Shown here one piece after another: positions 1-64,000 of a stretch of 64,000 nucleotides of DNA. The DNA comes from Candidatus Sulfotelmatobacter sp. (GTDB taxonomy: Bacteria > Vulcanimicrobiota > Vulcanimicrobiia > Vulcanimicrobiales > Vulcanimicrobiaceae), in NCBI GenBank assembly GCA_035504415.1, contig DATJRY010000021.1:1-64000 (forward strand). The letters are read 5' to 3'. Every line of letters starts with the position of its first letter. The stretch's first letter is position 1. The translations under genes and the position numbers were made by a program. The notes below the pieces were generated by a model. That model was not told the origin of the DNA and did not search any database. It saw nothing but the letters and a program-made list of their open reading frames with translations.

Positions 1-1446
1 CGCGATCGTCACGACCAGCCCGAACTCGGCCAGGAAGCGCCCCGTCTGCCCCGGCAAGAACGCGATCGGCAGGAACACGACGACGTCAACGAGCGTGATC
101 ACGATCGCCGCCGGCCCGATCTCGGTGCGGCCGAGGATCGCGGCGGTGCGCGGCGCCTCACCGTCCTCGAAGTGCCGCTCGACATTCTCCAGCACGACGA
201 TCGAGTCGTCGACCAAGATCCCGATGATCAGGGTCATCGCCAGCAGCGAGACGGTGTCGATGGTGAAGTTGACCATCTTCATCACGAACAGCGTGACGCA
301 CAGCGAGGTCGGGATCGCGATCATCACGACGATCGCGTTGCGCCACGAGCGCAGGAAGAACAGCATCACGATGCCGGTGAAGATGATCGCCTCGATCAGC
401 GTGCGGACGACGCCCTGCAGCTGCTGCTCGGTGTAGACCGACTGCACCGAGAGGACCGAGAACTCGACGTCGGGATAGGTGCGCCGCAGCTGCGGGAGCT
501 CGGCCAAGACGTGCCGCGAAGTATCGACCTCGCTGGTCCCGGCGGACTTCTGCACGTCCAGCTCGACGCACGGGATGCCGTTCGAGTACGCGTAGACGCG
601 CTGCGTCTGATAGCTGTCGTCGACGTTGGCCACGTCCCCGATACGGTACAGGCGCGGCTGGGTCGAGAACACGTTGGTGCTCGCCGTCGAGCTCGACGTG
701 GAGCCGCCCGTGACCAGCAAGTCGGCGACGGTCGGTACGTTCTGGATGTCGCCGCGCACGTCCAGGTTCGTTTCGCGGTTGGGCGAGTAGAGGATGCCGC
801 CCGGCGCGCGAATGTTGTTGTTGGTGATCGAGCTGATGACGTCGGTCAGCGTCAAGCCGGACGCGCTCAGCTCGTTGGGATTGACGTTGACCTGGATCGA
901 CGGCGTGACCGTCCCGTTGGCCTGGACGTACGAGACGCCGGTGACCTGCTCGAGCGACGGCACGATCTTGTTGATCGTCAGCGAGGAAAGGTCACCGGCC
1001 GCCAGCGAGCGCGAGCGCAGCACCAGCGAGACGACGACGGCTTCGCTGGGGTTGTAGAGCGAGATCTGCGGCGACTGGACGTCGTTGGGGATCGAGTGCT
1101 GCGCGTTCTGCACGCGGCCCTGAATCTGCACCAGGTCGTTGTTCTGGTCGGAGCTGAGCTGGAAGACCGCGACGATCGACGCCTGGCCGGGTTGGATCGA
1201 CGTCTCGAGGTAGTCGAGCTGCGGCGCGCCGGCCATCTGATCTTCCAGCGGCCGCACGATCGCGTCGCGCATCTCGGTCGTCGAAGCGCCCGGATAGGTG
1301 ACCAGCACCTGGATCGAGGGCGTGTCGGTGCTCGGAAACTGCTGCTGCACGAGCGTCGTCGCCGCGATGGTGCCGGCCAGCAGCACCAGCGCGAGGAAGA
1401 CCGTGACCAGCGTCGGGCGCTGGACGAACAGCCGGGTCAACGACAT
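1..1446 (-). CDS. RND efflux transporter, second pump of the operon (C-terminus beyond window)
   Basis: This is the N-terminal 482 codons of an AcrB/MdtC-type inner-membrane proton antiporter; the rest lies beyond base 1. It opens with MSLTRLFVQRPTLVTVF, the usual cytoplasmic start and first membrane helix, followed by the pore-domain signature FPSTDTPSIQVLVTYPGAS. The TM4 proton-relay motif VDDSIVVLENVERH (paired Asp) is intact. The sequence breaks off near TM5. The ATG at 1446 directly abuts the TAG of the upstream pump (TAGATG), so translation is probably coupled. Unlike its neighbour, its docking-domain loop before RIGDVANVDDSY is short, about 20 residues. Family knowledge: tandem RND pumps such as MdtB/MdtC can form heterotrimers; that this pair does so is inference. 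Confidence 0.95.
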   Translation of the reverse strand, partial: MSLTRLFVQRPTLVTVFLALVLLAGTIAATTLVQQQFPSTDTPSIQVLVTYPGASTTEMRDAIVRPLEDQMAGAPQLDYLETSIQPGQASIVAVFQLSSDQNNDLVQIQGRVQNAQHSIPNDVQSPQISLYNPSEAVVVSLVLRSRSLAAGDLSSLTINKIVPSLEQVTGVSYVQANGTVTPSIQVNVNPNELSASGLTLTDVISSITNNNIRAPGGILYSPNRETNLDVRGDIQNVPTVADLLVTGGSTSSSTASTNVFSTQPRLYRIGDVANVDDSYQTQRVYAYSNGIPCVELDVQKSAGTSEVDTSRHVLAELPQLRRTYPDVEFSVLSVQSVYTEQQLQGVVRTLIEAIIFTGIVMLFFLRSWRNAIVVMIAIPTSLCVTLFVMKMVNFTIDTVSLLAMTLIIGILVDDSIVVLENVERHFEDGEAPRTAAILGRTEIGPAAIVITLVDVVVFLPIAFLPGQTGRFLAEFGLVVTIA

Positions 1447-4400
1447 CTAGGTGGTCTCCACGGGCTGCTCGTGCGTATGCGCGTCGGCGGCCAGGCGTTC
1501 GAGCGAGATCTTCTCAGGTGGGCCGGGCGCGAGCCAGACGTACATGACCGGGACCAGCACCAGCGTCAGCACCAGCGAGCTGCTCAGGCCGCCGATCACG
1601 ACCGTCCCCAGCGAGCGTTTCGCGGCGTCGGTCGGATCGAGCGCGAGCGCGAGCGGCAACATGCCGGCGATCATCGAGAGCGTCGTCATCAGGATCGGCC
1701 GGAAACGCTCGCGGGCCGACTGTTTGATCGCGGTGACCTTGTCGAGCCCTTCCTCGACTTTCAAGATCGCGAAGTCGACCAGCAGGATCCCGTTCTTGCT
1801 GACGAGCCCGACCAGCATGACCGTGCCGATCAGCGAGAACAGGTTGAGCGTCTGCCCCGTCAGCGCCAGCGCTCCCAGCGCGCCGATCGAGGCGACGGGG
1901 ATCGCGAACATGATGACCAGCGGGACGCGATAGGCGTTGTAGAGCGCGACCATCAGCAGATAGACGAGCCCCAGCGAGAGGATCAGCGAGGTACCCAGGC
2001 CGTTGACGGTCTGGAAGGTGCTCTGCTGCTGGCCGCCCGCGGCCGCGGCGACGCTGACCGTGTTCGGCAGGTGCAGCGCCGCGACGCGCTCCATGAACGC
2101 GCGCTGCACGCGCGAGACCGTGTAGCCCGGCTGCACGTTGGCGCCGATGTGGATGACGGTCTGGCGGTTGATGCGGGTCAGCAGCGCCTCTTCGGGATCG
2201 TTCTGCAGCGTCGCGAAATCGCTCAGGTGCACGATCTTGCCGTTGAGCGCGCGCACGGGCAGCTGGGTGAGCGTCGACATCTGGTACTGATCGGCCATCG
2301 GGTAGAGCACCTGGACGTACTTCGTTCCGGTGCCGTCGCTGGCGTCGAACTGGGTCGCCAGCGTGCCGCCGAAGGCCGCGCGCACAGCCTGCGCCGCCGA
2401 CCCGATCTGCACGTCGAGCGCCCGCGCCCGGTCGCGGTTGAAGACGATGTCGAGCTGCGGCGAGAGCTGGAGCGCGGAGCTGTTGACGTTCATCGCGCCC
2501 GGCGTGTCCTGCAACGCTTCCAGCACTTTCGGCGCGTAGGCGTCCGGCTCGCCGCGCGTCGCGCTGACGGCGACGTCGATCGGCTGCTGGTTGCCGCCGC
2601 GCGTCCCCGTCGCCGGCACCGCGAAGACGCGCGCGGCCGGCACCTCCTGGTGGCCGATGCGGTTCATCATCGCGGCGATCTGCGCGGTCGTATGCGTGCG
2701 GTTGAGGTCGAGGACGACGCGGATCTGCCCGTTCGAGCCCAAGTTGACGCCGCCGCCGAAGCCGGCCTGCGCGCTGCCCGAGGTCGAGGTGATCGTATCG
2801 ACGTCCGGCAGCTGCAGGAAGCGCGCCGAAAGCTTGCGGACCGCGGCGTCGGTCGTCGTCAGCGGCGTTCCGGTCGGAAATTGGATCGTGCAGAAGATTT
2901 GGCCGCGGTCGACCGCCGGGATGAACTCGAAGCCGATGAACCCGAGCGGGATCAGCGCGATCGCGCCCAGCGTCAAGGCGATCGCGCTGCCGAACACGAC
3001 CCACGAGAGGCGCAGCGCCGCCGGCAGGATGCGCTCGGCATAGAACGAGCGCAGCCGCTCGAAGCCGCGGGTGAAGGCGTTGATGAAGCCGGGAACCTTC
3101 CAGGTCGAGAGCAGCGACCAGTTACCGGCCAGCGACGGCGTCACCGTGAACGAGACGGCCAGCGAGGTCAAGGTCGCGATGGTGACGACCAAACCGAACT
3201 CGGCCAGGAACCGCCCGACCTGTCCCGGCAGGAACGCGATCGGCAAGAACACGACGACGTCGACCAAGGTGATGATGATGGCCGCCGGACCGATCTCGGC
3301 GCGGCCCAACACCGCGGCGACGCGCGGCGGTTCGCCGCCGTCCTCGTAGTGGCGCTCGATGTTTTCCAGCACGACGATCGAGTCGTCGACGAGAATCCCG
3401 ATGATCAGCGTCATCGCCAACAGCGAGACGGTGTCGATGGTGAAGTTCACCAGCCGCATCACGAACAGCGTGACCAGCAGCGAGGTCGGGATCGCGATCA
3501 TCACGACCACGGCGTTGCGCCACGAGCGCAGGAAGAACACCATCGCGATGCCGGTGAAGATGATCCCTTGCAGCAGCGTCTTGAGCACGCCGACCAGCTG
3601 CTGCTGGGTGTAGGTCGCCTCGTTGTTGAGGACCTTGAACTGCACGTTCGGGAACTGGGCTTCGATGGCGGGGAGCGCGTCGACGACGTTCTGCGCCGCC
3701 GTCACCTCGCTGGCGCCGGTGGCCTTCTGCGCCTGCAGCGTGATCGCGGGCTTGGCGTCGACGTACGAGGCGACGCGCTTGGGCTCGTAGCTGTCGTCGA
3801 CGTTCGCGACGTCGCCGATGCGCGGCAACAGGGCCGATTGCGAGTACGGGTTGGTCGCGTCGGAGGCGAGCCCGGAGGACGCGCCGCCGCTGCCGGTCGC
3901 CAGCGCCGGGATCCCCGCGCCGCTCTCACCGGTCATCGCCGGCGGCGCGACGTTGCTGGTCGTCGGCGGCGTCACGGCGCTGGGCGCGGTGGTCGGCGGC
4001 GCCGTCACGCTCGACGACGGCGCGATCTGTGCGGCCGGCGGCCCGGTCGCGACCGCGATCGGCGGGACGACGACGGCCGGCAGCGGCGTGGACACGCCGC
4101 CGGCGCTCGCGCCGGCGTTGGTGTTCGCCGCGGCGCCGCTGGCGGCCGCGTTCGACGACGCGGTGCCGGCCGCGTTGCTGGCGGCCGAGACGGTCTGCGA
4201 GGTCGTGGCGCTCAGCGACGAGTCGCTGCTCGGGAGATTGGTGGTCGTCACCAGCGCGGAGCCGCTGCCGGCGCTGGTCGTCGCGCTGGTCGAGCTGCTC
4301 GGCGCGCCGGCGCTCGACGAGCCCCCGGCGCCCGACGCGGCAGCGCCCGCGCCGGCCTGGCCGCCACCGCCGATCGGCGCGGGGGTCGCGGTCGCGCCGG

Positions 4401-5262
4401 CGGTCGAGGCGGCGGCGTTCGAGAGCGAGAGCGCCTGGTTCGTGCTGCCGCTCAGATTCGAGTACTTCTGGTTGACGGCACCCGAGGGCGAGGTCGCGCC
4501 TTGCAGCACGGCGGTCGAGCCGGCCAGCAGCAGGTTCTCGATCGACGGCACGGTTTGGATGTCGCCGCGCACGTCGATCGTGGTCTCGCGGTTGCCCAAA
4601 TACGCGATGCCGCCCGGCGCGCGCACGTTGTTGGCTTGGATCGAGCTGACGACGTCGGTGGTCGTGAAGCCCCACGCACTGAGCTTGTTCGGATCGACGT
4701 CGACCTCGAGCGCCGGCGTGACCGTTCCGTTGGCGCTGACGTTCGAGATGCCGTCGACCTGTTCGAGCGCCGGGACGATCTCGTTGGTCACCACGCCCGA
4801 GAGCTGCGGCAGGTTGAGCGAACGCGAGGTGACCGCGATGGTGACGACGTTGATCTGCGCCGGATCGAAGGTGCGCACCGTCGGCGCGGGCAGGTCCTGC
4901 GGCAGCGCCGACTTCGCGGTCTGAATGCGGTCCTGGACCTCGGTCAAGTCGGTGGTCTGGTTCGACTCCAGCGTGAACGTCGCCGAGATCGTGGCTTGGT
5001 TCTGTTGGATCGAGGTGTTGAGGTGGTCGAGGTCGGGCGCGCCGGCGATCGCGTCCTCGACCGGAATGACGACCGAGTCACGCAGCTCGGACGGCGAGGC
5101 TCCCGGATACGCGACGCTGACCGTGACGGTCGGAAAGTCGATGTTCGGGAACTGCTGCTGGACCAGCGTCGCCAGCGAGAACGAGCCGACGAGCGCGATC
5201 AGCGCCACCAGCACGAACACCAGCGGCGGCCGATTGACGAAGAGCTGCGTGACGCGCTGCAT
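1447..5262 (-). CDS. RND efflux transporter with a large Ser/Ala/Gly-rich insertion
   Basis: AcrB/MdtB-type pump of 1,271 residues, against about 1,030-1,050 for the family. The core is normal: first helix near residues 10-30, pore domain, TM4 relay LVDDSIVVLENIERH, and C-terminal helices ending at residues VETT. The excess is a low-complexity stretch of roughly residues 250-478, rich in Ser, Ala, Gly, Thr and Pro, placed where the paralogue has a loop of about 20 residues before RIGDVANVDDSY, in the periplasmic docking domain. I chose the ATG at 5262, which shares its A with the TGA of the adaptor gene (TGATG); a GTG one codon upstream is also possible. It is the middle gene of adaptor-RND-RND. 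Substrate unknown. Confidence 0.93.
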   Translation of the reverse strand: MQRVTQLFVNRPPLVFVLVALIALVGSFSLATLVQQQFPNIDFPTVTVSVAYPGASPSELRDSVVIPVEDAIAGAPDLDHLNTSIQQNQATISATFTLESNQTTDLTEVQDRIQTAKSALPQDLPAPTVRTFDPAQINVVTIAVTSRSLNLPQLSGVVTNEIVPALEQVDGISNVSANGTVTPALEVDVDPNKLSAWGFTTTDVVSSIQANNVRAPGGIAYLGNRETTIDVRGDIQTVPSIENLLLAGSTAVLQGATSPSGAVNQKYSNLSGSTNQALSLSNAAASTAGATATPAPIGGGGQAGAGAAASGAGGSSSAGAPSSSTSATTSAGSGSALVTTTNLPSSDSSLSATTSQTVSAASNAAGTASSNAAASGAAANTNAGASAGGVSTPLPAVVVPPIAVATGPPAAQIAPSSSVTAPPTTAPSAVTPPTTSNVAPPAMTGESGAGIPALATGSGGASSGLASDATNPYSQSALLPRIGDVANVDDSYEPKRVASYVDAKPAITLQAQKATGASEVTAAQNVVDALPAIEAQFPNVQFKVLNNEATYTQQQLVGVLKTLLQGIIFTGIAMVFFLRSWRNAVVVMIAIPTSLLVTLFVMRLVNFTIDTVSLLAMTLIIGILVDDSIVVLENIERHYEDGGEPPRVAAVLGRAEIGPAAIIITLVDVVVFLPIAFLPGQVGRFLAEFGLVVTIATLTSLAVSFTVTPSLAGNWSLLSTWKVPGFINAFTRGFERLRSFYAERILPAALRLSWVVFGSAIALTLGAIALIPLGFIGFEFIPAVDRGQIFCTIQFPTGTPLTTTDAAVRKLSARFLQLPDVDTITSTSGSAQAGFGGGVNLGSNGQIRVVLDLNRTHTTAQIAAMMNRIGHQEVPAARVFAVPATGTRGGNQQPIDVAVSATRGEPDAYAPKVLEALQDTPGAMNVNSSALQLSPQLDIVFNRDRARALDVQIGSAAQAVRAAFGGTLATQFDASDGTGTKYVQVLYPMADQYQMSTLTQLPVRALNGKIVHLSDFATLQNDPEEALLTRINRQTVIHIGANVQPGYTVSRVQRAFMERVAALHLPNTVSVAAAAGGQQQSTFQTVNGLGTSLILSLGLVYLLMVALYNAYRVPLVIMFAIPVASIGALGALALTGQTLNLFSLIGTVMLVGLVSKNGILLVDFAILKVEEGLDKVTAIKQSARERFRPILMTTLSMIAGMLPLALALDPTDAAKRSLGTVVIGGLSSSLVLTLVLVPVMYVWLAPGPPEKISLERLAADAHTHEQPVETT

Positions 5263-6590
5263 CACTCCTCGGCGAGGGACTGCCCGTCGGAGAGCCCGAG
5301 CTGCCCGTTGCTGACGACCTGCTGACCCGCCTTGACCCCGCTGACGATCGAGGTCGTGCCGTCGGAGCCGAGCTCGCGCACGTGCACCGTCTTGGCGACC
5401 ACGTCGACGACGTTGTCCTGCGCGATCATGATCGTGGTGTGGGTGTCGTCGAGGAACGCGGTGGTCGGAATGCCGACGCCGCTGACGGGCGGCAGCGACG
5501 CGGTCGCCGTCACCGGCAGGCCGGATTGCAGCCTGCCGTCGGCGTTGGTGACCAGCACCTTGACGGTGAAGTTCGTCGAACCCGGCGTGACCTGGCCCAG
5601 CACCGCGACGACCTTGCCGGTGTAGGTGGTCGAGTTGGTGCCGGCGACGACGAGCGAGACCGGCGCGCCAACCGGGATCGCGAACGTATCGGAGCTCGAC
5701 GCGTTCAGCATCGCGTAGACCTGGTCGAGCCGCTGCAGGGTGAAGATCGTGCGCGAGCCCGGGTACTCACCCGGGTTGAGGTTGCGGTTGATCACCACGC
5801 CGTCGATCGGCGAGACGATCGTCGCGCGCGAGATCTCGGCCTGGTACTGCCGCACCGTGGCCTGCGCCTGCGCGACGGCGGCGTGCGCCGCGCGCGCGTC
5901 GGCGACCGCCGAGGCGACGTTCGAGGCCTGCAGGCCTTGGTTCGCGGTGCCGTTGACGTTCTGGTTCAAGATCGCCGACTGCAGCGCGGCCTGCGCGTTG
6001 CGCAGCGCGGCCTGGTCGTTGAGCACCTGCGTCTGCTGCTGCTCGAGCGCCTGCTGCGCGATGTAGCCGTTGGCGATCAGCAGCCGGTCGCGGGCCAAGT
6101 TGGCCTGATCGTTGGTGAGGTTCTGCTGCGCCTGCGCGACGGCCGCGCGCGCCGACTGCACCGAGTTGCCGCCCTGACCGATGTTCAGCGTCGCGGTGTA
6201 ACGCGTCTGCGCGACCTTGGCGTCGTCCGATTCCGCCGTGCGCTGGTCGGCGACGACCGTCGCCTGCGCTTGCGCCAACTGCGCTTGCAGGTCGGCGGTG
6301 TCGAGCACGGCCAGCACCTCACCGGTGTGGATCCGGTCGCCCTCGTTGACGTTGACGACGTCGGTCGGTTCGGAGAGCGAGCTCGTGATCGCGACGTTGA
6401 GCAGCGGTGCGACCACGCCGGAGATCGTCGAGGTGGCCCGGACGGTCGTTTCACGCGCCGCGGTCGTCGGGATCGGATTCGGCGAGGCCTGGCCGCGCAG
6501 CCCGCGCCGGCCGGCGCCGCCGCGGTTGCAGCCCGCCACCAGCACGGCGAGGACGAGCGCGGTCACGAGAATGGTTCGGGTACGGTTCAT
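5262..6590 (-). CDS. RND periplasmic adaptor lipoprotein (HlyD/AcrA family)
   Basis: Membrane-fusion subunit linking the two RND pumps to an outer-membrane channel. The ATG at 6590 gives a lipoprotein signal with lipobox LVAGC (Cys21), which fixes this start; the frame stays open upstream but has no signal logic. Next come a barrel-sandwich half (VVNVNEGDRIHTGEVLAVLD), an Ala/Gln-rich helical hairpin at about residues 85-225, the second half-motif SPIDGVVINRNLNPGEYPG, and a beta-barrel/membrane-proximal region to residue 442. It is the first gene of the operon and overlaps the first pump by one base. No outer-membrane channel gene is visible; it may lie to the left of the window. Confidence 0.93.
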   Translation of the reverse strand: MNRTRTILVTALVLAVLVAGCNRGGAGRRGLRGQASPNPIPTTAARETTVRATSTISGVVAPLLNVAITSSLSEPTDVVNVNEGDRIHTGEVLAVLDTADLQAQLAQAQATVVADQRTAESDDAKVAQTRYTATLNIGQGGNSVQSARAAVAQAQQNLTNDQANLARDRLLIANGYIAQQALEQQQTQVLNDQAALRNAQAALQSAILNQNVNGTANQGLQASNVASAVADARAAHAAVAQAQATVRQYQAEISRATIVSPIDGVVINRNLNPGEYPGSRTIFTLQRLDQVYAMLNASSSDTFAIPVGAPVSLVVAGTNSTTYTGKVVAVLGQVTPGSTNFTVKVLVTNADGRLQSGLPVTATASLPPVSGVGIPTTAFLDDTHTTIMIAQDNVVDVVAKTVHVRELGSDGTTSIVSGVKAGQQVVSNGQLGLSDGQSLAEE

Positions 6591-6759
6591 CGGCCCTCGG
6601 GGGTCGGCGGCGTGGAGGCAGAATCGAGAGTATGGCCGCCGAGCCTGTGGATTCCCCGAGGCGGGCGGCCGCGCATCCCGAGGTGCCGCTGAAACTCGGG
6701 AAGCCCTGCAAGCGTACCCGTGGCGAGACGCGTTTCGCCCTACGGAGCATGAGCATCGC

Positions 6760-7335
6760 ATGAACGCCGCCGCCGACTACGCCGCCGCCGCCGCGCAGCT
6801 GACCCGCACGCTGCCGGCCTACGTCGCGTACACGGACCGGACCGAGGGCGGCTTCGGGCCCTTCCACGGCGGCCAGAGCTCGAAGGTGGTGGTGCACGTT
6901 CCGGACGGACGGGTCATCAGCGGCCATCCCGCCACGGTGCACTTCGGGACCGGCAACTGGCGCGAAGCGGAGCTGCTGACCAACCCGCCGTTCCGGCCCG
7001 CGTGCTACGCGCCGACGGACGCCCAGGCCGCCACCTTCGACGGCAAGCCGGCCGAGCGGATCGCGCTGCGCCCGCGCTGCCGGACGGGAGAGGACGACGC
7101 CGACTTCACCGTCCTCTACGTCGATCCGAACAGTCGCGCGCCGCTCGCGGTCGTCGGCACGGACGACGACAAGGACGTCCAGGCGCGGGTCGAGGAGCGC
7201 TTCATCGCCGTCGACGGCTACACGGTTCCCGCCGGGCTGCACGTGAAGGTCAAGGGCGAGGGCTGGATGGGCTGGCTCGACGTGACCGCCAACGTGGAGC
7301 TGAGCGACTACCGCTTCAGCGCGACGCCGCTCTAA
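6760..7335 (+). CDS. Hypothetical protein, 191 residues
   Basis: I do not recognise the family. The product begins MNAAADYAAAAAQLTRTLPAY and has no convincing signal peptide. The rest alternates hydrophobic and polar residues in a way that suggests a beta-rich fold (for example SSKVVVHVPDGRVISGHPA and LHVKVKGEGWMGWLDVTA). Reading frame and GC-rich third positions are consistent along its length. A GGAG lies at 6743-6746, about 13 bases before the ATG at 6760. It is divergent from the efflux operon and convergent with the DUF1254 gene, with only 4 bases between the stops. A LolA/LppX-like barrel is possible but cannot be shown here. Confidence 0.7.
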   Translation: MNAAADYAAAAAQLTRTLPAYVAYTDRTEGGFGPFHGGQSSKVVVHVPDGRVISGHPATVHFGTGNWREAELLTNPPFRPACYAPTDAQAATFDGKPAERIALRPRCRTGEDDADFTVLYVDPNSRAPLAVVGTDDDKDVQARVEERFIAVDGYTVPAGLHVKVKGEGWMGWLDVTANVELSDYRFSATPL

Positions 7336-7339
7336 GGGC

Positions 7340-8659
7340 TCACGTCAGCGCGGGCGGAATCCAGCTGCCGTTCAGCGCCGCCGGATCGGGCCAATAGAGG
7401 CGCAAGAGCAGCGTGTACGGCCCGGCGGGCGCCGGCAGCCAGTTGGCGCGCCGAGCCGCGTCGGCCGGCGGATCGGCACCGAGCTCGAGCGTCAGCCCGC
7501 CGTCGGCGTCCGCCACCAACGGATCGCCGTCGCGCAGCGCGTACCGGTCGAGCGCGTTCGGCACCAGGTAGCCGTCGGTGTCGTACATCGTCAGCGACCA
7601 GAAGCCGCGCTGGGGCGGCAGCGCGCCGGGTGCGAAGCGCAGCCGGCGCCGGCCTTGCGAGCGCGTCGCATAGTAGAGCGCGTCGGCCGGCAGGTTCGCG
7701 GCGATGCCGTACGCGGCGACCCGCGCGCGCAGCAGGTCGTCGGCACCGAAGTTCGCGGTGCGCGGATCCGAGCGCAGCCAGAACGTCGCCGTCAGCGGCA
7801 ACGAGCGCACGTCGAGCGTCGTGATCTCGCGCAGCGCCGCCGCCGGCGCGGACTGCAGCGCCGCTTGCGCGCTCGGCGAGAGCGCGGCCATCTGCACGGG
7901 CCCCCCGGGCTCGATCCCCAGTTGCGCGAGGTCGCGCAAGCCCGCACCGTCGCCGGACGGCGGCGGATTTCCCACCAGGCGCGCCGCGGCCAGCGAGAAG
8001 AACGCTTGGGCGCTCATCGCCGCGACCAGGTCGCCGAGCTTGACCGGATCGCTCGCCGCATGCGAGACGCCGGGGGCGGCGTTGCCGCCGGCCAGCGGCC
8101 GCAGCGTGAAGCCGTCTTGCAGCGCGTGGACGGCGGCGAGGTCGGCCCCGGCGTGCAGCGCGATCCGGTTGAAGATCCAGCACGCGTCGGTCGGCGCGTC
8201 GACGCGGCGCACGCCGCGCAGCGCCACGTGCTGGCCGGGTCGCGCGAAGACGAGCTGCTGCGCGGCCCCGCCGCCGGTGCGCGTGCCGGGGTCGGCGAAC
8301 ACGTTCGTCCACGCGTCCATCACCTCGCACACGTAGAAGTGCCCGGCGCTGGCGGGTATGGTGAGCAGCACCGGTCCGTTGCGCAAGTCGAGGAACGCGC
8401 TCGAGTACAGCGTGTCGACGTTGGGGCGCACGATGAACCGGTTGGCCGGCGTCGCGAGCGCGCGATCGTGGCGGAATTGATTCGGCGCGGTCGCGGTGAG
8501 CTGATGCCGCTCGGTCAGCGCGACCAGCACCAGCGGATAGGCGAAGACGTAGGCGCGGATCGCGGCCTCGGTCAGGTCGTCGCCGGGAGCGGCCCCGGCC
8601 GCGCCGCCGGTCGCGGCCAGCGCGGCCGCGGAGCCGGCGAGAAAGAGGCTGCGTCGCAT
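7340..8659 (-). CDS. DUF1254/DUF1214 domain protein, exported
   Basis: 439-residue protein of the DUF1254 (N-terminal) plus DUF1214 (C-terminal) type. It has a twin-arginine-like leader MRRSLFLAGSAAALAATGG, then the DUF1254 region (AYVFAYPLVLVALTERHQ, RPNVDTLYSSAFLDLRNGP) and the DUF1214 region (FWSLTMYDTDGYLVPN, with LLRLYWP near the C-terminus). These motifs are typical of the family; the biochemical role is not established. An AAGAGG ribosome site precedes the ATG. It starts 17 bases after the ppdK stop on the same strand, so co-transcription with ppdK is likely, although no functional link is obvious. Confidence 0.85.
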   Translation of the reverse strand: MRRSLFLAGSAAALAATGGAAGAAPGDDLTEAAIRAYVFAYPLVLVALTERHQLTATAPNQFRHDRALATPANRFIVRPNVDTLYSSAFLDLRNGPVLLTIPASAGHFYVCEVMDAWTNVFADPGTRTGGGAAQQLVFARPGQHVALRGVRRVDAPTDACWIFNRIALHAGADLAAVHALQDGFTLRPLAGGNAAPGVSHAASDPVKLGDLVAAMSAQAFFSLAAARLVGNPPPSGDGAGLRDLAQLGIEPGGPVQMAALSPSAQAALQSAPAAALREITTLDVRSLPLTATFWLRSDPRTANFGADDLLRARVAAYGIAANLPADALYYATRSQGRRRLRFAPGALPPQRGFWSLTMYDTDGYLVPNALDRYALRDGDPLVADADGGLTLELGADPPADAARRANWLPAPAGPYTLLLRLYWPDPAALNGSWIPPALT

Positions 8660-8676
8660 GCGCAGCCTCTTAGCCG

Positions 8677-11373
8677 TCAGTCGTGCGGAGCGCTGCCGGC
8701 CGCCGATTGCGCGGCGGCGAGCCGCGCGATCGGGACCCGGTAGGGCGAGCAGGAGACGTAATCGAGCCCGAGCTCGTCGCAGAACGCGACCGACGACGGC
8801 TCACCACCGTGCTCGCCGCAGATCCCGATCTTGAGCCCCGGCCGCTCGCCGCGTCCCTTCTCGACGCCGGTGCGCATCAAGCTGCCGACGCCGACCCGGT
8901 CGAGCACCTGGAACGGATCGTCCTTGAGGATCTTGAGCTCGAGGTAACGCGGGATGAAGCTGGCCTCGGCGTCGTCGCGGCTGTAGCCGTAGGTCGTCTG
9001 GGTCAGGTCGTTGGTGCCGAACGAGAAGAACTCGGCGATCGACGCCAGCTCGTCGGCGACGATGCACGCGCGCGGCAGCTCGACCATCGTGCCGATGTGG
9101 TACGGCACCGCGACGCCCTGCTCGGCGATGACCGCGTCGGCCACGTCGCGCGCCGCGTCGGCGGTGACCCGCATCTCCTCGACCGTGCCGACGCCGGGGA
9201 TCATGACGTCGGGCCGGGCGTCGACGCCGCGTTTGCGCAGCGCGCAGGCGGCCTCGAAGATCGCGCGCACCTGCATCGCGTAGATCTCCGGATACAGGAT
9301 GCCCAGCCGGCAGACGCGCAGGCCCAGCATGGGGTTCTGCTCGTGCAGCGCACGCACGCGCGCGAGCACCTTCGTCTTCTCGCGGTACGCCGGATCGTCT
9401 TCGCCCTTGTTGATGCGCAGCTCCGTCGTCTCGACGAGCAGCTGCTCGAGCGAGGGCAGAAACTCGTGCAGCGGCGGGTCGAGCAGCCGGATCGTGACCG
9501 TATAGCCGGCCATCGCTTCGAGGATCCCGGCGAAGTCGTCGCGCTGGAACGGCAAGAGCGTCGTCAGCGCTTCCGCGCGCGCGTCCGGCGTGTCGGCGAT
9601 GATCATGCGCTGCACGACCGGCAGCCGGTCGGGCTGCATGAACATGTGCTCGGTGCGGCACAAGCCGATCCCGGTCGCACCCAGCTCGCGCGCCTTGCGC
9701 GCGTCCTCGGGGGTGTCGGCGTTGGCCCACACGCCCAGCCGCTTCCGCGCGTCGGCCCAGCCCAAGAACGTCGCCAGCCAGTCGGGGAGCTGCGAGGGCG
9801 GCGGGATCAGCTCGAGCTTGCCGATGACGACCTGGCCGGTCGTACCGTCGATCGTGATCCAATCGTTCTCGCGCAGCTCGTGGCGGCCGATGCGCGCGGT
9901 CTTGGCGCGCCGGTCGACGACCAGCGCGTCGAAGCCGGCGACGCACGGCTTGCCCATCCCGCGCGCGACGACGGCCGCGTGCGAAGTCGCGCCGCCGCGC
10001 GAGGTCAGGACGCCGCGCGCGGCGATCATGCCGTGCACGTCGTCGGGCGCCGTCTCGACGCGCACCAGGATCACCGCGTCGCCGGCCTTGCCGCGCTCGG
10101 CCGCGAGGTCGGCGTCGAAGACGACCTGACCGGTCGCCGCGCCCGGCGAGGCGTTGAGGCCGGTGCCGGCGACTTCGTACTTCTGACTGGGATCGATGCG
10201 CGCGTGGAACAGCTGGTCGAGCGAGGCCGCGTCGACGCGCCGTAACGCCTCGTCCTTGGTGAGCAGCCCTTCGCTCACCAGATCGAGCGCGATCTTGACC
10301 GCCGCTTCGGCGCTGCGCTTGGCGCTGCGCGTCTGCAGCATCCAGAGCTTACCGCGCTCGACGGTGAACTCGAGATCCTGCACGTCGCGGTAGTGCATCT
10401 CGAGCTGGCCGGCGATGGTGACGAACTGCGCGTAGACGTCGGGCAGCTGCGTGCGCAGATCGTCGATCGTCATCGGCGTGCGGATGCCCGCGACGACGTC
10501 TTCACCCTGCGCGTTGCGCAGGTACTCGCCGAACAGGTGCTTCTCGCCGGTGTTGGGGTCGCGGGTGAACGCGACGCCGGTCCCCGAGTCCTCGCCCAGG
10601 TTGCCGAACACCATCGAGACGACGCTGACGGCGGTGCCCCAGTCGTCGGAGATCTTGTTGAAACGGCGGTAGTCGATCGCGCGCTTGGAGTTCCACGAGT
10701 CGAAGACGGCTTGGATCGCCAGCTCGAGCTGTTCGTAGACGTCCTGCGGAAACGGCTGGTGCGTGTGGTCGCGCACGATCTCGCGGTACTGCGCGATCAC
10801 TTCCTTCCACTTGCACGCGTCGAGCTCGGGATCGGTCGCGACGCCGGCTTTGTGCTTCGCCTCCTCGACGACCTGATCGAACTCTTCTTTCGGGATGCCG
10901 AGCACGATGGTGCCGAACATCGCCATGAACCGGCGGTAGGCGTCGGCGGCGAAGCGGTCGTTCCCGGTCAGCTTCGCCAGCGCGATCACGGTCTCGTCGT
11001 TGAGACCCAGGTTGAGGATGGTGTCCATCATCCCCGGCATCGAGACGCGCGCGCCGCTGCGGACGGAGACCAGCAGCGGGTTGTCGGAGCGCCCGAACTG
11101 TTTGCCGGTCCGCGCTTCGAGCTCGCGCATCGACGCCCGCACGGCCTCGCGCAAGCCGTCCGGAAAGCGGCGGCCGGCGCGGTAGAAGTCCAGGCACGTC
11201 TCGGTCGAGATGGTGAAGCCGGGCGGCACCGGCAGCCCGGCGCGGGTCATCTCCGCCAGGCCGGCCCCCTTGCCGCCCAGCAGGTCCTTCATCTCGCCGG
11301 AGCCTTCCTCGAAGAACCAAATACGCTTGGGTGCGGCCGGGGTACTGGGTGGGGCGAGAACCGCCTCGGACAC
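8677..11373 (-). CDS. ppdK: Pyruvate, phosphate dikinase
   Basis: Interconverts pyruvate, ATP and phosphate with PEP, AMP and pyrophosphate in the cytosol. Domains in order: ATP-grasp nucleotide domain (FEEGSGEMKDLLGGKGAGLA at the start, SVRSGARVSMPGMMDTILN), swivelling phosphohistidine domain with GGATSHAAVVARGMG (catalytic His near residue 465; His455 in the Clostridium enzyme), and a C-terminal PEP/pyruvate barrel with GICGEHGGEPSS. I prefer the GTG at 11373, because AGGAAGG sits seven bases before it and the length of 898 residues matches the family. An ATG at 11457 in the same frame would add 28 residues with no conserved content. It heads a probable two-gene unit with the DUF1254 gene. 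Confidence 0.95.
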   Translation of the reverse strand: MSEAVLAPPSTPAAPKRIWFFEEGSGEMKDLLGGKGAGLAEMTRAGLPVPPGFTISTETCLDFYRAGRRFPDGLREAVRASMRELEARTGKQFGRSDNPLLVSVRSGARVSMPGMMDTILNLGLNDETVIALAKLTGNDRFAADAYRRFMAMFGTIVLGIPKEEFDQVVEEAKHKAGVATDPELDACKWKEVIAQYREIVRDHTHQPFPQDVYEQLELAIQAVFDSWNSKRAIDYRRFNKISDDWGTAVSVVSMVFGNLGEDSGTGVAFTRDPNTGEKHLFGEYLRNAQGEDVVAGIRTPMTIDDLRTQLPDVYAQFVTIAGQLEMHYRDVQDLEFTVERGKLWMLQTRSAKRSAEAAVKIALDLVSEGLLTKDEALRRVDAASLDQLFHARIDPSQKYEVAGTGLNASPGAATGQVVFDADLAAERGKAGDAVILVRVETAPDDVHGMIAARGVLTSRGGATSHAAVVARGMGKPCVAGFDALVVDRRAKTARIGRHELRENDWITIDGTTGQVVIGKLELIPPPSQLPDWLATFLGWADARKRLGVWANADTPEDARKARELGATGIGLCRTEHMFMQPDRLPVVQRMIIADTPDARAEALTTLLPFQRDDFAGILEAMAGYTVTIRLLDPPLHEFLPSLEQLLVETTELRINKGEDDPAYREKTKVLARVRALHEQNPMLGLRVCRLGILYPEIYAMQVRAIFEAACALRKRGVDARPDVMIPGVGTVEEMRVTADAARDVADAVIAEQGVAVPYHIGTMVELPRACIVADELASIAEFFSFGTNDLTQTTYGYSRDDAEASFIPRYLELKILKDDPFQVLDRVGVGSLMRTGVEKGRGERPGLKIGICGEHGGEPSSVAFCDELGLDYVSCSPYRVPIARLAAAQSAAGSAPHD

Positions 11374-11585
11374 TCTCTTCCCTTCCTGGGTAGGCATGCG
11401 TGGAAAATCGTTGTACCGCCGCGTGCGCACGACGGAAATCTTCTCCGTGCTTTCCATGAGCAAAAGCTTTCCCCCCGCTCGGCCGCTTCAAGCAGGGTAT
11501 GTCCCGGAAGAATAGCCGATCGCCGGGCGCCGGCGCATCGGACATTTGGCGGACCGGAGCGCAGGGGGTCCCTGCCGCTAACGTC

Positions 11586-12254
11586 TCAGCGCGCGTCGTG
11601 AAAGATGATGCCCAGGGTGACGCGTTCGCCGTCGCGCACCTCGCCGACACCGTGGCGGAACTGCGTCCGCGACCAGCCGCGCGCGCTGCGGATCGGGCGA
11701 GCGGCGTTGGGGAAGACGACGGCGTCGCCCAGCCCCAGCGGGACGACGTGCGCGAGGCTCTGCCGGCGCGGGCGCTGCTCGACCAGCACGAACTCGCCGC
11801 CGGTGAAGTCGGTCGGTGGGCTGAGCAGCACCGTCGCCTGCAGCGGGAACGCGACCTCGCCGTAGCGGTCCTGGTGCAGCGCGTTGCGGTCGCCGGCGCG
11901 ATAGCGCAGCAGCAACGGCGTCGGCCGCGTCTGGCCGGCGGCGGCGCAGCGCTCCAAGAACGCCGGCAGCGTCGCCGGGTAGCCGCCGGGCTCACCGAGC
12001 TGCTCGGCCCACTGGTTGGCGACCGGCGCGAGCGCGGCGTAGAGCCGGGCGCGCAGGCCGGCGACCGGCTCGGGTACGGGTGCCGCGAAATAACGGTAAA
12101 CGCCGCGCCCGAAACCGAGCGGCTCCATGTCGACGGTCTTGCGGAACGCCGCCACGTCGTCGAAGCGCCCCCGCAGCGCCGCGCACGCGGCCGCGTCGAG
12201 AAGGCGGGGCAGGACGGCGTAGCCGCGCTCGGCGAGCTCGGGTGGAACGGTCAT
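11586..12254 (-). CDS. 2OG-Fe(II) oxygenase (Oxygenase-NA-like)
   Basis: 222-residue putative 2-oxoglutarate/Fe(II)-dependent dioxygenase. The metal triad is visible as HQD (His127, Asp129) and a distal His201 in QFRHGVGEVRDG, with Arg211 in RVTLGIIFHD placed to bind 2-oxoglutarate. The overall pattern resembles the stand-alone prolyl-hydroxylase/AlkB-like Oxygenase-NA family; the substrate is unknown. The ATG at 12254 is preceded by TAGGCT at 12267-12262 and seven bases, a possible -10 element giving a leaderless transcript; an AGAGG just before the ATG is the alternative. It lies between ppdK and the two-component genes on the same strand without overlap. Confidence 0.82.
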   Translation of the reverse strand: MTVPPELAERGYAVLPRLLDAAACAALRGRFDDVAAFRKTVDMEPLGFGRGVYRYFAAPVPEPVAGLRARLYAALAPVANQWAEQLGEPGGYPATLPAFLERCAAAGQTRPTPLLLRYRAGDRNALHQDRYGEVAFPLQATVLLSPPTDFTGGEFVLVEQRPRRQSLAHVVPLGLGDAVVFPNAARPIRSARGWSRTQFRHGVGEVRDGERVTLGIIFHDAR

Positions 12255-12313
12255 GGCCTCTAGCCTACCGCGCGCAGCGCCCGCCGGCGCCCCGCCGGTT
12301 GCGCCCGCGTTCG

Positions 12314-13795
12314 CTAGGCCGGCAGCGTCGGCTCGGGCTCGCGGACGCGGATGTCGTGGGCGCGCAGCCGGAAGGCGAAGGTGGCGCCGTGGGGGCCGTT
12401 GGCCAGCAGCGCCAGCCCGCCGCCGGCGCGCTCGGCCGCCCGCCGCGCGATCGCCAGCCCGAGTCCCGAGCCCTCGATCTCGCCGCGATGCGGCATCGCG
12501 CGAAAGAAGCGCTCGAACACCGTCTCGACGTGCTCGGGCGGCACGCCGGGTCCGCCGTCGCGAATCGACACTTCGACCGCCCCGGCGTCGATGGCGCGCG
12601 CCGCGATCGCGATCGGCGCGCCCGGCGCGTACTTGAGCGCGTTGTCGAGCACGTTGGCCAGTGCTTCGTGCAGCTCTTCGCGATCGCCGACGATCGTCGC
12701 GTCGACGGCCAGGTCGAGCTCGATGTGCGCGTTCTGCGCCAGCACGCGGCGCGCGCTGACGACCTCGTCGATCAGCCCGGCCAGCGGGAACGGCTCGACC
12801 GGACGCTCGCGCGGCGACTCCATGCGGGCCAGCAGGATCAGGTTGTCGATCAGCACGCGCATCCGTTTGCCCTGCGCGTCGATGCTCGAGAACGCTTCGT
12901 TCGCGGTCGACTCGCGCGGATCGACTTTGCGTTTGAGCACGTCGACGAACCCGAGCACGATCGCCAACGGCGTGCGCAGCTCGTGGCCGGCGTCGGCGAC
13001 GAACTGCCGCATCCGCGCTTCGGCCTGGGCGCGCTCGGTGAAGGCGGCGTCGACCTGTGCGGCGGCACCGTTGTACGCCTGCGCCAGCTCGTCGAACTCG
13101 CTGCGCCCGGCGACGGCGATCGGCTCGGGCGTGAAATCGCGGGCGGCGAAGCGCCGCAGCGAGCGGGTGACGTCGATCAGCGGGCGCAGCACCTGCGAGG
13201 TGATGTAGCGGCCGACCAGCCAGGCCATCACCCCGGCCAGCACCGTCACGATCAGCACGCCCGCGATCAGCCGCAGCGCGACGCTCTCCAACCGCGCGGG
13301 ATCGAGCACGACGATCATCTCGCCGCCGGCGAACGGCACGCGATGCGGACGCGCACCCAGCAGCGACCAGAACGGGAACGCGCGCAGCCCAGGCACCCAG
13401 CCGGGACCCGGACCGCCGCCGCCCTCGCCCGGTCCGGCCCGCGGCGGACGCGGCAGCACGCGCGCGACGCCGTTGACGATCAGCGTGCCGGGCCGCCGTC
13501 CCGGCGGTGGGCCGCCGATGCGGCGCGGCGGCCGCGCCGAGGCGATGATCAGGATGCCGGCGCGCGCTTCGCGCAGGCCGAAGCCGCGTGCCGCGATCTC
13601 GAACGGCGTTCCGCGCAGCTCGGCGCGCACGCCCGCCTGCTGCGCGCTGCTCGCGATCCCTTGCGCCGCGTCGTCGAGCAGGCGCGTGTAGAGCACCAGG
13701 CTGAGCACCGCGAAGGCCATCAGCACCAGCAACGCACCGATCGTCGCCGCGCCGACGTACCACGAGGTCAGCCGGCGCGAGAAGGCGTGATACAT
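12314..13795 (-). CDS. Sensor histidine kinase (HAMP, HisKA, HATPase)
   Basis: 493-residue membrane kinase. TM1 is at about residues 15-37 and TM2 at about 172-195. Between them is a periplasmic sensor with an unusual Gly/Pro/Arg-rich stretch (residues 90-135, for example GPGEGGGGPGPGW). HAMP follows, then HisKA with phospho-acceptor His271 in ADAGHELRTPLAIV, the N box ANVLDNALKYAPG, and G boxes DGGPGVPPEHVETVFERFF and GSGLGLAIARRAAE. All catalytic motifs are present. It begins four bases after the response regulator stop, so the two form an operon. The signal is unknown. Confidence 0.95.
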   Translation of the reverse strand: MYHAFSRRLTSWYVGAATIGALLVLMAFAVLSLVLYTRLLDDAAQGIASSAQQAGVRAELRGTPFEIAARGFGLREARAGILIIASARPPRRIGGPPPGRRPGTLIVNGVARVLPRPPRAGPGEGGGGPGPGWVPGLRAFPFWSLLGARPHRVPFAGGEMIVVLDPARLESVALRLIAGVLIVTVLAGVMAWLVGRYITSQVLRPLIDVTRSLRRFAARDFTPEPIAVAGRSEFDELAQAYNGAAAQVDAAFTERAQAEARMRQFVADAGHELRTPLAIVLGFVDVLKRKVDPRESTANEAFSSIDAQGKRMRVLIDNLILLARMESPRERPVEPFPLAGLIDEVVSARRVLAQNAHIELDLAVDATIVGDREELHEALANVLDNALKYAPGAPIAIAARAIDAGAVEVSIRDGGPGVPPEHVETVFERFFRAMPHRGEIEGSGLGLAIARRAAERAGGGLALLANGPHGATFAFRLRAHDIRVREPEPTLPA

Positions 13796-13799
13796 CGCG

Positions 13800-14483
13800 C
13801 TAGTCCGCCCGCAGCGCGTAACCCGCGCCGCGGATGGTGCGGATCAGCCGCGTCGCCCGGCCCTGGTCGATCTTCGAGCGCAAATACGAGACGTAGGTCT
13901 CGACGATGCCCGGCCGCACGTCGCGATCGCTCCCCCAGACCAGATCGAGCAGCTGCGCGCGTGAGAAGACGCGCTCGGGATTGGTGACCAGCAAGTGCAA
14001 CAGCGACCATTCGCGCGAGGAGAGCTCGATTCGCTGGCCGCCGCGGCGCGCCTCACGCCGATCGACGTCGAGCACCAGATCGTGATACGCGACTTCGGCG
14101 AAACGCTCCAGGCGCGGGCGGCGCAGTGCCGTCTCCAAGCGCGCGGCGAGCTCCGACATCGAGAACGGCTTGGCCAGATAGTCGTCGGCACCAGCCTGCA
14201 GGCTGCTGACCTTGTCGTCGAGGTCGCTCTTCGCGCTGAGCATCAGGATCGGCGCTTCGGTGATGCGCCGCAGCTGCGGCACCAGCTCGATGCCGTCGAC
14301 GTAGGGCAGCATCACGTCGAGCACGATCGCATCGGGACTCCACTCGCGCACCGTGCGCAGCCCGGTCGGGCCGTCGGCCGCCGTCCGCACCTCGAAGCCG
14401 TACTCCGGCAATCCCAATTCAAGCAGCTTGCGCAGATAGCGCTCGTCGTCGATCGCGAGAACCCGCGGCGGCATACTCTTCAT
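13800..14483 (-). CDS. OmpR/PhoB-family response regulator
   Basis: 227-residue two-component regulator. The receiver domain has the acidic pair in AIDDERYLRKL, phospho-acceptor Asp56 in IVLDVMLP, the Ser of LMLSAK and the Lys of LAKPFS. The C-terminal winged helix contains SSREWSLLHLLVTNP and ends RTIRGAGYALRAD, as expected for the OmpR subfamily. I used the ATG at 14483; a GTG at 14492 and an ATG at 14474 are in frame, and none has a strong ribosome site. It is the first gene of the unit with the histidine kinase and is divergent from the outer-membrane gene at 14585, a plausible but unproven target. Confidence 0.94.
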   Translation of the reverse strand: MKSMPPRVLAIDDERYLRKLLELGLPEYGFEVRTAADGPTGLRTVREWSPDAIVLDVMLPYVDGIELVPQLRRITEAPILMLSAKSDLDDKVSSLQAGADDYLAKPFSMSELAARLETALRRPRLERFAEVAYHDLVLDVDRREARRGGQRIELSSREWSLLHLLVTNPERVFSRAQLLDLVWGSDRDVRPGIVETYVSYLRSKIDQGRATRLIRTIRGAGYALRAD

Positions 14484-14547
14484 CGTTGCCACGCCAACTT
14501 GAAGCGGGCCTGGGAAGCGCCCTCAGGCTTAATTCTTAATTCTATCG

Positions 14548-14576
14548 TTGACAACCAGCGCCGGCCCCGTTACCAT
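14548..14576 (+). promoter_or_regulatory. Near-consensus sigma-70-type promoter
   Basis: TTGACA at 14548-14553 and TACCAT at 14571-14576 are separated by exactly 17 bases. The ATG of the downstream gene is at 14585, only eight bases after the -10 hexamer, so transcription should start at or within about two bases of the start codon. There is no Shine-Dalgarno sequence. This is the clearest leaderless-type promoter in the window. Confidence 0.8.
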
Positions 14577-14584
14577 ACGGATCA

Positions 14585-16678
14585 ATGCGTAGACGCGCTG
14601 CCGCGGCCATTGCTCTCGCCATGGCCTGGATCATGGTGTGCCCCGGCCCGATTCGCGCAGCCGACGAGCCCTCGTTGCGCGTGCCGGTCCTCGATCCGGC
14701 GCCCTCGATGGAGGGCACGCTCGATCCCTCGTGGTCAAAGGCGGCCGAGCTGACCCTGGACCACGACTTCACCTACAAGCGTGCGCCCGCGGAGCCGACC
14801 CACGTCTACGTCGGCCAGGACGGTGCCGCGCTCGATGTCGCTTTCGTCGTCACCCAAGCCGAGGCGGTCGTCGACACGCAGACGACCAACGGCACCAACG
14901 TCACCAGCGACGACTACGTGATCGTCTATCTCTGGCCGCGCGGCACGCAGGGTTTCTCGTACTCCTTCGCCGCCAACCCGCGCGGGACGCGCTATCAGAC
15001 CTCGAGCGAGAACACCGCCTATACGCCCCAGTGGGTCGCGGTCGGTCACCGCACGCCGACCGGCTACGTCGTCACCATGCGCATCCCGCTCGGCGTGATC
15101 CGCAGCGGCGGCTCGACCCATTGGAAAGCGCAATTCGCACGCGAGACGATCGCGACCAACAGCTTGGCCGTGTGGACGATGTCCGACCGCCAGCAGAACG
15201 CCAACGATCCCGCCTTCGCCGGGACGCTGCTCGACGTCGGCGCGGGCGCGAAGGCCGCGACGCGGCCGCAGCCGCGCGCCCAGATCTACGGGCTGGGCGA
15301 GCTCACCACGCCCGCCAACGGCGGCTCGACCGCGCGCGTGGGCGGCGACTTCTCGGTGCCCATCACGCCGACCGCGTCGTTCTTCGGGACGCTGCACCCC
15401 GACTACTCGAACGTCGAGATCGACCAGCAGACGATCGCACCGAACGCGTTCGCCTACCAGTACCAAGAAGTACGGCCGTTCTTCACCCAGGCGTCCAACG
15501 CGTACGACAACATGTTCAACTGCACGGACTGCCCGACGCTGCTCTACACGCCGGCCATCCCGATCTTCCGCGAGGGCTACGCGGTCGAGGGAACGCAAGG
15601 GCCGTTGACGTTCGCCGCCTTCGACGCGATCGGCGACGGGCGGGTCGACCAGTCGCAAGCGCTCGACTACAACGTCGAGACCAAGCAGAGCAACGTCGCC
15701 CTGGACTATCAGCACACCTCGGTCGACACCTCGGACGGCCTGCACGACGAGCTGACGTCGTTCACGAGCGGCTATCTCGATCAGCCTTCGCACCTGTTCG
15801 CGTATTTCAACGGCGCGCTCGAGCGCGGCACCGACGTCGCCAACCCGGCCGCGGCGGACTACGCGGAGGGCGGCTTCGGTTTCGTCAACTCGACCTCGGC
15901 GGTCGTGCTCAACTACCAGCAGCTCGGCCCCGACTTCAACCCGCCGGACTCGTTCGTGACGCAGAACGGGATCACCGGGTACGAGTTCTTCGCCAAGAAG
16001 ACGCTCGATTTCGCGCCGGGCGCGCCGCTGCACGACGTCTACGGGCAGATCTTCGCCGCCCGGTACCACGAGCCCGACGGCGCGCCCGGTCAGGTGCAGC
16101 TGGCCGAACAGCTCAACTTCGACTTCCGCAGTCTGATGACGCTGCACCTCTTCGGCGGCTACGAAGGCGTGCAGACGGCCGACGCCGGCTTCCTGCCCTT
16201 CGACGCGAACGGCGCCGAGGTCGGCTACAAGGTCGCGACCAACACGCCGACGTACGTGCAGTACACCGGCGGTCCGTACTATCACGGCATGCTCGACGCG
16301 TGGAACTACATCTCGACGATCCCGCTCGAGCGCAAGATCCACCTGCGCGTCGAAGCCGACCGCGACTCGTACTTCACCACCTACGCCGGCGAGCTGCAGT
16401 CGACGCAGTGGCTCGAACGCGTGACGCTCGATTGGCAGTTCAACCGCGACACCTCGTTCGACCTCGGGTTGCGGCGCATCATCGGCCGCGAGATCCCCAA
16501 CGCCATCGTGCCGCCGACGTTCCAATACGTGAACGCGAGCAACGTCACCGCCGCCTTCCACTTCCTGGCGCTGCACAACGAGTTCTATCTCGTCTACGGC
16601 AACCCCAACAGTTTGGGGACGACGCCGGCGCTGTATCTGAAGTGGATCCGCTACATCGGGGCGCCGAAGGGAACCTGA
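14585..16678 (+). CDS. DUF5916-like outer-membrane beta-barrel protein with CBM9-like N-terminus
   Basis: 697-residue exported protein. The signal peptide ends near PIRAADE. Residues of about 30-215 look like a carbohydrate-binding (CBM9-type) sandwich, beginning PAPSMEGTLDPSWSKAAEL. The following region carries the DUF5916 hallmark TLHPDYSNVEIDQQTIAPN and RPFFTQASN, then a long series of aromatic alternating strands ending KWIRYIGAP, consistent with a barrel. A pair Cys-x2-Cys (NCTDCPTL) occurs where many relatives lack cysteine. Family function is unproven; binding or uptake of a polymer is a guess. It is divergent from the two-component genes and has its own promoter. Confidence 0.82.
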   Translation: MRRRAAAAIALAMAWIMVCPGPIRAADEPSLRVPVLDPAPSMEGTLDPSWSKAAELTLDHDFTYKRAPAEPTHVYVGQDGAALDVAFVVTQAEAVVDTQTTNGTNVTSDDYVIVYLWPRGTQGFSYSFAANPRGTRYQTSSENTAYTPQWVAVGHRTPTGYVVTMRIPLGVIRSGGSTHWKAQFARETIATNSLAVWTMSDRQQNANDPAFAGTLLDVGAGAKAATRPQPRAQIYGLGELTTPANGGSTARVGGDFSVPITPTASFFGTLHPDYSNVEIDQQTIAPNAFAYQYQEVRPFFTQASNAYDNMFNCTDCPTLLYTPAIPIFREGYAVEGTQGPLTFAAFDAIGDGRVDQSQALDYNVETKQSNVALDYQHTSVDTSDGLHDELTSFTSGYLDQPSHLFAYFNGALERGTDVANPAAADYAEGGFGFVNSTSAVVLNYQQLGPDFNPPDSFVTQNGITGYEFFAKKTLDFAPGAPLHDVYGQIFAARYHEPDGAPGQVQLAEQLNFDFRSLMTLHLFGGYEGVQTADAGFLPFDANGAEVGYKVATNTPTYVQYTGGPYYHGMLDAWNYISTIPLERKIHLRVEADRDSYFTTYAGELQSTQWLERVTLDWQFNRDTSFDLGLRRIIGREIPNAIVPPTFQYVNASNVTAAFHFLALHNEFYLVYGNPNSLGTTPALYLKWIRYIGAPKGT

Positions 16679-16767
16679 CGCCGCCGGGCTAGTTTCCGCG
16701 CGGTAACCACGGCACCGAAAAGTGCGTACTGGCGCGTAGCGCGCGTTCGCGCTACGATGCCGCTGCG

Positions 16768-17310
16768 ATGACGCACGGCGAGGAGGTCGTGGCACGCTGG
16801 CGATGCGGATCGTGCGCGAATACGCACGGAGCGCTGATCCTGCTGCTGCACGGCGAGGGGAGCGACGAGGACGAGCTGTTCGACCTGGTCGTGCTGCTGC
16901 CGGCCGAGCCCGCCATCGCCGCGCTGCGCGGCTTCACCCCCGACGGCGCCGGCTACGGCTGGTTCGCGGCGGACGCCGACGGCCGGCCGGATCCGGCGTC
17001 CCTGGATACGGCGGTCGCGCGCGTCGAGCGCTGGCTCGACGAGCAAGCCGGCGACGCGGAAGAGATCTGGCTCGCCGGCGTCGGCCAAGGCGCCACGCTG
17101 GTCGACGCGCTGCTGCGGCGCGCGCCCCAGCGGTACGCCGGCGCCGCGCTGCTCGAGAGCCCCGCGCGCGACGGCCGGGTCGCGCTCGACGGGCTCGACG
17201 TCTACCGCGGTCGGCGACCGCACACCACCGGCGAGCTGCGCGACCTCGTCGATTGGTTCTCCGCGCGCACGACCCCACCGACCCTCACCATCACGGGAGA
17301 ACACCGATGA
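16768..17310 (+). CDS. Alpha/beta-hydrolase (carboxylesterase-like), nucleophile missing
   Basis: 180-residue protein resembling the phospholipase/carboxylesterase family: LLLHGEGSDEDEL (residues 26-37) matches the oxyanion segment LHGxGSDExDL. The nucleophile elbow, normally G-x-S-x-G, reads GVGQG (residues 104-108), with Gly where Ser is expected. The C-terminal part is shorter than usual and the acid/His region is not clear, so I infer a pseudoenzyme or decaying gene; third positions remain GC-rich as in active genes. Its stop overlaps the yceI start (ATGA at 17307-17310), so it is translated with yceI. TACGAT at 16753-16758 lies nine bases before its ATG and there is no ribosome site. Confidence 0.75.
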   Translation: MTHGEEVVARWRCGSCANTHGALILLLHGEGSDEDELFDLVVLLPAEPAIAALRGFTPDGAGYGWFAADADGRPDPASLDTAVARVERWLDEQAGDAEEIWLAGVGQGATLVDALLRRAPQRYAGAALLESPARDGRVALDGLDVYRGRRPHTTGELRDLVDWFSARTTPPTLTITGEHR

Positions 17311-17861
17311 CCGCCACCACGCAAAGCACCGAGAAATACGCGATCGACTCCGCTCACTCGTCGGCCGACTTCGTCGTCCGTCACATGGTCATCGCCAAAG
17401 TGCGCGGGCGCTTCGGCAAGCTGACCGGCACGATCGACGTACCGGCCGGCGCCGAGGTCCCCACCAGCGCGACCGCCGAGATCGACGTCAACTCGATCGA
17501 CACCCGCGAAGAGCAGCGCGACGGGCACCTCAAGTCGGCCGATTTCCTCGAAGCGGACAAGTACCCGACGATCACCTTCGTCTCGACCGGGACCGAAGGC
17601 AACGGCCCCTCGTTCACGCTCAAGGGGATGCTCTCGATCCACGGCGTCACCCGCGAGGTCGCGATCGCGGCCGAGTACGAAGGCCGCGGCAAGGACCCGT
17701 GGGGCAACGAGCGCATCGGCTACAGCGGCCACGTCACCATCAACCGCAAGGACTACGGCCTGACCTGGAATCAGGCGCTCGAGACGGGCGGCGTCCTGGT
17801 CGGGGACGAGGTCCGCATCGAGATCACCGTCGAGGCCATCAAGCAACAGGCTTCCGCGTAG
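17307..17861 (+). CDS. YceI-family lipid-binding-type protein, no signal peptide
   Basis: 184-residue lipocalin-like YceI protein. Motifs include YAIDSAHSSADFVVRHMVIA at the N-terminus, GRFGKLTGTIDVP, STAEIDVNSIDT-like residues (TAEIDVNSIDTR), HLKSADFLEADKYPTITF, and GVTREVAIAAEY, NRKDYGLTWNQALETGGVLV near the end. The family binds isoprenoid or amphiphilic ligands; many members are periplasmic, but this one lacks an export signal and is predicted cytosolic. Its ATG overlaps the upstream esterase-like gene by four bases. The stop codon sits inside a perfect inverted repeat at 17843-17875. Confidence 0.92.
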   Translation: MTATTQSTEKYAIDSAHSSADFVVRHMVIAKVRGRFGKLTGTIDVPAGAEVPTSATAEIDVNSIDTREEQRDGHLKSADFLEADKYPTITFVSTGTEGNGPSFTLKGMLSIHGVTREVAIAAEYEGRGKDPWGNERIGYSGHVTINRKDYGLTWNQALETGGVLVGDEVRIEITVEAIKQQASA

Positions 17862-17875
17862 CGGAAGCCTGTTGC
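17843..17875 (+). terminator. Perfect 15-bp hairpin containing the yceI stop codon
   Basis: GCAACAGGCTTCCGC at 17843-17857 pairs with its exact complement at 17861-17875 around the three-base loop GTA. The yceI TAG occupies 17859-17861, in the loop and first base of the right arm. No T-run follows, so intrinsic termination is not certain; mRNA 3'-end protection or coupling of termination to translation are alternatives. Confidence 0.6.
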
Positions 17876-17936
17876 TGTCCTCGCTTCGCGGCGGTCCGCG
17901 CAACTCGGTGCCACGGGGCGAGGTCTTCGCGGGGGA

Positions 17937-18278
17937 ATGATGCCGACCGCGTTGGCGACGCGCCCGGCGGGGGATTGCCCCGTCGAGCGCGCCATCGCCC
18001 AGCTCGCCGACAAGTGGAAGCTGCAGATCCTGCTGGTGCTGGCGGATCAGGAAGTCGTGCGCTTCCGCGAGCTCCAGCGCCAAGTGCACGGCGTCTCGCA
18101 GAAGGTGCTCACCAAGGCGCTGCGCGAGCTCGAGGCCGACGGCCTGGTCGAGCGGACGGTCTATGCCGAAGTGCCGCCGCGCGTCGAATACCGCCCCAGC
18201 CCGCGCTGCGCGCAGCTGCTGCCCATCCTCGCGCAGCTGCAGGACTGGGCGGTCTCCACGTCCGCGGCTGGGGCGTAG
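17937..18278 (+). CDS. HxlR-family transcriptional regulator
   Basis: 113-residue winged-helix regulator. The family pattern is clear: CPVERAIAQLADKWKLQILL at the N-terminus, RFRELQRQVHGVSQKVLTKA as the recognition region, LRELEADGLVERTVYAEVPP and VEYRPSPRC in the wing, and a C-terminal dimerisation helix. The single Cys (residue 14) is the position used for redox or aldehyde sensing in relatives such as HypR, but that role is not shown here. GGGGGA precedes the paired ATG ATG at 17937/17940. It follows yceI in the same direction, 75 bases downstream beyond a hairpin, and may control that unit. Confidence 0.9.
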   Translation: MMPTALATRPAGDCPVERAIAQLADKWKLQILLVLADQEVVRFRELQRQVHGVSQKVLTKALRELEADGLVERTVYAEVPPRVEYRPSPRCAQLLPILAQLQDWAVSTSAAGA

Positions 18279-18312
18279 CCCGAACGCGCAGGCTCGCGAA
18301 GCGCAAGCCGCG

Positions 18313-18669
18313 TTAGCTGTCGGCTTTGCGGCGGCGCGCGGTGCGCGTGCCGCCTTCGAGCGCGCGCATGCGGCGGTCCAGCTGATGGACCTGCAGCGTC
18401 AGCTGCTCGACCAGCGTGACCAGCGAGGCGTCGGCGGCGTGCGCGACGTCGTCGGGCGGCCCGTCCTTCCCGGTCGCGAGGAACCAGGGCGTCACGCCGA
18501 ACAGCGCCGCCAGCTTGAGGCCGACGACGAAGCTCGCGCTCTTGGTTTGACCCGACTCCATCTGCCGGATCGCGCCCTCGGTGATACCGACGGCATGCGC
18601 CGTCGCGCTCGGCGTGAGGCGCCGTCGCTCGCGCAGCGAGCGCAAGCGCTCGCCGAAGGTCTCCGACAC
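18313..18669 (-). CDS. XRE-family HTH regulator with C-terminal coiled coil
   Basis: 118-residue DNA-binding protein. Residues 5-65 form a Cro/CI-type helix-turn-helix (FGERLRSLRERRRLTPSATA, VGITEGAIRQMESGQTKSAS). Residues of about 80-105 (LVTLVEQLTLQVHQLDRRMR) look like a coiled-coil dimerisation helix, followed by a basic tail. The start is GTG at 18669; TATACT on the minus strand (18682-18677) stands seven bases upstream and no ribosome site is present, suggesting a leaderless transcript. It is divergent from the Cys-rich small ORF at 18743 and shares a 73-base intergenic region with three AGTAT repeats, so autoregulation and control of that ORF are plausible inferences. Confidence 0.88.
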   Translation of the reverse strand: MSETFGERLRSLRERRRLTPSATAHAVGITEGAIRQMESGQTKSASFVVGLKLAALFGVTPWFLATGKDGPPDDVAHAADASLVTLVEQLTLQVHQLDRRMRALEGGTRTARRRKADS

Positions 18670-18676
18670 GCCGGGA

Positions 18677-18738
18677 AGTATACGAACCGCCTCGCGAAGT
18701 GTGGTATTGCGCTTCCCGGCCTAGTATGCTACGAGTAT
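18677..18738. promoter_or_regulatory. Divergent promoter region with AGTAT repeats
   Basis: Minus-strand TATACT (18682-18677) serves the XRE gene and plus-strand TATGCT (18725-18730) could serve the small ORF at 18743. AGTAT occurs at 18677-18681, 18723-18727 and 18734-18738; the last two are 11 bases apart, about one helical turn, as expected of operator half-sites. Binding by the XRE protein is inference. Confidence 0.45.
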
Positions 18739-18742
18739 CGTG

Positions 18743-18913
18743 ATGCACAGTCCCGCCGGGTGCCCGGAGTGCCTCCACGCCTGGTCGCTCCACACCCCGA
18801 CCGGGTGCACGTTCCGGCTCGCCGGGACCCGCATCACCCCGCCTCGACCGTGCTCTTGCACCCGCAGCGGACACGGGCGAGGTCGGTGGGTCAGCTTCGT
18901 GCACGGCGGCTGA
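18743..18913 (+). CDS. Small Cys-rich protein, 56 residues (unrecognised)
   Basis: Short frame from ATG 18743 (in-frame GTG at 18740) to TGA 18911-18913. The product has five cysteines, in GCPEC (residues 6-10), GC (21-22) and CSC (37-39), with several His and Trp residues, a possible metal site or disulfide-knit peptide. Almost all codon third positions are G or C, matching real genes around it. TATGCT at 18725-18730 lies 12 bases before the ATG (nine before the GTG). I see no export signal. It is divergent from the XRE regulator. A chance frame in GC-rich DNA is the alternative; the coding bias, promoter and Cys spacing together make it credible. Confidence 0.5.
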   Translation: MHSPAGCPECLHAWSLHTPTGCTFRLAGTRITPPRPCSCTRSGHGRGRWVSFVHGG

Positions 18914-18949
18914 CGGAACCCCCGGCACCTCTCGCGTAGCTTGCGGGCC

Positions 18950-21900
18950 ATGCCCGCACGCGCGCGTTCATCGCTCGCCGTTCTCGTCGCGACGCTGACG
19001 CTCGTCGCCACGCGACCGGCCCAGGCCGACCTGCCCGCCCGCCCGGCGACGCCGGCTCCGGCGCCCAGCCCGACGCCGTCGGCCAGCCCGACCCCGGGTC
19101 CCACCCTGCGCTGGCGCAGCCTCGGCCCGGCGGTCGCGGGCGGCCGCGTCGCGACGGTCGCCGGCACCGACGCCGATCCGGCGCTGTTCTTCGCGGGCGC
19201 CGCCGGCGGCGGCGTGTGGAAGTCGACCGACGGCGGCGCGGCGTGGCAACCCGTCTTCGACGCCGCCGGCTCGCAGTCGATCGGCGCGATCGCGATCGCG
19301 CCCGGCGACCCGAAGGACGTTTGGGTCGGCACCGGCGAGGCCTGGCCGCGCAACGACGTGCTGGCCGGCGACGGCATCTATCACTCGAGCGACGGCGGCA
19401 AGACCTGGACGCGGCGCGGTCTCGAGCGCACCTCGCAGATCGCGCGCATCCTGATCGATCCGCGCGACCCGCGGCAGCTCGTCGTCGCCGCGCTGGGCGA
19501 CCCGTTTCGGCCCAACCCCGAGCGCGGCATCTTCCGCAGCACCGACGGCGGCGCGACGTGGACGAAGACGCTGTTCGTCGACGACGGTGTGGGCGCGGCC
19601 GACGTCGCGCGCGATCCGAAGCACCCCGACGTGCTGCTCGCCGCGATGTGGCGGTTCGGCCGCTCGAGCTGGCATTTGACCAGCGGTGGTGCCGGTGACG
19701 GCATCTATCGCTCGACCGACGGCGGCGCGACCTGGGCGCCGCTGCGCGCACAGGGCTTGCCGGACGGCCCGCTGGGACGCATCGCGCTCGCGTACGCGCC
19801 CAGCGACGCGCAACGCGTGTATGCGCTCATCGAGTCCACCCAGGGGCTGCTCTGGCGTTCGGACGACGGCGGCGAAACCTGGAAGAAGACCTCGTCCAAC
19901 ACCTTGATCGACGAGCGCCCCTTCTACTACACGCGGTTGGTCGTCGATCCGCACGACGCCGACCACCTCTTCTCCGTCTCGGTGCTGCTGGCCGAGAGCA
20001 CCAACGGCGGCCTGACCTGGCACCGCACCGGGCGCGGGCTGCACGGCGACCATCACGACCTGTGGATCTCGGCCGACGGCAAGACGATCCTCGAAGGCAA
20101 CGACGGCGGCGTCGGCACCTCGCGCGACGGCGGCGCGAGCTGGCAGTGGCATCGCACGCTCCCGATCGAGCAGTTCTATCACGTCGCGACCGATCGCGGC
20201 GAGCCGTACCGCATCTGCGGTGGACTGCAGGACAACGGCAGCTGGTGCGGCCCCTCGCGCACCGGCGACGCGCGTGGCATCTTGGCGCGCGACTGGAGTC
20301 GCCTCTCGGGCGGCGACGGAACGTGGGTCGTCCCCGATCCACGCGACGCGCGGACGGTCTACGCGGCCGACGGCGGCGGCGACAACGCCGGCGAGATCTT
20401 CCGCACCGACCGCCGCACCAACGAGGTGGTCGACGTCTCGCCGTATTTGCGCGACCAGAACGTCGTCGCGCCCGCGCAGCTGCGCTGGCGCTTCAACTGG
20501 GAGACGCCGATCGCGTTCGATCCGTTCGCGCCGCACGTCGTCTACACCGCGGGCGACGTCGTCTTCCGCAGCGCGGACGCCGGCGCGCACTGGACGCCGA
20601 TCAGCCCCGATCTCACCCAGAACGTCAAGGTCCGCCAAACGCTCTCCGGCGGCCCGATCACCCTCGACGTCACCGGGGCGGAGACCTTCGACACGATCCT
20701 CGCGCTGGCACCCTCGCCACGCGCGCGCGGCGAGCTGTGGGCGAGCACCGACGACGGCGTGGTCCAGCTCACGCGTGACGGCGGCGCGCACTGGACGAAC
20801 GTCACGCCGGCGGGCGTGACGGCCGATGCGCGCATCGACGCGATCGAGGCTTCGCACGCGGCGGCCGGGACGGCCTACGTCGCGATCGACCGTCACTTCG
20901 TGGGTGACCGCACGCCCGACGTCGAGGTGACGACCGACTACGGGCGCACCTGGCGCCGGGTCGTGCACGGCCTCCCGGCCGACATGGTCGACGTCGTGCG
21001 CGAAGATCCGGCCGATCCGGACGTCCTGTACGCCGGGACGGACCACGGTGTGTGGTTGAGCCTGGATCGCGGCGAGCACTGGGAGCCGTTCCCCGCCCCG
21101 CTCCCGCCGGTGGCCGTGCGCGACCTGACGGTGCAGCCGGTGGCCGGCGACCTGATCGCCGCCACCCACGGCCGCGGACTGTACGTGCTCGACGATCTCA
21201 CCCCGATCCGCAGGCTGGCGGCGGCGCGCCGGGCGGGCGTCTCTCTGTTCGCGCCGCGTGCCGCGCACGCGTACGGAAGGGAGACCCCGACGACCGACGT
21301 GGCCGCCGCGGGGACGGATCCGCCCGCGGCGAGCATCTCGTTCTGGCAGCGCAGCCCTGCACGCGGCGAACCGAGCATCGACGTCCTCGACGCGTCGGGA
21401 CGTCTGGTGCGCCGTTTCGCCGGCACGCACGACGAAGACGGCGACGCGGTCCCCAACGTGCCGAACGCCGCCGGCCTGAATCGCGTCGCGTGGGACCTCA
21501 CCGAGACGCCGCCGACGCCGTGGCGCCGCGTCGCCGCGTGGGACCGCGGCCCCGACGGCGGACCGGCCGTGCTGGCCGGCGTCTACACGGTGCGCTTGCA
21601 CCGCGACGGGCGCACCTACACGCAGACGATCCGCGTCACCAGCGACGTGCCCGCCGACCAGGCGCGCCGCGGTCACGCCTTCGTCGCCGCCGTCACCGCC
21701 GAGCTCTCGGCGCTCGACGACGCGCTCAACGCGCTCGACAACGTGCGCCTGCAGACCGCCGGCGCGCTGCCGTCGCTCGACGGCGCGCTGGCCGAGCGCG
21801 CGCGCCGCACGCGCGACGACGCGGCGCGCCTGGAGGCGACGATCACCTCGCACCCGGTCAACGATCAGGACGACGACTTCCTCGAAGACCTCTTGCGCGA

Positions 21901-22162
21901 GCGCGTGCTGACGTTCTTGAGCGACCTGGGCCCGGGAACGCCGACGCAAGCCGAGATCACCGAAGCGGCCGCGCTACGTCGCGAAGGTGCCGCGGCGCTC
22001 GACCGGTACCGCGCGTTCCTCGCCGCCGACGTCGTCCCGCTCGACGCCGCCCTGCGCGCCGCCGGCCACCTCACGCTCGACTTGCGCGCACTGCCGGTTC
22101 CCGCGAAGCCCGACCCCAACGCCGACGAGCACGCGCGCCGCGGCGACGAGGACGACGACTAG
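18950..22162 (+). CDS. Secreted BNR/sortilin-type beta-propeller repeat protein
   Basis: 1,070-residue exported protein. After a signal peptide (ATRPAQAD) and a Pro/Ala/Ser linker (residues 30-55), about ten BNR/Asp-box motifs occur from residue 90 to 700, for example KSTDGGAAW, HSSDGGKTW, RSTDGGATW (twice) and RSDDGGETW, typical of sialidase/VPS10-like propellers. A FlgD-like immunoglobulin domain follows (GLNRVAWDLTE, VLAGVYTVRLHRDG), then a helical region with an acidic tail GDEDDD. Such proteins are often annotated as glycosyl hydrolases, but no catalytic residues are assignable. I used ATG 18950; TAGCTT at 18937-18942 lies seven bases upstream and no ribosome site is seen. Confidence 0.88.
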   Translation: MPARARSSLAVLVATLTLVATRPAQADLPARPATPAPAPSPTPSASPTPGPTLRWRSLGPAVAGGRVATVAGTDADPALFFAGAAGGGVWKSTDGGAAWQPVFDAAGSQSIGAIAIAPGDPKDVWVGTGEAWPRNDVLAGDGIYHSSDGGKTWTRRGLERTSQIARILIDPRDPRQLVVAALGDPFRPNPERGIFRSTDGGATWTKTLFVDDGVGAADVARDPKHPDVLLAAMWRFGRSSWHLTSGGAGDGIYRSTDGGATWAPLRAQGLPDGPLGRIALAYAPSDAQRVYALIESTQGLLWRSDDGGETWKKTSSNTLIDERPFYYTRLVVDPHDADHLFSVSVLLAESTNGGLTWHRTGRGLHGDHHDLWISADGKTILEGNDGGVGTSRDGGASWQWHRTLPIEQFYHVATDRGEPYRICGGLQDNGSWCGPSRTGDARGILARDWSRLSGGDGTWVVPDPRDARTVYAADGGGDNAGEIFRTDRRTNEVVDVSPYLRDQNVVAPAQLRWRFNWETPIAFDPFAPHVVYTAGDVVFRSADAGAHWTPISPDLTQNVKVRQTLSGGPITLDVTGAETFDTILALAPSPRARGELWASTDDGVVQLTRDGGAHWTNVTPAGVTADARIDAIEASHAAAGTAYVAIDRHFVGDRTPDVEVTTDYGRTWRRVVHGLPADMVDVVREDPADPDVLYAGTDHGVWLSLDRGEHWEPFPAPLPPVAVRDLTVQPVAGDLIAATHGRGLYVLDDLTPIRRLAAARRAGVSLFAPRAAHAYGRETPTTDVAAAGTDPPAASISFWQRSPARGEPSIDVLDASGRLVRRFAGTHDEDGDAVPNVPNAAGLNRVAWDLTETPPTPWRRVAAWDRGPDGGPAVLAGVYTVRLHRDGRTYTQTIRVTSDVPADQARRGHAFVAAVTAELSALDDALNALDNVRLQTAGALPSLDGALAERARRTRDDAARLEATITSHPVNDQDDDFLEDLLRERVLTFLSDLGPGTPTQAEITEAAALRREGAAALDRYRAFLAADVVPLDAALRAAGHLTLDLRALPVPAKPDPNADEHARRGDEDDD

Positions 22163-22168
22163 CGGGAG

Positions 22169-23731
22169 CTAGAGGACCAGGCCGCGCCGCACGCACTCGC
22201 GCAGCAGCGCCTGACGATCGGGCAAGCCGAACGTCATCAGGATGCGCGAGACCGTGTTGCGGATGGTCTGCTTCGAACGGTTGCGCGCGGCCGCGATCGC
22301 GGCGGTCGACATCCCTTCGCACAGCAGCACGAGCACGGCGCGTTCGGTCGGCGAGAGCTCGCTGACGATCGGGTCGGCATCGCCCGGATCGACGGCCGGC
22401 GCGATGGTGCGCAGCGGCGAAGAGGCGGCGACCTTGCGCAAAACGCCGTCGACGTACTCGCGCAGCGAGGTCTGCCCGGTCAGCTCGTGCAGCCGCGTCG
22501 CGGCCACCAGCGCGCGCCGCTCGTAGCCGATGCGGCGATACAGCTCGAAGGCGCGCTGGGCGCGCTCGCGCGCCTGGATGAGGTCGCCGGCCGCGTGCGC
22601 GACGACCGACTCGGCGTCGGCGATCGCGGCTTCGTCGCGCGGATCGTTCATCAGCGAGGACATCGCCGAGGGACCGCGCAGCCGCCGATGACGCTTGAGC
22701 ACCGCGCTGGCGCGCAGCACGTCGCCCGACGCGGCCAGCTCCGTCGCCAAGGCGAGGAACGCGTTGCGCTCGTGACCGCCCACCGACTCGTCGGCGATCG
22801 CATCGGCGGCGACGCGCACCCGGCTGACGAGGTCGGCGTGCGCGTAGCGCTCGCCGGCGGCGCGGAAGATCTCCGCCCGGCGGCACTGCGCCGCCAGGCG
22901 CGTCGCCGGCGTCGGCGCCGCCTCGTCGGCGTGCGCCGTCCAGGCCAACGCGTCGCCGACGCGCCCGCGCGCTTCGTCCATCAGCGACGCGTGATACGCG
23001 ACCAAGTAGCGCGAGTGCGAGAGACCGCTGGCGGACCAATCGAAGCGCGCTACCCGCCGTTCGACCATCGCCCAAGCGTCGGCGTCGAGGCGCTCCGCGG
23101 CCAACGTCGCCAACGCTTCGAGCGCCATCGCTTCCATGAAGCGGTCGTGGTGGCGGCAGCCGTCGAGCGTGACCAGCGCGGCGGTGAACGCCTCGGTCGC
23201 GGCGACGTAGTCGGCGCGGGCGACCGCGACCCAGCCGCGGTACTCGAGCGCGCGCGCGTAGACGATGTCGGCGTCCGGCAAGACCGCGTCGAGCGCGCGG
23301 TCGGCGTCGTCGAGCGCACGTTCCCCGTAGTAGCCCAGTGCGAGGTTGAGCGCGATCTCGGAGCGCACCGTCGGGTGCGCGCGCGCGGCATCGGCTTGCG
23401 CCGTGAGCAACAGATCGATCCCGCGCTGCAGCTCGCCGCGGCGGACGTAGGCCGTGCCCAGCAGCATGCGGGCGGTCAACGAGGTGTCGAGTCCGCCGGC
23501 CGCCGCGACGAAGGTGCGCTCGAGCTCGACGATCGCCTCGTCGGGGCGCCCGATGCGCAGCATCGCGCGAGCGCGCAAGAGCGCGAGTTGCGCCCGATCG
23601 TCGGGCGCGTCGGCGCGAACGCGTCCGCACAGGGCGAGACACTCGGCGAAGTCGCCGGCAAACCAGGCTCGCATCGCGTCGGAGAACGCCACCCGTCCCA
23701 GACGCTCGGATCGAATTCGTTCGGAAAGCAT
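22169..23731 (-). CDS. TPR-containing LuxR-type transcriptional regulator
   Basis: 520-residue protein. Most of it is helical repeats of TPR type (FAGDFAECLALCGRVR, ARAMLRIGRPDEAIVELERT, LLGTAYVRRGELQRGIDLLL and others). The C-terminal 65 residues form a LuxR/FixJ helix-turn-helix: LSPTERAVLVLLCEGMSTAA, ARNRSKQTIRNTVSRILMTF. No ATPase Walker motif is present, so it is smaller than MalT-type regulators. I used ATG 23731; the frame continues 25 codons upstream without conserved features. It lies downstream of argB on the same strand after 133 bases and converges with the BNR gene (6 bases between stops). Target and ligand unknown. Confidence 0.85.
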   Translation of the reverse strand: MLSERIRSERLGRVAFSDAMRAWFAGDFAECLALCGRVRADAPDDRAQLALLRARAMLRIGRPDEAIVELERTFVAAAGGLDTSLTARMLLGTAYVRRGELQRGIDLLLTAQADAARAHPTVRSEIALNLALGYYGERALDDADRALDAVLPDADIVYARALEYRGWVAVARADYVAATEAFTAALVTLDGCRHHDRFMEAMALEALATLAAERLDADAWAMVERRVARFDWSASGLSHSRYLVAYHASLMDEARGRVGDALAWTAHADEAAPTPATRLAAQCRRAEIFRAAGERYAHADLVSRVRVAADAIADESVGGHERNAFLALATELAASGDVLRASAVLKRHRRLRGPSAMSSLMNDPRDEAAIADAESVVAHAAGDLIQARERAQRAFELYRRIGYERRALVAATRLHELTGQTSLREYVDGVLRKVAASSPLRTIAPAVDPGDADPIVSELSPTERAVLVLLCEGMSTAAIAAARNRSKQTIRNTVSRILMTFGLPDRQALLRECVRRGLVL

Positions 23732-23864
23732 CGGTCCCACACCCGGAAAGGCGGAGGAACAGCACACCGACGGCCCCCGCACCGTCGTTACGGCGGAGTT
23801 CGCCACCCTGCTGCGGATTCCGTTCGTCCCAATGGAGTACCGCGATTGTCCATCGGTCGATTCC

Positions 23865-24692
23865 TCACGTCCCGGTCAGTTCGGTCCCTTGGCCCGCGAG
23901 TGCCGCGAGGATCGCGCCCGGTCCGGCGCCGGCCACCACGGCGCGGCGCGCACCGCCGCGCACGGCGCGAATCGCCGCCGCCATCTTGGGAATCATGCCG
24001 TCGCTGAAGGTTCCGTCGACGAGGAAGGCCTCGGCCTGATCGGCCGACAGCCGCGGGATGACGGAGCTCGGATCAGCCAGGTCGCGGCGCACGCCGGCGA
24101 CGTTGGTGATGACGACGTAGGCGTCGGCGGCGAGCGCGCCGGCGATCGCGCCGGCCGCCGTGTCGGCGTTGCAGTTGAGCGCGGCGCCGTCGGTGCGGTC
24201 GAGCGCCAGCGGTGCCACCACCGCCACGAAGCCGGCATCGAGTAGGACCCGGATCGCGCTCGGCTCGACCCGCTCGATCTCGCCGACGTAGCCCAGGTCG
24301 ACGCCGTCGATCGCGCCGGCCCGGCGCGCCACGAGCAGCCCACCGTCCTCGCCGGAGATCCCGACGGTGCGCGCGCCGCGCCGCGCCAGCGCGCGCACGA
24401 GCGCCTTGTTGACCGCGCCGCACAGCACGTACTCCACCACGTCGCGCGCGGCGCGACCCGTCACCCGCAGGCCGGCGACACGCGGCTCGTCGATCGCCTT
24501 CGCGCGCAGCTCGGCGTCGATCTGCGGCCCGCCGCCGTGGACGAGGACGACGCGGTCACCGCGCGCGGCCAGCGCCGCGACCTCGTCGAGCACCGGGTCG
24601 GGCGCGCCTTCGGCCGCCATCGCGTTTCCGCCGTATTTGAGGACGATCAGCACCACGGGACGCTCGGTGATCGGTGTGGTAGGGTCCTGCAT
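23865..24692 (-). CDS. argB: Acetylglutamate kinase
   Basis: Phosphorylates N-acetyl-L-glutamate in the cyclic arginine pathway. The 275-residue product shows the amino-acid kinase fold: LKYGGNAMA (Lys for phosphate), VLVHGGGPQIDAEL, the substrate segment GLRVTGRAA, LNCNADTAAGAIAGALAA, DGTFSDGMIPKMAAA (Lys) and a final glycine-rich end. It has no N-terminal extension of the arginine-inhibited hexameric type. The ATG at 24692-24690 overlaps, on the opposite strand, the ATG of the dehalogenase at 24691-24693. GTG codons at 24656 and 24653 are the other possible starts. It is separated from the main arg operon by about 2.6 kb, and I see no ARG-box-like palindrome next to it. Confidence 0.94.
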   Translation of the reverse strand: MQDPTTPITERPVVLIVLKYGGNAMAAEGAPDPVLDEVAALAARGDRVVLVHGGGPQIDAELRAKAIDEPRVAGLRVTGRAARDVVEYVLCGAVNKALVRALARRGARTVGISGEDGGLLVARRAGAIDGVDLGYVGEIERVEPSAIRVLLDAGFVAVVAPLALDRTDGAALNCNADTAAGAIAGALAADAYVVITNVAGVRRDLADPSSVIPRLSADQAEAFLVDGTFSDGMIPKMAAAIRAVRGGARRAVVAGAGPGAILAALAGQGTELTGT

Positions 24693-25605
24693 GGCGAGGA
24701 TCGATTCTCTGCGGACGCCCGAGCCGGCATTCGCCGCGGTCCCGGATTTCGCGTACGCGCCGCTGGCCGTCGACGACCTGCCCGGTTACGAGGGCCTGCG
24801 GCTGACGTACGTCGACGCCGGGCCGCCCGGCGCCGCGCACGTCTTCCTGTGCCTGCACGGGAATCCGACCTGGAGCTTCCTCTACCGGAGGATGTTCGCG
24901 GTCTTCCTGGCCGAGGGCGCGCGGGTGATCGCGCCCGACCTGTACGGTTTCGGCCGCTCCGACAAACCGACCGACGAACGGGTCTACACGTTCGACTTTC
25001 ACCGCGACGCGCTGCTGCGTTTCGTCGAGCGGCTCGATCTGCGCGGCGTGACGCTGGTCTGTCAGGACTGGGGCGGCCTGCTCGGCTTGACGTTGCCCCC
25101 GGCGCAGCCGGACCGCTTCGCGCGCGTGATCGCGATGAACACGCTGCTCGCCACCGGCGACGTGCCGATTCGCGAGGGCTTCTTCGCGTGGAAAGACTAC
25201 AGCAACAGCCATCCCGACATGGACGTCGCCGCGCTGCTGCGCCGTTCGACTCCGATCTTGCGCGACGCCGAAGCGGCGGCGTACGGCGCGCCGTTTCCCG
25301 ACGCGCGCTACAAGGCCGGGGTGCGCGCGTTCCCCGATCTGGTGCCGGTGACGCCCGAGATGGACGGCACCGCGATCGCTCGCGAGGCGCGCGACTGGTG
25401 GCGCACGCAGTGGCGCGGCGCGACGTTCCTCGCCGCCGGCGGGAAAGATCCCGTGCTGGGCGAGCCGGCGATGCTCTCGCTGCAGTCGGTCATCCGCGAC
25501 GCGCCACCGCCGGTCGTCTTTCCCGACGCCGGTCACTTCATCCAGGAGTGGGGCGAGCCGGTCGCACGCGCCGCGCTGGCAGCGTTTCGCACGTCCGGCG
25601 CGTGA
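24691..25605 (+). CDS. Haloalkane dehalogenase, subfamily I (DhlA-like)
   Basis: 304-residue alpha/beta-hydrolase expected to cleave carbon-halogen bonds. HGNPTW (Trp61, halide binding) is followed by the nucleophile Asp126 in CQDWGG with Trp127, acid Asp253 in GKDPVLG, and base His282 in DAGHFIQEWGE. The acid position after strand 7 and the sequence RTPEPAFAAVPDF at the start match the DhlA type (Asp124, Asp260, His289 in DhlA). The whole catalytic set is present, so activity is likely; substrate unknown. The ATG overlaps the divergent argB start inside CATG. TAGGGT at 24680-24685 lies five bases upstream. No transporter or downstream halogenated-acid gene is adjacent. Confidence 0.88.
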   Translation: MARIDSLRTPEPAFAAVPDFAYAPLAVDDLPGYEGLRLTYVDAGPPGAAHVFLCLHGNPTWSFLYRRMFAVFLAEGARVIAPDLYGFGRSDKPTDERVYTFDFHRDALLRFVERLDLRGVTLVCQDWGGLLGLTLPPAQPDRFARVIAMNTLLATGDVPIREGFFAWKDYSNSHPDMDVAALLRRSTPILRDAEAAAYGAPFPDARYKAGVRAFPDLVPVTPEMDGTAIAREARDWWRTQWRGATFLAAGGKDPVLGEPAMLSLQSVIRDAPPPVVFPDAGHFIQEWGEPVARAALAAFRTSGA

Positions 25606-25700
25606 GCGTGTCGCGCGCCGCTCCGCGAGCTGCGCGTGCAGCGCAAGCGGGTCGCGCATGCGATGGCGCGGGTACAAACGTGAGCGGAGGTTTTTCTCAC

Positions 25701-26429
25701 GTGAACACCCATGATCGCCCGGCCGCTCCGGGCCTGCTTCAACGAGAGCCCGGCAGCGACGAACACTTGCACGCACTTTGGACCAACGCCGGCTTGGTCG
25801 AAACCGATCGCTCGTTGCCCGAGATGCGCACGATCGAAGCCGTGCACCAAGCGACACTCGCCGAGTCGGCGCCGATGGCACTGTTCGGCTTCGCGACCGG
25901 CACCTTCTTGGTCGCGCTGCTGCTCAGCGGCCTGATGCCGGCGGCGACCGGTATGATGGCCGTCGTTCCGGCCTTGCTGTTCTTCGCCGGCGTCGGACAA
26001 TTCATCGGCGGCTTGTTCGCGCTCTCGCGCGGCAGCACGTTCGGCGCAACGGCTTTCTGCTCGTTCGGAATGGGCAACGTCATCGTCGCCTCGTACGCGT
26101 GGATGCAGCAGGCCGGCGTGATCCCCACCGGCACCGAGTCGACGACGCTGCTCGGTATGGGCTTGTTCTGCTTCGCCTACATCGCGCTCTCGCTCGCGAT
26201 CGCGGCGCTGCGCACCAACGTCGCATACTTCCTGACCGTGCTGGCGCTGGTCCCCGGCTACGCGCTGGTCGCCGCGACCGACGTCGGTGCGGCGCCGGTC
26301 GTCGGCCAGATCGGCGGCTGGTTTCTGATCGCCGCGGCGCTGTTGGCCTTCTATTCCGGCGGTGCCGTCGTCATCAACAGCCAGTGGTGCCGCGAGGTGT
26401 TTCCGCTCGGCGCGATCGGGCGCCACTAG
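25701..26429 (+). CDS. GPR1/FUN34/YaaH-family acetate-type permease
   Basis: 242-residue inner-membrane protein with six predicted helices after a 55-residue soluble N-terminus. The first helix region ESAPMALFGFATGTFLVALL corresponds to the family NPAPLGL signature with NP replaced by ES; later segments include FFAGVGQFIGGLFALSRG and GMGLFCFAYIALSLAIAAL. Relatives such as SatP move acetate or succinate with protons. The start is GTG 25701, ten bases after GGAGG at 25686-25690. It follows the dehalogenase by 95 bases and may be co-transcribed; acetate export or uptake in that context is inference. Confidence 0.88.
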   Translation: MNTHDRPAAPGLLQREPGSDEHLHALWTNAGLVETDRSLPEMRTIEAVHQATLAESAPMALFGFATGTFLVALLLSGLMPAATGMMAVVPALLFFAGVGQFIGGLFALSRGSTFGATAFCSFGMGNVIVASYAWMQQAGVIPTGTESTTLLGMGLFCFAYIALSLAIAALRTNVAYFLTVLALVPGYALVAATDVGAAPVVGQIGGWFLIAAALLAFYSGGAVVINSQWCREVFPLGAIGRH

Positions 26430-26433
26430 ACGC

Positions 26434-26463
26434 TTGACAGCGGCGGTCGGTTCGGGCTATACG
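26434..26463 (+). promoter_or_regulatory. Promoter upstream of the GNAT gene
   Basis: TTGACA at 26434-26439 and TATACG at 26458-26463 with an 18-base spacer, located immediately after the permease stop. A 24-codon frame (ATG 26474 to TGA 26548) follows, then the GNAT gene whose first codons form an intrinsic terminator. The layout looks like a leader/attenuator. Confidence 0.6.
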
Positions 26464-26560
26464 TTGAACCTCAATGTCCGTTCGACGACCGAGCCGACCG
26501 CCCACGACCGCGCCCGTGCGATTCGCACCGGGTCCGCTCGTCATGTGACGGACGGATCCG

Positions 26561-27028
26561 GTGGAAGAACGACGGGCGCGCCGCATTCGGCGCGCTTTTT
26601 CTTTTGACGCGGCGGCGCTGGCGCGGCTGCGCGCGGCGAGCCTGCGGGAGCTGGGGCGGCTCGACGACGCGCATGCCGGCGACTTCGCGCGCGACGCGCA
26701 GTCCGACTTCACCCGGCTCATGCTCGACGATCGCCTGGTCGCGTTCGTGCTGTGCGACGGCGAGGAGATCGTCGGCTCGGCCTGCGCGATCTTCTTCGAG
26801 CGGCTGCCGTATCCGGACGGCACCCTGCACGCCGAGATCGCGGGCGTCTACGTCGCGCCCGGTCACCGCGGCGAGGGGTGGGCGGCGCAACTCGTGCACG
26901 CCGTCGTCGACGCCGTCACCGTCCGCGGGGTCCGCAAGACGATCCTCCACCCCTCGCCCCTGGCCCGCCCCCTCTACGAGCGGCTGGGGTTCATCGACGA
27001 GCCGGCGATGCGGCTATGCACGTCGTGA
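26561..27028 (+). CDS. GNAT-family N-acetyltransferase
   Basis: 155-residue acyltransferase. The N-terminal strand and helix RRIRRAFSFDAAALARLRAA are typical of GNAT proteins, which supports the GTG at 26561 even though it lies just before a terminator-like hairpin. The acetyl-CoA loop is GVYVAPGHRGEGWAAQLV (motif A, R/Q-x-x-G-x-G/A type) and the C-terminal motif is LHPSPLARPLYERLGF. Substrate unknown. The gene has its own upstream promoter and ends seven bases from the convergent small membrane-protein gene. Confidence 0.85.
   Translation: MEERRARRIRRAFSFDAAALARLRAASLRELGRLDDAHAGDFARDAQSDFTRLMLDDRLVAFVLCDGEEIVGSACAIFFERLPYPDGTLHAEIAGVYVAPGHRGEGWAAQLVHAVVDAVTVRGVRKTILHPSPLARPLYERLGFIDEPAMRLCTS
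26576..26605 (+). terminator. Intrinsic terminator inside the GNAT 5' coding region
   Basis: GCGCGCCG at 26576-26583 and CGGCGCGC at 26588-26595 form a perfect 8-bp stem around CATT, followed directly by TTTTTCTTTT (26596-26605). This is the best rho-independent terminator signature in the window. It lies within codons 6-15 of the GNAT gene and 147 bases after the permease stop, so it may end permease transcription, attenuate GNAT expression, or both. Confidence 0.75.
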
Positions 27029-27034
27029 GCCGGC

Positions 27035-27199
27035 TCAGATGACGCCGATGATCGCGAGCACCAGGAGGATGACGATGAGCAGCCCGACGCCGCCGCCGCC
27101 CCACGAGACCGGCGTGTAGTACGGGCGACCCGCGTTGACCGGCACCAGGCCGCCGACCAGCCACAGGACCACGAGAATGACGAGTATGGTAACGAGCAT
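27035..27199 (-). CDS. Small DUF3309-like membrane protein, 54 residues
   Basis: Short gene from ATG 27199 to TGA 27037-27035. The product has an N-terminal hydrophobic helix (MLVTILVILVVLWLVGGLVP), a Pro/Tyr/Gly-rich middle with WGGGGVG, and a second helix (LLIVILLVLAIIGVI). This two-helix layout resembles the DUF3309 family of tiny membrane proteins; function unknown. It converges with the GNAT gene and is divergent from argF across the ARG-box region. GGAAG lies immediately before the ATG. Confidence 0.75.
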   Translation of the reverse strand: MLVTILVILVVLWLVGGLVPVNAGRPYYTPVSWGGGGVGLLIVILLVLAIIGVI

Positions 27200-27253
27200 G
27201 CTTCCATGCATACCCGGGCAACCCCGATCGCAGCCCTCCGGCCGGGCCTGGCT

Positions 27254-27290
27254 ATTGCATAATTATGCAGGTGATGTATAATCATGCACA
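27254..27290 (+). promoter_or_regulatory. argF promoter overlapped by two ARG-box-like operators
   Basis: TGCATAATTATGCA at 27256-27269 is a perfect 14-bp palindrome, and TGTATAATCATGCA at 27275-27288 is a second, imperfect copy; centres are 19 bases apart. They match the ArgR consensus TGAATWWWWATTCA in layout and AT core. The -10 TATAAT (27277-27282) is inside the second box, and a -35-like TTGCAT (27255-27260) with a 16-base spacer is inside the first. The operator reaches the argF start codon. Binding of ArgR would occlude RNA polymerase. The gene for ArgR is second in the operon. Confidence 0.85.
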
Positions 27291-28258
27291 TGGTTACGCT
27301 TCCGGCGGCCGGGCGGCTGCGTGGGCGGAACGTCCTCACCGTCACCGACCTGGACGGGGACGAGCTCGCCAGCCTGCTGGCGCTCGCCCAGAACCTCAAG
27401 GCCCGGGGCCGCGAGCAGCTCACCCTGCTGCGCGGCAAGACGCTGGTCATGCTCTTCGAGAAGCCCTCGCTGCGCACGCGCGTCTCGTTCGAGGCGGGGA
27501 TGACGCAGCTGGGCGGCCACGCCGTGGCCGCGACCGGCGGCGATTTCGGCATCGGGACCCGTGAGTCGCCCGAGGACGCCGGGCGCGTGCTTTCGCGCTA
27601 CGGCGACGCCATCATCTATCGCACCCACGCGCACGAACCGCTGGTCCGCTTCGCCGGCGCCGCCACCGTGCCGACGATCAACGCCCTTTCCGAAGCGGCG
27701 CACCCCTGTCAGGCCTTCGCCGACCTGCTGACGATCCGCGAGCGCTTCGGGACGCTGGCCGGTTTGCGGCTAGCGTTCGTCGGCGACGCGCGCAACAACG
27801 TCGCCGTCTCGCTGACCGAAGCCGCCGCGATGTGCGGGATGTCGATCACCTTCGCCGCGCCGCCGACCCACCGTCCCTCCGACGCGCTGCTCGGCCGGTT
27901 GGTGAAGCTCGGGGCCGCGCACAACGTGACCGCGCGCGCCTTCACCTCGCCGCTGCGCGCGGTGCGGGACGTCGACGTCGTCTACACCGACGTGTGGACC
28001 TCGATGGGCGACGAGCAGTTCGTCGAACGGAACCAAGCCGCGCTGCGGCCCTACCAGGTCAACGCCGCGCTGATGGAAGCGGCCGCGCCGCACGCGCTGT
28101 TCATGCACTGCTTACCGGCGCACCGCGGGGAAGAGGTGACGGCCGACGTGATCGACGGCCCGCACAGCGTCGTGTTCGATCAAGCCGAAAACCGGCTGCA
28201 CGCGCAAAAGGCGCTGCTGCTGGCCCTCCTCACCGATCTCCGTGGGCTGAGCGAATGA
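27290..28258 (+). CDS. argF: Ornithine carbamoyltransferase
   Basis: Makes citrulline from ornithine and carbamoyl phosphate. Motifs: EKPSLRTRVSFEAGM (carbamoyl phosphate binding, with Leu in place of the Thr of STRT), YRTHAHE, AAHPCQAFADLLTI, DVWTSMGDE and HCLPAHRGEEV. Length 322 residues fits. I chose ATG 27290, seven bases after TATAAT; an ATG at 27284 would leave only one base after the -10, too close for transcription start. There is no ribosome site, so a leaderless message is likely. Its stop overlaps argR (ATGA). First gene of the arg operon. Confidence 0.95.
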   Translation: MVTLPAAGRLRGRNVLTVTDLDGDELASLLALAQNLKARGREQLTLLRGKTLVMLFEKPSLRTRVSFEAGMTQLGGHAVAATGGDFGIGTRESPEDAGRVLSRYGDAIIYRTHAHEPLVRFAGAATVPTINALSEAAHPCQAFADLLTIRERFGTLAGLRLAFVGDARNNVAVSLTEAAAMCGMSITFAAPPTHRPSDALLGRLVKLGAAHNVTARAFTSPLRAVRDVDVVYTDVWTSMGDEQFVERNQAALRPYQVNAALMEAAAPHALFMHCLPAHRGEEVTADVIDGPHSVVFDQAENRLHAQKALLLALLTDLRGLSE

Positions 28259-28737
28259 CCGAATCCCCGCTGCAACCGAAGACCAAGCGCCAACGCGCGA
28301 TCCTCTCGCTGATCGCCGCGCGGCCCGTCCGCTCGCAGGATGAGCTCGCGACGCTGCTCGAGCAGCAGGGCTACGAGGTCACGCAAGCGACCGTCTCGCG
28401 CGACATCAAGGAGCTGGGTCTGCTCAAGGTGCCGCTCAAGGGCGGCAACGGCGGCGCCTTCAAGTACATCGAGCCGACCGTCGGTCCGGCCTTCAGCTCG
28501 CGCTTGCACCGCGTCGTCGCCGACGTCGTGATCGGCGTGCGCTCGGCGGTCAACCAGATCGTCTTGCGCGCCCATCCGGGGACGGCCATGATGCTGGCGG
28601 CCGCGATCGACGCCGCCGACTGGCCCGAGATCCTCGGCACCATCGGCGGCGACGACACGGTGCTCGTCATCGTCGAGTCGCTCGAGAAGACGCCCATGAT
28701 CCGCCAGCGCTTCGAAGACATGCGCTCCTCCCAATAG
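28255..28737 (+). CDS. argR: Arginine repressor
   Basis: 160-residue ArgR/AhrC protein. The N-terminal winged helix has RQRAILSLIAARPVRSQDEL and recognition helix TQATVSRDIKELGLLKVPL. The C-terminal oligomerisation and arginine-binding domain has AHPGTAMMLAAAIDAADW and GTIGGDDTVLVIVES (usually GTIAGDDT; the Asp pair that contacts arginine is present). ATG overlaps the argF stop by four bases. Encoded within the operon controlled by the ARG boxes at 27256-27288, it is predicted to be autoregulated. Confidence 0.95.
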   Translation: MTESPLQPKTKRQRAILSLIAARPVRSQDELATLLEQQGYEVTQATVSRDIKELGLLKVPLKGGNGGAFKYIEPTVGPAFSSRLHRVVADVVIGVRSAVNQIVLRAHPGTAMMLAAAIDAADWPEILGTIGGDDTVLVIVESLEKTPMIRQRFEDMRSSQ

Positions 28738-28829
28738 GAAAAGGTAGTTAGGAACATGACCACGGTGATAGAGCGAGCGCAGCAGAATCGCGCTGCGAAC
28801 GAATCTCGTTGCGAGCTCGGCTTCGGGGG

Positions 28830-28848
28830 CCCCACGCTTCGCGTGGGG
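28830..28848 (+). other. Hairpin in the argR-argG intergenic region
   Basis: CCCCACGC (28830-28837), loop TTC, GCGTGGGG (28841-28848), a perfect 8-bp stem in the only sizeable gap (142 bases) of the arg operon, 31 bases before the argG start. No T-run follows. It may mark partial termination, mRNA processing or stability difference between argFR and argGHCJD. I see no promoter of similar quality in the gap. Confidence 0.4.
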
Positions 28849-28879
28849 GGCGCGGAGCCTGGGGCGGAGCGCCGTTAAA

Positions 28880-30112
28880 ATGAAAATCGTTCTCGCGTAC
28901 TCTGGTGGCCTCGACACGTCTGTTTTGCTCAAGCAGTTCATCGAGCAGGGTCATGAAGTCGTGGCGATGACGCTCAATTTGGGCGAGTCCGACATGGTGG
29001 CCGGCGAAGGGTCGCAGGACGCGCTGCTGGCGGTCCGCCGCAAGGCCCTGCAGCTGGGCGCGTCCGACGCGGTGCTGATCGACGCGCGCGAACGGTTCAT
29101 CGACGAGTACGCGTACAAGGCGCTGGCCGCCAACGCGCTCTACGAAGGCGTCTATCCGCTCAGCGCGGCGCTCTCGCGGCCGCTCATCGCCGACCTGTTG
29201 GTCGAGACCGCCGCCGAGTACGGCGCCGACGCGGTCGCCCACGGCTGCACCGGCAAGGGCAACGACCAAGTGCGCATCGAGGTCGGCGTGCGCGCCAAGG
29301 CGCCGCACCTGCGCACGCTCGCGCCGCTGCGCGACCATCCGCTCTCGCGCCCCGACGCGATCGCCTACGCCGAGAAGCACGGCGTGCCGATCGCGCACAC
29401 GCAGGCCAAGCCCTACTCCGTCGACGCCAACCTGTGGGGTCGCTCGATCGAAGCCGGCGTGCTCGAGAACCCGTGGAACGCGCCGCCCGACGACGCCTAC
29501 GCCTGGACGGTCGCGCCGCACGACGCGCCGGCCGAGGGCAGCGAGGTCGTCATCGCCTGGGAGCGCGGCCTGCCGTCGATCGACGGTGCGACCGGCGCCG
29601 AGATGGTGTTCGAGCTCAACAAGCTGGCCGGGAAGAACGCCGTCGGCCGCATCGACCTGATCGAGGACCGCGTCGTCGGGCTCAAGTCGCGCGAGGTCTA
29701 CGAGTGTCCCGGCAGCGTCACGCTGATCGAGGCGCACAAAGCGCTCGAACGGCTGGTGCTCACGCGCGACGAGCTGCGCCTCAAGGCCGCGCTCGACCAG
29801 AAGTACGGCGAGCTGATCTACGACGCGCTATGGTCCTCGCCGCTGCGCGACGCGCTCGACGCGTTCAACGCCAAGATCGCCGAGCGGCTGAGCGGCGAGA
29901 CGCGGGTGAAGCTGCTGCGCGGCCGCGCGATCGTGACCGGTTCGCGTTCGCCGTACGCGCTCTACGACGAGTCGCTGGCGACCTACGGCGCCGGCGACCG
30001 CTTCAGGCACGACGCGGCCGGCGGCTTCATCGAGATCCACGGCTTGCCGGTCGCGGCCGGCGCCGCCAAGGCCGCGCAGGCCGCCGAACGCGCCACCCCG
30101 CAGACGGTCTGA
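28880..30112 (+). CDS. argG: Argininosuccinate synthase
   Basis: Joins citrulline and aspartate using ATP. The N-terminal P-loop-like LAYSGGLDTSVLLKQ, VAHGCTGKGNDQVRIE and YSVDANLWGRSIEAGVLE are diagnostic, and the C-terminal oligomerisation helix region follows. The 410 residues match the family. GGAG at 28866-28869 precedes the ATG by ten bases. argH begins seven bases after the stop. Confidence 0.97.
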   Translation: MKIVLAYSGGLDTSVLLKQFIEQGHEVVAMTLNLGESDMVAGEGSQDALLAVRRKALQLGASDAVLIDARERFIDEYAYKALAANALYEGVYPLSAALSRPLIADLLVETAAEYGADAVAHGCTGKGNDQVRIEVGVRAKAPHLRTLAPLRDHPLSRPDAIAYAEKHGVPIAHTQAKPYSVDANLWGRSIEAGVLENPWNAPPDDAYAWTVAPHDAPAEGSEVVIAWERGLPSIDGATGAEMVFELNKLAGKNAVGRIDLIEDRVVGLKSREVYECPGSVTLIEAHKALERLVLTRDELRLKAALDQKYGELIYDALWSSPLRDALDAFNAKIAERLSGETRVKLLRGRAIVTGSRSPYALYDESLATYGAGDRFRHDAAGGFIEIHGLPVAAGAAKAAQAAERATPQTV

Positions 30113-30119
30113 CCGCGTC

Positions 30120-31514
30120 ATGAGCTCGCTGCAGTGGGGCGGGCGGTTCGCGTCGGCTCCCGACGCGGCGCTGCTCGCCTTCGGCTCCTCGCTCGAGGAC
30201 GATCTGGTGCTCGCGCCGTTCGACGTGCGCTGTTCGCTCGCGCACGTGACGGCGCTGCGCCGCGTCCTCGCGCCCGACGACGCGACCGCGCTGCGCGCCG
30301 CGCTCGAGACCGTCGCCGGCGAGATCGCCGACGGCTCGTTCGCCGCCTGGGCGACGACGCACGCCTTCGAGGACGTCCACGGCGCGATCGACGCACGGGT
30401 GCGCGAGCACGCCGGGCCGGCCGGCGAACGGCTGCACGCCGGCCGCTCGCGCAACGATCAGGTCGCGACGACGCTGCTGCTCTACGCGCGCGACCGTGCG
30501 ACGCAGGGCGCGCGTTTGGCGCTCGACGTCGCCGCGTTGTGCGAGGACCGCGCGCAGAGCGCGCTCGAACGGCGCGCGCTGCTCGCGGCGACGACGCACT
30601 GGCAGCCGGCGCAGCCGGTCCTGCTCGCGTTCTGGCTCGACGCGGCGGCGCAGGGTTTCGTGCGCGCGGCCGAGCGGTTCGCGCGCGTCGCGCTCGATGC
30701 GTCGCGGTTCTGCCCGCTCGGCAGCGCGGCGCTGGCCGGCAGCTCGCTGCCGCTGGACCGCGCCGCCGCGGCGCTCGAGCTGGGCTTCGCCGGCCCCAGC
30801 CGCAACGCGCTCGACAGCGTCGGCGACCGGGACGTCGCGCTCGACCTGCTGCACGCCGCGGTGCGCGCGGCCGTCGCCGCCGCGCGCCCGAGCGAAGAGC
30901 TGGTGCTGTGGGCCACGCCGGCTTTCGGGTACGTTCGGCTCGACGACGCCGCCTCGACCGGTTCGAGCTTGATGCCGCAGAAGCGCAACCCCGATCCGTT
31001 CGAGCTCTGCCGCGCGGCGGGCGCACGCGCGATCGGCGTCTACGCCGGCGCGTTGGCGTCGGTCAACGGGATCGCGCTCTCCTACCACCGCGACTTGCAG
31101 GAGACCAAGGCGCAAGTCATCAGCGGGACCGAGAACGCGTTGGCCGCGCTCGACGCGTTCCGCCGCGCGTTCGGGCACGTGCACTTCAACGAAACGGTCA
31201 CCGGCGCGCATGCCGCCGACGGTTATACGGTCGCGACCGATCTGGCCGACGCGGTGATCCTGGCCGGCGCGACCGCGCGCGAGGCGCATCGCGCGGTCGG
31301 CGAACGGGTCGTGCGCGCCGAGACGGAAGGCCGCGCGCTCGACCTCAGCGACGCGCACGCGCTTGGGGTCCCCGACGCGCCGCTCGACGCGGCCGCATCC
31401 GTGCTCGCCAAGCACACACCGGGCTCGACCAACCCCGACGCGGTCGCGACCGCCATCGGTCAGACCCGCGCGGCGATCGAGACGCTGGCCGCGCAGTTGG
31501 AGACGACCCGGTGA
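30120..31514 (+). CDS. argH: Argininosuccinate lyase
   Basis: Splits argininosuccinate into arginine and fumarate. The 464-residue product shows the fumarase/ASL signature GSSLMPQKRNPD with its catalytic Ser in the mobile loop, LHAGRSRNDQVATTLLL, and THWQPAQP with the general His. N-terminal LQWGGRFA is typical. The ATG at 30120 has no ribosome site and lies seven bases after argG, so translation probably depends on argG. Confidence 0.97.
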   Translation: MSSLQWGGRFASAPDAALLAFGSSLEDDLVLAPFDVRCSLAHVTALRRVLAPDDATALRAALETVAGEIADGSFAAWATTHAFEDVHGAIDARVREHAGPAGERLHAGRSRNDQVATTLLLYARDRATQGARLALDVAALCEDRAQSALERRALLAATTHWQPAQPVLLAFWLDAAAQGFVRAAERFARVALDASRFCPLGSAALAGSSLPLDRAAAALELGFAGPSRNALDSVGDRDVALDLLHAAVRAAVAAARPSEELVLWATPAFGYVRLDDAASTGSSLMPQKRNPDPFELCRAAGARAIGVYAGALASVNGIALSYHRDLQETKAQVISGTENALAALDAFRRAFGHVHFNETVTGAHAADGYTVATDLADAVILAGATAREAHRAVGERVVRAETEGRALDLSDAHALGVPDAPLDAAASVLAKHTPGSTNPDAVATAIGQTRAAIETLAAQLETTR

Positions 31515-31542
31515 GCGAAGGAACGAGGGAGACCCGCACGCC

Positions 31543-32523
31543 ATGATCACCGCCCACGTCGTCGGTGCCAGCGGCTACGCCGCCGCCGAGCTGATCCGCC
31601 TGATCGACCGGCACCCGTCCGTCGCGCTGGGCGTGCTGGAGAGCCGTTCCAGCCCCGGCGTCGCCGTGGCCGACGTGTTCCCGTGGCTGCCGCACGTGCA
31701 CGTCGCGTTCGAGGAGAGCGGGACGGTGCTGGCCCGCGTGCGCGAGGACGACGTCGTCTTCATCGCCGCCGGACGCGAGCAGGCGCGCGAGCTGGCGCCG
31801 CAACTGCTGGCCAAGGCCGCGCGCGTCATCGATCTCTCCGACGCCTTCCGGCTCGAGGCACACGCCGGCGAGGCCGTCTTCGGTTTCCCCGAGCGGTACC
31901 GCGACCAGATCGCCGGCGCGCGACTGATCGCCAACCCCGGCTGCTACGTCACGGCCTCGCTGTTGGCGCTGGTTCCGTTGGGTCCGCTCGCCGACCGCAT
32001 CGCCGGCGTCGTCATCGACGCCAAGAGCGGCATCACCGGCGCCGGCCGCACGCCCGCGGTCGCGTCGATGTTCGCCGAAGTCTACGGCGACGTGCGCGCC
32101 TACGGCCTGGACGGCCATCGCCACGGCCCCGAGATCGTGCAGGAAGCGCGCGCGGTCGGCATCGGCGCGCCGATCGTTTTCTCACCGCACGTGGTGCCGC
32201 TGCCGCGCGGCATCCTGGCCGACGTCTACCTCGTGCCCCGCGCCCCGATCGAGCGCGACGAGGTGTTGGCGCTCTATCACCGCTTCTACGCCGCCAACCC
32301 GTTCGTGACGGTGTTCCACGACCTTCGCGCGCCGTATCTGCCGGCGCTCGAAGGAACCAACGACGCGCACATCGCGGTCGCGCAGCGCGAAGGGGTCGTC
32401 CAGGTGCTCTCGGCGCTCGACAACCTGGGCAAAGGCGCGGCGGGGCAAGCCGTGCAGAACATGAACATCATGCTCGGTCATCCGGAGGAGCTCGGCCTCG
32501 ATGCTCGCACCCACGCCAACTGA
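31543..32523 (+). CDS. argC: N-acetyl-gamma-glutamyl-phosphate reductase
   Basis: NADPH-dependent reduction of acetylglutamyl phosphate. Rossmann motif VVGASGYAAAELIRL at the N-terminus, catalytic Cys in ANPGCYVTASLLAL, DAKSGITGAGRTP, and the His region HRHGPEI. The 326 residues are slightly short of the 340-350 residue type but complete. GGGAG lies 12 or so bases upstream of the ATG. It overlaps argJ by 23 bases. Confidence 0.96.
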   Translation: MITAHVVGASGYAAAELIRLIDRHPSVALGVLESRSSPGVAVADVFPWLPHVHVAFEESGTVLARVREDDVVFIAAGREQARELAPQLLAKAARVIDLSDAFRLEAHAGEAVFGFPERYRDQIAGARLIANPGCYVTASLLALVPLGPLADRIAGVVIDAKSGITGAGRTPAVASMFAEVYGDVRAYGLDGHRHGPEIVQEARAVGIGAPIVFSPHVVPLPRGILADVYLVPRAPIERDEVLALYHRFYAANPFVTVFHDLRAPYLPALEGTNDAHIAVAQREGVVQVLSALDNLGKGAAGQAVQNMNIMLGHPEELGLDARTHAN

Positions 32524-33733
32524 CGGCGCGACGGAAAACATTCGCCTGGTCAAAGTCCGCGGCGGCCTGGGCGCGGTCCCCGGCGTGCGGATGGCCGGCG
32601 TGCACGCCGGGATCAAGAAACGCAAGACGGACCTGGCGCTGATCGCGCTGCCGGGGCCGCACGTGTGCGCGCAAGTGATCACGACCAACGAGATCAAGGC
32701 GGCGCCGCTGCTCGCGACCAGCGCGAACCTGGAGGCCGACGGCGACCAGATCGCGGCGATCGTCGCCAACGCCGGCTGCGCCAACGCGTGCACCGGCGAG
32801 CGCGGCTTGCGCGACGCGCAGACGACGGCGCGCCACGCGGCGACGCTGCTGGGCGTGCGCCCGACCCAGATCGTCGTCGCCTCGACCGGCGTCATCGGCG
32901 TCACGCTGCCGATGGACCGGCTCGCGAAGGGGCTCGACCGCGCGGTCAAGCAGCTCGAAACCGGTCCCGAAGCGGCCAACGAAGCGGCCGAGGCGATCAT
33001 GACGACCGACCACGTCCCCAAGCTCGCCGGCTACGCCTGGCACGAGAACGGGCGGCGCTACGCGATCGGCGGCATCGCCAAAGGCTCGGGGATGATCGCC
33101 CCCAACATGGCGACGATGTTGGCGTTCCTGGTCACCGACGCCGAAGTCTCGCGCGACGGGCTGACCGAAGCGCTGCGCGAGGCGGCCGACGGCACGTTCA
33201 ACATGATCTCGGTCGACGGCGACATGTCGACCAACGACGCGGTGTACTGCTGTGCGAAGCCCGGCACCGAACCGGCGTCGCCGGGGCTGCGCACCGCGCT
33301 GACGGCGCTCTGCCGCGACCTGGCGGTCGCGATGGTGCGCGACGGCGAAGGCGCGACCAAGCTGCTGACGTTCCGCGTCACCGGCGCACGCGACGAGAAG
33401 CAGGCGCGCACGATCGCGCGCGCGGTCGTCAACTCGAGCCTGGTCAAGACGGCGCTCTACGGCGAGGATCCGAACTGGGGCCGCGTCATCGCGGCCGCCG
33501 GCAGCGTCGGCGCGGGGATGGACCCCACCACCTGGTCGCTCTACCTGGGCGGCCACACCTGGGTCGAGCGCGGCGCGATCGAAGCGATGAGCGAAGCCGA
33601 AGCCCACGCCGTGCTCGAGGACTCGTCGGTCGACGTACGGCTCGACCTCGGCATCGGCGACGCCACCGCGACCGGCTGGGGCTGCGACCTGACCGGCGAC
33701 TACGTCCGCATCAACGCCCACTACCGGACTTGA
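32501..33733 (+). CDS. argJ: Bifunctional ornithine acetyltransferase / N-acetylglutamate synthase
   Basis: Recycles the acetyl group from acetylornithine to glutamate, and in bifunctional forms also makes acetylglutamate from acetyl-CoA. The self-cleavage site is visible: GSGMIAPNMATMLAFLV, with cleavage between Ala204 and nucleophile Thr205. The oxyanion pair is in ASTGVIG (Thr129-Gly130). The C-terminus ends with a conserved YVRINAHYRT. No argA is in the window, which would fit a bifunctional enzyme, but this cannot be proved from sequence alone. GGAGGAG at 32484-32490 lies inside argC, ten bases before the ATG. Confidence 0.96.
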   Translation: MLAPTPTDGATENIRLVKVRGGLGAVPGVRMAGVHAGIKKRKTDLALIALPGPHVCAQVITTNEIKAAPLLATSANLEADGDQIAAIVANAGCANACTGERGLRDAQTTARHAATLLGVRPTQIVVASTGVIGVTLPMDRLAKGLDRAVKQLETGPEAANEAAEAIMTTDHVPKLAGYAWHENGRRYAIGGIAKGSGMIAPNMATMLAFLVTDAEVSRDGLTEALREAADGTFNMISVDGDMSTNDAVYCCAKPGTEPASPGLRTALTALCRDLAVAMVRDGEGATKLLTFRVTGARDEKQARTIARAVVNSSLVKTALYGEDPNWGRVIAAAGSVGAGMDPTTWSLYLGGHTWVERGAIEAMSEAEAHAVLEDSSVDVRLDLGIGDATATGWGCDLTGDYVRINAHYRT

Positions 33734-33738
33734 TCACC

Positions 33739-34959
33739 ATGCTGCAAGCATCACGTGGGGCGCGCATTGTGACGCGGCATCCGCATTTGATGGCGAACTA
33801 TGGCCGGCTCGAGCTGAACATCGTGCGCGGCGAGGGGTGCTGGCTGTTCGACGAGTCGGGCAACGCCTACCTCGACATGGTGGCGGGGATCGCCGTGTGC
33901 GCGCTCGGCCACGCGCACCCGCGCATCGCGCGCGCGATCGCCGAACAGGCCGCGACGCTGGTGCACGTCTCCAACCTCGTCCACCACGAGCCGGCCGGGA
34001 CGCTGGCGGATCGGCTCGCCGAGCTGTCGGGTTTCGACACGGTCTTCTTCTGCAACAGCGGCGCCGAGGCGAACGAAGCCGCGATCAAGCTGGCCCGCAA
34101 GCACGCGTATCGGAGCGGCCGGCCGAACCGCAACGTCGTCTTGGCCGCGCGCGGCGCGTTCCACGGCCGCACGTTCGGCGCGCTGGCCGCGACGGACAAC
34201 CCGAGGTACCACGAAGGCTTCCAGCCGCTGCCGCGCGGCTTCGCGCACGTTCCGTTCAACGACATCGCGGCACTCGACGCGGCGATCGACGAGACGACGG
34301 CGTGTTTCTTGGTCGAACCGGTGCAAGGCGAGAGCGGCGTCGTGCCCGCGACGCGCGAGTATCTCCAAGCGGCGCGGCGCTTGTGCGACGAGCGCGGCGC
34401 GCTGTTGATCTTCGACGAGGTGCAATGCGGGATGGGCCGGCTCGGCCGCTTGTTCGCGCACCAGCTCTACGAGGTCACGCCCGACGCGTTCACGCTGGCG
34501 AAGTCGCTCGCCAACGGCCTGCCGATCGGCGCGCTGATCGTGCGCGGCCCGGCCGCCACGTCGTTACAGCCCGGCGACCACGGCACCACCTTCGGCGGCT
34601 CGTGCGTCCCCGCAGCCGCCGCGCTCGAGCACCTGGCGATCCGCGACGTGCTCGACCTCGACGCCCACGTCGTCGCCGTCGGCGCGCTGCTGCGCGACGA
34701 GCTGGCCGCGATCGCGAACGACTTCCCCGCCGTGTTCGAACCGCCGCGCGGCATCGGCCTCATGCTCGGGCTGCCGGTCCGCGAACCGCACGCCGCCGGC
34801 GCCTTCGTCACCGCCGCGCTCGATCAAAACCTGTTCATCAACGCCGCCGGCCGCAACACCCTGCGCTTCGTCCCCCCGCTCATCATCACGACCGACGAAG
34901 TCCGTGACGCCATCCAGCGCCTTCGCGCGACGATCACCGCGGTTCTCTCTCGGCCGTAA
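33739..34959 (+). CDS. argD: Acetylornithine aminotransferase
   Basis: PLP-dependent class III aminotransferase forming acetylornithine. Motifs: GIAVCALGHAHPRIARAIAE, FFCNSGAEANEAAIKLAR, HGRTFGALAAT, LLIFDEVQCGMGRLG, and the PLP Lys in TLAKSLANGLPIGA. The product is 406 residues from ATG 33739, five bases after argJ; ATG 33790 would remove 17 residues and is also plausible. It is the last gene of the operon, followed by two tandem hairpins. Confidence 0.95.
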   Translation: MLQASRGARIVTRHPHLMANYGRLELNIVRGEGCWLFDESGNAYLDMVAGIAVCALGHAHPRIARAIAEQAATLVHVSNLVHHEPAGTLADRLAELSGFDTVFFCNSGAEANEAAIKLARKHAYRSGRPNRNVVLAARGAFHGRTFGALAATDNPRYHEGFQPLPRGFAHVPFNDIAALDAAIDETTACFLVEPVQGESGVVPATREYLQAARRLCDERGALLIFDEVQCGMGRLGRLFAHQLYEVTPDAFTLAKSLANGLPIGALIVRGPAATSLQPGDHGTTFGGSCVPAAAALEHLAIRDVLDLDAHVVAVGALLRDELAAIANDFPAVFEPPRGIGLMLGLPVREPHAAGAFVTAALDQNLFINAAGRNTLRFVPPLIITTDEVRDAIQRLRATITAVLSRP

Positions 34960-34970
34960 GGGTTCGAGGT

Positions 34971-35016
34971 GCTCCGCGGAGCGGAGCCACTTTGGCCGCC
35001 TCACGCCTTGGCGGCC
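34971..35016 (+). terminator. Two tandem hairpins after argD
   Basis: GCTCCGC/GCGGAGC (34971-34977 and 34981-34987, loop GGA) and GGCCGCC/GGCGGCC (34994-35000 and 35010-35016, nine-base loop) begin 11 bases after the argD stop. No T-run follows, so rho-dependent or structural 3'-end roles are possible. The rest of the gap to 35174 shows no convincing gene. Confidence 0.45.
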
Positions 35017-35174
35017 TCGTCCACCACTTGCGACGCCCGGTGGAGCCGGCGGGTGGGTGGATCGTTGGAGAAGAGCTTCTGTACTCTGTTACGGCACGGC
35101 GGCTGAAAAGGTTCGCGAGTTCGATGAAGGCTCGGTAACGATTCGCTCGGGGGAATCTGAGCGCGGCCGGGGGC

Positions 35175-36584
35175 CTACAAGGCCAAGGCCGGACGCCGCT
35201 CGCCGACCCGGGTAGCGGCCTCGAAGGCGGCCGCCACCCGCAGGAGCGCGGCCTCGCCGCGGTGCCGGCCGATCAGTTGGATGCCGACCGGCAATCCCTC
35301 GGCGGTGAAGCCGGCCGGAACCGAGATCGCCGGGTGGCCGGTGACGGTGATGCGCGAGCACGAACGCATCCAGTCGACGTACGTCTCCATCTGCACGCCG
35401 TCGATCTCGGTCGGATACGGGACGTCGATCGGAAACGGCGAGACCTGGTTGACCGGCGCGGCCAGCACGTCGTAGCGCTCGAAGAACGCGTGCATCTGCG
35501 CGAACACCTTGGTCCGCGCGACGTCGGCCGCCGCGACCTGCGCGCCGGTCAGCGCCAAGCCGGCGTCGACGTTCCAGCGCACGGTTTCCTTCACCAGCGA
35601 CTCGTGACCGGCGATCAGCGGCCGCAAGCCGGCGAACAGGAGCGCGCGGAGCACGAAGAACACCTCGTCGGCGGCCGACAGATCGGGCTCCGCCGCGTCG
35701 AGGACGCAGCCCAATCGATCGAAGACCGCCCGTTGCGCGTCGAGCACGACGCGAACCGCCGGCTCGACCGGCAATCCGCCCAGCGTCGGACTCCACGCGA
35801 CGCGCGTTCCGCGCACGTCGAGGTCGAGCGGGTCGCGAAACGTGCGCGGATCGTCGTCGAGCGCGAACGGATCGCGCGCGTCGGGTCCGGCCAGCACGCT
35901 GAGCAGCAGCGCGACGTCGCCGACGGTGCGTCCCATCGGCCCCGACACCGCGATCGGCAGCCAGCCGTTCTCGGCCGGCCACTGCGGGACGCGCCCGAGC
36001 GACGGCCGCAGGCCGACGACGTTGCAGAAGTTGGCCGGATTGCGCAGCGAGCCGCCCAGGTCACTGCCGTCGGCCAGCGCGACCATGCCGGTCGCCAGCG
36101 CGACCGCGGCACCGCCGCTGCTTCCACCGCACGTCTTGCCGAGGTCGTACGGGTTGCGCGTCGCGCCGAACACCGGGTTGAACGTCTGCGAGCCGGCGGC
36201 GAACTCCGGCACGTTGGTCTTGCCCACCGCGATCGCGCCGGCGGCGCGTTGGCGCTGCACCAGCAGCGCGTCGACGTCGGGGACGAAGTCTGCCAAGATC
36301 GGCGAGCCGAAGGTCGTGCGCATCCCGCGCGTGAGCACGGTGTCCTTGTGCGCGACCGGCAAGCCGTGCAAGGGCCCCGGCTGGGCGCCACGCGCCAGCG
36401 CGTCGTCGGCGCGTTGCGCCGCGGCCAGCGCGCCCTCGGCGTCGAGCGTGACGATCGCGTTGAGGCGTGGGTTCTCGCGCTCGATCTGCGCGAGATGTGC
36501 CCGCATCAGCTCGCGCGCCGAAAGCTCTTTCGCGCGCAGCCGGCGCGCCAGCTCGGTGGCCGGGAGGAAGCAGAGTTCGTCCAC
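35175..36584 (-). CDS. Amidase-signature family hydrolase
   Basis: 469-residue serine amidase with the Ser-Ser-Lys triad: Lys in GLPVAHKDTVLTRGM, the glycine-rich CGGSSGGAAVALATGM, and the nucleophile Ser in DGSDLGGSLRNPA. The C-terminus has the usual GHPAISVPAGFTAEGLPVGI. Relatives act on aryl or alkyl amides, or are GatA; this lacks gatC/gatB neighbours and reads as a stand-alone amidase of unknown substrate. The ATG at 36584 is 19 bases after the chemoreceptor stop on the same strand. Confidence 0.92.
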   Translation of the reverse strand: MDELCFLPATELARRLRAKELSARELMRAHLAQIERENPRLNAIVTLDAEGALAAAQRADDALARGAQPGPLHGLPVAHKDTVLTRGMRTTFGSPILADFVPDVDALLVQRQRAAGAIAVGKTNVPEFAAGSQTFNPVFGATRNPYDLGKTCGGSSGGAAVALATGMVALADGSDLGGSLRNPANFCNVVGLRPSLGRVPQWPAENGWLPIAVSGPMGRTVGDVALLLSVLAGPDARDPFALDDDPRTFRDPLDLDVRGTRVAWSPTLGGLPVEPAVRVVLDAQRAVFDRLGCVLDAAEPDLSAADEVFFVLRALLFAGLRPLIAGHESLVKETVRWNVDAGLALTGAQVAAADVARTKVFAQMHAFFERYDVLAAPVNQVSPFPIDVPYPTEIDGVQMETYVDWMRSCSRITVTGHPAISVPAGFTAEGLPVGIQLIGRHRGEAALLRVAAAFEAATRVGERRPALAL

Positions 36585-36603
36585 CCCCGCCCGTTCGTGC
36601 TCC

Positions 36604-38667
36604 TCAGGCCGCGTGCCCGCCGTCCATCACGACCAGCCGCGCGGGCCCGCGCAGCGCGGGCCGCGCGCCCTGCGATTCCGGCGTCTTGAAGCCTTCGAGC
36701 AATTGCTCCAGCGAGCGGGCGCGCTCGCGCGTCGCGCGGGTCGAGCCGTCGACGTGCGCGAGCTCGCTGACGATCTGCTCGGTCGCCGCGCTGATCTGCT
36801 CCATCGCCGCCAGCGAGCGGCTCGCCTCGCTCGCGATCGCCGTCAAGAAGCTCGCGATGTGACCGCTGGTCCGCTGCTGCTCGTCGGCATGCGCGGCGTT
36901 GCGTTGCGCGTCGTCGTCGAGTGCCGCGATCCGGTTCGCCAACTCGCCCGAGGTGCGGCGCATGTGCCCCGCGCGCACGGCGACGTCGCCGGCCACCGCC
37001 GCGGTCCCGTCGATCGCCCGCCGAATGCCGCCCAGCGCGTCGGCCGCGCTGCGGGCGAGATCGGTGCCGCTGGCGGTCGCGGCGGCGGCTTCGCGCATCG
37101 CGCCGGCCGCACGGGCGGCGTCGCTGCGGGTCGCGGCCAAGCTGGCCTCGATCTCGCGGGTCGCGCCGCGCGAACGCTCGGCGAGCGCACGCACTTCCGA
37201 TGCGACGACGGCGAAGCCGCGGCCGTGTTCGCCGGCGCGGGCCGCTTCGATCGCGGCGTTGAGCGCGAGCAGGTTCGTTTGATCGGCCAGCTCCTCGATC
37301 AGCGAGACGACCTGCAGGATGGTCGTCGAACGCTGCTCGAGCGCGTCGACGACCTCGGCGGCTTCGGCGCTCAGCGTTCCGATCGCGGTCATGGCGGAGA
37401 CGGCGCGCTCGACCGCGGCATCGCCGTGCTCGGCTTGCGCTCGCGCGTCGGCCGCGGCGGCGGCCAGCTGCGAGCCGAGGGCGTCGAAGGCGGCGATCTC
37501 GGCGTCCAGCGAGGTGACGCCGCGGGCACCGTCGGCGGCCGCTTGGGCCTGGCGGCGCGACGCGGCGGCGATCGCGGCCGCGCCGTCGGCGAGGCCGGCG
37601 GTCTGCACGTGCGCCTCGCTGAGCTGCTCGGCGTGTCCGGCCGAGGCGGCCGTCGCGTCGCGCACCGCGGTCAAGATCTGCCGGCCGGCGCTGGCCGATT
37701 CACTCGTGCTGGCCGCCACCGCGTCGCTCTCGGTCGCGACCTCGGTCGAGACGATCGCGATCCGGTGCACGACGTGCTGCAGTCCTTCGACCATCGCGTC
37801 GAAGGCGTGCGAGATCGCTTGCAAGCCGGCGACGAGGTCGCCGTAGCTGCCGAACAGGATCCCGATCTCGTCGGAGGAGGTGTTCTCGATCGGCCGCCGT
37901 TCGGTCGCGTACCGGACGGTGAGATCGCCGCCGGCCAGCGCGTCGAAGGCGCGCACCAGCCGCTCGACGTCGTCATTGGCGACGCGTCCGAGCGCGCCGG
38001 TCACCCGGCCCAAGCGCACCGCCACGGAACGGCCGACGATGAACGCGCCCAGCCCGAACGCCAGCACCGCCCCCAGCGTGCTCAGGATGAGCGTCCACAT
38101 GACGGCACGTTCGTCGGCGACGGCCTCGGCGTTGGCCGTGGCGGCCCCACCGGCGACGTAGGCGTAGAGCTTCTCGGCTTCGCCCCGGACCTCGCTGAAC
38201 GTCGCCTTGGCGTGGCGCAGGCCGTCGACGGCTTCCTGCCGGCGACCCGCGCGAATCGACGCGACGCGCTGTGCGTAGGTCTTGTCCAGACCGGCGATGC
38301 CGTCTTCGATTTGCTGCTCGAAGACGTCGATCTGCTCGAGGCTGGTATCTGGCACCGCGCTCGTATGGTCGCTGTCGTGCAGCACGGCCAGCTTCGCCCG
38401 CAGGTCGCGCTGCTCGGCAGCGACTTGGTCGATGTACTGCGCGTCACCCGTGGCGATCAGCGCACGGACGGCGCTCTGTTCGGCCAGGCCCGCCGTCACG
38501 ACGTTACGGATGTCGGTCGCGACGGCTTCGAGCGCCTGCGCGCGCGCCGTCGCCGCGACCATCGCCACGATGCCTCGCTGGGTGACGACCGCCACCACGA
38601 CCATCAGGACGATGGCGATCAGCGAGGCCAGGGCGATCTTGGCACCGACGGGAAAGCGCGCGCGCAC
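36604..38667 (-). CDS. Methyl-accepting chemotaxis-type transducer
   Basis: 687-residue membrane receptor. TM1 at residues 9-29, a helical periplasmic sensor of about 155 residues, TM2 at 190-212, HAMP, then a long coiled coil with the conserved signalling tip [18 protein letters not shown] and [18 protein letters not shown]. The start is GTG 38667, preceded by AGGAG that overlaps the stop of the CHRD gene; the frame is open far upstream but that part is antisense composition. No other che gene is in the window. The ligand is unknown, and the sensor resembles four-helix-bundle types. Confidence 0.92.
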
Positions 38668-38675
38668 GGGTGCTC

Positions 38676-39089
38676 CTATCCTTTGGCGAGCCCGCAACTC
38701 GCGATCGTCGCGATGTCGTCGAGCGAGTGGTGCACGTTGATGACCAGGCTGCCGTCGGTGAGCTTCCCGATCGGCTCGTCGAGCGTCGTCTTCGAGTAGC
38801 CCTTCTCGACGGGTTCGAGCGGATAGAGCGGCCGCGGACCGTAGTTGCTGCACGTTCCCGTATGGAAATGCGCGGGCTGCTTGGCGTCCGGCGCGCCGGT
38901 CAGCTTGAGCACGACGACGGTCTTGTCGCCGTCGGGCGTGAGCGTCGCGGTGCCCGATTCGCTCGAGCCGTTCATCGCGTTGAGCTTGAACGTGACCGGT
39001 GCCGGTGCGTCGGCGGCGATCGCGGGCGCCGAGGCCGCGCACATGGCGAGCAGTGCGGCGCCGAGCGTCGCGCGGTGTGAAGACGTCAT
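38676..39089 (-). CDS. Exported CHRD-like domain protein
   Basis: 137-residue secreted protein. The signal peptide ends near APAIAADAP. The mature part has the CHRD/SOD-like pattern: [45 protein letters not shown] and [12 protein letters not shown], with two Cys (TGTC and ASCG) likely paired. Related proteins are annotated as CHRD or Cu/Zn-SOD-like; the His set is not a complete Cu/Zn site. AGGAGG precedes ATG 39089 by nine bases. It ends eight bases before the chemoreceptor start, with the ribosome site of the latter overlapping its stop. Confidence 0.8.
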
Positions 39090-39191
39090 GGATGCTTCCC
39101 TCCTGGATTGCATGAGCTCATGCATGGAACGTCACGGACATGGTGGTTGGATGAGATGAAAAAGGTATGAGCCAGAGAAATGTTACGTAAA

Positions 39192-39953
39192 ATGAACATT
39201 TCTCGGCAACCGGCTCTCGTTACTGGCGGCGCATCGGGTCTGGGCGCCGCAACGGCGCGGCTCTTGGCCGCGCGCGGCGCGAAGGTGACCGTGCTCGACG
39301 TCGCGTTCGACCGCGCGCAGGAGGTCGCCCGCGAGATCGGCGGCGTCGCCGCGAAGTGCGACGTGGCCAGCCCGACCGAGGTCGCAGCCGCACTGGATCT
39401 AGCTCAGACGCACCACGGGCCGGTCCGCATCCTCGTCAATTGTGCCGGAATCGGCACCGCCCGGCGGATGATCGGACGCGACGGACCGATGCCACTCGAG
39501 GACTTCGAACGCGTCATCCGGGTCAACTTGATCGGCACGTTCAACGTGACCCGGCTGGCGAGCGCGGCGATGAGCACGCTCGAGCCGCTGGCCGACGGCG
39601 AACGCGGCGTCGTCGTCTCGACCGCGTCGGTCGCGGCGTTCGACGGTCAGATCGGACAAGCCGCGTATTCCGCTTCCAAGGGCGGCATCGCGGCGCTGAC
39701 GCTCCCGCTGGCGCGCGAGCTGGCGCAGTTCGGGATTCGCGTGATGACGATCGCGCCGGGCTTGTTCCAGACGCCGCTGCTCGGGCAGCTGCCGCCCGAC
39801 GTCCAGACGTCGCTGGGCGCGTCGATCCCGTTTCCCAAGCGACTGGGAACCGCCGAGGAGTTCGCGCAGCTCGTGCTCGCGTGCTGCGAGAACTCCTATC
39901 TCAACGGCGAAACGATTCGACTGGACGGCGCGCTGCGTTTGCCGCCGCGCTAG
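39192..39953 (+). CDS. SDR oxidoreductase, 3-hydroxyacyl-CoA dehydrogenase type II (HSD10-like)
   Basis: 253-residue short-chain dehydrogenase. NAD motif ALVTGGASGLGAATARLLA, NCAGIG, catalytic Ser/Tyr/Lys in STASVAAFDGQIGQAAYSAS and SKGG, then IAPGLFQTPLL and the C-terminal NGETIRLDGALRLPPR. The segments GERGVVVSTASVAAFDGQIG and PFPKRLGT are characteristic of HSD17B10/3-hydroxy-2-methylbutyryl-CoA dehydrogenases, acting in isoleucine or fatty-acid breakdown. I used ATG 39192; ATG 39180 is in frame. The stop TAG overlaps the stop of the convergent gene in CTAG. Confidence 0.9.
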   Translation: MNISRQPALVTGGASGLGAATARLLAARGAKVTVLDVAFDRAQEVAREIGGVAAKCDVASPTEVAAALDLAQTHHGPVRILVNCAGIGTARRMIGRDGPMPLEDFERVIRVNLIGTFNVTRLASAAMSTLEPLADGERGVVVSTASVAAFDGQIGQAAYSASKGGIAALTLPLARELAQFGIRVMTIAPGLFQTPLLGQLPPDVQTSLGASIPFPKRLGTAEEFAQLVLACCENSYLNGETIRLDGALRLPPR

Positions 39954-40267
39954 CGGCGGTAGCCCCAGCCGCCGCGAGCGTAGCGGTGGTAGTACGGGTG
40001 GTAATACGGATGTCCGTAATACACCGGTGCGGGCGCGTAGTAACCGTACGGATACACCGGCGCCGGATAGCGCGCGACCCACCACGCACGATACGCGGGA
40101 TCGTGCCAGTAGCGGTAGTTGTCGATGTGGATCCCGACGCCCGGCGTACCGACGTTGAGCGAGAAGTAGGTCGCGGCGTCGGCCGTCGCAGGCTTCTGCA
40201 GGAGTCCGAGCGTGGTCGCGCTTGCGAGGAGACCGGTGAGAGCGACGAGCGGGAGACGACGGTTCAT
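39950..40267 (-). CDS. Small exported Tyr/Pro/His-rich protein
   Basis: 105-residue protein with a signal peptide (MNRRLPLVALTGLLASATT) and a mature part rich in aromatic and His residues, especially near the end (YYAPAPVYYGHPYYHPYYH, then RGGWGYRR). No domain is recognisable. AGGAA lies six bases before ATG 40267. Similar aromatic-rich tails occur in surface or matrix proteins, but no function can be assigned. It converges with the SDR gene, sharing two bases of their stop codons. Confidence 0.75.
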   Translation of the reverse strand: MNRRLPLVALTGLLASATTLGLLQKPATADAATYFSLNVGTPGVGIHIDNYRYWHDPAYRAWWVARYPAPVYPYGYYAPAPVYYGHPYYHPYYHRYARGGWGYRR

Positions 40268-40348
40268 GCGAGTTCCTCCAGACGAGGATGTTTTGCCCAT
40301 CCAACGCCCGTCGTTCGCGCGCCGTCGTGAAACGTCGATGAGAATACG

Positions 40349-40534
40349 CTAGGTGGACTCGTGCACGATCTCGATGGCCTCACCCAGCACGATCGCGTCG
40401 CGCAGTGCGAGCAACTCGGCGAGTGCCGCCGCGATGCGCGGATCTTCGCCACCGTCGATAAACGCGTCGCGGAGCGGATCAAGTGCGGTATGCAGCGCGT
40501 CTAACACGGAACGCGCTGAGAGCGGGGGCGGCAT
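40349..40534 (-). CDS. Small hypothetical protein, 61 residues
   Basis: Acidic, mostly helical product beginning MPPPLSARSVLDALHTALDP and ending EAIEIVHEST. GAGGAGG sits four bases before ATG 40534, a strong ribosome site that supports it as a real gene. No Cys, membrane segment or known motif. It lies alone between the Tyr-rich protein and the thiolase, on the same strand as both. Confidence 0.65.
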   Translation of the reverse strand: MPPPLSARSVLDALHTALDPLRDAFIDGGEDPRIAAALAELLALRDAIVLGEAIEIVHEST

Positions 40535-40623
40535 AGAGCCTCCTCGGGACGGAACCTTCCGAGAAGGTAGCAGACCGCATCAACGCGGTCGAGAGGCACC
40601 CGGCCGCTGGGTCGGCCTGGCGG

Positions 40624-41778
40624 CTATGCGGCGCGCTCGAGCAGGGTGGCGTTGGCCATGCCGCCCCCCTCGCACATCGTCTGCAGCCCGAAGCGGCCGC
40701 CGGTCCGCTCCAACTCGTGCAGCAGCGTGGTCATCAGCCGCGCGCCGGACGCACCGACCGGATGGCCGAGCGCGATCGCGCCGCCGTTGACGTTGGTCCG
40801 TTCGAGCGGAATGCTCAGCTCGCGCTGCCACGCCAGCACCGGGCTCGCGAACGCCTCGCTGACCTCGAAGAGATCGACGTCCTCGACGTGCAAGCCGGTC
40901 CGCCCGAGGATCTGCCGGGTGGCCGGGATCGTCGCCGTCAGCATCGCGATCGGGTCGTCGCCGCAGACCGCGAACGCGCGCAAGCGGGCGCGCACCGGCA
41001 AACCCAAGGCCGCAGCGGTGTCCGCGCCGGCGATCAGGATCGCCGCCGCGCCGTCGCTGATCTGCGAGGCGTTGCCGGCGGTCACGACGCCGCCGTCGGG
41101 GCGGAACGCGGCCCGAAGCGCGCCGAGCTTCGCCAGATCCGTGTCGCGCCGGATGCCCTCGTCGGCGGCGAGGGTCCGCCCGTCCTCGAGCGGCACCGGG
41201 ACGATCTCGCGCGCGAAGCGCCCTTCGTCCTGCGCGCGAGCGGCGCGCCGGTGGCTCTCCAGGCTGTACGCGTCCAGCTCCCCGCGGCTGAACCCCCACC
41301 GCTGCGCGACCAGCTCGGCGCTGATCCCCTGGTGGACCAGACCGCCCTCGTAGCGGCGCGCGATCCCCGGGCCATACGGGTGCCCCGGCCCTTCCGTGGA
41401 GCTGCCCAGGGGCACGCGACTCATCACCTCGACGCCGCAGGCGATCGCGAGGTCGTAGGTCCCGCTCATCACGCCCTGCGCGGCGAAGTGCACGGCCTGC
41501 TGGCTCGAACCGCACTGCCGGTCGATCGTCGTGCCGGGGACCGAGTCCGGGAAACCCGCCGCCAGCACGGCATTGCGCGCGACGTTGACGCTCTGCTCGC
41601 CGACCTGGCTGACGCAGCCGGCGATCACGTCGTCGATCCGCGCGGGGTCCACGCCGGCTTGGTATACCACTCGTTGCAAGACGAACGCCAGCAGGTCGAC
41701 CGGGTGCCACGCGGCAAGATTTCCGCCGCGTCGACCGATCGGAGTCCGCAGCGCTTCGACGATCACCGCTTCACGCAT
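40624..41778 (-). CDS. Acyl-CoA thiolase / acetyl-CoA acetyltransferase
   Basis: 384-residue thiolase. Nucleophile Cys in TTIDRQCGSSQQAVH, His in GGAIALGHPVGASGARLM, and the second catalytic Cys in TMCEGGGMANATLLE are all present. N-terminal VEALRTPIGRRGG is typical. Degradative (FadA-like) or biosynthetic use cannot be separated from sequence. With the HSD10-like SDR nearby it could serve the last two steps of a beta-oxidation-type route, an inference from proximity. Start ATG 41778 (GTG 41781 adjacent). Divergent from glpX across 76 bases. Confidence 0.93.
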   Translation of the reverse strand: MREAVIVEALRTPIGRRGGNLAAWHPVDLLAFVLQRVVYQAGVDPARIDDVIAGCVSQVGEQSVNVARNAVLAAGFPDSVPGTTIDRQCGSSQQAVHFAAQGVMSGTYDLAIACGVEVMSRVPLGSSTEGPGHPYGPGIARRYEGGLVHQGISAELVAQRWGFSRGELDAYSLESHRRAARAQDEGRFAREIVPVPLEDGRTLAADEGIRRDTDLAKLGALRAAFRPDGGVVTAGNASQISDGAAAILIAGADTAAALGLPVRARLRAFAVCGDDPIAMLTATIPATRQILGRTGLHVEDVDLFEVSEAFASPVLAWQRELSIPLERTNVNGGAIALGHPVGASGARLMTTLLHELERTGGRFGLQTMCEGGGMANATLLERAA

Positions 41779-41854
41779 CACGCCGCGGTTTCGGTACCTC
41801 CCTCCGGTTTCCGGCAGGTTTCGAGCAAGCGGGCAGCTGGAAATAGGCGGTTCA

Positions 41855-42853
41855 ATGGAGATTCACGCGCTCGAGTACTCCTTCGTTCGGGCTACTGAGG
41901 CTGCGGCGATCGCATCAGGCCGGTTGGTCGGCCTGGGTGACAAGAACGCGGTGGACGGCGCGGCCGTCGAGGCGATGCGGACGGCGCTGCGCGACGCCCG
42001 CTTCGCCGGCGTCGTCGTCATCGGCGAAGGCGAGAAGGACGAGGCCCCGATGCTCTACCACGGCGAGGCCGTGGGGACGGGCGAGGGCCCCTCGTTCGAC
42101 ATCGCGGTCGATCCGATCGACGGCACGACGCTGGCCTCGCGCGGCGGCCCGGGCGCGATCTCGGTGATCGCCGCCGCCCCGCGCAACACGCTCTTCCGCA
42201 CCCGCGTCCCGTACATGGAGAAGCTGGTCACCGGCCCGGCCGGGCGCGGGGTCGTCGACATCGAGGCGCCGCTCGAAGAGAACCTGCGCCGGCTGGCGGC
42301 GGCGCGCGGGCGCGAAGTCTCCGACCTGATCGTGGCGCTGCTCGAGCGTCCGCGCAACGAGCATTTGATGAAAGCCGTCCGCGCCGCCGGCGCGCGCGTG
42401 CGCGTGTTCGGCGACGGCGACGTCGCCAACGCGGTCTACGCCGTGCTCGAAGACCGCGCGCGCGTCGACATGCTGGCCGGGATCGGCGGCTCGCCCGAAG
42501 GCGTCATCTCGGCCTGCGCGGTGCGCGCGCTGGGCGGCGAGATGCAGGGCCGGCTGTGGGCGCGCGACGAGCGCGACGAGCAGATCGCGCATGGGGAAGG
42601 GCTGACGATCGGCAAGAAGCTGACCCTCGACGACCTGTGCGCGTCGCCCGACGCGATCTTCGCCGCGACCGGCGTCACTGACGGCGAGTTCCTCGACGGC
42701 GTGCGCTATCGCCGCGGCTCGGCGTTCACCCAGTCGATCGTCATCTCGACCTACACGCGGTCCGTGCGTACGGTCGACGCCCGCCACGACTTGCGGCCGC
42801 GCGACGCGCAGGTCGACGCGACCATCGCGGCCGCCAGCGCTCAGCGCCGGTAG
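41855..42853 (+). CDS. glpX: Class II fructose-1,6-bisphosphatase
   Basis: 332-residue gluconeogenic phosphatase. Motifs: ATEAAAIASGRLVGLGDKN, VVIGEGEKDEAPML (metal-binding Glu/Asp), AVDPIDGTTLASRGGPGAIS, and GIGGSPEGVISACAVRALGG. The length agrees with GlpX. AGGCGG lies four bases before ATG 41855. With ppdK (pyruvate to PEP) it gives this window two gluconeogenic control steps. Its 3' end overlaps the convergent epimerase gene by 13 bases. Confidence 0.96.
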   Translation: MEIHALEYSFVRATEAAAIASGRLVGLGDKNAVDGAAVEAMRTALRDARFAGVVVIGEGEKDEAPMLYHGEAVGTGEGPSFDIAVDPIDGTTLASRGGPGAISVIAAAPRNTLFRTRVPYMEKLVTGPAGRGVVDIEAPLEENLRRLAAARGREVSDLIVALLERPRNEHLMKAVRAAGARVRVFGDGDVANAVYAVLEDRARVDMLAGIGGSPEGVISACAVRALGGEMQGRLWARDERDEQIAHGEGLTIGKKLTLDDLCASPDAIFAATGVTDGEFLDGVRYRRGSAFTQSIVISTYTRSVRTVDARHDLRPRDAQVDATIAAASAQRR

Positions 42854-43728
42854 AAGGCGATCGTCTCGCGCGTACCTTCGAGCAACGAGGTGCGCGCGAG
42901 GTCGGGCAGCGCGCGGTGCAGCGGCGACTCGTCGACCTGCGCCGCGAACATCAGCTCGGGCCCCTCGGCGTCCACCTGCGCGTCGGGGACGACGGTCTTG
43001 ATCGCGTGCAGGACGTCGACCATGCTGGCGAGCTGCCCTTGTAGGCTGAAGGCGAGGGCGCCGTCAGGCGTTTCGGTCGCGGAGCGCGCGAAGATCGTGC
43101 CGACGTCGCGCGCGTAATCCATCCCGGTCGAGCCGGTGAAGCGGATGGTGAAGGGCGTTCCCTCGGCGGCGGCGCGCATCGCGAGCGTCGGGTCGGCGGT
43201 CAGCCCCTGCGAGCGGCCCGGACCGTAGACCGTCGAGGGCCGCAAGCCGATGCTGCGAATGCCGGCGTCCTCCCAGTACGCGCGCGCGTTGCCCTCGTTG
43301 CAGAGCTTGTAGGCGCCGTACTGCGTGCGCGGCTCGGGGTGGATGCCGTCGTCGGGGCCGAACACGGCCGCGCTCGACGCGTACGCGACGCCCCGCACGC
43401 CGTGCTGCTTCGCCGCCTCGAAGACGTGCAGCGTGCCGAGCACGTTGATGCGCGCGCCGAGCAGCGGGTTCTGCCGCGCGACCGGCAGCAGCACCGCGGC
43501 GAGGTGCACCACCCCTTCGCAGCCGGCGACGGCCCGGCTCACCGCCTCGGCGTCGGTGATGTCGCCCTGCGTCAGCTCGACCTCACCGCTACGCGGACCG
43601 ACCAGCTGGTCGAACAGCACCCGGTCGGCGTGCAGGTCGAAGACGCGCACGGCGTGCCCGCCCTCCAGCAGGACGCGCGCCGTCCACGCACCGATGAAGC
43701 CCAGGCCGCCGGTAACGAGCACTCGCAT
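42841..43728 (-). CDS. NAD-dependent epimerase/dehydratase (extended SDR)
   Basis: 295-residue sugar-nucleotide-type SDR. Rossmann start VLVTGGLGFIGAWTARVLL, DxxD region GDITDAEAV, active-site Ser in YASSAAVFGPDD, and YxxxK in QYGAYKLCNEG; RPSTVYGPGRS follows. Substrate cannot be named: the family includes UDP-glucose epimerases and other carbohydrate or lactone-type enzymes. Given the neighbouring UxaA-like pair, a uronate dehydrogenase-like role is one option. ATG 43728, no clear ribosome site. Confidence 0.88.
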   Translation of the reverse strand: MRVLVTGGLGFIGAWTARVLLEGGHAVRVFDLHADRVLFDQLVGPRSGEVELTQGDITDAEAVSRAVAGCEGVVHLAAVLLPVARQNPLLGARINVLGTLHVFEAAKQHGVRGVAYASSAAVFGPDDGIHPEPRTQYGAYKLCNEGNARAYWEDAGIRSIGLRPSTVYGPGRSQGLTADPTLAMRAAAEGTPFTIRFTGSTGMDYARDVGTIFARSATETPDGALAFSLQGQLASMVDVLHAIKTVVPDAQVDAEGPELMFAAQVDESPLHRALPDLARTSLLEGTRETIAFYRR

Positions 43729-43773
43729 GACGCCGAGAGGAGTTGCGCGGCAGGGTTCGGATTCCTAGTCATC

Positions 43774-44079
43774 ATGCCGCTCTCGCTCGACGGTGCCGCG
43801 CTGCGGCTCAAGGACGACGACGACGTCGCAGTGGCGCTGCGCTCGCTCGAGCCCGGGGTCGCGGTCCGCTTTCCGGACGCGGAGATCATGCCGCTGGCGA
43901 CGATTCCGACCGGCCATAAGATCGCGTTGCGCCCGCTGGCCGTGGGTGACCTCGTGCACAAGTACGGTCAGCCGATCGGGCGCGCGTCGGCCGCCATCGT
44001 GCCCGGCGAACACGTCCACGTCCACAACGTCGAAGGCGTGCGCGGCCGTGGTGATCTCGCCCCGGCGCCGAGCGCATGA
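43774..44079 (+). CDS. UxaA-like small subunit, SAF domain
   Basis: 101-residue SAF-domain protein corresponding to the N-terminal part of altronate dehydratase (UxaA). Characteristic residues are LKDDDDVAVALRSLEPG, IPTGHKIALRPLAVGDLVHK, YGQPIGRAS and GEHVHVHNVEG. In E. coli this is fused to the large domain; here it is separate. The ATG is 45 bases from the divergent epimerase start. Its stop overlaps the start of the large-subunit gene in ATGA. Confidence 0.88.
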   Translation: MPLSLDGAALRLKDDDDVAVALRSLEPGVAVRFPDAEIMPLATIPTGHKIALRPLAVGDLVHKYGQPIGRASAAIVPGEHVHVHNVEGVRGRGDLAPAPSA

Positions 44080-44942
44080 CGACGACGTTCCCGGGCTACC
44101 GGCGTCCCAACGGCAGCGTCGGCGTACGCAACCACGTGCTGGTGCTGCCGTCGGTCATGTGCGCGAACCACGTCGTCGACCGCATCGGCCGCGCGTTGCC
44201 CGAGCTCGTGACGGTCGCGCACCCGATCGGCTGCGGGCAAGTCGGCGCCGACTTCGAGCAGACGAAACGCACCATGACCGGCTTCGCCAGCAACCCCAAC
44301 GTCGCGGCCGTGCTGGTCGTCGGATTGGGCTGCGAGTCGAACGAGTCGAAGGCGCTGGCGGCGGAGATCGCGGCACGCGGGCAGCGAGTCGAGGTGATCG
44401 GGATTCAAGAGACCGGCGACAGCAGCGCGACGATCGCGCGCGGCGCCGAGATCGCGCGTGGGCTGCTCTCCGAGGTGGCGAACTACGAACGCTCGACGTG
44501 CGCGCTCTCCGAGCTGGCGTTGGCGACCGAAAGCGACCGCGTCGAAGACGTTGCGGCGGACCCGCTGCTCGAGCACGCCGCCGATCGGCTCGCCGCCGCC
44601 GGCGCTCGGGTGATGGACGCGCCGGGTCAGGACGTCGAACGAATGACCGCGATGGTGGCCGGCGGCGCGCAGGTGGTCGTCTTCGCCACCGGCCGCGGAA
44701 CGCCGACCGGCTCGCCGATCGCGCCGGTCATCAAGGTCGCGACCGACAGCGCGATGTTCGCCCGAATGCGCGAGAACATGGACCTCGACGCCGGCACGAT
44801 CGCCGCGGGCACGCGCACGATCGAGCAGGTCGGCGAGGAGCTCGTCGATTGGGTCCTGGCCGCGGCCGGCGGGCGTCAGACCGCCGCCGAGGTCCTCGGC
44901 TTCCACGACTTCGCGATCGCACGCATCGGCCCGTCGTTCTGA
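44076..44942 (+). CDS. UxaA-like large subunit with an internal deletion
   Basis: 288 residues against roughly 380-390 for the altronate dehydratase/sulfolactate sulfo-lyase large subunit. The N-terminal half is normal (GYRRPNGSVGVRNHVLVLP, GCGQVGADFEQTKRTM, VLVVGLGCESNE), and so is the end (MVAGGAQVVVFATGRGTPTG, SPIAPVIKVATD). Missing is a block of about 100 residues between ADRLAAAGARVMD and the TPGYD-like segment (here APGQD), including the family's NPSPGN region; the expected ECGGSD is replaced by ATESDR. The junction is in frame. Metal-site Cys may be lost, so activity is doubtful or altered. Confidence 0.8.
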   Translation: MTTTFPGYRRPNGSVGVRNHVLVLPSVMCANHVVDRIGRALPELVTVAHPIGCGQVGADFEQTKRTMTGFASNPNVAAVLVVGLGCESNESKALAAEIAARGQRVEVIGIQETGDSSATIARGAEIARGLLSEVANYERSTCALSELALATESDRVEDVAADPLLEHAADRLAAAGARVMDAPGQDVERMTAMVAGGAQVVVFATGRGTPTGSPIAPVIKVATDSAMFARMRENMDLDAGTIAAGTRTIEQVGEELVDWVLAAAGGRQTAAEVLGFHDFAIARIGPSF

Positions 44943-44945
44943 GCG

Positions 44946-47609
44946 CTACGCGCCCACGCCCGCGCCGGGCCGCACGAGCCGGTCGCCCAGCCACGTCTCG
45001 AACGCCGTCTCCGACATCGGCCGCGCGTAGATGAACCCCTGACCGTACGTGCAGCCCTGCGCGGCCAGGAACGCGATCTGCGGGAACGTTTCGACGCCTT
45101 CGGCGACGGTGTGGAAGCCGTATCGCTCGGCGATCGAGATCACCGCTTCGACGATCGCGATGTCGTGCGTGTCGGACGGGACGCCGGCGATGAACGAGCG
45201 ATCGATCTTCACCAGGTCGAGCTGCAGCCGCCGCAAGTGCGAGAGCGAGGAGTAGCCGGTCCCGAAGTCGTCGAGCGCGATCCCCAAGCCCGCTTTGCGC
45301 AGAGCGTCGATCGCGTACACGGTACGGTCGACGTTGCGCATCGCGGCCGTCTCGGTGATCTCGACGCCCACGCAGGTCAGATCGCCGTCCAAACGGCGCA
45401 GCCGCGCCAACAGCGCGGGGTCGCTCAGCTCCTCCGCCGAGAGATTGAACCAGATGCGGAAGGCGGGGTCGATCGTGCGCACCCGCTGCGCGACGCGAAC
45501 CGTCTCGCGCATCACCCACTCGCCGATCATGCCGGCCAGGCCGTGCGTCTCGGCGAACGGGATGAAGTCGCCCGGCAAGAGGAAGCCGCGCACCGGGTGA
45601 TTCCAGCGGATCAGCGCCTCGGCGCCGGCGACGCGCCCCGAGTCCAGCTCGACGTGCGGCTGGAAGTACAGGACGAACTCGTCGTTGGCCAACGCCTCGA
45701 CGATCTCGTTGCGCAACCCGCGCGCCAGCGCGAACTCGGTCTCGACCCGCGAGTCGAAGAACGACCAGCGTGCGCGCCCGGACTGCTTGGCGACGAAGAC
45801 CGCCGTGTCGGCGCGCGAGAGCAGCTGCTCGAAGTCGGTACCGTCCGCCGGCGCGACCGCGACGCCGAAGCTCGCGGTGACCGCGACGTGCGCCTCACTG
45901 CGCACGCCGGTGGGAACGGGCGTGCCGAACGCGCCCAAGAAGCGCAGCAGCCGCGCCTCGAGCTCGAGCCGGTCGTCGCCGCCGGGGACGAGAATGCCGA
46001 ACGAGTCGCCGCCCAGCCGCGCGACCAGCTCGTCGTCGGTCGCGGCGTTGCGCAGCGCCGCGCCGGCGTGGGTGAGGATCGTGTCGCCGACTTGATGCCC
46101 GAGCGTATCGTTCAGCTCGCGGAAGCGGTCGACGTCGGCGACGACGACCGCCAGCGGCCGGCCGTCGCGCAGCCACTGCTGTCCGCGCGCGCGAAACGAC
46201 ACGCGGTTGGGCAAGCCGGTGATCGGGTCGTGCTCGGAGTGGTAACGCAGCCGATCGTCTTGGACGCGCTCGTGCATGCGCGTCGCGCACAGCGAGGAGA
46301 GCAGCTCGACGTAGGCGCGGTCGGCCTCGGTGAACGCCGACGGCAACGGGTCGAACGAGAGGAACGAGACCACGTAGGGGACGCCGGCAACCTCGAACGG
46401 CGCGGCGATGAACGCGCGCCACTCGTGCGCGCGCAGGCGCGCGATGCGGGCGAAGCGCGGCTCGCTGCGGATGTCCGACCAGGCCGAGGTGCCTGCCCGC
46501 CGCACGTCCGCCAGCAGCGTATCGGTGAGCGCGTAGCGCGTGCCTTCGGCCGGCACGTCCATCCCGACCGCCGACGCGGTGACGACCTCGACCACCAGAT
46601 CGCCGTCGTCGATGCGCGCCAACACGCCGTGGAACCGCACGCCTTCGCGCACCATGTGCGCGGCCTCGCCGAGCATCGCGCGCAAGCACGCGACGTCGTC
46701 TTCGCCGCTCGCGCCGGCGAGTCGCCACAGCATCTCCAGGCGCCGGCCGTGACGCACGACGTCGTCCGGCGCCGCGCCGATCGCCGGCGCGAGATCCGGC
46801 GTGAGCTGCGAGAGCTGCAGCTCGCGGAACGCTGCTACCAGGATGACGACGGTCGAGGCCAGCCAGAAGGCGCGCGCCGTGTACCACGCGCCGTCGAAGC
46901 GCTGCACCTCGGCCGTCCAGGCGACGAAGCCGGCCGTCATCGCGACGAACGCCAGCCGCGCGCCCAGGTCGGTGACGCTGCGAACGCGGTCGCGAATCAA
47001 GACGACCGCCGCCAATACGCAGAACGCGGCGACGATCGGGCCGACGGCGGTCCGCCGCAACACCGCGCCGATGGTGAGGTCCGGCAGCTGGTCGCCGAAC
47101 GCCAGCGACGCGGCCACGGCGAGCGCCGCCAACGCGACGCCGAGCGCGACCCATAGTCCCAGCCAGCGCCGCGCGTCGTCGCTCTCGAACGGGCGCTCGT
47201 CGTTGCGCGCGCGGGCGTACACGAGCGCCCCCAGTGCAGCGCCGACCGCCCATGGAATGTTCAGCCAGGTCACCACCCGCATGTCGACGTTGGCGATCGA
47301 GCTGCCCGACGAACCGGCCGGCACGATCAGCCCGGCGATGAGCGTCAAGAGCGAGTCGCCGGCGAGCAGCGCGGTGAGGACCGCTTGGTCGCGGCGCGGC
47401 GAGCGCATCGAGAGGACGAACAACAGCGCGGCGGCGCCGAACAGGGCGGCCGCGCCCAGAAAGAACATCGTCGGAACGAGCGAGCCGAGCACCGGGAGGG
47501 ACTCTCTCCCGAACGGGATGCTGGCGACCGCCGCCGCGACGAGAAGTGTCGTCCCGGCGACCGCCGCACGGTCGTACGACTCGGTCATCCTCTCTCGGGC
47601 GACACCCAT
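44946..47609 (-). CDS. Membrane GAF-GGDEF-EAL protein (c-di-GMP phosphodiesterase candidate)
   Basis: 887-residue signalling protein. About eight membrane helices occupy residues 15-270, a GAF-like domain residues 290-440, GGDEF 450-610 and EAL 620-880. The cyclase motif reads GGDSF rather than GGDEF, so synthesis is probably lost. The EAL part keeps EALIRWNHP, NLSAEEL, ITETAAMRN, LDDFGTGYSSLSHLRRL, KIDRSFI and AEGVET, so hydrolysis of c-di-GMP is likely. GGGAGG precedes ATG 47609 by about six bases. It converges with the UxaA-like pair (3 bases between stops). Confidence 0.92.
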   Translation of the reverse strand: MGVARERMTESYDRAAVAGTTLLVAAAVASIPFGRESLPVLGSLVPTMFFLGAAALFGAAALLFVLSMRSPRRDQAVLTALLAGDSLLTLIAGLIVPAGSSGSSIANVDMRVVTWLNIPWAVGAALGALVYARARNDERPFESDDARRWLGLWVALGVALAALAVAASLAFGDQLPDLTIGAVLRRTAVGPIVAAFCVLAAVVLIRDRVRSVTDLGARLAFVAMTAGFVAWTAEVQRFDGAWYTARAFWLASTVVILVAAFRELQLSQLTPDLAPAIGAAPDDVVRHGRRLEMLWRLAGASGEDDVACLRAMLGEAAHMVREGVRFHGVLARIDDGDLVVEVVTASAVGMDVPAEGTRYALTDTLLADVRRAGTSAWSDIRSEPRFARIARLRAHEWRAFIAAPFEVAGVPYVVSFLSFDPLPSAFTEADRAYVELLSSLCATRMHERVQDDRLRYHSEHDPITGLPNRVSFRARGQQWLRDGRPLAVVVADVDRFRELNDTLGHQVGDTILTHAGAALRNAATDDELVARLGGDSFGILVPGGDDRLELEARLLRFLGAFGTPVPTGVRSEAHVAVTASFGVAVAPADGTDFEQLLSRADTAVFVAKQSGRARWSFFDSRVETEFALARGLRNEIVEALANDEFVLYFQPHVELDSGRVAGAEALIRWNHPVRGFLLPGDFIPFAETHGLAGMIGEWVMRETVRVAQRVRTIDPAFRIWFNLSAEELSDPALLARLRRLDGDLTCVGVEITETAAMRNVDRTVYAIDALRKAGLGIALDDFGTGYSSLSHLRRLQLDLVKIDRSFIAGVPSDTHDIAIVEAVISIAERYGFHTVAEGVETFPQIAFLAAQGCTYGQGFIYARPMSETAFETWLGDRLVRPGAGVGA

Positions 47610-47777
47610 CGCCCGCCTCCCTGTGCGCCGAGTTCGGGTGGCCGCCTCCGCCAGTCCTCCGGGCCCAGGTCACGATTGCCGAATCGTTCAGCGACGATAC
47701 CTAAGCTTGCGCTTAGGGAATAGGACTGCGGGGGTCCATCGCGTCCTCACAGCATTTCGCCAGGAAGGAACTCATCG

Positions 47778-47978
47778 ATGCTCGCAGCTCGCAAGGCGCG
47801 GGTCCTCGCCGCGTCGTTTGCCCTTGTCCTCGCCGCGGCATTCGTGCCGGCGGCGGTGCCCGCCGATACCGTCGGCGACGCCATTGCGCCGCTCGGCGGG
47901 ACGACGATCGCCGCGCACAAACATTGCCACTGGACGTGGCGACACCACCACCGCGTCCGCGTCTGCCGCTGGTACTAA
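47778..47978 (+). CDS. Small secreted His/Cys/Trp-rich peptide
   Basis: 66 residues with a signal peptide (ARKARVLAASFALVLAAAFV, probable cleavage near VPADT) and a mature part of about 37 residues. Its last 20 residues hold five His, two Cys and three Trp (HKHCHWTWRHHH, VCRWY), suggesting metal or haem binding, or a disulfide loop. AGGAAGGAA lies seven bases before ATG 47778, a strong site, and a terminator follows, so it appears to be an independent gene. No family recognised. Confidence 0.78.
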   Translation: MLAARKARVLAASFALVLAAAFVPAAVPADTVGDAIAPLGGTTIAAHKHCHWTWRHHHRVRVCRWY

Positions 47979-47986
47979 AGCGAGTC

Positions 47987-48011
47987 GCCGCCGGAGCTCT
48001 GCTCCGGCGGC
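47987..48011. terminator. Hairpin terminator between the small peptide gene and glyS
   Basis: GCCGCCGGAGC (47987-47997), loop TCT, GCTCCGGCGGC (48001-48011), a perfect 11-bp stem, followed on the plus strand by TTCTCCTC. It lies between two convergent genes and ends seven bases before the glyS stop, so it may act in both directions. Confidence 0.7.
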
Positions 48012-48017
48012 TTCTCC

Positions 48018-49367
48018 TCAACCCAGCCGCTCCAGCAAATAGCCGGCCAACGCGTCGGCGGCGACACGGTCTTGGCGCATGCTGTCGCGATCGCGCACGG
48101 TGATCGTGCCGTCCTCGAGCGTCTGGTAGTCGACCATCACGCAGAACGGCGTGCCGATCTCGTCCTGGCGCCGATAGAGCTGGCCGACGTTGCCCTCGTC
48201 GTACTGCGTGCGGAAGAACGGCCGCAGCGCGCCTTCGATCGTCTGCGCCTTCTGCACCAGATCGGCCTTGTTGCGCGCCAGCGGGAAGACACCGATCTGC
48301 ACCGGCGCGATCTTCGGGTGGAAGCGCAGCACCGTGCGCTCCGTCTGCTTCTCGCCTTCAACGATCGTCTCGCGCTCGTACGCGTCGATCAGCATCGTCA
48401 AGGTCGTGCGATCCATCCCGGCCGAGCTCTCGATCAGGATCGGAACGTACTTCTGCTTGGTCGCCTCGTCGAAGAACGTCAGGTCCTTGCCCGAGTACTC
48501 GATGTGGCGGTCGAGATCGTATGTCCCGCGATGCGCGATCGACTCGAGCTCACCCCATCCCCACGGGAAGAGATACTCGACGTCGATGCCGGCCTTGGCG
48601 TAGAACGGCCGCTCCTCGGGCGTCAGCTCGTAGAAGCGCAAGCGATCGGCGCGCACGCCGTAGTCGCTGTACCACTGCTTGCGCGCGCGCACCCAGGAGT
48701 CGAACCACTCCATGTCCTTGCCGTCCTGGGGAACGAAGAACTCCAGTTCCGCCTGCTCGAACTCGCGAATGCGGAAGGTGAAGTTGCCCGGCGTGATCTC
48801 GTTGCGGAACGACTTGCCGATCTGCGCGATTCCGAACGGCGGCTTCTTGCGCGCGCTCTGGTAGATGTTCTTGAAGTTGACGAAGATGCCCTGAGCCGTC
48901 TCCGGACGCAGGTACGTCATCGACGAAGAGTCCTCCATCGGTCCGATGGCGGTCTTCATCATCAGGTTGAAGTTGCGCGGTTCGGTCAGCGTGCCGCTCA
49001 TCCCGCAGTCGGGGCACCGCTCGAGCGAGGGCAGATGGTCGGCGCGGAAGCGGTGCTTGCAGTTACGGCAATCGACCAGCTTGTCGTGGAAGGCCGCGAC
49101 GTGACCCGACGCTTCCCACGTGCGTGGGTGCATGATGATCGAGGAGTCGAACGCGACGACGTCGTCGCGCAGCTGCACGTTCTCGCGCCACCACGCGTCC
49201 TTGACGTTGCGCTTGAGGACGGCGCCGAGCGGCCCGTAGTCGAAGAAGCCGCCGATGCCGCCGTAGATCTCGGAGGATTGGAAGATGAACCCGCGTCGCT
49301 TCGCAAGCGCGGTGATCTCTTCCATGGTCACGCGGGGCTTCTCGTCCATCGTCTCCACGTTGGTCAT
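48018..49367 (-). CDS. glyS: Glycyl-tRNA synthetase, dimeric (alpha2) type
   Basis: 449-residue class II aminoacyl-tRNA synthetase of the eukaryote-like single-chain kind, distinct from the GlyQ/GlyS tetramer. Motifs: FIFQSSEIYGGIGGFFDYGP, zinc ribbon CRNC and CPDCG, MTYLRPETAQGIFVNFKN, motif 2 FRNEITPGNFTFRIREFEQ, the glycine-site ELESIAHRGTYDL and motif 3 AGMDRTTL. The C-terminal anticodon domain has VFPLARNKADLVQ. It is compact, as in bacteria such as Thermus or Bacillus relatives. ATG 49367 lacks a ribosome site; ATG 49349 with GGAG is the alternative. Confidence 0.95.
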   Translation of the reverse strand: MTNVETMDEKPRVTMEEITALAKRRGFIFQSSEIYGGIGGFFDYGPLGAVLKRNVKDAWWRENVQLRDDVVAFDSSIIMHPRTWEASGHVAAFHDKLVDCRNCKHRFRADHLPSLERCPDCGMSGTLTEPRNFNLMMKTAIGPMEDSSSMTYLRPETAQGIFVNFKNIYQSARKKPPFGIAQIGKSFRNEITPGNFTFRIREFEQAELEFFVPQDGKDMEWFDSWVRARKQWYSDYGVRADRLRFYELTPEERPFYAKAGIDVEYLFPWGWGELESIAHRGTYDLDRHIEYSGKDLTFFDEATKQKYVPILIESSAGMDRTTLTMLIDAYERETIVEGEKQTERTVLRFHPKIAPVQIGVFPLARNKADLVQKAQTIEGALRPFFRTQYDEGNVGQLYRRQDEIGTPFCVMVDYQTLEDGTITVRDRDSMRQDRVAADALAGYLLERLG

Positions 49368-49503
49368 GGGAAAGCGCGTGGATTCCTCGCCCGGCCCGAT
49401 TGGTCCCCGTCACGGCAACCTTGGTGCGACTTCCGTCGGAGAACCGCGCAACGGTGCCCCCGGAGGGCCGGATCGGTACGGCCGGGACCGCGATCCGAGG
49501 CGG

Positions 49504-49530
49504 CAGGGGCCTCGGCGGCCAAGGCCCCTG
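49504..49530 (+). other. Hairpin directly before the FkbM start codon
   Basis: CAGGGGCCT (49504-49512) pairs with AGGCCCCTG (49522-49530) around a nine-base loop, and ends three bases before ATG 49534, leaving no room for a ribosome site. It could limit translation, or the true start may be further downstream. Confidence 0.4.
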
Positions 49531-49533
49531 GCG

Positions 49534-50373
49534 ATGGATGAGCTGCGCGGACCGTGGACCGCCTCAGCGGACGTGCCGCTGGCGATCGTTCGGGCGCGGT
49601 ACGGGCTGATGGCGTACAACCCGAACGACATGTACATCGGTCGCTCCATCGCGCTCTACGGCGAGTTCGGCGAGCAGGAGCTCGACGTGATGCGGATGGC
49701 GCTGCCCGAGGGCGGGATCGCGTTCGACGTCGGCGCGAACATCGGCACGCACGCGGTCGCGCTGGCCCGGCACGTCGGTCCCGCCGGCGGCATCTTCGCC
49801 TTCGAGCCGCAGCGCGTCGTCCACGGATTCTTGGCGACCAACGCGACGCTCAACGGGCTGAGCTGGATTCACCCCGTGCACGCGGCAATCGGCGCGAAGA
49901 GGGGCGAGGTCCTCATGCCCGACTACGCATACGGCAACGAAGGCAACTACGGCGCGATCGCGCTGACCGCGGCCGAGCGCGGCTGGCCGGTGCGCGTCCT
50001 GACGCTCGACGAGTATCTGTGGCTGCCGCGCGTCGATCTGGTCAAGATCGACGTCGAGGGGATGGAGGCGCAGGTCATCGACGGCGCGCGCGGTTTCCTC
50101 GACCGCTTCCGCCCCGTCCTGTTCGTCGAGAACGATCGCAGCAGCACGTCGGTCGGCATTCTCGAGCGCCTGCTGGCGGCTCGCTACCGCGTCTATTGGC
50201 ACTTCGTGCCGCTCTACCGCGAGAACAATTACCGCGGCGAGCGGCAGAACGTCTTCGGGAACACCGGCACGATCAACGTGCTCTGCATCCCCGCCGAGCG
50301 TCCCCAGAGCGTCGGTTTGATCGAGTGCGTCGACCCGCACGCGCCGCCGCCGGTGACGCTGGCGCCGTTCTAA
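49534..50373 (+). CDS. FkbM-family methyltransferase
   Basis: 279-residue SAM-dependent methyltransferase. SAM motif FDVGANIGTHAVALARHVG, FAFEPQRVVHGFLATNATLN, LTLDEYLWLPRVDLVKIDVE and GMEAQVIDGARGFLDRFRP follow the FkbM pattern. The N-terminal YGLMAYNPNDMYIGRSIALY and GEFGEQEL are also typical of FkbM proteins that modify sugars or polysaccharides. Neighbouring glycosyltransferase genes fit surface glycan work. The frame is open upstream to 49285, but nothing conserved is there. Its stop overlaps the convergent GT2 stop. Confidence 0.88.
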   Translation: MDELRGPWTASADVPLAIVRARYGLMAYNPNDMYIGRSIALYGEFGEQELDVMRMALPEGGIAFDVGANIGTHAVALARHVGPAGGIFAFEPQRVVHGFLATNATLNGLSWIHPVHAAIGAKRGEVLMPDYAYGNEGNYGAIALTAAERGWPVRVLTLDEYLWLPRVDLVKIDVEGMEAQVIDGARGFLDRFRPVLFVENDRSSTSVGILERLLAARYRVYWHFVPLYRENNYRGERQNVFGNTGTINVLCIPAERPQSVGLIECVDPHAPPPVTLAPF

Positions 50374-51542
50374 CGGGTGACCTTGCGATACCGTCGGCCG
50401 CGCCAGGTCACGCCGCGCCCGCTGAGCATCAGCGCCGTCGAGGTCAGCGCGATGCCGGCGCACGCCGCATAGCCCAGCGGCGCATACCAAGCCAGCGCCG
50501 GCGATAAGCCGGCGCGGCGCAGACCGCGCGCTTGCATCGCGATCCCGGCTGCCAACACCAAGCCGGCCTCGAGCGCGCGCGGCGCACGCCGGCGCACGAG
50601 CGCGTCGACGAGCGAGACGGCCGGCACGACGGAGAGCAGCAGCAGCGCGCTCGTGCCGAGGGCCAGCGCGCCGAGGTTCCCCTCCGCACCGAGATAGAGA
50701 CTCTTGGTGAAGCCCTCCCAGAGCGTGGGGAGCGAGGTGTACATCCGCACGCGCACCAACTCGCCGCCGGCGACGAGCAGCAGCCGGTAGCGCCCGTCGG
50801 CCTTGAGGCGACGGGCGAACTGGATGTCCTCGACGATCGCGTCGTGCAGCGCCGCGTGGCCGCCGAGTGCGTCGTATGCGTCGCGGCGGACCAGGATGTA
50901 CTGACCGTTCGCCGCCGCGTGCGCGACGTCACGCGGGTCGTTCACCTTCGCCACCGAGCCCAGCGTCACGACGATCAGGCCCAGCATCGTCGGCAAGATC
51001 GCGCGCTCGGCGAACGTCCCCAGCTCCTGATGGGTCGCCAGCGTCAGCGCGTCGACGCCGTGCGCGCGCGCGAACCGCAGCGCCGAGGCCGACGCTTGCG
51101 GCGCATGCCACGAGTCGGCGTCGGTGAAGAGCAGCCACTCGCCGCGCGCGTGCGCCGCGCCTTGCACGAGCGCCCACGGTTTGCCGACCCAGCCCTCGGG
51201 CAGCGCAGCGCCGCGCACGACTCGCAGCCGCGCGTCGGCGCGCGCCAACTCGTCCAGGATCGCGGCGGTCGCGTCGGTCGAACGGTCGTCGACGACGATC
51301 ACCTCGAAGCGCGGGAGCCGCTGCGCCAGCAGCGAGCGCACGCAGCGCGCGATCGTTCGTTCCTCGTTCCGGGCGGGTACGACGATCGAGAGCATCGGCG
51401 TGTCGGCGTCGGCCTCGACGGGTTCCAGGCGGCGCAGCCCGCTGGTCGCGCCCGCGGCACGGAACGCGAAGGCGACCGCGGTCAGGGCGCACAGGTGCGT
51501 CAGCGTGACGCGCAGGCGTTCGCTCAGCGAATCAGACGCCAC
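50370..51542 (-). CDS. Membrane glycosyltransferase family 2 (CrtQ/HpnB-like)
   Basis: 390-residue GT2. An N-terminal hydrophobic segment is followed by SIVVPARNEERTIARCVRSL, VIVVDDRSTDATAAIL, GWVGKPWALVQGA and LLFTDADSW, then AHAAANGQYILVRRDAYDAL and IVEDIQFARRLK (acceptor base region), and three C-terminal helices. The GWxGKxWA motif is shared with hopanoid-associated HpnB and the carotenoid glycosyltransferase CrtQ, so a lipid acceptor is plausible. I used GTG 51542, overlapping the Nudix gene by 19 bases, because a later Met would cut off the N-terminal helix. Confidence 0.87.
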   Translation of the reverse strand: MASDSLSERLRVTLTHLCALTAVAFAFRAAGATSGLRRLEPVEADADTPMLSIVVPARNEERTIARCVRSLLAQRLPRFEVIVVDDRSTDATAAILDELARADARLRVVRGAALPEGWVGKPWALVQGAAHARGEWLLFTDADSWHAPQASASALRFARAHGVDALTLATHQELGTFAERAILPTMLGLIVVTLGSVAKVNDPRDVAHAAANGQYILVRRDAYDALGGHAALHDAIVEDIQFARRLKADGRYRLLLVAGGELVRVRMYTSLPTLWEGFTKSLYLGAEGNLGALALGTSALLLLSVVPAVSLVDALVRRRAPRALEAGLVLAAGIAMQARGLRRAGLSPALAWYAPLGYAACAGIALTSTALMLSGRGVTWRGRRYRKVTR

Positions 51543-51976
51543 GGCTCGGGCCGCTGCGCGACGAACGCACGCTGCACTTCCGGCAGCAGCCGGCGCTGCG
51601 AGGTGAAGGTCAGCAGTTCGTCCGCTTCGGCAAAGGTCACCCACCGGTACGCGTCGTGGGCTTCGTCGGTACGCACCTCACCGGCCTCGACCTGCGCCAC
51701 GAAGAACGGCACCACGACGACCCGATCGCGTACCGGATCGTAGAACGTGTCCAGCTCGCCGGCCGTAAACAGCTCGGTGACCGCGAGCCCCGTCTCTTCG
51801 CGCACCTCACGCCGGGCGGTGTCGGTCGCGGCCTCACCGACCTCGACACCACCCATCACGATCGTCCACGCTCCGGCAAACGCGCCGCGCCCGCGCCGCA
51901 GCAACAGCACGCGCGTCGGCTCGCCCTCCCCACGCAACACGACGACCCCGACCGCGTCGGGCCGCAGATCGCTCAC
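51524..51976 (-). CDS. Nudix hydrolase
   Basis: 150-residue pyrophosphohydrolase. The Nudix box is complete, GGVEVGEAATDTARREVREE followed by TGL, matching G-x5-E-x7-REUxEExGU. The start is GTG 51976, overlapping the stop of the MmcQ-like gene (GTGA). The substrate cannot be told; MutT-, ADP-ribose- and dihydroneopterin-type enzymes share this length. It sits in a tightly overlapping three-gene unit with MmcQ upstream and GT2 downstream. Confidence 0.9.
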   Translation of the reverse strand: MSDLRPDAVGVVVLRGEGEPTRVLLLRRGRGAFAGAWTIVMGGVEVGEAATDTARREVREETGLAVTELFTAGELDTFYDPVRDRVVVVPFFVAQVEAGEVRTDEAHDAYRWVTFAEADELLTFTSQRRLLPEVQRAFVAQRPEPWRLIR

Positions 51977-52449
51977 CGCTTCTGCTTGCTCTTCGCGGCA
52001 GTCTTTTTCTTCGCGGTGGCCTTCTTCTTCGTCGCCGGCTTCGGCCGCGGCGCGCGCGCCGTGTCGCCGGCGAGGTAGGCTGCGACGACCTTGTCGGGAG
52101 CGCGCGCCAGCCACGCCTCGACGATGACGTCCTCGAGATCGGCTACGCTGATCGTGTCGAGCTGCAACAAGACGGCCGGATAGCCGTCGAAGTGTGGCGT
52201 CGTGAAGAACACGTCCGGGTCGCGGGCGAGCAGCACCTCTTTCATCTCGAGATCGGGCGTACGCACGCCGAGGATCTCGCCGGTCGGCGCATCCGGGCCG
52301 AGCGCGGCCAGGTCGGACTTGCGCAGCGGCCGGACCCACACGAAGCCCTTCTGGTTGACGACCCACGCGGACGCAGCGCCGAACGACGCCTTCTCGCTCG
52401 CCCCCGGCATTGCCAGCGCCAACCGCCGCACGTCATCCCACGACGCCAT
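51973..52449 (-). CDS. MmcQ/YjbR-family protein with a Lys-rich tail
   Basis: 158 residues. The first 130 follow the YjbR/MmcQ fold (WDDVRRLALAMPGASEKASF, DVFFTTPHFDGYPAVLLQLD, LEDVIVEAWLARAPDKVVAA), a CyaY-like double-wing DNA-binding-type domain of uncertain role. The last 25 residues are nearly all Lys, Ala and Thr (KKKATAKKKTAAKSKQKR), like histone H1 tails, which would favour nucleic-acid binding. ATG 52449 is the first start after an open but unconserved upstream frame. It overlaps the Nudix gene. Confidence 0.87.
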   Translation of the reverse strand: MASWDDVRRLALAMPGASEKASFGAASAWVVNQKGFVWVRPLRKSDLAALGPDAPTGEILGVRTPDLEMKEVLLARDPDVFFTTPHFDGYPAVLLQLDTISVADLEDVIVEAWLARAPDKVVAAYLAGDTARAPRPKPATKKKATAKKKTAAKSKQKR

Positions 52450-52604
52450 ACCGGGCCCGTTCGCCGCCCGCACCGCGACGCCCACCCGGGACCGAGCGTT
52501 GTCCCGCCCGTTCGGGCGTGCTACCGTCGGCCGTGTATCAGGCCTTCGGTTCACATCGAAACGCACGGGGCGTCGCAGGAATGCGGCGCTTCGTTCTTTT
52601 CGAG

Positions 52605-53015
52605 CTAACGAAGAAACCGAGCGAGGGTCGTGCGGTATTGCTCGAGGTCGAACTCGTACGATGCGGAACCGATGGGTACGAAAACGAAGTCTGCTACGAA
52701 GCCCTCGCCATTGTCGCTATAATCCACCTGAAAACGCTCAATGCACTCCCAGCGCACGGAATGGCGCTGACGCGTCACGACGGCCGCAATCCCACCACAC
52801 CAAATGTCGAGACATTCGCGGCACCCGTAAATCTGGACCCGTCCGCCAAGTTGCTCGTCGCTCGGTCTTTCGAGGAGTAACTCGCGAGCGACCTCGGCAC
52901 CGGACCGGCGATCACTGAGCACGCCGATGTCGTTCGTCTCGAGAAGCTGGCGCAGCGAAGTCCCGTCGATGACGAAATCGTAGAACGCGGCGGGGCTACT
53001 GTAGGTAAATCCCAC
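52605..53015 (-). CDS. Hypothetical protein, lower GC than its neighbours
   Basis: 136-residue protein; a similar family of unknown function is widespread. Visible pattern: a strand-rich N-terminus (YDFVIDGTSLRQLLE), ELLLERPSDEQLGGRVQIYG, two Cys clusters in YGCRECLDIWCGG, VRWECIERF, and an aromatic C-terminus (YEFDLEQYRTTLARFLR). No catalytic motif can be assigned. The start is GTG 53015 with GGAGG five to six bases upstream. The base composition is lower than elsewhere; 52681-52740 is about 48% GC by hand count. It follows rlmN by 33 bases on the same strand. Confidence 0.72.
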   Translation of the reverse strand: MGFTYSSPAAFYDFVIDGTSLRQLLETNDIGVLSDRRSGAEVARELLLERPSDEQLGGRVQIYGCRECLDIWCGGIAAVVTRQRHSVRWECIERFQVDYSDNGEGFVADFVFVPIGSASYEFDLEQYRTTLARFLR

Positions 53016-53048
53016 GGTATCCTCCCGCGGCAGCGAACCGGCAGGAGC

Positions 53049-54149
53049 TCAAGCCGGTTCAAGTGCCGCGGCCTTCTGCGCCTTCGGCTGGCTGTCGGCG
53101 CGCAGCTGGCCGCAGGCGGCGGCGATGTCGCGGCCCATCGGAGTGCGGACCGTGACGGCGACGCCGGCGTCTTCGAGCAGCTTCGCGAACGCCCAGATGC
53201 GGCCGTCGTCGGTGCCACGCAGCGCGGCGTCCGGCGTGCTGTTGTAGGGGATCAGGTTGACGTGATACAACGGACCGCGCATGCGCTTGGCCAGCGCGCG
53301 CGCGTCGTCGTCGGAGTCGTTGACGCCGGCCAGCATCACGTACTCGAAGAAGACCTTGCGCTTCGTGGCGGCGATGTAGCGTTCGACGGCCGCCATCAGG
53401 TCGTCGGTCGAGAACTTGCGGTTGACCGGCATGATGCGCGAGCGGGTCGCGTCGGTCGGCGCGTGCAGCGAGATCGCCAGATTGACCTGCGTGTGCTCGG
53501 TCGCGAAGCGATCGATCTTGTCGACCAGGCCGACGGTCGAAATGGTGATGTGCCGATGGCCCAGGCCGAAGCCGTGGGGATCGTGCAGCAGCGCGACGGC
53601 GTCCATGACGGCGTCGTAGTTGGCGAACGGCTCGCCCATCCCCATGAAGACGATGTTGGTGATCTTCTTGCCGCGGCCGGCCAGCTCGCGCGCGAAGTAG
53701 CGCGCCTGGTCGAAGATCTCCGTCGCGCTCAGATTGCGGGTGAAGCCGGCTTGACCGGTCGAGCAGAACGCGCATGCGTACGCGCACCCGGCCTGCGAGG
53801 AGATGCAGACCGTCGTGCGGTCGTTGTGGTGCTCCATCAGCACGGCTTCGACTTCGTTGCCGTCGTGGAGCCGGAAGAGTGCCTTGGTCGTCTGCCCGTC
53901 GCGCGAGCGCTGTACGACGGTCGGCGCGACGCTCTCGAGCGCGAAGCCTTCGGCGGCCAGCGCGACGCGCAGCTCCTTCGGCAGCGGCGTGATCGCGTCC
54001 AGGTCGGCGACCAGCTCCTTGGTCGCGGCGCGGTAGAGCTGATCGAGGCGATAACCCTTCAGCCCGTGCGCGAGCGCGAACGCGGCCGCGTCGGCATAGC
54101 CGGCGGGCCGCGCCTTCTCGGCGATCCACAGGTCCCGGGGCGAGAGCAT
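53049..54149 (-). CDS. rlmN: 23S rRNA (adenine2503-C2)-methyltransferase
   Basis: 366-residue radical-SAM enzyme that methylates A2503 of 23S rRNA and some tRNAs. The cluster motif CAYACAFC follows the family CxxxCxxC, with MGMGEPFANYDAVMDAV, LHDPHGFGLGHRHITISTVG and LAISLHAPTDATR. The C-terminal Cys acting as methyl carrier is present near residue 340 (AAACGQLRAD). TACACT on the minus strand (54163-54158) lies eight bases before ATG 54149 without a clear ribosome site. Confidence 0.96.
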   Translation of the reverse strand: MLSPRDLWIAEKARPAGYADAAAFALAHGLKGYRLDQLYRAATKELVADLDAITPLPKELRVALAAEGFALESVAPTVVQRSRDGQTTKALFRLHDGNEVEAVLMEHHNDRTTVCISSQAGCAYACAFCSTGQAGFTRNLSATEIFDQARYFARELAGRGKKITNIVFMGMGEPFANYDAVMDAVALLHDPHGFGLGHRHITISTVGLVDKIDRFATEHTQVNLAISLHAPTDATRSRIMPVNRKFSTDDLMAAVERYIAATKRKVFFEYVMLAGVNDSDDDARALAKRMRGPLYHVNLIPYNSTPDAALRGTDDGRIWAFAKLLEDAGVAVTVRTPMGRDIAAACGQLRADSQPKAQKAAALEPA

Positions 54150-54189
54150 GACGCCCTAGTGTACCACGCCGCGGGAGTGGGTGCCACGC

Positions 54190-54756
54190 TTACGAGGCGG
54201 CGGCAGGCACCGGGTCGGCCAAGACCTTTCCGATGACGCGGACCTCGCCGTTGGCGGCGCGTAGGTCGCGCCCGCAGCGAACGCCGTCGACGGCGACCCC
54301 GCGGCTGTCCACGTCCACGTGGATCTTGTCACCGGCTTCCGTCTGGGCGTCGTAGGTCTCACCCAGCGAGCCGGGGTCGAGGGCGAGCGGAAGGACGTCG
54401 TCGACGATGTGGTGCTGGAGCATCGCCCGCAGCGCCGCCGGCGACGCCGCGCGGACGGCCGCGGCGGGGTCGTTCCCGCCGGCCCAGGCCCGGAAGGCTT
54501 CGTCGCTGGGGGCGAAGACAGTGTAACTGGTCCCCGACCCACCCAGGGTCGTGGCCAGGCCGCTCGCTTGAAGGGCGGCAGTGAAGGTGCTCAGCTGCGG
54601 GTCGGCGCTCACGGCGTCGAGGATGCTGGCTTGATGACCCTCGACGGCCAGAGCATGGCCGTCAGCGAGGGCGCGGCCGGCCGCGAGGGGCGCGGCGCTT
54701 AGGGCGAACAACGCAGCCGCCATCGAACGGCATGCGGCGGCACGGGTCAGCGGCAT
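54190..54756 (-). CDS. Exported fasciclin (FAS1) domain protein
   Basis: 188 residues with a signal peptide (AAALFALSAAPLAAGRALA). The FAS1 fold is seen in SILDAVSADPQLSTFTAALQ, YTVFAPSDEAFRAW and MLQHHIVDDVLPL, the H1 and H2-like motifs. Such single-domain secreted proteins are usually linked to adhesion; that is family knowledge only. GGAGAGG precedes ATG 54756. A perfect palindrome GCGACCGGTCGC lies at 54784-54795 in the upstream region. It is 40 bases from rlmN. Confidence 0.88.
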   Translation of the reverse strand: MPLTRAAACRSMAAALFALSAAPLAAGRALADGHALAVEGHQASILDAVSADPQLSTFTAALQASGLATTLGGSGTSYTVFAPSDEAFRAWAGGNDPAAAVRAASPAALRAMLQHHIVDDVLPLALDPGSLGETYDAQTEAGDKIHVDVDSRGVAVDGVRCGRDLRAANGEVRVIGKVLADPVPAAAS

Positions 54757-54847
54757 GGAACCTCTCCAGGGTGGAGTGCGATTGCGACCGGTCGCACCCC
54801 ATTCTACTATGAATATAAGAGAATGGTTCCGCTCGAAGATTAAATTT

Positions 54848-55513
54848 TTAGTCGAAGAGCGAGTCCTGGACGGCGGGTGGTTCCGGCCCCCCGTCGGCGG
54901 CGCGGGCGATCCGGTCGCGGACCTGCTTGAGGTCGTTCCAAACCAGCCGCTTGACCTCGTTCATCGAGCCGCCGGTTTGACGCAGAACGTAGGCGGGATG
55001 GAAGGTCGCGATGATCGGGATGCCCAGCGGCCCCTCGTGCCACTGGCCGCGCTGGCGACTGATCGAGAAACGCTCGCCCAAGAACGACTTGGCGGCTGGC
55101 GCGCCCAGCGCGAGGATCACGCGCGGCCGGATCAGCGCGATCTGCTCGTCCAGAAACGGGCGGCAGTTGCGCATCTCGTCGGGCGTGGGCGCTCGGTTGG
55201 CGAGCCGATGACCGACGTCGATCGTCGGCCGGCACTTGACCGTATTGCAGATGAAGACGTCTTCGCGCGGCAAGCCGATCGCCAGCAGCATCTTGTCGAG
55301 CAACTCGCCGGCACGCCCGACGAACGGGCGGCCCAGCTTGTCCTCGGTCTCGCCGGGGCCTTCGCCGACGACCATCAGCGCCGCGCACGGATCGCCCTCG
55401 CCGAAGACGCTGTTGCGACGCGTCGCGCCGATCGCGCACTTGCGGCACGCCGCAACCACCGCCGTCAGCCGATCGATCTCGACCTGCCGCCGCGTGCGCT
55501 CGGCGATGCTCAT
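54848..55513 (-). CDS. Family 4 uracil-DNA glycosylase
   Basis: 221-residue iron-sulfur DNA repair enzyme. Cluster ligands appear as CRKC (Cys23, Cys26), Cys94 in VKCRP and Cys117 in NCRPFL. Active-site motif 1 is GEGPGETEDKLGRPFVGRAG, and motif 3 is FHPAYVLR. Spacing matches thermophile-type UDGa. It removes uracil from DNA and starts base excision repair. The ATG overlaps the upstream YbjQ-like gene's stop (ATGA). Confidence 0.94.
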   Translation of the reverse strand: MSIAERTRRQVEIDRLTAVVAACRKCAIGATRRNSVFGEGDPCAALMVVGEGPGETEDKLGRPFVGRAGELLDKMLLAIGLPREDVFICNTVKCRPTIDVGHRLANRAPTPDEMRNCRPFLDEQIALIRPRVILALGAPAAKSFLGERFSISRQRGQWHEGPLGIPIIATFHPAYVLRQTGGSMNEVKRLVWNDLKQVRDRIARAADGGPEPPAVQDSLFD

Positions 55514-55863
55514 CGCCGCGCGCCGCCGGGCTCGGGTTCGAGCAGCACCGCTTGTCCGAACGCGAGCACGCGGGTCGCGCCGTCGGGGTCTTCGGTGGCC
55601 TGGAACTGCAAGCCGATGACGCCGTTGGCGCCCAGATCTTCGGCTTTGTGCAACAGCGCGTCGAGCGACTCGCCGCGGGCGCGCTCGGCGTCGGTGAGAT
55701 ATTCGATCGGCGCGAGCCCGATCAGCGCGCCGATGCTGCGAAAGGTGTGGCGCAAGAGGTTGCGCGGCCGGCTGGCCTGCCCGTAGGCGTAGCCGAAGGA
55801 GCGCACGACGCGATAGCCGTCGACCCGCTCGAACGTCGTGACCGCTTCCGGCACGATCGCCAC
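55510..55863 (-). CDS. YbjQ/UPF0145-like protein
   Basis: 117-residue protein of the DUF74 type, seen from YRVVRSFGYAYGQASRPRNL, LIGLAPIEYLTDAERARGES and LGANGVIGLQFQATE. The family forms small pentameric beta-rich assemblies suggested to bind metal; function unproven. Start is GTG 55863. The product is translationally coupled to the downstream uracil-DNA glycosylase, a constant neighbour relation that would be worth testing. Confidence 0.82.
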   Translation of the reverse strand: MAIVPEAVTTFERVDGYRVVRSFGYAYGQASRPRNLLRHTFRSIGALIGLAPIEYLTDAERARGESLDALLHKAEDLGANGVIGLQFQATEDPDGATRVLAFGQAVLLEPEPGGARR

Positions 55864-55937
55864 CTAGGCGACCCCCGGTCGCCGACGGGCGGATCGGCCG
55901 CAGGCCGATCGCCACGGATTCACGGAACGTGAATCCA

Positions 55938-56822
55938 CTATCGCAGCAGTCTCCGCCCCAGCGCGATCGCGCCGGCCAGCACGCCCAGGCCGAGCGCGTA
56001 GCGCCCGACCAGCGCGCCGACCAAGCTGTAGTACCAGACGCGCCCGTGATGCTTCACCCAGTACGCGCGGCGCGAGCGCTGCTTGCGGCGTTCGACGCTG
56101 TACTGTCCGCGCGCACTCCCCATCCCTTCGTGGACCGCTTCGCTGGCGGGGACGAACCACGTCTCCCAGCCCGCGTCGGCGGCGCGCTTGGCGAAATCGA
56201 CCTCTTCGTGGTAGAGGAAGAATCGCTCGTCGAACGGCCCGATCTCGGCAATCATCGCGCGCCGGATCCCGAGCGCGGCCCCGATCGCCAAGTCGACGCG
56301 GCGCGGCGCGTCGTAGTCGAAGTCGCGCAGGCCGGCGCCGTTGGCGAAACGGCGGAACGGCGGCAACTCGCCCCACGCGCTCGACCGCAGAAACGCGCCG
56401 GCCCAGGTGTCGAACTCGCCGACCGACTGTTGGACGCTGCCGTCGTAATTGTAGATGCGCGAGCCGGCGATCCCGCAGCGCGGATGCGTGTCGAGGAACG
56501 CGACGATCGCGGCCAGCGCGCCGTCCTTGAGCTCCGCGTCGGGATTCAAGAGGAAGACGTACTCGGAGCCGGTGACCGCGAACGCGCGATTGCAGGCGGC
56601 CGCGAAACCCAGGTTGGCGCCGTTCTCGACGATGCGCACCGCGGTCCCGTAGCGCTCGCGGATGAACTCGCGCGACCCATCGGTCGAGCCGTTGTCGGAG
56701 ACGACGACCTGCGCGAAGGCCGGGTCGGCGCGCACCTCGGAGAGGGCGAACACCGAGTCGAGCGCGGTCGTGATCTTGTCCTTGTCGTTCCAGCAGACGA
56801 CGATGACGTCGATGCGGGCCAC
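55938..56822 (-). CDS. Glycosyltransferase family 2 (rhamnosyltransferase-like)
   Basis: 294 residues. GT-A fold motifs: DVIVVCWNDKDKITTALDSV, VVVSDNGSTDGSREFIRERY, NLGFAAACNRAF, VFLLNPDAEL and GPFDERFFLYHEEVDFAKRA. The last is typical of rhamnosyltransferases of cell-surface glycan clusters. One helix near the C-terminus could anchor it. The start is GTG 56822, which overlaps the prfB TAG by one base (TAGTG), so it is likely co-translated with release factor 2. Confidence 0.9.
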   Translation of the reverse strand: MARIDVIVVCWNDKDKITTALDSVFALSEVRADPAFAQVVVSDNGSTDGSREFIRERYGTAVRIVENGANLGFAAACNRAFAVTGSEYVFLLNPDAELKDGALAAIVAFLDTHPRCGIAGSRIYNYDGSVQQSVGEFDTWAGAFLRSSAWGELPPFRRFANGAGLRDFDYDAPRRVDLAIGAALGIRRAMIAEIGPFDERFFLYHEEVDFAKRAADAGWETWFVPASEAVHEGMGSARGQYSVERRKQRSRRAYWVKHHGRVWYYSLVGALVGRYALGLGVLAGAIALGRRLLR

Positions 56823-57947
56823 TAGGCGCTCTCGGCCCCGACCGGCGCGAAGCGGTTGCGGTTCTGCAGGTACGGCCAGATGAAACCGTCGAGGTCGCCC
56901 TCGAGGACCTGCGCGGCGCTGCCGGTCTCGACGTTGGTGCGCAGGTCCTTCACCAGCTGGTAGGGGTGCAGCACGTACGAACGGATCTGCGAGCCCCACT
57001 CGTTGGCGCGCCGCTCGCCGCGGATGTCGGCCAGCTTCTGCTCCTGCTCCTCGCGGACGCGCTGCACCAGCTTCGCGCGCAGGATGCCCAGCGCGACGTC
57101 GCGGTTCTGCATCTGCGAGCGCTCTTGCTGCGAGGCGACCACCAGGCCCGTCGGCACGTGATAGATGCGGATGGCCGACTCGGTCTTGTTGACGTACTGG
57201 CCGCCGGCGCCGCTGGCTTTGAACGTCTCGACCTTGATCTCGTCGGGCTTGATCTCGACGTCGGCGGCGTCGCCCTCCTCCATCTCGGGGACGACGTCGA
57301 CTTCGGCGAACGAGGTCTGACGGCGGCCCTGGTTGTCGAACGGCGAGATGCGCACCAGGCGGTGCACGCCACGCTCGGACTCGAGCATCCCGTACGCGTT
57401 CTTGCCGCGCACGATGAAGGTGATCGAGCGCAATCCGGCTTCGTCCCCGGGCGCTTCTTCGACGACGTGTGTTTCGTACTTGTGGTTCTCGGCCCAGCGC
57501 AGGTACATGCGGCCGAGCATTTGCGTCCAGTCGGCCGCATCGGTCCCGCCGGCGCCGGCGCGGATCGTCAGGATCGCGCCGTGCGAGTCGTACGGACGGT
57601 CGAAGTTGGCCGCCATCTCGAGCTCGTCGAGCGCGGTCTGCGCGCGCCCGATCATCGCGTCGGCCTCGCCTTCCGCGCCTTCCTCGTCGCCGAGCACCTC
57701 GAGCATCTCGGCCGCGTCGTCGAGCGCCGCGGCGACGGCGTCGACCGCGTCCAGGTCCGCGCGCAGGTCGGCGATGCGCTTCATGACCCCGCGCGCCTGG
57801 TCGGGGTCGTTCCAAAAATCGTCCGCGCGCGAGCGCGCTTCGAGCTCGGCTACGGAGCGGCGCTTCGAGGCGTCGTCAAAGACGCTCCTTGAGCGCGTTC
57901 AAGCGTTCGCGGGCACGATCGATGGCGACGAGTTGGGCATCCGACAC
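56822..57947 (-). CDS. prfB: Peptide chain release factor 2, programmed +1 frameshift
   Basis: Terminates translation at UGA and UAA. The zero frame starts at GTG 57947 and runs 23 codons (VSDAQLVAIDRARERLNALK, then ERL) to an in-frame TGA at 57878-57876. A +1 shift at CTT-TGA-C resumes at GAC 57877, giving DDASKRRSVAELEARS and then the domain-2/3 protein. Total about 374 residues, in line with the family. The anticodon-like SPF (HRLVRISPFDN) and peptidyl-hydrolysis GGQ (GAGGQYVNKTES) identify RF2. It overlaps the downstream GT2 start and is divergent from an amidohydrolase gene. Confidence 0.93.
57875..57890 (-). promoter_or_regulatory. RF2 autoregulatory frameshift site
   Basis: Read on the minus strand: AAGGAG, three bases CGT, then CTTTGAC. 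The Shine-Dalgarno-like AAGGAG, its three-base spacing from CTT, and the CTT-TGA-C slip site match the E. coli prfB element. When RF2 is scarce the ribosome slips +1 and RF2 is made. Confidence 0.92.
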
Positions 57948-58007
57948 GGGAAAGCGGGGTTCCGCCGGCGCCGGGGCCCTCCTGCCGAAGCCGTCGAACG
58001 GGCCCGC

Positions 58008-59189
58008 ATGCCCCCGTTCTTGCTCCGCCCGGACGCCGTTTTCGACGGTGCCGAGCTCCATCGCGGCTGGTCCGTGCTGGTCGACGGCGAGCGGATCGCC
58101 GCCGCCGGCCCCGACCTGGCGGTCCCCGATGGCGCCCAAACCGTGACGCTGGCGGGCGCGACGCTGCTGCCGGGTCTGATCGACCTGCACACGCACGTGC
58201 TGCTGCGGCCGTACGACGAGCGCTCGTGGGACGACCAGGTGCTGCGCGACCTGCAAGCGCTGCGCGTCGCCCGTGCCGTGCCGGCGCTGGCGCGCACGCT
58301 GGCCGCCGGCTTCACCACCATTCGCGACCTGGGCACCGAGGGCGCCGACGAGGCCGACGTCGGCCTGCGCAACGCGATCGACGAAGGCACGATCCCGGGC
58401 CCGCGCATCTTCGCGGTCACCCGCGCGATCGTCGCGCACGGGCTCTACGGCCCGGGCGGCTTCATCCCCGAGTGCTGCATCCACCAAGGCGCCGACGAGG
58501 TCGACGGTCCGGAGTCGATCTATCGCATCGTGCGCCAACAGATCTCGCGCGGCGCCGATTGGATCAAGGTGTACGCCGACTCGCGCCACGGCCCCGGCGG
58601 GGTCTCACGTCCGTCGTTCTCGCGCGAGGACCTCGAGCTGATCGTGCGCCTCGCCGGCGACTCCGGGCTGCGCGTCGCCGCGCACGCCAACACCGAGGAA
58701 GGGATGGTGCGCGCCGCGCGCGCCGGCGTCACGACGGTCGAGCACGGCAACGGCGGCGACGACGAAGTCTTCGCGATCCTGGCGCAGCACAACGTCGCCT
58801 ACGTCCCCACCATCGCCGCCTACGAGGCGATCTGGCGCTACCGCGGCCTGCCCGCCGACGACCCCGTCTACGAGCAGAAGCGCCGCTCGTTCCAGGCCGC
58901 GCGCGAGAGCGGCGTCGTCATCGCCAACGGCAGCGACATCGGCGTCTTCCCCCACGGCCAGAACGCCCGCGAGCTCGAGCTTCTCGTCGCGCACGGCATG
59001 ACCCCGGCCGAGGCGCTCGTCGCCGCGACGCGAACCGCGGCGAAAGTGCTGCGACGCGACGACCTCGGCATCGTCCGCGAAGGCGCGACCGCCGATCTGG
59101 TCGCCGTCGACGGCGACCCGACCGCCGATATCAGCGCGCTGCGCCGCGTCCGCCGGGTTTGGAAGGGCGGCGCCGTAGTCGGAGCTTAG
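58008..59189 (+). CDS. Metal-dependent amidohydrolase (imidazolonepropionase/prolidase-like)
   Basis: 393-residue TIM-barrel hydrolase. Metal ligands: LIDLHTHVLL (HxH), the Lys likely carboxylated in WIKVYADSRHG, His in VAAHANTEEGM, His in TVEHGNGG, and Asp in NGSDIGVFPHG. The flanking small beta domain (VTLAGATLLPG at the N-terminus, ADLVAVDGDPTADISAL at the C-terminus) fits the subtype-I amidohydrolases that act on Xaa-Pro dipeptides or imides. Substrate unknown. ATG 58008 is 61 bases from the divergent prfB start, so the promoters overlap. Confidence 0.9.
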   Translation: MPPFLLRPDAVFDGAELHRGWSVLVDGERIAAAGPDLAVPDGAQTVTLAGATLLPGLIDLHTHVLLRPYDERSWDDQVLRDLQALRVARAVPALARTLAAGFTTIRDLGTEGADEADVGLRNAIDEGTIPGPRIFAVTRAIVAHGLYGPGGFIPECCIHQGADEVDGPESIYRIVRQQISRGADWIKVYADSRHGPGGVSRPSFSREDLELIVRLAGDSGLRVAAHANTEEGMVRAARAGVTTVEHGNGGDDEVFAILAQHNVAYVPTIAAYEAIWRYRGLPADDPVYEQKRRSFQAARESGVVIANGSDIGVFPHGQNARELELLVAHGMTPAEALVAATRTAAKVLRRDDLGIVREGATADLVAVDGDPTADISALRRVRRVWKGGAVVGA

Positions 59190-59245
59190 TCGGCGATCAG
59201 CACGCCGCGCGAGAACGCGACACCAGCGCGAACGGGAGGATCGGC

Positions 59246-61936
<2,691 letters not shown>

Positions 61937-62016
61937 ACGGGATACAACTCATTCTGCGCGTGGATCGGTTCCTCATCGGAACGACCCGGAAAGGGTACTC
62001 GGACCGGCGCTCGAGG

Positions 62017-62847
62017 TTACTCGGCCGCGAGCGCGATCTTGGCGGGGGTGTTCAGCTCCCCCGGGCCGGCCCGCTCCAGCAACGTCCCGACCGTGACGAA
62101 GGTGTACCCCGCGCGGCGGAAACGGTCCACCAGCTCGGGCAGGATCGCGACCGTGGCCGTCCGGCCACTGTGGAGGAGCACGATCTCGGGCGCCGTCGCG
62201 TGGTGCAGCAGGTGGTCCAGGAGCGTCGGGGCGCCGACGGCACGCCAATCGCCGGGATCGTCGTTCCACAAGATCGTGTCGAAGCCCGCGGCCTGCGCGG
62301 CCCGGATGGTCGCCAGGGTGTAGCGCCCGTGGGGCGGACGGAAGAAGCGCGTCTCGGTCGCCTGGGGGGCGATCGCCTCCAGCATCGCCGCTCCGCCGCG
62401 CAGCTCGGCCGTCACCTGGGCCGGGTCCAGCTTGTCGAGGTCGGGGTGGGTCAGGGTGTGGTCGCCGATCTCGCCGCCGGCCGCCGCGATCTCCCGCGCC
62501 AGGTCGGGGAACTGCTGCGCGTCCCGCCCGATCAGGAAGAACGTCGCCGGCACGCCGAGGTCGTGCAGCGTCTGCAGCAAGAGCGGCGTCTGGATCGGGT
62601 AGGGCCCGTCGTCGAAGGTCAGGGCGACCAGCTTCGGCCGGTCGGCCGCGGCCGCGCGGGCACCGCCCCGCAGCGCCGCCAGGCGCGCGCCCAGCGACGG
62701 CCGCACCAGCGCCGCCGCGTCGGCGTCGCGGAGGATGACGGCCGGGCTGAGCAGATCGTCGCTCTTGATCCACAGGCGCCGGCCCGCGTACGCGCACAGC
62801 GCCAGCACGAGCAGCGCCGCCCCGGCCAGCACCATCCGGCGGTTCAT
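62017..62847 (-). CDS. Polysaccharide deacetylase (NodB domain), membrane anchored
   Basis: 276 residues. One N-terminal helix (MVLAGAALLVLALCAYAGRR) anchors or exports it. The NodB catalytic set is intact: ALTFDDGPYP (Asp pair), DHTLTHPDL (metal HxxxH), RPPHGRYTL, ILWNDDPGDW and VLLHSG. Likely target is N-acetylglucosamine in peptidoglycan or a surface polysaccharide. It follows the LCP gene by four bases, so the pair may modify cell-wall glycans together. Confidence 0.92.
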   Translation of the reverse strand: MNRRMVLAGAALLVLALCAYAGRRLWIKSDDLLSPAVILRDADAAALVRPSLGARLAALRGGARAAAADRPKLVALTFDDGPYPIQTPLLLQTLHDLGVPATFFLIGRDAQQFPDLAREIAAAGGEIGDHTLTHPDLDKLDPAQVTAELRGGAAMLEAIAPQATETRFFRPPHGRYTLATIRAAQAAGFDTILWNDDPGDWRAVGAPTLLDHLLHHATAPEIVLLHSGRTATVAILPELVDRFRRAGYTFVTVGTLLERAGPGELNTPAKIALAAE

Positions 62848-62851
62848 CGGC

Positions 62852-64000
62852 CTACGGCCGTGGGGTCGACGGGGTCGCGACGGCCGTCGCCGCGCTCAGC
62901 GCGGCCGCCAGGTCCTGACCGGCGATCACCGTCACGACCGGGTGCGGCCCCGGCGTCGCGTCGGTTGCCGGCGAGACGACCGCGGCCGGCAGACCGAGGT
63001 CCTGGCGCACCCGCTCGCCCACCAGCGGCACGGTGGTCGCCGGGCGGATCTGGGTCGTGTCGTAGGTGAAGGCGTCGGCGTTTCCGACCGAGTCGACCGT
63101 GTAGCCGGCCTTGCGCAGCTTGGCCGCGACCGCGCCGGCCAGCCCCTTGACGCCGCTGCCGTTCTCGACGACCACGTGGATGCCGACCGGCTTCACCGCG
63201 GCCAGCGCGCTGGGCGGCGGCGACGGCGGCGTCCCGTACACGCCCAGCAGGTCGGCCACGAAGCGCGCCTTCTGCGCCTCGTCGGGGATGAGCACTTCGC
63301 CGTCGCGCGTCATCTGCGTGCCGGTGTAGCCGATGGTATCCATTTTGCTGAGCAGCTGCGCCGGCTTGACGTCCTTGAACGCGACCGCCAGCGACTTCTC
63401 CTGATCGAAGGTCAGGTCGGTCTTGATGTTGCGGTTCATCACGCCGATCAGCTCCGGGATGTGCGCGATGTCGTTGAACTTGTTCGCCTGCAGCTTGGCC
63501 AAGATGATCCGGATGACTTGCTGCTGCCGTTTGGTGCGGCACGGATCGCTGCACGCGTCGTGCCGGAAGCGGCTGTAGGCCTGCGCCTGATACCCGTTCA
63601 TGTGGTACACGCCCGGCTTGAAGTGGATGTGCAGATGCCCCCAGCTGTCGTCGTAGTTCATCGTCTCGGTCACCGGCACGTCGATTCCGCCGATCGCGTC
63701 GACCACGTCCTTGAGGCCGGCCGTGTTGATGACGACGTACTTGTCGAAGTGGCGGCCGTTGGGCAGCGTCGGCATCCCCAGGAAACTCCCGATCACCTGA
63801 TCGGCTTCCTTGGCGCCGCCGTCCGAGTACGCGCCGTTGATCTTCGCCAGGTGCCCGTTGAGCAGGACGCCGGTATCGCGCAGAACGGAGAACACCTTGA
63901 CGGTACGCGAGGGGAAGTCCATCCCGGCGACCATGATCGTGTCGCTGCGCGAGTGCGACGAGAACGGCTGATCGGTGAGCGTGTAGTCGTAGTCGATGCC
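62852..64000 (-). CDS. LytR-CpsA-Psr (LCP) family protein (N-terminus beyond window)
   Basis: The frame runs off the right edge; 382 codons plus stop are visible. It contains the LCP domain (SRSDTIMVAGMDFPSRTVKV, GRHFDKYVVINTAGLKDVVD, AYSRFRHD with the conserved Arg/Asp, RTKRQQQVIRIIL), then a LytR_C domain (GIHVVVENGSGVKGLAGAVA, YTVDSVGNADAFTYDTTQI). Such enzymes attach polymers from a lipid carrier to peptidoglycan or other acceptors. The Ala/Pro tail is short. It is the first visible gene of a unit with the deacetylase. Confidence 0.93.
   Translation of the reverse strand, partial: GIDYDYTLTDQPFSSHSRSDTIMVAGMDFPSRTVKVFSVLRDTGVLLNGHLAKINGAYSDGGAKEADQVIGSFLGMPTLPNGRHFDKYVVINTAGLKDVVDAIGGIDVPVTETMNYDDSWGHLHIHFKPGVYHMNGYQAQAYSRFRHDACSDPCRTKRQQQVIRIILAKLQANKFNDIAHIPELIGVMNRNIKTDLTFDQEKSLAVAFKDVKPAQLLSKMDTIGYTGTQMTRDGEVLIPDEAQKARFVADLLGVYGTPPSPPPSALAAVKPVGIHVVVENGSGVKGLAGAVAAKLRKAGYTVDSVGNADAFTYDTTQIRPATTVPLVGERVRQDLGLPAAVVSPATDATPGPHPVVTVIAGQDLAAALSAATAVATPSTPRP

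Follow-up and report, generated by a model that had tools for sequence, protein, structure and literature searches.

Genes and features at the locus

The window, a stretch of 64,000 nucleotides, is part of a 4.17-Mb Candidatus Eremiobacterota (WPS-2) MAG (G000) whose relatives, as judged by the XRE gene described below, are MAGs named Candidatus Eremiobacterota or WPS-2, many of them from palsa. We refer to the G genomes assigned to the same genus as the window genome as congeners (11 including the window's own). A previous sequence-only reading had pointed to an overlooked 56-residue Cys frame, here referred to as ORF56, that faces an XRE regulator. The locus contains the following features:

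18313..18669, minus strand: XRE-family transcriptional regulator, 118 aa, GTG start (PF13560, 39.7 bits)
18677..18682, minus strand: XRE -10 box TATACT, 7 nt before the GTG, conserved with single-base changes (putative promoter)
18702..18711, unstranded: TGGTATTGCG, invariant, proposed XRE operator and/or overlapping -35 region (putative operator)
18725..18730, plus strand: ORF56 -10 box TATGCT, 12 nt before the ATG, near-leaderless (putative promoter)
18734..18738, plus strand: third AGTAT copy, present in the window genome only
18743..18913, plus strand: ORF56, small Cys/His protein, 56 aa, ATG start, with candidate metal ligands C7, C10, H12, H17, C22, C37, and C39

ORF56 (MHSPAGCPECLHAWSLHTPTGCTFRLAGTRITPPRPCSCTRSGHGRGRWVSFVHGG; alternative GTG at 18740) contains five Cys, in CPEC, GC, and CSC groups, plus His12 and His17, and its GC content at codon positions 1, 2, and 3 is 61, 73, and 88% respectively. 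ORFs of 40 aa or longer that overlap the surrounding 8 kb number 51; at such base composition the length of ORF56 alone is therefore no evidence of a gene, and comparison has to decide.

The regulator is placed in the XRE family by two Pfam models (HTH_31, PF13560, with a cut-off of 27 bits, and PF01381, 28.4 bits with a cut-off of 23). Orthologues sharing 60–70% identity are present in 9 of the 11 congeneric genomes including the window's (8 of the 10 others), and the HTH segment TEGAIRQMESGQTK is invariant in their alignment. G001, G002, G007, and G008 share the order of XRE, ORF slot, and downstream VPS10-like gene, which is followed by a LuxR gene in G001 and G008. Other XRE paralogues (L127-L131) have neither a LuxR gene nor a peptide ORF adjoining. 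An HxlR-type regulator (17937-18278, plus strand) is convergent with XRE, and its best NCBIfam similarity is to the redox regulators RrpA/RrpB, below their cut-offs.

Coding constraint on ORF56

Among the nine orthologous XRE loci, the only intact syntenic homologue of ORF56 besides the window copy is found in G002 (MQFSVCPECRHLESLHDDETGCVHWEPGTRVTRPRMCGCKHSLH). The synteny with XRE, proposed as a check in the sequence-only reading, is seen in this homologue and in the gene order common to the four genomes named above. Aligned as proteins, which somewhat favors identity, the two share 21 of 42 residues (null mean, 12.6). Their DNA is 57% identical over these 42 codons, and 11 of the 21 identical residues are encoded by synonymous codons that differ between the two. 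None of the seven candidate ligands is lost. When the same substitutions were scattered randomly, 21 identities were reached in 7 of 50,000 trials, no trial of the 50,000 kept every shared Cys/His, and a stop was created in 69%. By the NG86 method, dN is 0.44 and dS is 1.9 (saturated), giving a dN/dS of about 0.23. The expected pattern of conserved Cys with synonymous changes elsewhere is therefore what the comparison with G002 reveals. Homology, synteny, and codon-level constraint together raise ORF56 above chance, and from these comparisons we conclude that it is a real gene with a coding frame under codon constraint, as the sequence-only reading had proposed.

An undescribed Cys/His microprotein family

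A search of 60 relatives recovered short frames with the ligand pattern of ORF56. An alignment of 19 frames (A1) has six invariant Cys/His columns in the pattern CxxCxH-x4-H-x4-GC-x9-PxxCxC, and ORF56 matches all six (C10, H12, H17, C22, C37, and C39); some members of this family lack the first Cys. The family profile, which itself includes ORF56, scores ORF56 at 63.4 bits (E 8e-17). Its matches cover every one of the 11 congeners and, more patchily, other genera of the taxonomic family, and a single genome often has several. Most of the genus shares orthologues of one subfamily, PPxCxDCGHRASLHHxDGCRALLLGRG, whose dN/dS is about 0.09–0.43. Another strongly conserved Cys/His microprotein (G000:C4:41109-41258, L048; PPLCEDCGHRASLHHLDGCRALLLGRG...) has orthologues in most congeners at a dN/dS of about 0.2, and would suit biochemical work better than ORF56.

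No model in Pfam, NCBIfam, PHROGs, or PADLOC exceeds its threshold for ORF56, and the CxxCxH-H-GC-PxxCxC family is undescribed and missing from Pfam, NCBIfam, and PHROGs. Among curated models, RGCVC (NCBIfam NF038206) alone overlaps ORF56, at residues 4-40 with 16.8 bits against a cut-off of 35 (E 0.0048). The RGCVC family has a similar small C..C..H..H..C.C spacing; however, the RGCVC motif is absent from ORF56, which has RPCSC in its place, and with the score below the cut-off we rejected membership. Five other family members tested against NF038206 gave no match. No relative of the ORF56 family was found among solved structures, and none of ORF56 among phages, plasmids, and viral contigs; Labrenzia plasmid matches (39.5%, E 0.02) lie inside an alkaline phosphatase family gene and were judged to be due to chance. 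An AlphaFold model of ORF56 made without an alignment has low confidence (pLDDT 50) and gives no fold.

The ORF56 product had been suggested to be metal- or redox-binding. The Cys/His ligand set conserved across the family agrees with this, although metal and redox roles are indistinguishable by sequence; the CxxCxH together with the H/C/CxC ligands would favor zinc.

The divergent promoter region

The 60-bp intergenic region is conserved along with XRE. Common to the orthologous loci are an AGTATAC box, TGGTATTGCG, and RTRTGCTAC, in this order, and RTRWGCTAC is kept in them with its spacing to the GATGC start region unchanged in most. The TATACT box is only 7 nt from the GTG of XRE in the window and 7–8 nt from the start across orthologues, which agrees with the earlier designation of a leaderless-type promoter. 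Similarly, the TATGCT element assigned to ORF56 is retained as a putative -10 box, as the plus-strand motif is conserved at the orthologous loci, some congeners having TGTGCT instead.

The compound site TGGTATTGCG-N12-RTRWGCTAC (also written GTAWGCTAC) occurs once per genome, always beside the XRE gene and with a constant span of 31 nt, in 10 of 41 genomes: the nine congeners with an XRE orthologue at this locus, and G020, a member of another genus that carries it beside its own XRE. It is absent from the other 31 of the 41 genomes, and a reversed-pattern control gave 0. TGGTATTGCG is placed where the -35 regions of XRE and ORF56 would overlap, and is the presumed XRE operator.

The three AGTAT repeats described between the two genes are all present, at 18677, 18723, and 18734 (the last two 11 bp apart), and make up 3 of the 11 copies within the 64 kb. 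Two of them form the cores of the opposed -10 boxes, and their positions are conserved. The third, however, is private to the window genome, so that the pair spaced by a helical turn is probably not a regulatory repeat, nor the copy at 18734 a conserved regulatory element.

Repeated loss of ORF56

At 7 of the 9 orthologous loci, the small gene is decayed or deleted, whereas XRE and the promoter persist. The counterpart in G008 has lost one Cys from each pair and ends early, that in G004 contains stops, those in G007 and G009 are disrupted, and that in G001 has lost its CxxCxH half; G003 and G006 have no ORF in this slot. Stops, frameshifts, or lost Cys in relatives had been named as evidence that would count against the frame, and they apply to most relatives with the exception of G002. 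In the XRE tree, the window genome and G009 branch first and G002 is nested among the genomes that lost the gene (with moderate support), which implies at least two independent losses. With intact copies confined to the window genome and G002, ORF56 is not an obligate partner of XRE, and by this distribution we judge it dispensable on the scale of the genus. The proposed compact two-gene control unit therefore holds with respect to a compact, conserved divergent promoter shared with XRE, but not with respect to obligate pairing.

Since the plus-strand promoter stays where ORF56 is lost, it may serve XRE autoregulation alone. A doubtful extension of this idea is that autoregulation is the only role of the intergenic region, and that ORF56 is a relic in the course of being lost, without function in the window genome. 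The independent losses would fit such a relic, as would the promoter kept despite deletion of the ORF in G003, G006, and G020, the last of these from another genus. Against it, all seven ligand codons are intact in the window and the frame has stayed open despite only 57% nucleotide identity to G002, while the decayed copies, by comparison, lost ligands.

XRE proteins often act as antitoxins, and the XRE here is weakly similar to a Y4mF/HipB-type model (24.9 bits against a cut-off of 71.65), which would be in line with a toxin-antitoxin pair. Such a pair is nonetheless very improbable, given that no toxin-antitoxin or defense model in PADLOC or Pfam matches ORF56, that the two genes are divergent rather than co-transcribed, and that XRE survives without ORF56.

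A covarying hairpin RNA in congeners

Seven congeners have a hairpin at or just past the position of the ORF56 3' end. It belongs to a dispersed family with 1–8 copies per genome; a covariance model (R1) has 29 matches in eight congeners and weak ones in three other genera, and none in G000, G005, and G009. The hairpin consists of a 17-bp outer stem, a 6-bp inner stem, and a 9-nt bulge on the 3' side, CUACACCCC, often with a CCACACC apical loop. The copies from which the model was built all have an identical bulge, but CUACACCCC itself was part of how they were found. Both sides have changed in 14 of the 23 pairs, and 95.2% of cells are paired, compared with at most 54% in a slid control and 0 of 500 shuffles. 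The C-rich unpaired motifs are conserved. G-U pairs outnumber A-C oppositions by 89 to 8, which indicates the strand in the sense of ORF56 as the RNA. Rfam has no match at E <= 1 in eight XRE/hairpin loci. These features point to a predicted covarying hairpin RNA family, with the CUACACCCC bulge, that is unreported and outside Rfam.

The hairpin lies directly 3' of same-strand Cys-family ORFs in G002 (at the XRE locus), G003 (two), G004, G006, and G007 (three), and behind decayed ORFs at further loci; at the XRE locus of G003 and G006, promoter and hairpin remain without an ORF. Hairpin loci include L148, L149, L157, L170, L175, L050, and L055 along with about 20 others in congeners. Two other identities were rejected. 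The copies are dispersed and mostly single and have no attC core sites, which argues against an attC site or array element. A T-rich stretch follows many LuxR-linked copies but not the XRE-linked ones; this, together with the conserved bulge, makes termination alone an insufficient explanation.

These observations raise the question of whether the divergent transcript acts chiefly as a regulatory RNA, in a layout like that of agr RNAIII or CcsR, with the Cys ORF as a dispensable passenger that alone is left in the window. Consistent with this, hairpin and promoter persist in genomes with a lost or decayed ORF (G001, G003, G006, G007, and G008), and the strong two-sided covariation, the bias to G-U over A-C in the ORF sense, and the conserved C-rich unpaired motifs also fit such an RNA. 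The window itself speaks against this reading: R1 has no match near 18913 (the best in the window, 17.6 bits, E 0.1, is elsewhere, and G000 has none at E <= 0.01), the region 18840-18960 after ORF56 folds no better than shuffles (z -0.28), and ORF56 still keeps its ligands. We therefore regard it as improbable for this locus.

TPR-LuxR genes and candidate repeat peptides

Among 19 hairpins in G006, G007, and G008, three are at the XRE locus and 13 are within 0.7 kb of a TPR-LuxR gene homologous to window positions 22169-23731. Many of these TPR-LuxR genes have an upstream same-strand ORF of 20–65 residues with a hydrophobic start and repeated units, for example:

L236: repeat ORF, NTVGGGPV x3
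L209: repeat ORF, YDTGGGGPS-type x2
L233: repeat ORF, TDTLSTSGPPG x2
L214: repeat ORF, DGMSGGPAA x2
L213: repeat ORF, GSGGPDH x2

The exported-looking xGGPS-type repeat ORFs at L209, L210, L211, L213, L214, L233, and L236 end about 30–90 nt upstream of the TPR-LuxR gene, and LuxR paralogues number up to 21 in one genome. The arrangement suggests that the repeat ORFs and TPR-LuxR proteins are candidate peptide pheromone precursors and receptors. Several of the promoters divergent from LuxR genes contain palindromes of two types, GGTACGATCGTACC (or GGTACGGCCGTACC) and CCGGGAGAAACCTCCCGG (L188, L189, L190, L191, and L200, and L179, L194, and L203, respectively), which are probable operators of the respective regulators. 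In the window genome itself, an XRE paralogue (L242 1652-3643; G000:C12, about 197,150-199,140) is divergent from two tiny hydrophobic ORFs, which end in LGGSST and LGGSSG and are followed by a LuxR-type gene.

For the window's own TPR-LuxR gene (22169-23865, minus strand), the called start at 23806 adds residues that homologues do not support, and a start at about 23731 is likelier. We rejected this protein as a peptide receptor: directly upstream is an argB-like gene (named from its sequence), and no propeptide. The window copy of ORF56, too, is accompanied by neither a hairpin nor a peptide ORF.

A proposed mechanism and its relation to known systems

On balance, we lean toward XRE and ORF56 as a divergent pair, in which XRE represses both promoters and the ORF56 product is a metal-bound adaptor. 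The XRE protein would bind TGGTATTGCG over both -35 regions and thereby repress its own leaderless mRNA as well as the near-leaderless ORF56 mRNA; release of XRE would then allow the ORF56 product to be made. This product may bind a metal, most likely a single zinc ion, and fold around it via CxxCxH, H/C, and CxC, and may act as a small, dispensable nucleic-acid- or protein-binding adaptor. In siblings, the Cys/His microprotein would act with the hairpin RNA. Because Cys genes in congeners are often 5' in a unit that ends in the hairpin, the window copy is read as the protein half of the module, i.e., a "regulator / microprotein + structured RNA" module whose RNA half may have been lost or may never have been there.

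A broader proposal, which we put forward only tentatively and consider rather unlikely, is that XRE-ORF56 belongs, in reduced form, to an unreported modular signaling system of Eremiobacterota, in which XRE replaces the receptor at the window locus. One side of the full module would comprise an exported multi-repeat peptide (YDTGGGGPS, NTVGGGPV, DGMSGGPA) and a TPR-LuxR receptor, with a divergent palindrome promoter; the other side would comprise a Cys/His microprotein whose mRNA ends in the structured RNA with the C-rich bulge CUACACCCC. This layout resembles staphylococcal agr/RNAIII, with no part known to be homologous.

The divergent pair that we favor resembles autoregulated XRE/Cro-CI-type pairs in its short HTH regulator, overlapping divergent promoters, leaderless-type start, and conserved intergenic site. 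It differs in its partner, a Cys/His microprotein of an undescribed family that is dispensable in the genus.

RRNPP quorum-sensing systems have their setting in Bacillota. They consist of propeptide/receptor pairs, and RRNPP_detector expects receptors of 250–500 aa (PMC10075063). Only the sibling TPR-LuxR loci are similar, with an adjacent propeptide-like repeat ORF that looks exported and a TPR-HTH regulator; unlike RRNPP receptors, these regulators have a LuxR-type C-terminal HTH, are about 520 aa long, and occur in Eremiobacterota. XRE and ORF56 do not form an RRNPP-type pair, as the 118-aa XRE has only HTH matches and no TPR. Nor is ORF56 an RRNPP propeptide, since it starts MHSPAGCPECLHAW and has no hydrophobic stretch. 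The earlier suggestion of a peptide signal with its repressor is likewise not supported for ORF56 itself, which has a metal-knuckle pattern instead of a hydrophobic leader.

In the alphaproteobacterial CIN1 locus, CcaF1 (DUF1127, 71 aa) is co-transcribed with the CcsR RNAs (PMC10253847). As in that locus, a small protein gene is followed by a conserved putative small RNA in the congeners, though not in the window copy. The congener module differs from CcaF1-CcsR in having no DUF1127 match, a Cys/His protein, a single hairpin that is not in Rfam, and a regulator next door.

Significance

The window feature is itself modest, and most of its interest comes from its attachments in relatives. With ORF56, Eremiobacterota, a phylum very few of whose members are in culture, gains an unannotated microprotein family; this real small gene was picked out by reading raw sequence. 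Its follow-up led to a putative RNA family with covariation that Rfam does not contain, and also to a candidate peptide-signaling module which, if confirmed, would extend receptor-adjacent peptide signaling well beyond Bacillota.
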